Source of the DNA: Actinomycetota bacterium
GTDB lineage: Bacteria; Armatimonadota; SYMT01
DNA: 32,705 nt
Direction: 5' to 3'
NCBI GenBank assembly: GCA_005805375.1
Contig: SYMT01000451.1
Location: forward strand, 1-32,705
The translations under genes and the position numbers were made by a program. The stretch's first letter is position 1. Each line of letters begins with the position of its first letter. Below, piece after piece: positions 1-32,705 of this stretch. Below the pieces are notes generated by a model. That model ran no database searches, was not told where the DNA came from, and was given only the letters and a program-made list of their open reading frames with translations.

Positions 1-125
1 GTCTTCCCGGCGCCGTTCGGGCCGATGAAGCCGAAGATGTCGCCGCGCTCGAGGTGCAGGGAAAGGTCTTTCACCGCCACCAGGTTGTTGGAGTACTCTT
101 TCCGCAGATGCTGGATGTCTACCAT
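1..125 (-). CDS. ABC transporter ATP-binding protein (N-terminal fragment)
   Basis: Reading leftwards from an ATG at 123-125, 41 codons are visible before the window edge. The protein opens MVDIQHLRKEYSNN, continues with a typical beta-strand region, and reaches a Walker A motif GPNGAGKT at the edge, with the last codon cut. This is the normal start of an ABC-2 type (DrrA/CcmA-like) ATPase, which energises export or membrane remodelling on the cytoplasmic face. It lies 28 bases after the stop of the exported two-helix protein at 154-2265 and is probably co-transcribed with it. The Walker A motif is directly seen; the substrate is unknown because the permease lies outside the window. Confidence 0.9.
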   Translation of the reverse strand, partial: MVDIQHLRKEYSNNLVAVKDLSLHLERGDIFGFIGPNGAGK

Positions 126-153
126 TACTAATTTCCAATGCGACTTCGGCCGT

Positions 154-2265
154 TTACAGGGAACCGGAAGGGAGATGCACGATCAGAAGCGTGGCCGACT
201 GCGTCCGGGGGATCCGTCCATCCACCGTAATCGGCAGCACCGGGGATGGGATCCACCCGATCAGTAGCGGCGAGACCGGCGGGGAGGCGTTTTGGGAGCA
301 AAGCCGATCAAGCACCGCCCGTCGGATCCGTTGCTGTTCCGCCGCACCCGTCGTCCGTGAGACCAACAGCGGCGGGAGCAGAGTCCCATACGCCCCGGTG
401 TGCGTGCCCTCCCCGGCCGCTGCCTCCTGCCCGGGCGCGATGTTTCCCAGACCGGCTACCCGGCCCCCGCCGATGAGGAAGCAGTTCTCAAGCGCATACG
501 GCGTGTCGTTGCGCACCTTCCCCTTGCCGTGCCCCGTGCTCGTCCACCGCACACCCCGTCCCAGCGCCGCTAACCCCTCAGCCTTGACGATCCGCATGGA
601 CCACATATCCACCGCGAAGTCCTCCAGGCGCTGGGAGTCATCCTGCACGCTCCGGACCGATCCGCGCGCCTGCGTGGACTGCGGCTCGCCGAGCAGCGTA
701 GACCCGGCGGCCGCCTGCACTTCCGGCGAACTGCCGCTCACCTGAATGCGATAGCCGCCCTTGCGGGGGGAGAAAAGACCGGCATAGTTGAGAAACGGCG
801 CAGAACTCTGGCCGGCGATCGCTTCCACCACCCCCACGTTCACCAGCACTGTGCGCCCTCCCTTGAACCCATACCCAATCATGTAGGCGCCGAACGAAAA
901 CACGATGACGATTGCAGGCGTGGTGAGCCAGGCGTACTCTTTCCGGTCGCGCGCTTTGAGGAACAGATAGTTCACCGGGACCAGCACGATGATGTACGCC
1001 AGGAGGAAGAGCGCGACCAGATAAAAGGCCGGTACATCGAGCTGCGAAATCGAAAACGGAGCGTCCGCAAGGTTACCGGGGCGCCCGCTGCCGGAGTAAC
1101 CACCGTCGTTGCTGTCCTCGTGGGCTGCCAACTGCGGCAGGATCCGAGCACCCTGCGCCGAGTGACGCAGGATCTCTTTCCAGAAGGCGTTGATGCCGTC
1201 CCACTGGCGGAAAGGTGCCAGGCCGGGATCGAACGCGACATAGTAGACCCAGCCGGCCCCCAGCCGCCGTCGCGCCACCAGGGGCTGATTGCCTTCGGAC
1301 GCGAGCACCTCCGCATCGGGTTTCGCCACGCTGGTGCAGAGAGGGAACGCTGCTCCGCTCGGACCGACGACTCCGGCGAAGTCCCGCAGCCGTGCGGCAC
1401 GGGTGTGCGTCGCCACCCCGGTCACCCGTACCGGGAGGATCTCGGCGAACCAGGGACCAGCCAGGCGATTCCAGTTCAGCCCTCCGCATACCACCAGCGC
1501 CCCTCCGGCCCGGACATAGTCGCGCAAAGCCGCGGTCTGCTCCGGCGTAAACTCGCGCTCTCCGACGTCGCCGAGAGCGATCAGATCCACGGCCTCGAGC
1601 CCTTGCCACCGTTCGGGGAGATCCGCGGGATCCACTGGAGCGACGTTGACCGTGGGCTGACCCCCCCGTCCGTAGCGAGCATTACGGCTGCGCATCGGGT
1701 GTGCAGGCCCGGGATTGCCGTTCAGCAAGTTCAGCGACTGAAAGGTGGAAGGCACGGAGATGACCAGCCAATCCTCCAGGTCCACGGGACGCATCGTCGG
1801 ATTGAGAGTGTTGATCACCCGCCCTTCGCGGACCAGATCCACGGCCACCCCCGCGGCCCCGTAGGCGTTTGGGCTCCGCAGGTACAGGGTGTGTGCCTGT
1901 TTGGCGCTGCTCTGTAGCTCCTGTTCGGCGAGGCGATAGTCGCCGTTCGCGTCCCGGCCCCCCTCGAGGCGGGCACGGACCTCCACGTGGGTCGGCGTCC
2001 CCTGGTTGGTGAGCACCAGGCGAACTGGAAACCAGTGCTGCGGCCGATAGAGCCCCTGCCCGAAGCCCACCTTTGCCTCCAGCGTCGTCTGGGCCTGCGC
2101 GGGCCGGGGAGTCCACAAGAACAAGCACCACAACACCAGTGGGAGCACCCGCCAGACCTCGGCGGCACGTGCGTCGGGTGACGGATTCACCCACGGAGGG
2201 CAGGGGAGTTTCATCAGGAGTGAGGGACAGGGGATTCGCGGGGGGCCCCATCGGGCCTCTCTCAT
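154..2265 (-). CDS. Large exported membrane protein with GATase-like region, ABC-linked
   Basis: 703 residues from the ATG at 2263-2265; a second ATG (residue 18, at 2212-2214) is equally possible because neither has a clear ribosome binding site. A hydrophobic signal-like segment at about 38-58 ends in AQAQ. A beta-rich region follows, then a part with a type 1 glutamine-amidotransferase-like fold pattern (DLIALGDVGE, later GGALVVCGG) at about 230-270. Two membrane helices lie at about 412-436 and 447-468, followed by a soluble C-terminal domain. Proteins of this layout often sit beside ABC-2 exporters, as auxiliary parts resembling the gliding-motility ABC group. Here the ABC ATPase starts 28 bases downstream. 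Cargo and exact role cannot be read from the sequence. I see no Cys-His catalytic pair, so the amidotransferase-like fold, if real, is probably non-enzymatic. Confidence 0.8.
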   Translation of the reverse strand: MREARWGPPRIPCPSLLMKLPCPPWVNPSPDARAAEVWRVLPLVLWCLFLWTPRPAQAQTTLEAKVGFGQGLYRPQHWFPVRLVLTNQGTPTHVEVRARLEGGRDANGDYRLAEQELQSSAKQAHTLYLRSPNAYGAAGVAVDLVREGRVINTLNPTMRPVDLEDWLVISVPSTFQSLNLLNGNPGPAHPMRSRNARYGRGGQPTVNVAPVDPADLPERWQGLEAVDLIALGDVGEREFTPEQTAALRDYVRAGGALVVCGGLNWNRLAGPWFAEILPVRVTGVATHTRAARLRDFAGVVGPSGAAFPLCTSVAKPDAEVLASEGNQPLVARRRLGAGWVYYVAFDPGLAPFRQWDGINAFWKEILRHSAQGARILPQLAAHEDSNDGGYSGSGRPGNLADAPFSISQLDVPAFYLVALFLLAYIIVLVPVNYLFLKARDRKEYAWLTTPAIVIVFSFGAYMIGYGFKGGRTVLVNVGVVEAIAGQSSAPFLNYAGLFSPRKGGYRIQVSGSSPEVQAAAGSTLLGEPQSTQARGSVRSVQDDSQRLEDFAVDMWSMRIVKAEGLAALGRGVRWTSTGHGKGKVRNDTPYALENCFLIGGGRVAGLGNIAPGQEAAAGEGTHTGAYGTLLPPLLVSRTTGAAEQQRIRRAVLDRLCSQNASPPVSPLLIGWIPSPVLPITVDGRIPRTQSATLLIVHLPSGSL

Positions 2266-2329
2266 CAGGAATACAACGTCGTTGACCCGCGGGAAGTTAC
2301 GCTGACGGGATGCGGAGTCCTTCCTGGAG

Positions 2330-2358
2330 TTGCTGCCGTGGAGCCATCATGGTATAAC
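2330..2358 (+). promoter_or_regulatory. Sigma70-type promoter of the TPR gene
   Basis: TTGCTG at 2330-2335 and TATAAC at 2353-2358 are separated by exactly 17 bases. The predicted transcript would start near 2365, about 40 bases before the ATG at 2405. This argues against the TTG at 2330 being a start codon, since it would be the -35 element. Confidence 0.6.
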
Positions 2359-2404
2359 TCCTTTCAGTGATCAAGATGTCCCTGGTTTGGAGAGCCGCGG
2401 CGCC

Positions 2405-3640
2405 ATGCCCGCCCCTTGCCTCACCCTGAAATCGCTCTGGAGCCTGTATTTCCAGGCACAGGACCTGTTGACGACCGGTGCCCACTCCACTGCTGCCGCG
2501 CAGTTCACCCAGGTTGCAGAGGCGCGTGTGTGCAGAGCCACGGGCGCCGCAAAGTCTGCGGCGGAGGAGCCGAATCCACTCGTAGCGCGGGCCCAGGTCG
2601 GTCTCTCGTGCTGCTACCTGGAGCAGGGGTTGCTGTCGGAGGCATTGTCGGCCGTGGATGCCGCCCTCGTCGCGGAGCCACAGAATGTGGACGCACTGTG
2701 TCAGAAGGCAGTCATCCAGGGCCTTCGTGGAAATCGAAGCGACGCACGGGCGCTTCTGGATCTCGCCGTTACGCTGCACCCACACAGCGCCCGCGCCCAC
2801 AAAGAGTTGGGGTATTTCTATTTGCAGGATGACGAACTCGACGAGGCGATCGCCGAATGCCGAATCGCGGTGAAGTGCGATCCCGGATTTGATCTGGCGC
2901 ATGTGGAGCTGGCGGTGGCATTGGGCCGAACCGGAGAGTTTGACGAAGCGATCCGGGAAATGTGCCGGGCCATCCGGCTCACCCCGGACAATCCGGAGTA
3001 TTACTTCAGTCTGGCGACGCTACTGCGCGAGGCGGAGCGACCTGCCGAGGCCCGTATTGCGCTCCATGACGGCTTGCGGCTGGCGCCGGGGCATCGTGAC
3101 ATTCTGCACAGTTTGGCGCAGTTGCTGCTCGAGCAAGGTGAGGCGGAGCAAGCCATCCAGTGCGCGCAGCAGATCATCCGCAGCCATCAGAACAGTTTCA
3201 GTGCGCGGGACCTCCTCGGTGCGGCGTACCTACAGATGGGCCGGGTCAACGAAGCGCTGCGCATGGCGGACCAGATGGTTCAGCTCTGCCCGTTGGATCC
3301 GAGCAACCATTTCAAGAAAGGTGTGCTTTTCCATCAACAAGGGATGCTGCGGGAAGCCCAGGAAGAGTTCATCCGGGTGGTCCAACTTGGACCGGACACC
3401 GAACTGGCCGAGGAAGCCGCGCACGCACTCCACCACATGGACAATTTCCAGATGCGTCAGATCTTGCTGCTCGCAGCAGAAGATCGCGTGTTTCGGACCA
3501 AGCTTCGCCGCGATTGCGGGCTGGCGGCCGAGGAGCGCGGCTTTCACCTGAGTGAAGCCGGCCTCGCCGCGCTGCAAACTTTGGACCTGGATGGGCTTGG
3601 CTACCTGGGGGCGGAAATGACTTCGATCCACTATCATTAG
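2405..3640 (+). CDS. Tetratricopeptide-repeat protein with leader-like C-terminal module
   Basis: 411 residues from the ATG at 2405. This start is preferred over the in-frame TTG at 2330 because GGAGAG at 2389-2394 lies 10 bases upstream of it and a promoter overlaps the TTG. About seven TPR helical pairs fill residues 20-345, with repeated patterns such as AHKELGYFYLQDDELDEAI and NPEYYFSLATLLREAERPAEA. These form a superhelical protein-binding scaffold. There is no signal peptide, so it is probably cytoplasmic. The last 62 residues (350-411) are different: ILLLAAEDRVFRTKLRRD, then ERGFHLSEAGLAALQTLD, ending in HYH. This pattern resembles the leader part of NHLP/Nif11-type peptide precursors. 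The partner protein is unknown. The FHA/kinase cassette follows after 371 bases and may be unrelated. Confidence 0.9.
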   Translation: MPAPCLTLKSLWSLYFQAQDLLTTGAHSTAAAQFTQVAEARVCRATGAAKSAAEEPNPLVARAQVGLSCCYLEQGLLSEALSAVDAALVAEPQNVDALCQKAVIQGLRGNRSDARALLDLAVTLHPHSARAHKELGYFYLQDDELDEAIAECRIAVKCDPGFDLAHVELAVALGRTGEFDEAIREMCRAIRLTPDNPEYYFSLATLLREAERPAEARIALHDGLRLAPGHRDILHSLAQLLLEQGEAEQAIQCAQQIIRSHQNSFSARDLLGAAYLQMGRVNEALRMADQMVQLCPLDPSNHFKKGVLFHQQGMLREAQEEFIRVVQLGPDTELAEEAAHALHHMDNFQMRQILLLAAEDRVFRTKLRRDCGLAAEERGFHLSEAGLAALQTLDLDGLGYLGAEMTSIHYH

Positions 3641-3703
3641 TAGGTCCCTGCCAGGTCCGGAAGGACTCGCCGGCGCGCTCTGTGACGTTCCATGCCCGTG
3701 CGG

Positions 3704-3794
3704 ATTCGCGAAATGGGGGTGCTGTCCCGGCCCGGCCTCCCGATTTTGCGGGAATCACCATTCTTGACCGCCGGGCGCCCCAATTTGCGGAAAT
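3704..3794. repeat. Three phased copies of an ATTYGCGRAAT-like motif
   Basis: The copies are ATTCGCGAAAT at 3704-3714, ATTTTGCGGGAAT at 3743-3755 and ATTTGCGGAAAT at 3783-3794. Their central GCG triplets start at 3708, 3748 and 3787, giving spacings of 40 and 39 bases. The first contains the perfect palindrome TTCGCGAA and the second has GATT/AATC ends. They look like repeated protein-binding sites upstream of the FHA/kinase/VWA genes; the binding factor is unknown. Confidence 0.4.
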
Positions 3795-3835
3795 AATAGG
3801 TGTACGGTTTCCCACGTCCGCGGCTCCCTGTACGG

Positions 3836-3847
3836 ATCGTTTACGAT
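3836..3847. promoter_or_regulatory. 12-base inverted repeat, possible operator
   Basis: ATCGT-TT-ACGAT has two perfect 5-base arms around TT. It lies 165 bases upstream of the first FHA gene and includes a weak -10-like TACGAT. A role as an operator is only suggested by symmetry and location. Confidence 0.25.
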
Positions 3848-4011
3848 ATGGGGGTCTCGCGCATCGAGACTCGGCTGCGTGTCCACCGGGGGGCGCCGGC
3901 GGGTGATAGGGATTCCACATGAGTACGTCGAACTTCTGAGAGAAACTGGCGTGGGAGTATGAGTTCGGTCCAGCCCCGCCGTTTCGGGGGTGGCTGTGAA
4001 AGGGGTGCCAG

Positions 4012-5109
4012 GTGAGTCAAGACCGTTTCTGGGAGCACTGGGGGGGCGGTGGCGGCTCCAAGCCGGAGGAACGGAGTGGCGGCAAGCCGGGCGAAACACC
4101 GGGGGATCTAAACTACGATGTACTGTCGGCGTGGCTGAAGGAGCCGCCGGAGAATGACACCTTGGCCCCGGTGGCGGATCCCAATGTGCTGCACTCGCGC
4201 GCAAGCGACGTGGACCTGAGCCCCGCTTGGCCCGGTGCGAGTTCCGTAGATCCGTTCCACAGTCTGCAGCCAGGGGGTGCGTCCGCCGACGGGGGAGGCG
4301 CCGAATGGGATCTTGTGCTGGAGCCCAGTCCGGCGCCCGTGGCCCCGAGGCCTCTGGCCGGGACGGTTGCGCCCATCGCGCCCACTGTCCCCCCGGCGTA
4401 CAGAGCCCAGCCGCCCGCGGTTGTGCCTCCTCCCCAGAGTTCAGGGCCCGCTTCACCGTCTACGTACGACACCGGCTTTTTTGGCGGTGGAGCCGCCGCG
4501 CTCCCCGGCATGGCTCCGCCCGGCATGGCTCCCCCGCCCCCGATTTCAGTGTCGCCGGCGGCTCCCCCGCCACCCACGTCTGCTCCGGCACTAGACCTGG
4601 GATTTGATCTCGGGGCGATCGTGGCGTCCGAAAACGAGACGCCCAATCCGAATTGGTTCGAGACGGCGCCGGTGGTGCCGGGCGCCGCGCCGTCGCCACC
4701 GCGCGGGGAAGCATATCCTCCGCCCCGCCGCGAACCGAACATGTACACCGATGCGGGTCCGGCGGCGGTGGCCGGGGGCGCCTCGCTGAAGCTGGAGGTT
4801 AACATTGGGAGGCGGACAATCGAGCAGGTGCTCACGGGCGAGGCGTTGATCGGACGCCCGGACACCACACGCGGTCTGCACCCGGAGATTGACCTGCGCC
4901 TCGACGATGCGGTATCGCGGCGCCACGCGCAGATAATCGTGCGCGACGGCACGTTCATGTTGAAGGACCTGAACAGTACGAACGGGACGCGGTTCAATCG
5001 GCAGTTTTTGCGCGCCGAGGAAGAGGTGCCTCTTCGCCCCGGCGACGAGATTGAGGTGGGGGAACTGACCCTCATCCGGGTGCTGGAGGCGCCCGCTCAG
5101 CCGGATTGA
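4012..5109 (+). CDS. FHA-domain protein with long Pro/Ala-rich linker
   Basis: 365 residues from a GTG at 4012, with AGGGG at 4001-4005 six bases upstream. The N-terminal part (1-80) has low similarity to anything I recognise. Residues 100-245 are a flexible Pro/Ala/Gly linker with the repeat PGMAPPGMAPP. The C-terminal forkhead-associated domain spans about 258-358, with the phosphothreonine-binding signatures GR (281-282), SRRH (302-305) and NSTNGT (321-326). FHA domains bind phosphothreonine peptides, so this protein is the likely target or adaptor of the kinase encoded 0.7 kb downstream. It stops 52 bases before the second FHA gene. The two FHA domains are paralogous and both end LIRVLEAP. 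Cytoplasmic: no signal peptide or helix. Confidence 0.9.
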   Translation: MSQDRFWEHWGGGGGSKPEERSGGKPGETPGDLNYDVLSAWLKEPPENDTLAPVADPNVLHSRASDVDLSPAWPGASSVDPFHSLQPGGASADGGGAEWDLVLEPSPAPVAPRPLAGTVAPIAPTVPPAYRAQPPAVVPPPQSSGPASPSTYDTGFFGGGAAALPGMAPPGMAPPPPISVSPAAPPPPTSAPALDLGFDLGAIVASENETPNPNWFETAPVVPGAAPSPPRGEAYPPPRREPNMYTDAGPAAVAGGASLKLEVNIGRRTIEQVLTGEALIGRPDTTRGLHPEIDLRLDDAVSRRHAQIIVRDGTFMLKDLNSTNGTRFNRQFLRAEEEVPLRPGDEIEVGELTLIRVLEAPAQPD

Positions 5110-5161
5110 CGGAGATCAGGCTACCGGCAGACGCTCCGGTAGGAAGGAGACAGGCGGTAGG

Positions 5162-5800
5162 GTGGGTTCGGACAAGGCAAACGCAGGACGCGGGCCGGCT
5201 AATCCAGGTGCTGCGGACGTCAAACTGCACGCGGTGATTCCGACGTCGGAGTTGTCCAACCTCCTCGGTGACCTGCCCGATCAGGAGGACCTCTGGACCA
5301 ATCTTCCGAACGAGGAGATCTACACGGACGGCCTGGAGGAGTTCTTCTCGCCGGAGCAGAAGACGCCGCCTGCTCCTCCATCGCCCGGCGACGCCAAGCC
5401 GGTGGTCGTACCTCCGGAAGACATTGTCCTGGTCACCGCGCCCCCCATCGTACTGGTACCGCCGCCGCCGCCGCCGGTGCCGATGTTGCGCGTGGAAGTC
5501 ACTTGTGGGCGCCAGGTCAACGACATGGTGCTGCGGGGGCAGACCGAGATCGGACGCCATGATCCGAATCGAGGGATCAATCCCGGCATCCCGCTTCAGG
5601 CGGATCAACTGGTCTCCCGAAGGCACGCCGAGATCTTGCTTCACGACGGACGCTTCTTTCTCGTGGATGTGGGGAGTTCCAACGGGACGCGTCACAATCG
5701 GGTGCCCGTTGCTGCGCGGACACCCACTTTGTTGCAGACCGGAGATCTCATCGAACTCGGAGATTGCAGCCTCATTCGGGTTCTGGAGGCCCCAGAGTAA
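5162..5800 (+). CDS. Second FHA-domain protein, paralogue of the first
   Basis: 212 residues from a GTG at 5162; AAGGAGA at 5144-5150 is the likely ribosome binding site, with a rather long 11-base gap. Residues 20-62 are acidic with two short helical patches, 66-106 is a Pro-rich linker, and 108-208 is an FHA domain with GRHD (131-134), VSRRHAE (151-157) and GSSNGT (171-176). All residues needed for phosphothreonine binding appear present. Compared with the first FHA protein the linker is much shorter, but the domain and its final LIRVLEAP are shared, so the pair probably arose by tandem duplication and diverged in the N-terminal part. The stop at 5798-5800 lies four bases before the kinase start, indicating one transcript. 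Confidence 0.9.
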   Translation: MGSDKANAGRGPANPGAADVKLHAVIPTSELSNLLGDLPDQEDLWTNLPNEEIYTDGLEEFFSPEQKTPPAPPSPGDAKPVVVPPEDIVLVTAPPIVLVPPPPPPVPMLRVEVTCGRQVNDMVLRGQTEIGRHDPNRGINPGIPLQADQLVSRRHAEILLHDGRFFLVDVGSSNGTRHNRVPVAARTPTLLQTGDLIELGDCSLIRVLEAPE

Positions 5801-5804
5801 TCGC

Positions 5805-7334
5805 ATGCCGAAGCGTAGCCGAGTCGCGGAGCGGTATCTGCTCGCTCCCGGTGAGTGGCTCCCGGGTAAGGACCGGGTGCAGGTTGTAACCTTTCTGGGA
5901 GAGGGTTCGTTCGCCGCGGCGTATAAGGCCGCTAATGAGCACGGTGAGGTCTGCTTCATCAAGGAGTATTTCCCTCCCACCCGTCCCAGTGAGGCGACGG
6001 AACTGGCTGCCGTGTACGCCAAAGAGCGAGATGTAGTGCGCCGCATTGGGAATCACGAGCTGATTCCCCGATACTGGGATGCCTTCGAGCATGAAGGATA
6101 CCGCTACCTGGTCACCGATTTTGTGCCTGGTCCCGACCTCGAATGGGTGATCCAGTCCGGGCAGAAGTTGCGGCAGGAGACGGTCGTGCAATGGTGTGTC
6201 TGCCTCTGCCACCAACTCGCGTTTCTGCACAGCCGCAATGTCATCCACCACGATCTGAAGCCAGCGAATGTGCGCTTGAATGAAGCGGGGGATCCCGTGC
6301 TCGTGGACTACAGCGCCGCCCACTGGTTTCGTCAGTCCGGTGAGGTGAATGAGCAGATTTATGGTTCCGACAGCTTCCTGGCGCCGGAACACGCCGAGCG
6401 CTCCGGGGAGGACCTGGCTGCGGGCATGAAGATGGACGTGTTCGCCATGGGGCGCATCCTGGTGGAACTGGTCACCGGACAGCGACTGTCTCAGGACGAC
6501 ATCAATCGGCGCCAGGATCAACTTTACGGCAGTATTTTGCACAGCGGCAGTCTCGATCCTTCCTTTGCCCGCGCGGTGTTTCGCTCGGTCGCGTACGATC
6601 CGCAGCGGCGCTATGCCAGCGCCACGGAGCTCCTTGAGGAGATCACGCCCGCGGCCCAACCGGTTGGACGGGTGCGCCCCGGTGTGCTGGATTTCGGGAG
6701 GGTGTTCGGCACTGATGCCACCGAGCTAAGCTTACAGTGCTACAATGCGGGCGGCGGCACGCTGACGGGCCAGGTGACCGTGGATGCGGACTGGCTGGAC
6801 GTGGGCGCCACAGGGGCGATGCTCGGCAAAGTGGCCGATTTCAGTCGCAATCGGCAGTCCATCCGCGTCGTGGCCCATCCGGATCGCATCCCAGTGGGAC
6901 AGACGGGTACCGGCCGCATCGTGCTGACGTTCCCCGGAAGCACGACCGAGGTCCCGGTGCGTCTCCAGCGCGGAACGGATCTCGCTGCGATCCAGGTCCA
7001 GCCGGGTAACATCCGCCTGTACGCGCCACCTGGTGGATTTGGTCAGGCTCGCCTTACTTTCATCAATCAGGGCGGAGGTCCGGCCCGGGTGGCAATCCGT
7101 GCTCCGGCAACCCTGGCGCTCGGCGTGCAGCCTGAGGAGTTTGTGCTTGCGCCCAATAGCAGGGCAGAGGTTACGGTTTCCGCCGACGCCAGCACGCTGA
7201 GCGAGGCCCCAATCGAAGCCGCTCTGGAGTGGTCCGTCGAAGGAAATGCGCGGCCACCTATTCCCGTACAGGCAGCGGTGCGCGCCGAGCGAGGACTGCT
7301 GGGCGCTCTTGCGGGACGTTTGCGGAAACGGTAG
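5805..7334 (+). CDS. Atypical Ser/Thr protein kinase with C-terminal Ig-like domains
   Basis: 509 residues from the ATG at 5805; a longer in-frame reading back to 5268 overlaps the FHA gene and is out-of-frame shadow. The kinase domain covers about 24-280: glycine loop LGEGSFAAAY (31-40), ATP lysine in FIKEYFPP (K53), catalytic loop IHHDLKPANV (D150, N155), metal-binding D168 within DYSAAH, and APE (193-195). HRD is replaced by HHD and DFG by DYS, but the catalytic Asp, Lys and Asn remain, so it is probably active. Residues 288-509 form about two beta-sandwich repeats starting with LDFGRVFG and containing NAGGGTLTG and PVGQTGTGRIVL, a pattern known from Ig-like modules fused to bacterial chaperones and kinases. 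No membrane helix is visible, so it is cytoplasmic. It lies between two FHA genes and a VWA gene that starts three bases after its stop. Confidence 0.9.
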   Translation: MPKRSRVAERYLLAPGEWLPGKDRVQVVTFLGEGSFAAAYKAANEHGEVCFIKEYFPPTRPSEATELAAVYAKERDVVRRIGNHELIPRYWDAFEHEGYRYLVTDFVPGPDLEWVIQSGQKLRQETVVQWCVCLCHQLAFLHSRNVIHHDLKPANVRLNEAGDPVLVDYSAAHWFRQSGEVNEQIYGSDSFLAPEHAERSGEDLAAGMKMDVFAMGRILVELVTGQRLSQDDINRRQDQLYGSILHSGSLDPSFARAVFRSVAYDPQRRYASATELLEEITPAAQPVGRVRPGVLDFGRVFGTDATELSLQCYNAGGGTLTGQVTVDADWLDVGATGAMLGKVADFSRNRQSIRVVAHPDRIPVGQTGTGRIVLTFPGSTTEVPVRLQRGTDLAAIQVQPGNIRLYAPPGGFGQARLTFINQGGGPARVAIRAPATLALGVQPEEFVLAPNSRAEVTVSADASTLSEAPIEAALEWSVEGNARPPIPVQAAVRAERGLLGALAGRLRKR

Positions 7335-7337
7335 TCT

Positions 7338-8750
7338 ATGGAAGCTCCTGTTGATCTGGAACTGACCCTCGCACGCCCGGCAACCCGTGCCGGAGTCGAA
7401 CCCAGCGCCACCACCTGCGCCCGGGTTCGGCTGTGCATGCGGCAGGATCAGGCGGTCCGTCCCCGGCTGGACCTGTGGTTCGTGGTGGACGCCAGCGCCA
7501 GCATGCATCGTTTTGTGCTCGATCCGGACCAGCGGGAGATGTGGCGCCGCCGGGCAGAGGCCCGTGGTGAGGTTTCGGCACAGGAGGCGGATGGGCGCCG
7601 CGGGCTGGTGTGGCGTGGGCAGACGCTCCGCGAGTTGCAGCAGGTGGTCAGCACTCCGATGCTGAGCTGCCTGCGGGGCGTCTGGCGCACGCTGGAAGCA
7701 TTGCACTCCACCGATCGGATTTGTGTGCTCGCGTTTGCGGATCAACACGGGACGATCTACGAAGATACCGGAGTGCCCGAGCAGGCGGTGCGCCTGGAGG
7801 CGGCCCGCACGCAACTCACTCGCCTGGGAAGCGGCGTGGATGAGAGTGGATTGGGCCGGGGCACCCGTCTGGCCGGCGCCCTGCAGGAAGCGATTGAGCG
7901 TGTCTCACGAGCGGAGGGCGACCTCTCGTTGCGCCGGATGATCCTCGTGAGCGACGGCGTAGTAGAAGACAAAGAAGCGTGTCGGCCGCTGGTGGATCAG
8001 GCGGTGGACGCGGGCCTGGTAATCAGTGTCATCGGCGTGGGGGACGAATTCGAAGAAGAATTCCTGATGACCACAGCGGATGTGACGCGCGGGAACTACT
8101 ACTACGCCGCGACCGCTCCCGAAGTGGAACAGGCGGTGCGTTCCGAGTTGGAGACTGTGACCAGCATCGTCGCGCGGCAGGCGTTGCTGCGGGTGATCCC
8201 CACATCAGGCACGATCGTGCGCGAAGTACATCCGGTTGCGCCGTCGCTCTCCGAGTTCCAAACGGTCTGGATGGAGCATGGCGGGTGGCGCTTCCGCATT
8301 GGGGATCTTTCACCGGCGCAGCCGCTCGAGTTTCTGGTTGAGCTGGCAGCGCCCGAGTTGCCCGCCGGTGAGGGACGGCTGGCTCTGGTGCAGGTGGAAG
8401 GGGTGGCGCCGACTTCACCGGACCGGTTCGCGGTTGAGGCGCCGATCCGGCTCTTCTACTCGGATGATCCGCTGCTGCTCCAGGCACAAGACGACGAGGT
8501 CGTGGACGCTTTGCGGCGGGTAGCGATCTACCGTGAGGAGCGGAGGTTTGCTCTCGCGGCGGCCCAGGGAGACACTGAGGGAGCCACCCGGCACCTGCAG
8601 CAGGCGACCCGAATGATCCGGGAACGTGGGGGCGGCGAGACCCTCGCGGCAGAGATGGAAGCCGCCGCCGGGGAACTGATGGCAGGAACGCGCAATCTGG
8701 CGCGTACCAAACGGGTCAAGGCCGGCACAAGGCGTCTCTCCCCGAAATAG
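7338..8750 (+). CDS. VWA-domain protein of the FHA/kinase cassette
   Basis: 470 residues; the ATG at 7338 comes three bases after the kinase stop. A von Willebrand factor A domain occupies about 44-270, with an intact MIDAS: DASAS (51-55), T176 in GRGTRLAGAL, and D206 in LVSDG. About 50 residues, rich in Arg and Glu, are inserted between the MIDAS loop and the next strand (60-110). The C-terminal part has a beta-rich domain (275-390) and then a long charged helix (395-455). No signal peptide, so cytoplasmic. VWA proteins with kinases and FHA proteins are known from TerY-type phosphorylation modules, but no PP2C phosphatase or Ter protein is present here. Probably it assembles a metal-dependent protein complex under kinase control. 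Confidence 0.88.
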   Translation: MEAPVDLELTLARPATRAGVEPSATTCARVRLCMRQDQAVRPRLDLWFVVDASASMHRFVLDPDQREMWRRRAEARGEVSAQEADGRRGLVWRGQTLRELQQVVSTPMLSCLRGVWRTLEALHSTDRICVLAFADQHGTIYEDTGVPEQAVRLEAARTQLTRLGSGVDESGLGRGTRLAGALQEAIERVSRAEGDLSLRRMILVSDGVVEDKEACRPLVDQAVDAGLVISVIGVGDEFEEEFLMTTADVTRGNYYYAATAPEVEQAVRSELETVTSIVARQALLRVIPTSGTIVREVHPVAPSLSEFQTVWMEHGGWRFRIGDLSPAQPLEFLVELAAPELPAGEGRLALVQVEGVAPTSPDRFAVEAPIRLFYSDDPLLLQAQDDEVVDALRRVAIYREERRFALAAAQGDTEGATRHLQQATRMIRERGGGETLAAEMEAAAGELMAGTRNLARTKRVKAGTRRLSPK

Positions 8751-8793
8751 ACCCGGGTTCGGTTCCCTGTGTCTCGTCCGGCGGGAAATGGGA

Positions 8794-8822
8794 CCCCCGG
8801 GGCCTGTGGGGACGCCCGGGGG
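8794..8822. terminator. Hairpin between convergent genes
   Basis: CCCCCGGG (8794-8801) and CCCGGGGG (8815-8822) pair perfectly over 8 bases around a 13-base loop. It sits in the 85-base gap between the convergent VWA gene and the exported-protein gene, where a bidirectional terminator is expected. There is no T-tract, so intrinsic termination is uncertain. Confidence 0.4.
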
Positions 8823-8835
8823 AACTCCCTCGTTT

Positions 8836-9396
8836 CTACTTGTCCTTCAGGCTCTTGAACGAAGCGAGGAACTTCGGCTCGAGTTCCTGCCATGCTGTTT
8901 CACGGGAATGGTACACGATCCCGATCAGGCGATCGGCGCCCTGCGGGAAGAAGTACCACCGCACGCGATGGCGGAAGCTTCCGCCTGCTTCCGGGAGCAT
9001 CCCATTTCCCGGTGCCTCGAACTCGAACACGAATCCCCTGAGCTTCCCGGCCCCCACGTTTTCCTGGCGGACCTGCTTGTAGCCGTTGCCCAACTGTGTT
9101 CCGATCCGACCGGGAAACGACTCTTTGAACTGCTCGAACGTAGACCCGTCCGGGAAAGGCATCCGGTGGACCATCGCAAATCCGGCGGAGTCCTCGAATT
9201 TCGGTGAGGCGTAGAAGCCCTTCACTTCGCCCAACAGGTCCGGGATCGGGGGCTTCTGCGGGGGTACGACGAAGCCTTCCGGGGCCTCGAATGTGATACC
9301 GAGCGTCGCATCATCTAGTTTCTCGGCGGCGGCCACTCCTCCGACCAGGGCCACCGCACACCCGAACGCCAGCACACCGAATTGTCGCCGCTTCAC
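8836..9396 (-). CDS. Small exported protein of unknown function
   Basis: 186 residues from a GTG at 9394-9396. An N-terminal signal peptide (KRR followed by a hydrophobic stretch, ending VAAAEK near residue 25) indicates export. The mature part is a single beta-rich domain, with patterns such as LGITFEAPEGFVV near the start and WYFFPQGADRLIGIVYHS and FLASFKSLK near the end. This resembles the lipoprotein/PsbP-like proteins that measure a small alpha-beta sandwich, but I cannot assign a family. No cysteine follows the signal, so it is not a lipoprotein. It lies 110 bases downstream of the nfuA stop on the same strand, with a GC hairpin between them. Confidence 0.75.
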   Translation of the reverse strand: MKRRQFGVLAFGCAVALVGGVAAAEKLDDATLGITFEAPEGFVVPPQKPPIPDLLGEVKGFYASPKFEDSAGFAMVHRMPFPDGSTFEQFKESFPGRIGTQLGNGYKQVRQENVGAGKLRGFVFEFEAPGNGMLPEAGGSFRHRVRWYFFPQGADRLIGIVYHSRETAWQELEPKFLASFKSLKDK

Positions 9397-9423
9397 AACC
9401 TGCTTCCTTCCGTCGTGGTCTGC

Positions 9424-9440
9424 GGGGCGAGGTTCGCCCC
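9424..9440 (-). terminator. Possible terminator after nfuA
   Basis: GGGGCGA (9424-9430) and TCGCCCC (9434-9440) form a perfect 7-base stem with a GGT loop, 67 bases past the nfuA stop on the minus strand. No U-tract follows, so this is a weak call. Confidence 0.3.
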
Positions 9441-9506
9441 CCGCCCCCTGTTCCCTCGTTTCCGGTCATCTCGTCGGGTTCTCCGTCCCGCTCCTGCTGC
9501 GCCGCG

Positions 9507-10214
9507 TCAGGCGTAGTACGGGTTTGCGCCCGCAGAGTGATTCGTGACGTCTTCAATGCCGACGATCTCCGGAATCGTCCCCCGCAAGATCCGCTCGACA
9601 CCCTGGCGAAGGGTGGCCGCCGAGGAGGCGCACCCCTGGCATCCGCCGCTCATTTCAAGGTAGACGACCCCTTCGCGGTACTCGATCAGGCCGATATGCC
9701 CACCGTGTGAGGCAACCGCCGGATTGACCTGACTGTCCAGCACTTCCATGATGCGGCGCCAGATGTCCCCCTCCGGGCCATCGGGTACCGGTCGCGCCTG
9801 GGGCCGTACAGTCCGGACCTCGGGAGCGGCAAACTTGAATCCAGCCCCGTTCGGTCCGACGACATAGTCGAGGGACGCGCCCTCGACGTGCGCCCGGCTG
9901 TGCGGGTCCACGAAAATCTGAAAGCCGTCGAACGGGATGATTGCGTCGTCCAGGCCCGGCTTCCCATCCGGAACAAGTTCCATCGCGTACTTCCCGCGCC
10001 GCGGCGCCTGGATCCGGATGCATTCGGCCGCAGGATTCTGCGACGCAAGCACCTCGCGAATCTTTTCCTTCGCATCTTCACTGATGGTCAGCATCGGTTC
10101 CTCTCGCTTTGTGCCCAGGGGGATTCCCTCGCGGAGCGACGTGGCTTCCCGCGGGGCAGCGCGCGTGCCGTCGTCCTTCTTCTCTACGCCGAACAGCTTC
10201 CTCAGCAGTCCCAT
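9507..10214 (-). CDS. nfuA: NfuA-type iron-sulfur cluster carrier (A-type plus NifU domain)
   Basis: 235 residues from the ATG at 10212-10214, with GGAGGG (10220-10225) five bases upstream. A second in-frame ATG at 10092-10094 has its own GAGAGGAA (10098-10105) and opens MLTISEDAKEKI, the usual start of this family. The first 40 residues (MGLLRKLFGVEKK...) may therefore be an optional extension. Residues 41-135 form an A-type carrier-like domain without its usual cysteines, as in NfuA. Residues 148-225 form a NifU C-terminal domain with the cluster-binding pair C192 and C195 in GGCQGC. NfuA passes 4Fe-4S clusters to target proteins in the cytoplasm. No other Fe-S assembly gene is nearby. Confidence 0.88.
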   Translation of the reverse strand: MGLLRKLFGVEKKDDGTRAAPREATSLREGIPLGTKREEPMLTISEDAKEKIREVLASQNPAAECIRIQAPRRGKYAMELVPDGKPGLDDAIIPFDGFQIFVDPHSRAHVEGASLDYVVGPNGAGFKFAAPEVRTVRPQARPVPDGPEGDIWRRIMEVLDSQVNPAVASHGGHIGLIEYREGVVYLEMSGGCQGCASSAATLRQGVERILRGTIPEIVGIEDVTNHSAGANPYYA

Positions 10215-10297
10215 AGCTACCCTCCGCGTCATTGTATCCAGGAGGAGCCGGAAGTCGAAAGGGGCAATTTGAATCAGGAACCTACGAAGCCTACAAG

Positions 10298-11629
10298 TTG
10301 AAACGCGAAACTCCAAACTCGAAACTGGGAGCGCTCTGTGCGGGTGTTCTCTGCCTGATTCTTTTCGGGTGGTTCTTTCGGCCCGAGCCTGCCCCCGCCG
10401 ACGGCAGGGTCCACGTCCGTTACTGGGAAAAGTGGACCGGGTTTGAAGAGGACGCCATGCGGAAGGTGGTAGACACCTTCAACGCGCGCCAGGATCGTAT
10501 CTACGTGGACATGCTCGCTGTGAGCCAGGTAGATCAGAAAATGCTGCTGGCGACCGCTGGGGGAAATCCCCCCGATGTCGCAGGCGTCTGGGACTCAAAC
10601 GTCGTGGTCTATGCGGACTACAATGCGATCCAGCCCCTGGACGACCGCTGCTCTCGGGATGGTGTCGGCCCGGAGGACTATCTGGCTGCGTACTGGGAAC
10701 TTTGCCGGCACCGCAACCATACCTTTGCGCTGCCGACCACTCCGGCATCCGTGGCGCTTCACTGGAATCGCCAGAAGTTTCGTGAGGCCGGGATCAATCC
10801 CGACCAGCCGCCGCGTACCCTGGAGGAACTGGCCGCATTCTCTGACCGGCTCACGCGGCGCGAGGGCGGCAAGCTGGTGCAGTCCGGATTCCTCCCGGCC
10901 GAGCCCGGGTGGTGGAACTGGGGCTGGGGCCACTGGTTCGGCGGGCAACTCTGGGATGGGCGCGGGCACGCGACGCTGACCGCCCCGGAAAACATCCGGG
11001 CGTTCCAGTGGGTGAAAGGATTCGCCGACCGCGCCGGAACCAGGGACCTCCAGGTATTCCAGAGCGGTTTCGGTAACTTCTCGTCGCCGCAGAATGCCTT
11101 CCTGGCCGGGCAGGTGGCGATGGTCCAACAGGGGGTCTGGATGGCAAACTACATCCACAACAACAATCCTGGGATGGACTGGGAGGCCGCGCCATTCCCG
11201 TTCCCAGAGGATCGGCCGGATCTTGCAAACTCCACTCCGGTCGGGCTTGACGTGCTGGTGATCCCCACCGGCGCGCGTCATCCGGAAGAGGCGTGGGAGT
11301 TCTGCAAGTTCGTGCAATCGCAGGAGGGGATGGAGATGCTGTGTGCGGCGCAGTGGAAGCACTCGCCGCTGTCGCGCGTATCCGAGCGCTTCTACCGCGA
11401 GCACCGGAACAAGCGGATCAAGTTGTTCTACGACCTGGCGGCCCGGGGCCGCACCTTCGCGCCCCCGCCGGTCGGCATCTGGCGTGAGTGGCAGGACGAG
11501 ATGAAGACCGCCTTCGAGAACATCTGGACCAATGGACAGGCTCCCGCAGACGCGCTTGCCTACGCCGAGAACCGCGTGCAGACGAAGCTCGATCGCTACC
11601 AGGAGTCCATCGCGCGCCGTTATGAATAG
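10298..11629 (+). CDS. Sugar ABC transporter extracellular substrate-binding protein
   Basis: 443 residues if started at the TTG at 10298. The in-frame TTG at 10232 would add 22 residues of non-signal-like sequence. Neither has a strong ribosome binding site, so the start is uncertain. An N-terminal hydrophobic segment (LGALCAGVLCLILFGWFF) anchors or exports the protein; no lipobox cysteine is seen. The mature part is a family 1 solute-binding protein: VRYWEKWTGFEEDAMRKVV, then GGNPPDVAGVWDS, aromatic residues around WWNWGWGHWF likely to stack on sugars, and TPVGLDVLVIPTGARHPEEA. It delivers an oligosaccharide or similar solute to the two permeases encoded directly downstream. The next gene starts inside its last codons. 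No ATPase gene is present, so a shared MsmX-like ATPase elsewhere is probable. Confidence 0.9.
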   Translation: MKRETPNSKLGALCAGVLCLILFGWFFRPEPAPADGRVHVRYWEKWTGFEEDAMRKVVDTFNARQDRIYVDMLAVSQVDQKMLLATAGGNPPDVAGVWDSNVVVYADYNAIQPLDDRCSRDGVGPEDYLAAYWELCRHRNHTFALPTTPASVALHWNRQKFREAGINPDQPPRTLEELAAFSDRLTRREGGKLVQSGFLPAEPGWWNWGWGHWFGGQLWDGRGHATLTAPENIRAFQWVKGFADRAGTRDLQVFQSGFGNFSSPQNAFLAGQVAMVQQGVWMANYIHNNNPGMDWEAAPFPFPEDRPDLANSTPVGLDVLVIPTGARHPEEAWEFCKFVQSQEGMEMLCAAQWKHSPLSRVSERFYREHRNKRIKLFYDLAARGRTFAPPPVGIWREWQDEMKTAFENIWTNGQAPADALAYAENRVQTKLDRYQESIARRYE

Positions 11630-12590
11630 TCAATCCGGGGACCCGCGGGGCCGTGGCGTCCGAGCTGTATTCCGTGAAGCACGCCCTTCCGCCCGCGTAC
11701 AGTGGCGACAACTGCGTACAGGGCTCCTGTTCATCAGCCCCTGGCTGGTGGGCTTCACCCTGTTCCTGGCCTACCCGATCGGGATGTCGTTCTACTACAG
11801 CCTCTGCGACTTTTCCGTGCTCCAGCCGCCCCGCTTCGTCGGACTGGCCAACTACCAGGAACTTGTGGCGGACGACGTGTTTCGCCAGGCACTGACGAAC
11901 ACGTTCTGCTACGCGGCCGGAGCGATTCCGCTGGGGATCCTGCTTGCGTTCGGCATCGCGATGTTGCTCAACACCGGCGTGCGGGGCATGACGGTCTATC
12001 GCACCATCTTCTTCCTCCCGTCCCTGGTGCCTTCCGTCGCCCTCGCCATTCTGTGGATGTGGATCTTCAACGGGAAGGACGGCATCCTGAACATCGCACT
12101 CTCAGATGTCGCACGGGCTCTGGGGTCGAGCGCCTCCCCCCCGAGCTGGCTGTCGGACCCCAAGTGGGTGAAGCCCGCCCTCATCTTCATGAGTCTGTGG
12201 GGGACGGGCCACGCGGTGGTCATCTACCTGGCGGGGTTGCAGGACGTGCCCGTCCACCTCTACGAGGCCGCCGATCTCGACGGGGCGAACTGGTGGCAGA
12301 AGGTGCGGAACGTCACGCTGCCGATGGTGAGTCCGGTGATCCTGTTCAACGGGATCATGGCGATCATCGGTACGTTCAACTTCTTCGCGATCCCGTTTGT
12401 CATGGCCCCGGGTGGTCAACCGGCCCGCAGCGCGTACTTCCTCGCCGTCAATCTGTTCGACAACGCGTTCCTATATCTACGCATGGGGTACGCGTCGGCG
12501 ATGGCGTGGGTGCTGTTCCTTATCGTATTCGTGCTTACAATGCTCGCTCTGAAGCTGAGTGAGCGCCACGTCCACTACGGCGGGAGCTGA
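11622..12590 (+). CDS. Sugar ABC transporter permease, MalF/UgpA type
   Basis: 322 residues. The ATG at 11622 overlaps the previous gene's stop by 8 bases (ATGAATAG), so translation is coupled; an in-frame extension back to 11532 lies inside the binding-protein gene and is not used. About six membrane helices are visible, starting with LLFISPWLVGFTLFLAYPI. The EAA loop that contacts the ATPase reads YEAADLDGANWWQKVRNVTL followed by P. The MalF-type pairing with the next gene makes this one half of the membrane channel of a carbohydrate importer. The N-terminal 30 residues are basic and cytoplasmic. Confidence 0.92.
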   Translation: MNSQSGDPRGRGVRAVFREARPSARVQWRQLRTGLLFISPWLVGFTLFLAYPIGMSFYYSLCDFSVLQPPRFVGLANYQELVADDVFRQALTNTFCYAAGAIPLGILLAFGIAMLLNTGVRGMTVYRTIFFLPSLVPSVALAILWMWIFNGKDGILNIALSDVARALGSSASPPSWLSDPKWVKPALIFMSLWGTGHAVVIYLAGLQDVPVHLYEAADLDGANWWQKVRNVTLPMVSPVILFNGIMAIIGTFNFFAIPFVMAPGGQPARSAYFLAVNLFDNAFLYLRMGYASAMAWVLFLIVFVLTMLALKLSERHVHYGGS

Positions 12591-12595
12591 AACAG

Positions 12596-13639
12596 ATGGC
12601 CGCGAAGTCCCCTCTGGCGCTCCTGTGCGTCTATGCCCTGCTGACTCTCGGCAGTCTCCTCTTTCTCTTCCCGCTGATCTGGATGGTCTCAACTTCCGTC
12701 AAGCCGATCAGCCAGACCAAGGAAGCGCGGCCGCAACTCATACCGTATCCGGAGACCGTTCCCTCGCCCGACGGCCGGCGTTACCCGGCGGCATACCTGC
12801 GCGAAGCGGGGAGCCGGGAAGAAAAGCCGATCTCCGTGATCGCGCGTGAGGGCGCGAGTGTGCTCATTGAGGAAGACGCGCCGGGCGGCAGGCGGGAGCG
12901 CCGTTCCGTTGCAGCGGCGGCAGTGCGCATTCCCCCTGTCTGGCGCTGGGAGAACTACGTGCGGGCAGTGACGTACAAGGCGGATCAACTCGGGTACATC
13001 CCCTTCCTGCAGTACGGCAAGAACACGCTTTACATCGCAATTCTATCGGTAATCGGCACAGTGCTCTCCAACGCGCTGGTGGCCTACGGGTTCTCCCGGA
13101 TCGCCTGGCCCGGGCGGGACATCGCGTTCGGCATCACGGTTGCCACAATGATGATTCCGTTCCCGGTGCTGATGGTGCCGGTCTATGTCATCTTCAAGAC
13201 ACTTGGCTGGGTCGGTAGCCCCAAGCCGCTCTGGGTGCCCGCTTTCTTCGGCGGCGCGTTCAACATCTTCCTGCTGCGGCAATTCTTTCTCAGCCTCCCG
13301 TTTGAGCTCTCCGACGCGGCGCGCATTGACGGGTGTTCTGAGTTCCGGATCTTCCGAAACATCATTCTGCCACTCGCCCGTCCTGCTCTGGCGGTGGTGG
13401 CGCTGTTCCACTTCATGCATGTCTGGAACGACTTCCTCGGACCGCTGATCTACCTCACGGACCAGCGAACCTACACGCTGGCCTATGGGCTGCAGGCGTA
13501 TCAAAGTCAGCACGGCGGCACGCAATGGCCGCTGCTCATGGCGGCGGCGACACTGGTTGTGCTCCCGGTGATCGTGATCTTCTTCTTCGCGCAGAAGACC
13601 TTCATTCAGGGAATTACCGTTACGGGGATGAAGAACTAG
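12596..13639 (+). CDS. Sugar ABC transporter permease, MalG type, with long external loop
   Basis: 347 residues from the ATG at 12596, five bases after the previous stop. The first helix (LLTLGSLLFLFPLIWMV) and the remaining five are normal, and the EAA loop reads SDAARIDGCSEFRIFRNIIL. Typical MalG-like permeases have about 280 residues. Here about 70 extra charged residues (roughly 45-115, including VLIEEDAPGGRRERR) lie between helix 1 and the segment WRWENYVRAV, which would put them outside the membrane, where they could touch the binding protein. The family is certain; the meaning of the insertion is inference. Confidence 0.92.
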   Translation: MAAKSPLALLCVYALLTLGSLLFLFPLIWMVSTSVKPISQTKEARPQLIPYPETVPSPDGRRYPAAYLREAGSREEKPISVIAREGASVLIEEDAPGGRRERRSVAAAAVRIPPVWRWENYVRAVTYKADQLGYIPFLQYGKNTLYIAILSVIGTVLSNALVAYGFSRIAWPGRDIAFGITVATMMIPFPVLMVPVYVIFKTLGWVGSPKPLWVPAFFGGAFNIFLLRQFFLSLPFELSDAARIDGCSEFRIFRNIILPLARPALAVVALFHFMHVWNDFLGPLIYLTDQRTYTLAYGLQAYQSQHGGTQWPLLMAAATLVVLPVIVIFFFAQKTFIQGITVTGMKN

Positions 13640-13697
13640 GTCTGCGCGGTACAATGGACGGGAAGGCGTGCCCCAGTCGGGCTCGCGGGAGCCTCAG

Positions 13698-14657
13698 GTG
13701 GCAGCGGGAGAGCGATTTTGTCCGGGCCGGTACGCGGCCATTGATGTCGGAAGCAACTCGGTCTTGTTGCTCATCGCTGATGTGGACGAGGAGGGGAAGC
13801 TAACCCAGTTGGCCGAAGGCTCTGCCTTTACCCGGTTGAGTGAGCGGTTCTTCGTCAGCCAGCGACTGACGCGCCCCGCACGGGATCGGACGCTGCATGC
13901 GATCGGCGAGTTTGTGCGGGTAACCCGGCGAGCGCGTGTCGAAAACGTGGTCGCGGTCGGCACGTCGGTGCTCCGTGAGGCGGGAAACGCCGGGGAGTTC
14001 CTTCAGGAGGTCTGGCAGAAGTTTGCTCTTCCCGTCGAGGTGATCTCGGGCGAGCAGGAAGCGGAACTGGCATACCTGGGAAACGTGCATGACCGGACGC
14101 TGCCCGGGACTGACGGCGAGCGCATCGTGCTGGATGTGGGCGGCGGCAGCACCGAGATTGTGCGCGGGTTGGGCGGGACGATTCTGAACCGGGTGAGCTA
14201 TCCGATGGGCGCAGCGCGCCTGACACAGGAATTCTTGAAGGGAGATCCCCCTTCTGGGGCAGAGTGTGCGGCGGCGGATGCGGCCATCGAGCAGGCACTG
14301 TCCGAAGTGGAGCCGCCGCCGGCAGGGTCCTTGTTGTTGGCCTCCGGCGGCACCATAACGAATCTTGCCAGCGTGGCGCGCGCTGCCGGCCTGCTTCCGC
14401 CGGGAGAGATTCATGGACGGGTCCTCCAGCATCGCCGGGTGGCGGAACTGGCGGATCTGTTCCGGACGCTGCCGATCAAGTTTCGCAAGCGGGTGCCGGG
14501 TCTCGAGCCGGAGCGTTCGGAGGTGATTTTCGGCGGAGCAATGATCCTCCACCAGCTCATGGCGCGTCTCAGCGCTCCGGGTGTGGTGGTGAGCGGCAAC
14601 GGCGTCCGGCATGGGTGCATCTACCGGCTGGCGGAACGGGCGCTCCAGCGCCCGTGA
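13698..14657 (+). CDS. ppx: Ppx/GppA family phosphatase (exopolyphosphatase or pppGpp hydrolase)
   Basis: 319 residues from the GTG at 13698, chosen because CGGGAG at about 13686-13691 is six bases upstream. An in-frame GTG at 13668 would add 10 residues with poor spacing. The actin-like ATPase fold shows the five expected motifs: YAAIDVGSNSVLLLIADV, GTSVLREAGNAGEF, ISGEQEAELAYLG, VLDVGGGSTEIV and ASGGTITNLA. It is the short, two-subdomain form without a C-terminal HD domain, so it degrades polyphosphate and/or pppGpp in the cytoplasm; the sequence alone does not decide. It follows the sugar permease by 58 bases, with a TACAAT-like -10 at 13650-13655, and may have its own promoter. Confidence 0.9.
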   Translation: MAAGERFCPGRYAAIDVGSNSVLLLIADVDEEGKLTQLAEGSAFTRLSERFFVSQRLTRPARDRTLHAIGEFVRVTRRARVENVVAVGTSVLREAGNAGEFLQEVWQKFALPVEVISGEQEAELAYLGNVHDRTLPGTDGERIVLDVGGGSTEIVRGLGGTILNRVSYPMGAARLTQEFLKGDPPSGAECAAADAAIEQALSEVEPPPAGSLLLASGGTITNLASVARAAGLLPPGEIHGRVLQHRRVAELADLFRTLPIKFRKRVPGLEPERSEVIFGGAMILHQLMARLSAPGVVVSGNGVRHGCIYRLAERALQRP

Positions 14658-14786
14658 TCCCGTCTTCCGCCGGGGATTGGAAATGCGCCCTCGAGGGCAC
14701 CCGGCGCGTTGAGAAACCCGAAACCGAATTCACAGATCACACCACTTACTAGGATGTACACGAACAAGAGTCGAAGGAGACCTCGG

Positions 14787-16064
14787 ATGCACACAATTCG
14801 GCTTATGGGTGCGGGACTCGTCTTCGGGTTGGCGGGAGTCGCGGCAGTGGCGGCGCAGGGGCAGGTCCACGAGTTTTCGCTGATTCCGGCAGGCGCAGTG
14901 GCGAAAATCGGCAGTTATCGCCCGCAGCGTCTGGCTCTCACTGCCGAGCGCCCGCAGGGCGTCACGAAGATGCCCGACGATCTCGCAGCTCCTCTCTATG
15001 GGGCGTTGACGCTCGGTGAGACGCGCACCGGACCCAGGTTCTTCATCGCGGTGGATGAACCTGCTGACGGGAAGCACCGCCTGTTTGTGGATCGCAACGC
15101 CAACGGGGATCTGACGGATGACCCGGTCGTGGAGTGGCGGCCGATCCCGTACAAGGGGCAGCAGGGCGAGGAGTTGGTGCGGCACATGGGTTCACCGGCG
15201 CTGGCTGTGCCGCTCGATGGCGCTACTCTCAACCTGGGGTTCGTCATGTACCGGTTCGACGTGCGCGATCCCCTGCGGGCCGCGCTCAAGACGCATATGC
15301 TCTACTACGGCGACTACGCGCGCGCTGCTGAGTTGAACATCGGCGGCAAGACGTATCGCGCGCTGCTGAATGACAGCCTGGCGCGGGGCGACTTCCGCGG
15401 TGCGCCCGACGCCGGCACCTCAGGTGTATACTTATTGATTGACCGGGATGGGGACGGGCGTTTCGATCCCCGCTACGAACAGTTCGACGTGCGCAAGCCG
15501 TTCAACCTGGCCGGAACCACGTATGAAATCAGCGGGTTGACCCGCACCGGAGATCGCCTGACCGTTGTGCCTTCCGCGCAGCAGGTGGCGGAGGTCCCTG
15601 TGCCGGTTGTACTGGCGGCAGGGCGCCCGGCACTAGTGTTCCAGGCCACCACCACGGCGGGGCAGGCGATCCAATTCCCCTCGGCGTACAAGGGCAAGGT
15701 CGTGCTGCTGGACTTCTGGGCCACCTGGTGCGGTCCCTGCCTCCGGGAACTGCCCTACCTGACGGCGGCCTACGAGCAGTATCATCCGAAGGGATTTGAG
15801 GTGCTGGGGATCAGCCTGGACGCTCCGGATGCCGGCGCGAGGATGGCTGCATTCACGCGGGAGCGGAAAATGCCCTGGGCCCAGGTTCACGATGGCAAGG
15901 TCTGGAACGGCACTGTGGTCAATCAGTACAGTGTGAAAGGTATTCCGGCTGCGTTTCTGGTGGATGGTGACACCGGGATGATCCTCGCCGCCGGTTCCCA
16001 GTTGCGGGGCGAGAATCTTGCGAAAACGATTGAGGAAGCCCTCACCCGGAAAGGACTTCGCTAG
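14787..16064 (+). CDS. Exported TlpA-type thioredoxin with EF-hand-like motifs
   Basis: 425 residues from the ATG at 14787, with AAGGAGA at 14774-14780 six bases upstream. Longer in-frame starts at 14709 (TTG) and 14754 (ATG) lack such a site. A signal peptide (1-24, ending VAAQ) exports it. The C-terminal 150 residues are a TlpA/AhpC-like domain with the redox pair in WATWCGPC (C315, C318) and the cis-Pro region KGIPAAFLVD. The first 270 residues are a beta-rich domain of unknown role that holds two acidic loops, VDRNANGDLTDD (101-112) and IDRDGDGRFDPR (218-229). Both match the D-x-D/N-x-D/N-G pattern of calcium-binding loops. It probably reduces or delivers electrons to secreted proteins. 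The glycosidase-like gene begins six bases downstream. Confidence 0.85.
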   Translation: MHTIRLMGAGLVFGLAGVAAVAAQGQVHEFSLIPAGAVAKIGSYRPQRLALTAERPQGVTKMPDDLAAPLYGALTLGETRTGPRFFIAVDEPADGKHRLFVDRNANGDLTDDPVVEWRPIPYKGQQGEELVRHMGSPALAVPLDGATLNLGFVMYRFDVRDPLRAALKTHMLYYGDYARAAELNIGGKTYRALLNDSLARGDFRGAPDAGTSGVYLLIDRDGDGRFDPRYEQFDVRKPFNLAGTTYEISGLTRTGDRLTVVPSAQQVAEVPVPVVLAAGRPALVFQATTTAGQAIQFPSAYKGKVVLLDFWATWCGPCLRELPYLTAAYEQYHPKGFEVLGISLDAPDAGARMAAFTRERKMPWAQVHDGKVWNGTVVNQYSVKGIPAAFLVDGDTGMILAAGSQLRGENLAKTIEEALTRKGLR

Positions 16065-16070
16065 TCGGGT

Positions 16071-17867
16071 ATGCTGCAAACTGCTAGTTACGGGACCCGG
16101 CGCGCCCTGCGCCGGGCCCTGCGTGCCGGCGCTTTCGCCGCCGTGCTGTTGGCGGGCTTTGCCGCCCCGGTTGCATCTCAGAGTACGGGAGTGTCTCCCG
16201 TCCTGGACCGGCTGGGCCTTGCCGTTTCCCGTCAGGCCGGTCTCGAAGGCCGGGTACTCTGGATGGATGGCACCGCGAACCTGGAGCGGCTGTCCACGGT
16301 GCAGGGGGTGGCGGCGGTGTTGGACCGCAGCGTGCAGGCCGGCATCAACACGGTTGTCGTAGATGTCAAACCTCTCTCGGGACACGTACTCTTCAACAGC
16401 CGATACGCCCCGCGCCTCGCGCACTGGCGGGGATTCCGATATCCGGTCGGCTACGATCTCCTGCGGACCGTCCTGGACGAAGGCCATCGCCGCAATCTGA
16501 AGATCTACGCCAGCATGAACGTGTTCAGCGAGGGTCACAAACTCGTCCGGGCGGGCCCACTGTACGACCGTCCGGAACTCCAGGCCACCGTTTACGACTA
16601 CGAGCGCACGATTGAAACCCCTCGGGGTGACCGTCGTACGCTGGCACTCGGCACCAATCGCCCGCCGGATGACGACGACATCAGCATCTATGATTCCAAC
16701 TACCGGGCGCCCCGCTATCTGGAAGGCGGAGATGCGGCGGCTCTTGTGGTGGCGGATCGCGTCGAATCCATCGTGGATGCCGCGCAGGCTCCCAGCAATG
16801 GACTGCTGATCCCCACCAACGGCTACCTCCTGGTCGGCCGCGGGGCCGGAAAGGCCTGGTTGCTTCACAATCTGCGGGTCGGCGACTTCCCGAGCTTCAA
16901 GGGGCAGGTGAAACTCCTGCCGATCCTGGAAGCGCCGTCAGAGACCGTGGCAGGCTTCGTCAATCCGGCCGACCCCAGCGTGCGCGCCAACGCCCTCCGC
17001 CTCGTGGAGGAAATCACCAGTAACTACGACGTGGACGGCATCGTGTTCGATCGGATGCGCTATTCCAGCCTCCAGACCGATTTTGGTCCCTACTCCCGCC
17101 AGAAATTTGAGGAGTTCCTGGGTCAACGCCTCAACCGCTTTCCGGATGACGTGTTGACCTACGACCCCAATCCCGCCCGCGGCGTCGTCTGGGGGCCGTA
17201 CTTCAAGCAATGGTTGGAGTGGCGGGCGCGGAACATTCGTACGTGGGCCGAAGAAGCTGCTGCACTCGCTCGCCAGAAGCGGCCCGGCATTCGGGTGGCA
17301 GCATATGTGGGTTCGTGGTTCCCGACCTACTACACGGTAGGCGTGAACTGGGGATCGTCGGAGTATGCGCCCCGCCTGGACTGGATGACGTCCGGCTATG
17401 CGGCGACCGGGTATGCGCAACTCCTCGACTGGATCTGCACCGGCTGTTACTATCGCATGGCCACTCGCGAGCAGGCGAAGACCGCTGGGCTGGATCAGAG
17501 CTTTACCGTGCAGGCCGCCGCTGAGCAGTCCGTCCGGGCAGTCAGTGATGCGGCGTTTGTGTACGCGAGTATCTATGCCCAGGACTACAAGGAAGCCCCC
17601 GAAGCGTTCCGGCTGGCACTAAGAGCGGCGCGAGAGCACAGCCAGGGAGTGATGCTGTTCGACCTGAGCCAGATCGAACAATATGGATGGTGGGAAATCA
17701 TCCAGGACGAGCTGCGGGAGCCGAAAGCAGCGCCGCATGACGTCCCGGGGCTCCTGTCCGCCATCCGCGAGTTGCGCAAGGCGGTGGTGCAGGGCAGCGA
17801 TCCGTCTCAGATAAGCGAAATGAAGATGGCGGTCGGTGTGGGTGTGGGAGCCGCACCTCGCCGGTGA
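16071..17867 (+). CDS. Secreted GHL10-like glycoside hydrolase family protein
   Basis: 598 residues. The signal peptide (1-36, ending VASQ) is followed by a large (beta/alpha)8-type domain. Recognisable strands include GINTVVVDVKPLSGHVLF (about 91-108), NLKIYASMNVFSEGHKL, YDVDGIVFDRMRY (about 319-331), GIRVAAYVGSWFPTYY and GVMLFDLSQIEQYGWW. This matches the GHL10/DUF4015 group of glycosidase-like TIM barrels, whose substrates are mostly unknown. The VDGIVFDRMRY strand puts Asp and Arg where catalytic or binding residues usually lie in this family. An insertion of about 130 residues (180-310) separates two barrel strands. The six-base gap after the TlpA gene suggests a two-gene transcript. A hairpin at 17932-17958 could end it. 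Confidence 0.75.
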   Translation: MLQTASYGTRRALRRALRAGAFAAVLLAGFAAPVASQSTGVSPVLDRLGLAVSRQAGLEGRVLWMDGTANLERLSTVQGVAAVLDRSVQAGINTVVVDVKPLSGHVLFNSRYAPRLAHWRGFRYPVGYDLLRTVLDEGHRRNLKIYASMNVFSEGHKLVRAGPLYDRPELQATVYDYERTIETPRGDRRTLALGTNRPPDDDDISIYDSNYRAPRYLEGGDAAALVVADRVESIVDAAQAPSNGLLIPTNGYLLVGRGAGKAWLLHNLRVGDFPSFKGQVKLLPILEAPSETVAGFVNPADPSVRANALRLVEEITSNYDVDGIVFDRMRYSSLQTDFGPYSRQKFEEFLGQRLNRFPDDVLTYDPNPARGVVWGPYFKQWLEWRARNIRTWAEEAAALARQKRPGIRVAAYVGSWFPTYYTVGVNWGSSEYAPRLDWMTSGYAATGYAQLLDWICTGCYYRMATREQAKTAGLDQSFTVQAAAEQSVRAVSDAAFVYASIYAQDYKEAPEAFRLALRAAREHSQGVMLFDLSQIEQYGWWEIIQDELREPKAAPHDVPGLLSAIRELRKAVVQGSDPSQISEMKMAVGVGVGAAPRR

Positions 17868-17931
17868 CTGCCGACTTGAAAAGAGTCTCGCGTCTCGTCC
17901 ACCTCCAGTCCCACCTCAAGCCAACTGGAAC

Positions 17932-17958
17932 CGGCGGTCGGGGCAGATGCGACCGCCG
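17932..17958 (+). terminator. Hairpin after the glycosidase gene
   Basis: CGGCGGTCG (17932-17940) and CGACCGCCG (17950-17958) form a perfect 9-base stem around a 9-base loop, 65 bases past the stop at 17867. It lies in the gap before the Sua5 gene. Only CTTG follows, so it may act through Rho or as an mRNA end rather than as an intrinsic terminator. Confidence 0.45.
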
Positions 17959-18090
17959 CCTTGTCGGGTACGCCGCCCCGCTGCATCCCCTGCATGGCAC
18001 CGGCCGACTCGCTCGTACGGTTACTGCGCCGTCGCGCTGCTCTGCTGGGGGGCGGGACATCGGGAGCTGTTGCGTCACAGGGCGGGTCGG

Positions 18091-19137
18091 GTGACCTGGA
18101 CCGGCTCGCCGACGGAACGACTCTCCGTTCAGCGCGACGGCGAAGCCGCGGTGGAGCGTGCTGCGGCGCTCCTCGGCGCCGGGTTTCTAGTGGCCTTTCC
18201 CACCGAAACGGTGTACGGGCTGGGAGCGTTGGGACTACACGTCGCGGCTGTGCAGCGGATCTTTGCTGCCAAGGAACGGCCCGCGTCCGACCCACTGATT
18301 CTACACGTCGGCACAGTCGAGGAAGTTGAGGGGTTGGTGACGCGGGTGCCGGACAGGGCCCGCCTCTTGATGGCTACGTACTGGCCCGGGCCACTCTCCC
18401 TGGTCCTTCGCCGCGCAGCGCGGGTGCCCGACTGCGTGACCGCGGGCCTGGACTCGGTTGCGGTGCGGATGCCGGCCCACCCCACGGCTCTGTCGCTCCT
18501 CCGTCGGGTAGGCGCTCCCGTGGCCGCTCCGAGCGCGAACCTCTTCAGCCACACCAGCCCGACCACTGCCGAGCATGTCCTGGCGGACCTGGACGGTCGC
18601 ATTGAAGCGGTGCTCGACGATGGCCCTACCCCGCTTGGCGTTGAGTCCACGGTGCTCGATCTGCGCGGAGACGAACCGGTGCTGCTCCGCCCCGGCGGCG
18701 TCTCGCACGCACACCTCGAGCACATCCTCGGGTGTACGGTGTGCGGCCCCGCACTCGTCCCGGATTCGGCCGGTTTCCGTTCCCCGGGCCTCCTGACGCG
18801 CCACTACAGCCCCCGCACCCCCCTCTGGCTGTTCGCCGGTCAGGACGCGGCCACCCTCGCCCGAATGTCCCGGACGGCGGCCGGTGCTCTCGGATCGGTC
18901 GGCCTGCTCTTGTGTACCGAAGACCTCCCCGAGTTCACGGACCTGAACGCCCGGTGTTTCGACCTCGGCCCGCGCGCCCACCCCGAGCAGATCGCCCACC
19001 GCCTCTATGACGGGCTGCGCACCCTGGACGGAGCAGGCGTGACGGCTATTCTGGCGCGCCTCGTGCCGCGTGGCGGCCTCGGCGACGCCATCAACGACCG
19101 ATTGGTGCGAGCTGCTGCGGGGGAGATCCAGTCGTAG
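18091..19137 (+). CDS. sua5: L-threonylcarbamoyladenylate synthase, two-domain Sua5 form
   Basis: 348 residues from a GTG at 18091. The open frame extends back to 17836, but that part lies in a non-coding gap with shadow-like composition, and the length now matches known Sua5 proteins (about 350). The YrdC domain (about 12-205) has PTETVYGLG, the nucleotide/tRNA-binding KERPASDPL (61-69), and SANLFSHTSPTT (148-159). The C-terminal Sua5 domain (about 230-345) begins after a linker with SPGLLTRHYSPRTP. It makes threonylcarbamoyl-AMP from threonine, bicarbonate and ATP, the first step of t6A37 formation in tRNAs that read ANN codons. Partner genes tsaB, tsaD and tsaE are not in this window. Confidence 0.92.
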   Translation: MTWTGSPTERLSVQRDGEAAVERAAALLGAGFLVAFPTETVYGLGALGLHVAAVQRIFAAKERPASDPLILHVGTVEEVEGLVTRVPDRARLLMATYWPGPLSLVLRRAARVPDCVTAGLDSVAVRMPAHPTALSLLRRVGAPVAAPSANLFSHTSPTTAEHVLADLDGRIEAVLDDGPTPLGVESTVLDLRGDEPVLLRPGGVSHAHLEHILGCTVCGPALVPDSAGFRSPGLLTRHYSPRTPLWLFAGQDAATLARMSRTAAGALGSVGLLLCTEDLPEFTDLNARCFDLGPRAHPEQIAHRLYDGLRTLDGAGVTAILARLVPRGGLGDAINDRLVRAAAGEIQS

Positions 19138-19469
19138 TGGCGAACGCTCCGCGGGTTGCCTGCCTCACGCCCGCACAGGCCCGGGACCGCCGCCGGATGC
19201 CGGTGTGCGACGGACAACGTGGGCCCGGAAACCACACCCCGCAGCCTGCGAAGCCGCGTGCTCCAGGCGAGGCTTCCGGGCACCGCGCGGGGTCAGTGCG
19301 GACCCTTGACCTTGAATGCAGGAGCTACGCGCGTACTACCGACATTTCTCATTGAGAAGCGCGCACGAAGCCTTTCGGCGCGACCACCCGGGCGACCGGA
19401 TGCAACACGCGGCGCTTGGGGGGATCCCACTAACGCGCCCCAGTTGTGGCAATTTCCGGAGCACGTGAC
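19138..19469 (+). other. 332-base non-coding gap before the Rpn-type gene
   Basis: I see no gene here. The interesting parts are a weak promoter-like pair, TTGAAT (19312-19317) and TACTAC (19334-19339) 16 bases apart, and a palindrome TTCTCA-T-TGAGAA (19346-19358) directly downstream. No convincing terminator of the Sua5 gene is visible. The ribosome binding site GGAG at 19458-19461 belongs to the next gene. Confidence 0.5.
19312..19358 (+). promoter_or_regulatory. Candidate promoter and operator-like palindrome
   Basis: TTGAAT (19312-19317), a 16-base spacer and TACTAC (19334-19339) could be a weak sigma70 promoter. The 13-base palindrome TTCTCATTGAGAA (19346-19358) would cover its transcription start, the place for a repressor. 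It lies 112 bases before the start of the Rpn-type gene. Confidence 0.3.
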
Positions 19470-20465
19470 ATGGCCGACACACCACTCCCGCACAAGGCGC
19501 TGGACATCAATCTCAAGGCGTTCCTGAAAGTCCACAAGGACCTGCCCTTCCGGTTGCTCGGGCGACAGGTGCTTCCTGCACACATCCGCGCCGCGGACAC
19601 GACGGTGGTGGTGCGCGAACTGCAGGCGGATCGCTTTTTTGTCCACGAGCCGCCGGACGGTCCGGCGGAAGCGCTCATGGTTGAGTTCTTCCTGGACCCG
19701 CCGAAACTGCCCCAGCTTGTGGATTGCCTCATCAAGCCGCTCCAGGCGATGCGCGACCTGCAGATCCCGGTGATCGCCGCGTTGATCTATCTGCGTAAGG
19801 GCGCCTACGCCACCTTCCCGGACGGCCTGACGGTCGCGGGCTTTGCGGGACTGCGCAACCACTACCGGGTCGAACGGGTGTTGCTCTGGGAGCACGAAGC
19901 TGAGATCCGTACGGGCGGGCTGCAGGCGTTGTCGCCCCTGCTGCTTCTGTGGGAAGATAATCCTGAGGAGACGGGCCTGGCGCTGGTTCGGGAAGGGATC
20001 CGCACCATAGAGGAAGCTGGTTTCACGGCGGCGGAGCGCCGGGAGTCGCTGGCGCTGCTGTACGTGATCGGGCTGCGGACGTTTGCGGCAAGCGCACTGC
20101 GCGCCATTTTTGGAGACAAGATGATCGACGTCAAACAGACCGAAACCATCAAAGAATGGCTGGATGAGGCCCGCGACGAGGCGCGGGCCGAAGCCCTGGA
20201 AGAGGGGTTGGAGCAGGGTCGGGAACAGGGTCTGGTCCTCGGTCGCCTGGAGGGTCGGGTCGAGGGCCGGGTCGAGGGCCGGGTCGAAGGCCGCCTGGGG
20301 AAGGCCCGTGACCTGCTGGTGCAGCAGGGCACACTCCGGTTTGGGACGCCGCGCAAGAGGACGCTGACTGCACTCGAGCGGATCCGGGACGAGGCGCGGC
20401 TGGATGACCTGGCGGTGCGCGTGCTGGAAGTGGAGACCTGGGACGAGCTGCTGGCCCTGCGGTAG
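19470..20465 (+). CDS. Rpn/PD-(D/E)XK-type nuclease family protein
   Basis: 331 residues from the ATG at 19470, with GGAG (19458-19461) eight bases upstream; an in-frame reading back to 19446 has no such site. The N-terminal half looks like the PD-(D/E)XK fold of Rpn (recombination-promoting nuclease, formerly 'transposase_31') proteins: VVVRELQADRFFVHEP, EALMVEFFLDPP (candidate catalytic E and D), and IPVIAALIYLRKGAY. A helical region follows. The C-terminal part has five near-identical 4-residue units, LEGR/VEGR (258-277), after a Glu/Arg-rich coiled segment (DEARAEALEEGLEQGREQG), as in other Rpn proteins. The family is linked to DNA recombination and to phage defence. It stands alone after a long gap and is convergent with the DUF1501 gene; function uncertain. 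Confidence 0.7.
   Translation: MADTPLPHKALDINLKAFLKVHKDLPFRLLGRQVLPAHIRAADTTVVVRELQADRFFVHEPPDGPAEALMVEFFLDPPKLPQLVDCLIKPLQAMRDLQIPVIAALIYLRKGAYATFPDGLTVAGFAGLRNHYRVERVLLWEHEAEIRTGGLQALSPLLLLWEDNPEETGLALVREGIRTIEEAGFTAAERRESLALLYVIGLRTFAASALRAIFGDKMIDVKQTETIKEWLDEARDEARAEALEEGLEQGREQGLVLGRLEGRVEGRVEGRVEGRLGKARDLLVQQGTLRFGTPRKRTLTALERIRDEARLDDLAVRVLEVETWDELLALR
20241..20300 (+). repeat. Five 12-base units coding LEGR/VEGR
   Basis: Units GGTCGCCTGGAG, GGTCGGGTCGAG, GGCCGGGTCGAG, GGCCGGGTCGAA and GGCCGCCTGGGG lie head to tail inside the Rpn-type gene. They keep the frame, and unit number changes would only alter a flexible charged coil. Confidence 0.8.
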
Positions 20466-20547
20466 GGAGCGCGTTGCCCGGTGGGTTGGTTCGGCTGTCG
20501 CAGCGAAGGACCCGTGGATGATCGGCCGCTGGTCGTCCACCAGTCGC

Positions 20548-21873
20548 TTACCCGACGAATTCGCGCATGGGCTCACCGGGACCGACGAAGGGGCGGAGAC
20601 GGTCGTCGAGATTTGGATTGAGGCCAAGTAGACGGAACTGGGTGGCGATGAAATCCGGAAGGGTGACGGGCCGAGAGGCCGGGTAAGCGCCCTGCAGGTC
20701 ACTCTCGCCGAAAATCGTGCCGCCGGGGACCCCCGCGCCGGCGATGAGCACCGATTGGCAGGGGGGCCAGTGGTCGCGGCCCCCCCACGTATTCATTTTC
20801 GGGGTGCGGCCGAATTCGCCGACCGCCACCACCAGCGTGTTCTGCAGAAGGCCGTGGTCGTCCAGATCGCGGAGCAGCGTCGCCATGCCGTGATCGAAAC
20901 GCGGGCAGAGCTGGGTTTCCATACGCGACAGGCCGGGGAGTTCGGCTCCATGCACGTCCCAGGCGTCGTACGCGGTGGAACCGGGCGAGAAGTCGCCGAA
21001 CCACTTGATCTCTGCGTAGCGAGTACCGGCTTCCAGCAGCCGGCGCGCGAGCAGGCAACTCTGTCCGAACTTGTTTGCGCCGTAGGCATCCCGCAGGGAG
21101 TCCGGTTCCCGGCTCAGATCGAAGGCGCGGCGTACAGCAGACGACGTCAGGACTTGTAAGGCGCGGCGATAGCTGCCTTCTCGTTCCTTCAGAGTCGCAT
21201 CCTGGTCGGTCTCCCGGCGCCACTCTTCAAATGCTTCCAGTAGCTTCAGGCGGCGGCCGAAGCGGGGTGGCGGTACTGACGCCGGTGGGTCGTAATCGGG
21301 CAGAACCACGTGTGGGTCGGAAGGGTCGGGGATGTGCACGGGATCGCAGGCGCTCCCAAGACGCCCGCCTCCGAGGCCGTCCATCTGGGCGCCGAGGCGG
21401 ACGAACGGCGGCGCATCGGTGCGGAAGCCGCGCACCCACGTGACCACAGCGCCGTAGGTGGTGGAGCCCGTGAGCGACCCGGTCATCATGTGTCGTGGTG
21501 AGTGGCTGTCGAACGAGTGGGTCAGCGTGCGGATCACCGAGTAGCGATGCATCTCGCGCGAGAGATTCGGTAGCAGTTCGCTGATCCGAATGCCGGAAAC
21601 ATTCGTTTCAATCGCACCGTAAGGGCCGCGGATTTCGGCGGGCTGCTCCGGTTTGGGATCGAATGTCTCGTACTGGCTGGGTCCGCCGTTCAGGTACACC
21701 AGGATGCAGTTGCGCTCGTCGCCGGCCCGGCGGGATGGCGTTCGTTGCTGTTCGGAGGCGCGCAACGGGTCGGCCAGTGTCAGACCAAGCGTTCCGATTC
21801 CGCCGACCGTGAGCAAGCTCCGGCGCGACAACCCCTCGCACGTCCGGATTCGTCCATCCCCGATCTCCAGCAT
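20548..21873 (-). CDS. DUF1501 (sulfatase-like) Tat-exported protein
   Basis: 441 residues from the ATG at 21871-21873, where the protein opens MLEIGDGRIRTCEGLSRRS, the usual start of this family. An open frame reaching 21963 adds a non-homologous 30 residues. The twin-arginine motif SRRSLLTVGG (16-25) precedes a hydrophobic stretch that ends near DPLRAS, so it is exported folded. The mature domain has the family's LVYLNGGPSQYETFDPKP, then HSFDSHSPRHMMTG, DAWDVHG, VVAVGEFGRTPKMN, and GGRDHWPP near the C-terminus. These resemble alkaline-phosphatase/sulfatase metal sites, but no catalytic formylglycine motif (CxPxR) is seen. The usual partner gene (DUF1800 or DUF1553) is not adjacent. It is divergent from dnaN. 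Confidence 0.9.
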   Translation of the reverse strand: MLEIGDGRIRTCEGLSRRSLLTVGGIGTLGLTLADPLRASEQQRTPSRRAGDERNCILVYLNGGPSQYETFDPKPEQPAEIRGPYGAIETNVSGIRISELLPNLSREMHRYSVIRTLTHSFDSHSPRHMMTGSLTGSTTYGAVVTWVRGFRTDAPPFVRLGAQMDGLGGGRLGSACDPVHIPDPSDPHVVLPDYDPPASVPPPRFGRRLKLLEAFEEWRRETDQDATLKEREGSYRRALQVLTSSAVRRAFDLSREPDSLRDAYGANKFGQSCLLARRLLEAGTRYAEIKWFGDFSPGSTAYDAWDVHGAELPGLSRMETQLCPRFDHGMATLLRDLDDHGLLQNTLVVAVGEFGRTPKMNTWGGRDHWPPCQSVLIAGAGVPGGTIFGESDLQGAYPASRPVTLPDFIATQFRLLGLNPNLDDRLRPFVGPGEPMREFVG

Positions 21874-22085
21874 CGTCCCGCCCCCGTCTCCCGCTGCGCT
21901 GCGAAGTGAGACCGCCTCCCGGCTGCCGTGCTGCAGTGGGTTTGCGGACGGAGTATCTGACACGTTTCCTCACCGTCTGTTTCGCCCACCCTGCGCCGGG
22001 CGGCCGGGAGCGAACAGGACGGCCTGTGAATTGGACGCCGAGTGCTCCGACAATTTCTCCAAGAACAAATACTGGGGGAGAGAAA

Positions 22086-23198
22086 ATGAAACTGACCGTC
22101 GCGCGCAAAGAACTCTATGAGGGGCTGCAGATCGTCAGCCGGGCGGTTTCGGCGCAGTCCACGCTGGAAGTGCTGCGCAACGTGCTGATCGAACCGGGAA
22201 CGGACTGTATCAAGCTGGCGGCGACCGATCTTGAGCTGGCTGTGGAAGTGCTCGTGCCCGCGCATGTCGAGGAGGGGGGGGTGCTGACCGTCCCTGCTCG
22301 CACCTTCAGCGAAATCGTCGCTGCTCTGCCTGAGGCGGACGTGTCCCTGGCCAATGACAGCCACGAGAGGCTCACAGTGGCCTGTCGTCGTTCGACGTAT
22401 CACATTGCTGGTCTCAGCGCCGAGGAGTTCCCGCCGCTGCCGGAGGTGGCCAGCAACGTCTGCCTGACATTGTCCCAGCCGCTGCTGAAGGACATGATCA
22501 AGCTGACGGTCCTGGCCGCGTCGGACGACACCACTCGGCCGATTCTGACCGGTGTTTGCTGTGTGGTGCAGGGCCAGAGCGTGACTCTGGTGGCCACGGA
22601 CACACACCGGTTGGCGTACCGCCGGGCGCAGGAAGTGGATCATGTGACGGGTGAGACCACCGTGATCATTCCGCGCCGGGCGCTGGGGGAATTGGAACGG
22701 GTGCTGGAGGAGGGCGAGGGAAAGAAGCTCGAGATTCGGATTGACCAGAACCAGATCCTGTTCCGCACCGAGCGTGTGACGCTGGTGTCCCGACTCATTG
22801 AAGGGCAATTTCCGCGCTACGAGCGCGTGATTCCCCAGGGGCACAATCGCTCGTGGACGCTTCAGCGCGAGGATCTGCTCGGAGCGCTCCGCCGGGCGCG
22901 GATCGTCGCGCGGGATGCAGCCGCCCAGAACCGGGTCGTGATGCAGACTGAGGGCGAAAATGTGGTCATCACCGCGGAAGCAGCAAGCCTGGGTACTGCC
23001 CGCGAGGAGATTGCCATCGAGCGTGAGGGAGACGATCTGACGATCGCTTTCAACGTGGCGTACATGCTCGCCGTGCTCGGAGTGCTCGAAACCGAGGCTG
23101 TCCGTCTGGATCTGAACGAACCCCTCAACCCAGCCGTCCTCCGTCCCGTGGGCGATGACGACTACCTGATGGTCGTGATGCCGATGCAGGTGCAGTAG
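22086..23198 (+). CDS. dnaN: DNA polymerase III beta subunit (sliding clamp)
   Basis: 370 residues from the ATG at 22086, with GGGGGAG (22074-22080) five bases upstream; the open frame back to 21906 is out-of-gene. The length and three-domain ring form are standard. Recognisable parts are MKLTVARKELYEGLQIVSRA, the first-domain LAATDLELAVEV, ASDDTTRPILTGVC, VATDTHRLAYR and LVSRLIEGQFPRYERVIP. The C-terminal NPAVLRPVGDDDYLMVVMPM is the hydrophobic cleft region that binds polymerase peptides. The clamp tethers polymerase III and repair proteins to DNA. Unusually for many bacteria, dnaA and recF are not beside it. A bidirectional hairpin terminator follows at 23224-23267. Confidence 0.97.
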   Translation: MKLTVARKELYEGLQIVSRAVSAQSTLEVLRNVLIEPGTDCIKLAATDLELAVEVLVPAHVEEGGVLTVPARTFSEIVAALPEADVSLANDSHERLTVACRRSTYHIAGLSAEEFPPLPEVASNVCLTLSQPLLKDMIKLTVLAASDDTTRPILTGVCCVVQGQSVTLVATDTHRLAYRRAQEVDHVTGETTVIIPRRALGELERVLEEGEGKKLEIRIDQNQILFRTERVTLVSRLIEGQFPRYERVIPQGHNRSWTLQREDLLGALRRARIVARDAAAQNRVVMQTEGENVVITAEAASLGTAREEIAIEREGDDLTIAFNVAYMLAVLGVLETEAVRLDLNEPLNPAVLRPVGDDDYLMVVMPMQVQ

Positions 23199-23223
23199 CG
23201 GGAAGCGGGGGTAGGCAGGGAGG

Positions 23224-23267
23224 AAACGGGTGCGGGGGGGCAGCCACCGCGCCCTCGCACCCGTTTT
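23224..23267. terminator. Bidirectional intrinsic terminator after dnaN
   Basis: AAACGGGTGCG (23224-23234) pairs perfectly over 11 bases with CGCACCCGTTT (23256-23266), followed by T at 23267. The loop is GC-rich and may pair further. It lies 25 bases past the dnaN stop and 34 bases before the end of the convergent dioxygenase gene. The A and T arms act as T-tracts for both directions. Confidence 0.75.
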
Positions 23268-23300
23268 CGTCGTCCCCGTTGTCTCACCCCGGTTCCTGCA

Positions 23301-24095
23301 CTACCCAGTCCAGTTTCCGTAGACGTTGATCTGTTGGCCCTCCACCTTGGGGCGCACTCCTTTGACGATAATGCCCGGTCGGCCCATCGCCTGCCCGCGT
23401 TCCTGGAGGTTGTGCGGGTCGCGATAGCCGATGCGGACGATCCGGCGCCACTTGCCGCTGTGGTTCACATTGGAGCCGTGGACGGTCCAGATGCTGAACA
23501 CCACTACATCGCCCGCTTTCGCCGGCACTGATACGGCATCTTCCAGCCGGAATTGGTCCGTCGGTAGGTGCGGCGAGGTCTCGGGGCCCAGAATGTGTGT
23601 GAGTTTCCCCAGCTTGTGCGTTCCGGGCAGGAACTTGATGCAGCCACTCACCTCGTCGGCATCGTCCACGTGCACCAGTGTGTCGAGATAGCGGCCGTCA
23701 ACGTGCGGGTAGAAGGGTAGGTCCTGGTGCATCGGGAACGGGGCGCCGGCGTCCGGCGGCTTGGCGTGCAGCGTCATGTGGTGCATCTCGACGCACTCGC
23801 TGTCCAGAAGTTGGCCCAGCGAGTCGGCCAGGCGCTGATTCATGAGCGCGCGGGTCCACGCGGCGGCATAGTGCTGCATCTCGTGGATGGCGACCAGAGT
23901 GGCCTTGCTGTCTTCCTCCTCGTTCATCACCACCTTCCGCCAGGGCCCGCGCCAGGCAGCCCCCCAGTTGGCGAAGTTTTGTATGATGTAGTCCAGTTCC
24001 TCACTCATTGCGCGGAGTTCGGCCGGATCATAGACCTGCTCGATGCGCAGGTAGCCATTCTCGTGGTAGAAAGCGATTTGTTCCTTGGTCAGCAC
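23301..24095 (-). CDS. PhyH-family Fe(II)/2-oxoglutarate dioxygenase
   Basis: 264 residues from a GTG at 24093-24095; an AAGGAC-like site lies about ten bases upstream. The double-stranded beta-helix family is clear: the iron-binding pair H123 and D125 in PMHQDLPF, distal H206 in WTVHGSNVN, and the co-substrate arginine in GKWRRIVRIGY (about 217). The N-terminus TKEQIAFYHENGYLRIEQV is typical of phytanoyl-CoA dioxygenase-like enzymes, which hydroxylate lipids or natural products in the cytoplasm. The substrate cannot be read from the sequence. It is divergent from the glycosyltransferase gene 104 bases away. Confidence 0.92.
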   Translation of the reverse strand: MLTKEQIAFYHENGYLRIEQVYDPAELRAMSEELDYIIQNFANWGAAWRGPWRKVVMNEEEDSKATLVAIHEMQHYAAAWTRALMNQRLADSLGQLLDSECVEMHHMTLHAKPPDAGAPFPMHQDLPFYPHVDGRYLDTLVHVDDADEVSGCIKFLPGTHKLGKLTHILGPETSPHLPTDQFRLEDAVSVPAKAGDVVVFSIWTVHGSNVNHSGKWRRIVRIGYRDPHNLQERGQAMGRPGIIVKGVRPKVEGQQINVYGNWTG

Positions 24096-24199
24096 TCTGC
24101 TCTGTCCTTCCCCAGTTCTCCCGGTTGCCGATCCGACGCCACATCCAGGATGATGTTAGTATTCCCTGCCGGGTGTGCATTTTCCTGATCGGAACCCGC

Positions 24200-25285
24200 A
24201 TGAGAGTGGCTCTGCTTACGTCGTGGAACGAGCGCTGTGGGATTGCCGACTACAGTCACCGGCTCATCGAAGAACTGTGCCGGCACGTCGAGGTGGAGGT
24301 GGTGCCCGCGACGTTTCTCTCCAGTCCCGCGGCTGTGTATCGGGCGATGGCCCGTGCACTCGAACTCGGGGACGTGGCGCATGTGCAGCATTCATACGCT
24401 TTCTTCGGAGGGATGCATCCGCTCCGCTCCGGGTGGCGTGCGTTTGCCCGCACCATGCGGCGTCCTCTGGTGCTCACGGTGCATGAATTGGACCAACGGC
24501 CCACTGGCGCCTACCATCTGCCGCCTCCCGTTGAGCTTGCCTACAAGCGCTGGTTCAACCGCCGGGTGTTCGCCGATCCCGCCATCTCCCGCTGGATGGT
24601 ACACGCCGCGAGTTATGTGGAGGCACTTGCCGGGCTTGGAGTACCGGAGGAGCGGGTAGTGTATCGTCCGATTCCCGTACCGTCTCCACCGGTCGCACCG
24701 GGCGACGGCGCCGGCTTTCGCCGCCGCCACGGACTGGATCGGAAGCGGGTTCTCGTCATCATGGGGTTTCTGGCCCGCCGAAAGGGGTACGATGTCGCCC
24801 TCGCGGCCCTTCGTAGTCTCCCCTCGGAATACGTTCTGGTTGCCGCGGGGGGCGAACACAGCGCCGACCGAAGTGGTACGGAAGCCTGGCTCCACCAGGA
24901 AGCGGAGCGCCTTGGAGTCGCGGATCGGTTCCAGATCACCGGATTCCTGGATGACGCGACGCTGGAGGCGGCGACCGCCGCGGCCGATGTCGTGCTGGCG
25001 CCCTTTCGGGAAATGAGCGCCTCCGCATCGCTGAACCACGCTCTGGCGCGGGGCCGCGCTGTGATTGCTTCCGACCTTGCTGAGAACCGCCGGCTGCCCT
25101 GTGTGCGTCTCTTCGCCGCCGGCGATGTGTCGGCGCTTGCCCGGACGATCCAGGAGGTCTGCGGCTCCACCGAAGTACGCCACCGTCTTGAACAGGCTGC
25201 AAGGGAATACTCCACGCAGCATAGCTTTCGCGCCCTCGCGGAGGTCACGGTGCAGCTCTACCGCAGCGTCAGTCCGTTGCCTTAG
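24200..25285 (+). CDS. GT4-like glycosyltransferase
   Basis: 361 residues from the ATG at 24200; an in-frame extension to 24008 runs antisense into the dioxygenase and is not real. It is a GT-B fold protein: N-terminal MRVALLTSWNERCGIADYSH, with GIADY typical of retaining glycosyltransferases of family 4, and C-terminal VIMGFLARRKGYDVALAAL, then ITGFLDDATLEAATAAADVV, and SASASLNHALARGRAVIAS. The usual EX7E signature is changed: Glu is seen in REMSASASL but the second Glu is not in its normal place. It moves a sugar from a nucleotide donor onto an unknown acceptor. The stop at 25285 overlaps the end of the convergent oxygenase gene by 17 bases. Confidence 0.85.
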   Translation: MRVALLTSWNERCGIADYSHRLIEELCRHVEVEVVPATFLSSPAAVYRAMARALELGDVAHVQHSYAFFGGMHPLRSGWRAFARTMRRPLVLTVHELDQRPTGAYHLPPPVELAYKRWFNRRVFADPAISRWMVHAASYVEALAGLGVPEERVVYRPIPVPSPPVAPGDGAGFRRRHGLDRKRVLVIMGFLARRKGYDVALAALRSLPSEYVLVAAGGEHSADRSGTEAWLHQEAERLGVADRFQITGFLDDATLEAATAAADVVLAPFREMSASASLNHALARGRAVIASDLAENRRLPCVRLFAAGDVSALARTIQEVCGSTEVRHRLEQAAREYSTQHSFRALAEVTVQLYRSVSPLP

Positions 25286-26225
25286 ACAACCAGAGCCGGA
25301 CCAAGTGCCGGCGTTTCTCGGGGTCAGGGTCGTCGTCGAAGGCGGTACGGTTGTGGAGGATCCATCGGTTGTTCGCGAAGAGGATCTGACCCTGATCGAG
25401 GGTGAACTCCGCCCGGAGGGCGGGGTCGGAGAGGGCGCGATCAAAGGTGTCGAGCGCGTCTCGCTGCACCGGAGTCAGGGGCCGGTCGAGACGAATGTGT
25501 CCGGCTTCGATCCAGAACCGCAGGTACCGCACCAGAATGTCCGGTCCGACTCTGGAGAGCACCGGAACGGGGATGGTCGCCGTCTCTCCGGGCCGGATAC
25601 CCCCGCGGCGGTCCACCTGAAACGGAGCAGCGAGCACCTCCACGACGTCGGGCCGCGCCCGTTGCAGAATCTCGCATGCTGCTGCTCCGCTTACGAGCTG
25701 GTTCACGCCGCCGGACCGCGCCGGTTGGAGGCAGAGCAGGCCGATCCAATCCAGCACTCGATCACCGAATGAATTGTCTGTATGGAAACTACTTTCCGCG
25801 TTTGTGACGGAGAAGCGAGCCCCTTCCTGGACAGTCCGACCCGTGTCGGTCACATCGTACAGGAGCGTGCCCTGTACGTTCTGCGGGAACGGCTCCCCGA
25901 GCGCCTGTCCCAGAAGCCAGTACATCGCAGTCGCGCGGCGTTTCCCCAGACGGGGCACATCAAGCCGTTCGACCACCACAAAGCCTCGTCCGCGCTCCAG
26001 CGCATCCTGAATCGGGCGCACTTCCGGAGCCAGGAACTCGCGGTCGGACGCAGTCAGCCGCAGTTCTACCAGCGGCAATGTGTCATCGGCCCGAGCGGCA
26101 GCTTTTTCCAGTCGCATCAGTACCGCGGCGTCCAGCGACACTCGCCAGGCCTCGGGATGATCCAATGAGGCGGACGTCCAGGCTCGAGGGTCACGATCAG
26201 ATACAGGGGTGGCGGAACACGACAT
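25269..26225 (-). CDS. TauD/TfdA-family Fe(II)/2-oxoglutarate dioxygenase
   Basis: 318 residues from the ATG at 26223-26225; the open frame goes back to a TTG at 26288 without a ribosome binding site, so the start is uncertain. Iron ligands are H148 and D150 in SSFHTDNSFGD and H291 in WILHNRTAFDD, with R306 or R310 of RRHLVRLWLS as the 2-oxoglutarate contact. The family resembles gamma-butyrobetaine/TfdA-type hydroxylases more than taurine dioxygenase. Substrate unknown. It overlaps the glycosyltransferase gene tail to tail by 17 bases. The closest other oxygenase is the PhyH member beyond it, a different family. Confidence 0.88.
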   Translation of the reverse strand: MSCSATPVSDRDPRAWTSASLDHPEAWRVSLDAAVLMRLEKAAARADDTLPLVELRLTASDREFLAPEVRPIQDALERGRGFVVVERLDVPRLGKRRATAMYWLLGQALGEPFPQNVQGTLLYDVTDTGRTVQEGARFSVTNAESSFHTDNSFGDRVLDWIGLLCLQPARSGGVNQLVSGAAACEILQRARPDVVEVLAAPFQVDRRGGIRPGETATIPVPVLSRVGPDILVRYLRFWIEAGHIRLDRPLTPVQRDALDTFDRALSDPALRAEFTLDQGQILFANNRWILHNRTAFDDDPDPEKRRHLVRLWLSKATD

Positions 26226-26353
26226 CGTTTTCGTTGGGGCGCAATGGCGGCGAGAGGAGCACTCGAAGCCGAGGCAACTGCGCACCAATGATACCCCACC
26301 TGGGGGTCGGACAGGTCTGCTTCGGGCTGGACGCAGCCACTCCGATGTGAACC

Positions 26354-26394
26354 GTCCCGGGGAGCAACAGATTGAACTGTTGCCCCCCGGGGAC
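26354..26394 (-). terminator. Terminator of the VIT-VWA operon
   Basis: The inner arms GCAACAG (26364-26370) and CTGTTGC (26377-26383) pair perfectly with a 6-base loop. The outer parts GTCCCGGGG and CCCCCGGGG extend the stem with one mismatch. It lies 22 bases beyond the stop at 26416 on the minus strand and upstream of the dioxygenase gene start. There is no U-tract, but the stem is strong. Confidence 0.55.
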
Positions 26395-26415
26395 AGCCGG
26401 GACCTGGTCCGGGGC

Positions 26416-28689
26416 TCAGCGTTCCAGGGAGGCGATCTCAGCGTCGGTGAGTTTCTCCTTACCCGTTTCTCCCACCGCGACTACGGTGGTCTTCCCGGTG
26501 CGGAACGTGACCGCCCGTCCCAGTGCCAGGTAGCGCGCCCACTCGGTGCGGGAAAGCAGGCGGAAGTAGGCGTCGGAGCCATACTTCACCGCGACCGTGG
26601 TGGGCTTTGCAGGGGCAGTGGTGTCGTGCCATGCAAGGCCATCTCGACGGAACCCGCGTCCCTGCACCGTGCGCAGCACATCCGGGTCGCTGTCGGTCAC
26701 CTGGCGCTCCCGCAATGCCCGCAGACTGCGACTCACGTCCACCGCGTCCTGACCGACGTTTTGTTTCAGCGCGTCGGAACGCGCCAGCACGCGTTTCTCC
26801 GGGCTTGTCTCCGCTGCAACAGGCGCCCTGGGGTTGGAGCCGCCGAACCCTCCTCCGCCCCGTCCCAATCCGCCGGCGCCGGCCGGTTCCAGGCCGGGGC
26901 GCCGCACGCCAGGGAACGGCGCCGGGATCGGGCGCAGCCCGGGTTCTTCGACGAGATAGGCGGTGTAGGGGGTGACGATGCCGAACTCCTTGCTCAGGCG
27001 GATGACCTCGTCCTTCAATTCGGCCTTCTCGCCGCGGAGGCGGATCTCCTCAAGCAGGAACCCGATCTTGCGTCCCGCCCAGAGCTTCGGCACGAACTCC
27101 TGGCCCGGCTCCCGGGAAGGAAGGTCCACCTCGTAGGTATGTCGCTGCCGTTGGCCGTTGAGATCTCCGGAGAGGATGACTCGGGCCTTACCGGTCCCCT
27201 GATACCGGCCGAACACGAGCGACTGCGTGCCCGCGAACAGGTCCGGGATCCGCGAGGGGTAGATGTCCTGGAGCGTGCCCCCCTCGACCTCCACCCGCAC
27301 GTTGGACAGCACCGGCGTGGCGATCTTCGCGTAGAAGTCTCCGACCTTGACCTCCAGGTTCTCCGAATCGTCCACATAGTCGGCGTCGCCGTGATGGTCG
27401 CGGGCCAGGCGGTCGAGCAGGAGCGTATTCACGTCCGAGCCGACGCCGAAGGTGAAGAGGCGTACGTCGGCCGGGGCCGCCTTCGCCGCGTTGCCCAGAA
27501 TCCGTTCCGGGTCCGTCATGCCGATGGTCGGGAGCCCGTCGGTCAGGAACACCAGGTAGGCGCCCCGTCCGCGCCGTTGTTCCGGGGCAGGGAGGGAGGC
27601 GAGGCCGGCCTGGAGCGCGTCATCAATGGCGGTCCCTCCGATCGCCCGGAGTTCCTCGGCGAACTTTGCCGCCGCCGCCCGATTCTCGGGGGTAGCGGGC
27701 ACAACGCCGGATCTGAACTCGCCCACGTCGCTGCTGAACCGAATTATGTTGAACCGGTCCTCCCGGTGCAGCGCTCCGAGCACTGTTTGCAGCGCCTTGC
27801 GCGCCTGCTCCATCTTCGCGCCCTGCATGCTGCCCGAGGTGTCGAAGACGAAGACCACGTCCTTCGGCTGCCTGTCCTTCGCCCCGACCTGCCGCTTGGG
27901 GGCCAGCATCAGCAGGACGTAGCCGTCTTCCCCCGTGCGGCGGTGGGCCAGCGTGTTCAGCCCGAACTCTTTTTCCGAGGTGCTGCAATAGAGCACGAAG
28001 TCCCGGTCGGCGCGTACGGCCCGGCCCTCAAACGTTGCCCGGGCCAGGTGGTCGCTCTCCCGCCGCACCTGCACCTCGTGGGATGGACTGTAGACTGTCT
28101 TGATGGGCTGACTGCTCCGGACGGTGCAATCTACGACCAGATCCGCCGGCGGTTGCCCCACGGCCTGCTCGGATTTCAGTGGGTAGACAGCACGATAGAC
28201 CCCATTGCGGAACTCCGCTATCTGGCTGTAGACGAGGGAGATCCGCCGTTCCTGACCCGGCAAGATTGGGAAAATGCGGGCGCGGAAGGCGTTGCGGCCC
28301 ACGTACTCGAGGATCGCCGGGTCCACGTTCTGGCGCACGTACGACTCGTAGATGCGCCGTGCTTCTTCTACACTGAGCAACTTGCCCTCCACCGGCTCCT
28401 GGCCGATCGTCAGACGGAAGTTGGACACAGCGGAGTTGTCCGGCAGCGGGAACAGATAGGTTCCTTCTACCTGAAACGCGTTGGGATTGTAGAACGTCTG
28501 CTCTACTTCGACGCGCAGTGCCCCCTGATTCAGGTGTAGATTTACCTTCTGCGATTTGAGGTGAATCGGCTGCACTGGTCGGATGAGATGTACCGGCGGC
28601 ACGGGTCGCGGAAAGACGAGGCCCTGTGCCTGCACCCCTGGGGCTGCCGTCAGGCACAAGCCGATGCTGATGAGCCACTTCGCTCGCAT
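26416..28689 (-). CDS. VIT-VWA protein, second gene of a tandem pair
   Basis: 757 residues from the ATG at 28687-28689, with GGGAG seven bases upstream; the open frame back to 29034 is not needed. A signal peptide (1-22, ending VQAQ) is followed by a vault/inter-alpha-trypsin (VIT) domain at about 45-165 and a VWA domain at about 275-445. The VWA MIDAS is complete: DTSGS (283-287), a Thr in GGTAIDDAL, and TDGLPT. The C-terminal part is a helical region (EIRLRGEKAELKDEVIRLS), a Gly-rich linker with GAGGLGRGGGGFGG, and a basic end with FRTGKTTVVAVGETGKEK. This is a secreted, metal-binding adhesion or assembly protein. It starts 14 bases after the upstream paralogue's stop, so both are in one transcript ended by the hairpin at 26354-26394. 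Confidence 0.9.
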   Translation of the reverse strand: MRAKWLISIGLCLTAAPGVQAQGLVFPRPVPPVHLIRPVQPIHLKSQKVNLHLNQGALRVEVEQTFYNPNAFQVEGTYLFPLPDNSAVSNFRLTIGQEPVEGKLLSVEEARRIYESYVRQNVDPAILEYVGRNAFRARIFPILPGQERRISLVYSQIAEFRNGVYRAVYPLKSEQAVGQPPADLVVDCTVRSSQPIKTVYSPSHEVQVRRESDHLARATFEGRAVRADRDFVLYCSTSEKEFGLNTLAHRRTGEDGYVLLMLAPKRQVGAKDRQPKDVVFVFDTSGSMQGAKMEQARKALQTVLGALHREDRFNIIRFSSDVGEFRSGVVPATPENRAAAAKFAEELRAIGGTAIDDALQAGLASLPAPEQRRGRGAYLVFLTDGLPTIGMTDPERILGNAAKAAPADVRLFTFGVGSDVNTLLLDRLARDHHGDADYVDDSENLEVKVGDFYAKIATPVLSNVRVEVEGGTLQDIYPSRIPDLFAGTQSLVFGRYQGTGKARVILSGDLNGQRQRHTYEVDLPSREPGQEFVPKLWAGRKIGFLLEEIRLRGEKAELKDEVIRLSKEFGIVTPYTAYLVEEPGLRPIPAPFPGVRRPGLEPAGAGGLGRGGGGFGGSNPRAPVAAETSPEKRVLARSDALKQNVGQDAVDVSRSLRALRERQVTDSDPDVLRTVQGRGFRRDGLAWHDTTAPAKPTTVAVKYGSDAYFRLLSRTEWARYLALGRAVTFRTGKTTVVAVGETGKEKLTDAEIASLER

Positions 28690-28703
28690 GTCGGAACTCC
28701 CTG

Positions 28704-31025
28704 TCAATAGCCGCCGTGTGCGCGGCGCTGAAGCCGGCGGCCGATCAGGCCGCCAATGAGAACCGTCCCGGCCGCGGCGCCGCCGAGCAACGCACCCCCG
28801 GCCGGGATCCGGGGTGCGGAAAGCGCGGCTGCCATCCCGAACAAGCGCGCCCGATCTGCTGCACTGAACTGGCTGGTCCCGTCGTCGTCTACCTGGATGG
28901 GTTCCTTGCCGAGGAGAAAACGCACCCGCCGGCCCGCCGCCATCGTTGCCGTCAGGTCCGGCCTCCGCTTCAGGATTTCCCAGTACGCGGGTGAATAGCG
29001 CTTGACCTTGAGCGGCTTGCGATCTGCGGGCCACTCCGGGTCGGTCCAGAAACCACCCCGCAGGAACTGCGCCCGTGCACCCGCCTGCCGCGCCTGGTTC
29101 CCCTCCACCTCGCGGCCATCTTCGCCCAGAAAACGATTCTGGTAAACCTGCGCCTGCTGCCGAAGTCCCCGGTTGTTGACCGACTGGCTTGTGGCAAACG
29201 CCCCCTGGGAGAATGTGTTCGCGCGCTGTGCATTCTCTCCGACGGCGGCCGCCTGACTGCTCAGATCCAGCGCCACCCGGTCATCCGCCAGACTGCGGGT
29301 GTAATCAGTCAGGATCCCGAACTCGCGACTGAGGGCGGAAATCTGCCGAATCAGCTCCGGCTTCGGTCCGGTGAGCCGCACCTCGTCCAGCAGTTCGCCG
29401 ATCTTGCGCTGTGCCCAGAGGCGCGGGAGAAAATCAAACGCTGCGCCGCGGTCCGGCAGGGCGGTGCGGACTTCGTACGTCTTCACCTCCGTTCCTGAAC
29501 TGCCGGTCAGGCGGGCGACCAGAGGCCCGGGCTTGCGGTAGCGGCCGACGACCACAATCTCGCCCCCCGCGAAGAGGTCCGGCAACTCCCCCGGAAGAAT
29601 GTCCGCGGTATCGCCGCCCTCGAGTGAGAGTTTCAGGTCGGTCAGCACCGGTTGGGACTGTTTCTCGTAGAATGAGGCCAGCCTCGCCTCCAGGTTGTCG
29701 CCGGGCCGAACGTACTCAGCATCGCCCCGGTTTTCTACCGACAGCTGGTCCAGGAACGGCACGTTCACATCGTAGCCCACGCCGAACACGAACACGCGCG
29801 CGCGGCGCGAGTTCGCTTCCATCACGGCAGTGCGAATCTTGCCGATGTCCGTGACGCCGGCGGTGGGGAGACCATCCGTCAGAAAGACGACTGCCGCCGG
29901 TCGGTCTCCACGGCCGAGGACCTGGAGCCCGCTCTTCAGTGCGTCGTGGATGTTGGTGCCGCCGTTCGCGATGATGCTCCGAAGCGCCCGCTGAGCCTCT
30001 GCGACGTTCTCTGCCGTGGCGGGCTGGAGTTCCGGCCGCCATACGTTCACGGTGCTGTCGTACCACACCAGAGAAAAGCGATCCGCCGGGTTCAACCGCG
30101 ACAGCGAGAAATCGAGCCCGGCTTTCGCCTGCGCGAGCTTGTCACCTGCCATGCTGCCGGAGCGATCCAGCACGAAGATCACGTCCCGGGCCACGTACTC
30201 GGACCGAGCCAGCGCGGGCCCGGGCCGGACCGACGCCAGGAATACTCCCCCGAAGCCCGTCTGCCGCATCGCGAGCACCCGGAAGTCCACCGGAGCATTG
30301 CCGGCGGCCGAATAGAGGTGCAAGTCGTTGTCGATGCGCCGGTTGCTCTCGGCGTAGGCGCCTTCCACGGATCCGTCTGCGCTCCGTGTCCAGGTGAACG
30401 GGTGCGTCGGCGAGTAGTAAAACCCGATCGGTTCTCGATCACTGAGGGAGACCCGCACCGTCACGTGGTTGATCGGAAGATTGGAGAAGCCGTTCGTGCT
30501 CAGTGGGTGGTGGAATCGCACGACTCCCTGATCCACCGGCAAGTCCGCGTGGTACTCCATCCGCATGGTGAGGCGCCCGCCGGCCGGGATGCTCATTGCA
30601 GGCCCGCGGAAGAACGGTTGTCCCAGGTAGCGCAGCACGCGTGGGTCGTCGTTCTGTTGGGCAGACTCGCGGTAGACCCGATCCGCCTGTTCTCCCTGCA
30701 CTCGTTCTGCGGAACTCGAAGCGCCGTTGATCGTGTAGTGAAAGTCCCGCACGTCCAATCCGGGGGGCGCCGGCCAGAGGTTTGCCACTTCGGCAGACGC
30801 TGCGCCCTGGTTCGTGACGGTCTGGTCAATGCGTACATGAGCCTGCCGCCCCTGGATCCGCACCGCCACCGCCAGGTCAGCGATAGAGAGCGGCTGTACG
30901 GGAGCAGAGGCTGCGAGGGACACACCCGGCCGCACCGGCCGCACGAAGAGTCCTCACGTATGGCCCGCGCGCGCGCCTCCCAGCAATAGTAGACCGGCCA
31001 GCCCCGCCGCCCATCGAGTGCCCAT
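28704..31025 (-). pseudogene. VIT-VWA protein with an in-frame TGA after the signal peptide
   Basis: The true start seems to be the ATG at 31023-31025, with GGGGAGG (about 31032-31038) six bases upstream. It codes a signal peptide, MGTRWAAGLAGLLLLGGARA, then GHT and a TGA (30954-30956). In the same frame GLFVRPVRP and a full VIT-VWA protein continue. The open part from a GTG at 30942-30944 is 746 residues: VIT at about 20-140, VWA with DRSGS (260-264) and TDGLPT, a helical part, and a C-terminal membrane helix (GGALLGGAAAGTVLIGGLIG) ending in basic residues. The paralogue downstream has GLVFPRPVPP at the matching place, so the break falls within homologous sequence. It is a nonsense allele, a sequencing error, or two reading units: GAGGA sits six bases before the GTG, so re-initiation would give a protein without a signal peptide. 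Called pseudogene with this uncertainty. Confidence 0.6.
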
Positions 31026-31042
31026 CGGTTGCCTCCCCGTCG

Positions 31043-31172
31043 TCATTCCCACACGCGCACCAGGTATCGTCCCGGTGCGGGTATGGTGTTGGACGGAGCC
31101 GGGGCGAGCAGGGTTACACCCGGTGGCTGTTGGAAGCGAGTCCTGGAGGGATAAGTTGGGCGCAGCGGCGTC
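31043..31172 (-). other. Possible C-terminal remnant of a gene before the VIT-VWA operon
   Basis: In one minus-strand frame the stretch reads ...PPGVTLLAPAPSNTIPAPGR and ends YLVRVWE with a TGA at 31043-31045, 17 bases before the VIT-VWA start codon, whose ribosome binding site fills the gap. The spacing and the protein-like composition suggest the end of a real upstream gene whose front part is replaced by the HNH gene. It could also be chance: the frame continues into the HNH gene as shadow. No family recognised. Confidence 0.3.
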
Positions 31173-31979
31173 CTACCAACCGTCTCCGGCAAACCCGGCC
31201 CGCACCGCGGCCCGCATTGCCGCAGCATACGGAGCCGAATCCTGCTGTGCGCGCGCCAGTTGGTGCCGAGCTGTTTCGGCCGCCTGTGCGAGGCGCGGGA
31301 TGTCCACCCGAGTCATGTCCATCTGAGTGGTGTCCATCTGAGTGATCTCGTGCAGAGTGCGGAACAATTCCAGAAGTTCACGGCGTTCCCGGTTGAGTTC
31401 TTCTCGGTCCAGACCAAACACCGCAATCGTGGTGCGTCCGACATCGTTATCCTCGACGGCGTACGGGATCTCCTTTCGGAAGGAGATGTGCGCCGCAGGA
31501 TCCGTCATGCCTGGGTCAAGGAGTAACGGCGCTTCGGCCGCAATGTCGTCATGATGGCTGCGAGCTCGCCGCGTCGGGTCACGCAGCGGAAACATGTTCT
31601 CCTTGAAGCGCTGGTTGCAGAGTGTGCAGGAGGCATAAAGATTCGCCCAGTCATACGCAAGCCAGTAATACCCGGGGTACTGGAGCACGTCACCCGCCTG
31701 TTGGCGGAAGGCGCCCTTGGGGCGAAAGTGTTCCACGTCTCCGTAGGCGATGTGGGTGAACCGGGACTCGCAGAACGCGCATTTTTCGTGCTGCGCTCGT
31801 ATCAGACCTTCTTTCACGGAGGCGTGCCCGTAGATCCCGGATTGGTGCCTGAATCGCAGCTCACCGGTGAGATATTCAGCCGATGCTCCATCGTAGGTGA
31901 TCTCATCCTGCGCCCGCTGATCTCGCCCGCGGGTGCAAAGCACTGATGGGGGTTCTCCCGGCTTCCGTATCCGATTCAC
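31173..31979 (-). CDS. HNH endonuclease, PtuB/TIGR02646-like
   Basis: 268 residues from a GTG at 31977-31979, overlapping the ATPase stop by four bases (GTGA). The N-terminus MNRIRKPGEPP and the HNH core fit the PtuB-like family: zinc pair C67/C70 in CAFCESR, DVEHFRPKG with H84 as the catalytic His, YYWLAYDWANLYASCTLCNQ with C118/C121, N122, and KENMFPL. Such nucleases pair with an AAA ATPase in Septu systems and retron Ec78-type defence. The C-terminal part contains the repeated unit ITQMD/TTQMD/MTRVD (212-226), coded by a 15-base tandem repeat, and a helical end. The nuclease looks intact, but its partner ATPase is truncated, so the pair may be inactive or work differently. Confidence 0.85.
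   Translation of the reverse strand: MNRIRKPGEPPSVLCTRGRDQRAQDEITYDGASAEYLTGELRFRHQSGIYGHASVKEGLIRAQHEKCAFCESRFTHIAYGDVEHFRPKGAFRQQAGDVLQYPGYYWLAYDWANLYASCTLCNQRFKENMFPLRDPTRRARSHHDDIAAEAPLLLDPGMTDPAAHISFRKEIPYAVEDNDVGRTTIAVFGLDREELNRERRELLELFRTLHEITQMDTTQMDMTRVDIPRLAQAAETARHQLARAQQDSAPYAAAMRAAVRAGFAGDGW
31300..31344. repeat. Three 15-base tandem repeats inside the HNH gene
   Basis: Units 31300-31314, 31315-31329 and 31330-31344 read ATGTCCACCCGAGTC, ATGTCCATCTGAGTG and GTGTCCATCTGAGTG. Units 2 and 3 differ only at their first base. On the minus strand they code five-residue units ending in a TQMD-like pattern. The frame is kept. Confidence 0.85.
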
Positions 31980-32617
31980 AGGTTCACCCCTTTCAACGCT
32001 TCAGCCGCGCGGCGGATGACCTCCATGGCCTCGCGGTCCTCCGGTCGCTCGCCGATCGGCAGGGCGCCGATCTGTTCGTCCAGGCGGCGTAGATCCGCCC
32101 GGTCGGTCTCGGTCAGCGCCGCCTTGCCCAGGATCTTGCGGCGCTGTTCCAGGGCCTCCTCCACACGCTGGGAGCGCGGAGACGGCAGTCGGAAGAGATC
32201 GCTGGTGAGGATCTGGTCTACGCGGTAGCCGCGCACCGACGGAGCGTCGTTGATGATCTGCACCGCACCGGTTTCGTCCCGGGCCAGCAGCACGATGCGG
32301 GCGTCCTCGGCGGCTTGCACGATGAGCGGACTGTGGGCCGTGACGACAAACTGGGTATTGACGAACCACTTTTGCAGGAAGGAGATCAGGTTCCGCTGCC
32401 ACGCCGGGTGGAGATGAAGATCCATTTCATCCACCAGCACGAGCGCCGGCTCGTCCAGCGGACGGGCGCTTTCCGGATACCACTCCACCAGCCGGCGGGC
32501 AAGATCCACCATCCAGGCGATGACGGTGCGGTACCCGAGGCTCAAGCCCCACACCGAGATGGGTATAATTCTGTGGTACGGTAGGGAAAGCGTGGACGCC
32601 GAGGCACGGGGTGCGAT
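31976..32617 (-). pseudogene. C-terminal half of an AAA/ABC-type ATPase (PtuA-like)
   Basis: The open frame from a GTG at 32552-32554 gives 192 residues, and it is open up to a TGA at 32618-32620. The extra part reads LPYHRIIPISV directly before WGLSLGYRTVIAWMVDLARR, as in PtuA/OLD-like ATPases. Present are the signature-like LSLGYRT (4-10), Walker B LVLVDEMDLHLHP (38-50), and the H-loop VVTAHSP (71-77). Walker A (GxxGxGKS/T) is absent in all minus frames between the TGA and the window edge. Such ATPases normally have 450-600 residues, so the N-terminal half is lost. The stop overlaps the HNH start by four bases. It is a fragment of a two-gene defence-like unit, unless the missing part lies elsewhere. 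Confidence 0.7.
32564..32569 (+). promoter_or_regulatory. TATAAT -10 element inside the ATPase fragment
   Basis: A perfect plus-strand TATAAT lies 107 bases before the ATG of the next plus-strand gene. No TTGACA-like -35 is seen at 15-18 bases spacing (CTCAAG lies at 32541-32546), so this is a weak call. It may drive the gene at 32676. Confidence 0.3.
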
Positions 32618-32675
32618 TCACTACAGGTAACCCCGCGTGCCGCCCACCCAGCGCCGCCCTTCTCGGAGCCCTCAC

Positions 32676-32705
32676 ATGACCCCCGAAGACATTCAGCACC
32701 ACCAA
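32676..32705 (+). CDS. Start of an unknown protein at the window edge
   Basis: An ATG at 32676 with GGAG (32665-32668) seven bases upstream opens MTPEDIQHHQ and runs off the edge. The protein is too short to classify; the start resembles short coiled-coil proteins (MTPEEIE-type). It is divergent from the ATPase fragment and would mark the other side of the lost ATPase N-terminus. Confidence 0.4.
   Translation, partial: MTPEDIQHHQ

What the first reader, a model, noticed from the sequence alone, without database searches (positions are those of the whole stretch)
30927..31025. An in-frame TGA separates signal peptide and mature part of a VIT-VWA protein
Seen: ATG at 31023-31025 with a strong GGGGAGG site, a complete signal peptide, then GHT-TGA, then GLFVRPVRP in the same frame. 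The paralogue 28689-26416 has GLVFPRPVPP right after its signal peptide, so similarity continues across the stop. A second GAGGA site six bases before GTG 30944 could restart translation, giving a non-exported form. A perfect hairpin CGGCCG-GTG-CGGCCG (30927-30941) lies 12 bases after the TGA. Possible explanations: a nonsense mutation, a base error, programmed readthrough, or a switch between secreted and internal forms. Selenocysteine is unlikely at a mature N-terminus, but the hairpin is worth a look.
Basis: partly seen in the sequence, partly recalled or inferred. Interest (0 to 1): 0.7.

Follow-up and report, generated by a model that had tools for sequence, protein, structure and literature searches.

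The report
Exported VIT-VWA protein containing selenocysteine
The 'stop codon' inside this exported adhesion-type bacterial protein is almost certainly read as selenocysteine, which makes it a selenoprotein of a kind missing from the current catalogue and suggests that selenium supply controls whether this surface protein is made.

Summary
A TGA at 30956-30954 (-) separates a signal peptide from the mature part of a VIT-VWA protein. It is not an error, a pseudogene or a plain stop.

The only other held genome of the family (another genus, 50% protein identity) has the same GHT-TGA-GLF, with three synonymous and no amino-acid changes around the TGA, inside an otherwise poorly conserved N-terminus.

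Both genes carry a hairpin after the TGA. Its sequence differs, but the GUG loop sits 18 nt downstream in both, fitting the published bacterial SECIS model. The hairpins score as well as those of 29 TGA-containing redox genes from the same order; under 1% of background TGAs do.

Both genomes encode SelA, SelB, tRNA-Sec(UCA) and a SelD with its own TGA, plus many other likely selenoproteins.

Best reading: the TGA encodes selenocysteine a few residues into the mature, membrane-anchored protein. A 2026 catalogue of 119 prokaryotic selenoprotein families has no VIT or VWA member.

The selenol's role is unknown: the window protein has no Cys, and most relatives have Asp or Gln there. Nothing is shown experimentally, and only two incomplete genomes carry it.

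The parts
28704..31025 (-). whole selenoprotein gene: ATG start, Sec-TGA at codon 24, stop TGA at 28706-28704 (773 residues)
   Evidence: orthologue with same layout in G001
31032..31038 (-). Shine-Dalgarno GGGGAGG for the ATG at 31025
   Evidence: sequence
30966..31025 (-). signal peptide MGTRWAAGLAGLLLLGGARA (cleavage after ARA inferred by the -3,-1 rule, not tested)
   Evidence: hydrophobic N-terminus kept in G001
30945..30965 (-). motif GHT-U-GLF, identical in G001
30954..30956 (-). TGA read as selenocysteine (codon 24)
   Evidence: conserved in G001; Sec machinery in genome
30923..30945 (-). bSECIS hairpin: GUG loop at 30935-30933, 6-bp inner stem, mismatch, 3-bp weak outer stem; inner part 30927-30941
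   Evidence: bSECIS model in PMC13188914
30552..30878 (-). VIT domain (PF08487)
29727..30185 (-). VWA domain (PF00092) with DxSxS motif
28725..28796 (-). C-terminal hydrophobic helix followed by an Arg-rich tail; probable membrane anchor
30942..30953 (-). GAGGA overlapping the TGA and GTG 30944: possible restart site, function not shown
   Evidence: sequence; GAGGG...TTG at the same place in G001

Best explanation
The gene encodes a selenoprotein. The in-frame UGA (codon 24) is decoded as selenocysteine by SelB with Sec-tRNA(UCA), directed by a bSECIS hairpin whose GUG loop lies 18 nt downstream. The full-length product has a signal peptide, a Sec about four residues into the mature chain (GHTU-GLF), VIT and VWA domains and a C-terminal membrane anchor, so it should be exported and face outward. 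Without selenium or SelB the ribosome would stop after 23 residues, so the exported protein would depend on selenium. Shown by sequence: the conserved TGA and flanks, the hairpin, Sec machinery in the same genome, many other likely Sec genes in the lineage. Inferred: actual Sec insertion, the cleavage site, the topology and the role of the selenol. For that role I favour a lone exposed selenol that bonds a partner chain or binds a soft metal, because the window protein has no Cys for an internal selenosulfide.
For: Same GHT-TGA-GLF in another genus at 50% protein identity, with only synonymous changes around the TGA, and nowhere else in 291 genomes of the phylum. GUG-loop hairpin at identical spacing with different stem sequence, fitting the published bSECIS model, scoring 20 and 21 against a median of 18 for 29 TGA-containing redox genes of the order, reached by 0.8% and 0.5% of background TGAs. 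SelB, tRNA-Sec with anticodon TCA, SelA and SelD with its own in-frame TGA in both genomes. Gly25 next to the TGA is invariant in 40 homologues, so the protein continues across it. Two homologues have Cys at the Sec position.
Against: Only two genomes carry it, both incomplete (80% and 69%). Most homologues have Asp or Gln, not Cys, at the site, and there is no known redox motif. The hairpins' MFE is ordinary against synonymous shuffles (16% and 44% as low or lower), and the loose bSECIS model is met by 42% of background TGAs. No peptide or reporter evidence.
Confidence: 0.93

Rival explanations
1. Stop and restart: translation ends at the TGA and restarts at GTG 30944 from the GAGGA overlapping the TGA, giving a form without signal peptide, alone or as a switch.
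For: GAGGA/GTG in the window and GAGGG/TTG at the same place in G001.
Against: GGN follows the TGA because Gly25 is invariant in the family, and a hydrophobic residue is expected at the GTG/TTG codon, so both may be coincidental. It leaves the conserved GHT and GLF codons, the kept signal peptide and the hairpin unexplained. A C-terminal anchor with an Arg-rich end fits an exported, not an internal, protein.
Confidence: 0.04
2. Readthrough of the TGA by a near-cognate tRNA without selenium.
For: The TGA is conserved and similarity continues across it.
Against: The genome decodes Sec and the bSECIS hairpin is present; nothing suggests another reader of TGA.
Confidence: 0.02
3. Sequencing error, or a nonsense mutation in a decaying gene.
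For: A single in-frame stop in an otherwise intact gene, in an incomplete assembly.
Against: Same TGA in a second genus with only synonymous changes at its sides; the rest of the gene is intact over 750 codons.
Confidence: 0.005
4. TGA is reassigned throughout this genome (alternative genetic code).
For: Many genes have one in-frame TGA.
Against: TGA ends this gene, its paralogue and neighbours; the other in-frame TGAs sit at redox positions and are followed by bSECIS-like hairpins.
Confidence: 0.003

Closest known systems
Bacterial selenoproteins with a bSECIS element (model and 119-family catalogue in PMC13188914)
   Same: In-frame UGA, bSECIS hairpin directly downstream with G in the first loop position, spacing 18 nt, Sec machinery in the genome
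   Different: Not a thioredoxin-like or metalloenzyme fold; Sec lies at the signal-peptide boundary of an exported adhesion-type protein; no Cys partner in the window protein; VIT/VWA is not in the catalogue
Bacterial VIT-VWA proteins near TIGR03788 (marine proteobacterial sortase target)
   Same: Same domain order, signal peptide and C-terminal hydrophobic segment; significant similarity
   Different: 191 bits against a cut-off of 551.65; separate long-branch clade; Sec where relatives have Asp, Gln or rarely Cys
Human inter-alpha-inhibitor heavy chain 1 (PDB 6FPY)
   Same: Best solved fold match, Foldseek E 9.6e-37
   Different: 22% identity over the match; animal plasma protein; matched at fold level only

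Membership tests
Bacterial selenoprotein (bSECIS type) | In-frame TGA conserved across species with coding similarity on both sides | tested here: met
   G001 orthologue
Bacterial selenoprotein (bSECIS type) | Hairpin with 3-9 nt loop, G in first two loop positions, 4-16 bp stem, 16-37 nt after the TGA, MFE <= -7.5 | tested here: met
   Both genes
Bacterial selenoprotein (bSECIS type) | SelA, SelB, tRNA-Sec and SelD in the genome | tested here: met
   SelA and SelB are split over contigs in G000
Bacterial selenoprotein (bSECIS type) | Homologues with Cys at the Sec position | tested here: inconclusive
   2 of 38 homologues have Cys; 27 Asp, 8 Gln, 1 Gly
Bacterial selenoprotein (bSECIS type) | Selenium shown in the protein | not testable with these tools
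   Needs a reporter assay or mass spectrometry
VIT-VWA protein | VIT (PF08487) and VWA (PF00092) domains over cut-off | tested here: met
   fold match to 6FPY
TIGR03788 marine sortase target | Score over the curated cut-off | tested here: not met
   191.2 bits against 551.65

The most novel reading that the evidence does not exclude
A selenium-gated surface protein: Sec near the free N-terminus (GHTU) of an anchored adhesion-type VIT-VWA protein acts as a soft-metal or selenium-status ligand together with the N-terminal amine and His22, or as a covalent link to a partner; when selenium is short, termination plus restart at GTG 30944 yields an internal form instead.
Probability: 0.15. Interest if true: 0.85.

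Novelty: new variant of a known kind. Interest (0 to 1): 0.66.

Why it matters
It would add a selenoprotein family outside the thioredoxin-like and metalloenzyme groups: an exported, membrane-anchored adhesion-type fold with Sec at its N-terminal edge and, in the window protein, no Cys partner. An annotation that reads TGA only as a stop would start this gene at GTG 30944 and lose both the signal peptide and the Sec residue. Because most relatives have Asp or Gln there, searches that rely on Sec/Cys pairs would tend to miss it. Production of an exported surface protein would depend on selenium supply.

Tried and rejected
Error and pseudogene were rejected by the G001 comparison. Genome-wide TGA reassignment was rejected because TGA serves as a normal stop. 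The genome-contig scan gave only distant homologues. Rfam had nothing relevant at the site. Gene neighbourhood is not shared with G001 and gave no functional hint. A Sec-containing molybdopterin enzyme was sought: no in-frame TGA found. The loose bSECIS model alone was set aside as evidence because 42% of background TGAs meet it; MFE alone was also uninformative. I first read the lack of SelA, SelB and tRNA-Sec in G002 as a correlation with the lack of a stop in its homologue; that was dropped, because G002 has a SelD fragment and several redox genes with in-frame TGA and its homologue belongs to the paralogous clade.

Full report
Observation. On the minus strand the window has ATG 31025, a signal peptide ending in GHT, TGA 30956-30954, then GLFVRPVRP and an open frame to 28704. 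The protein has a VIT and a VWA domain and a C-terminal hydrophobic helix with an Arg-rich end.

The stop is conserved. The only other held genome of the same family (G001, another genus) has an orthologue 50% identical over the full length, with TGA at the same codon. Around the TGA the codons are GGC CAT ACG TGA GGA CTC TTC against GGC CAC ACC TGA GGG CTC TTC. That is seven identical positions with only synonymous changes, while most residues in 2-20 and 28-45 differ. A pattern search of 291 genomes of the phylum finds GHT-TGA-GLF only in these two, and the reversed control pattern in none. A profile search of the same genomes found homologues in 90, with TGA inside the match only in these two.

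The hairpin is conserved in form, not in sequence. In both genes a GUG loop begins after 18 nt of spacing from the TGA. The stem is CGGCCG/CGGCCG in the window; in G001 it is GUCC/GGAC, then one mismatch, then further pairs. [quoted passage not shown] both meet it. The loose model alone is weak evidence, since 42% of all TGA triplets in the window meet it. A stricter score was compared with 29 TGA-containing redox genes from this order. The two VWA hairpins score 20 and 21 (9 bp each with one mismatch); the 29 genes have a median of 18 (range 3-24); 0.8% and 0.5% of 758 background TGAs reach the two scores. In synonymous-codon shuffles, both genes show a stem of at least 4 bp around a GUG loop in 8.7e-4 of cases. 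Overall MFE is not exceptional.

The organism decodes Sec. G000 has tRNA-Sec with anticodon TCA, SelB over the family cut-off, SelA in two pieces on contigs C535 and C589, and SelD with an in-frame TGA in CGG-U-ASKAS. G001 has SelB, and tRNA-Sec, SelD (with TGA) and SelA together on contig C20. G002, of the same order, has a SelD fragment with TGA and several TGA-containing redox genes, but SelA, SelB and tRNA-Sec were not found there over cut-off. It is 88% complete and the SelD contig ends inside the gene, so this is probably an assembly gap. G000 and G001 carry many AhpC/TSA-like and CMD proteins with one TGA each, at positions such as WUGPC and YUGPC. No Sec-containing molybdopterin enzyme was seen.

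The protein continues across the TGA. Gly25, just after it, is invariant in 40 homologues and is followed by a conserved hydrophobic strand. At the Sec position the 38 other homologues have Asp (27), Gln (8), Cys (2) or Gly (1). In most of them this looks like the first residue after an AxA signal-peptidase site, so Sec lies at or near the mature N-terminus. In the window protein the likely cut after ARA (inference) leaves GHTUGLF. The window protein has no Cys at all, so an internal selenosulfide is not possible. TGA is a normal stop elsewhere, including at the end of this gene.

Relatedness. The two Sec proteins form their own clade with 100/100 support on a long branch; the window's Gln paralogue groups with the G002 homologue. 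An AlphaFold2 model with Cys at position 24 has mean pLDDT 89.5, but the block holding the Sec site is only about 68. The best solved fold is human inter-alpha-inhibitor heavy chain 1.

Novelty. A 2026 review lists 119 prokaryotic selenoprotein families or subfamilies. None is a VIT or VWA protein, and its main text contains neither 'von Willebrand', 'VWA' nor 'vault'. Searches of open-access papers found no report of one. Absence from these sources does not prove that nobody has seen it.

Mechanism and confidence. Sec insertion by the standard bacterial route: 0.93. Selenium-dependent production of the exported form follows from that but is inferred. What the selenol does is open: binding a soft metal with His22 and the N-terminus, bonding to a partner chain, or a redox role with an external partner. 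Restart at GTG 30944 could make a minor internal form. The organism's name is not given by the tools and was not determined.

Noticed in passing
L153-L182 (G000, G001, G002): Selenoprotein-rich order: 29 distinct AhpC/TSA-like and CMD genes with one in-frame TGA each were found in three incomplete genomes, most followed by a clear bSECIS-like hairpin. Only a few families were searched, so the real number is probably higher.
   Followed up: partly
window 31173-32554 (-): Two genes upstream resemble parts of a Septu-type defence pair: a PtuA-like ATPase C-terminal part and a PtuB-like HNH protein, both far below the curated cut-offs.
   Followed up: no
window 26416-28689 (-): A second VIT-VWA gene starts 14 bp after the selenoprotein gene, with Gln at the Sec position; in G001 the two kinds lie on different contigs.
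   Followed up: partly
L058 4960-5058, L059 5312-5410: tRNA-Sec lies just downstream of selD in G000 and beside selD and selA in G001; ARAGORN also calls a tmRNA overlapping the G001 tRNA-Sec, which may be spurious.
   Followed up: no
L128, L137 (G261, G256): Two more distant homologues have Cys next to the same site (QACIVIP, HACIIVPP), without the Gly.
   Followed up: no
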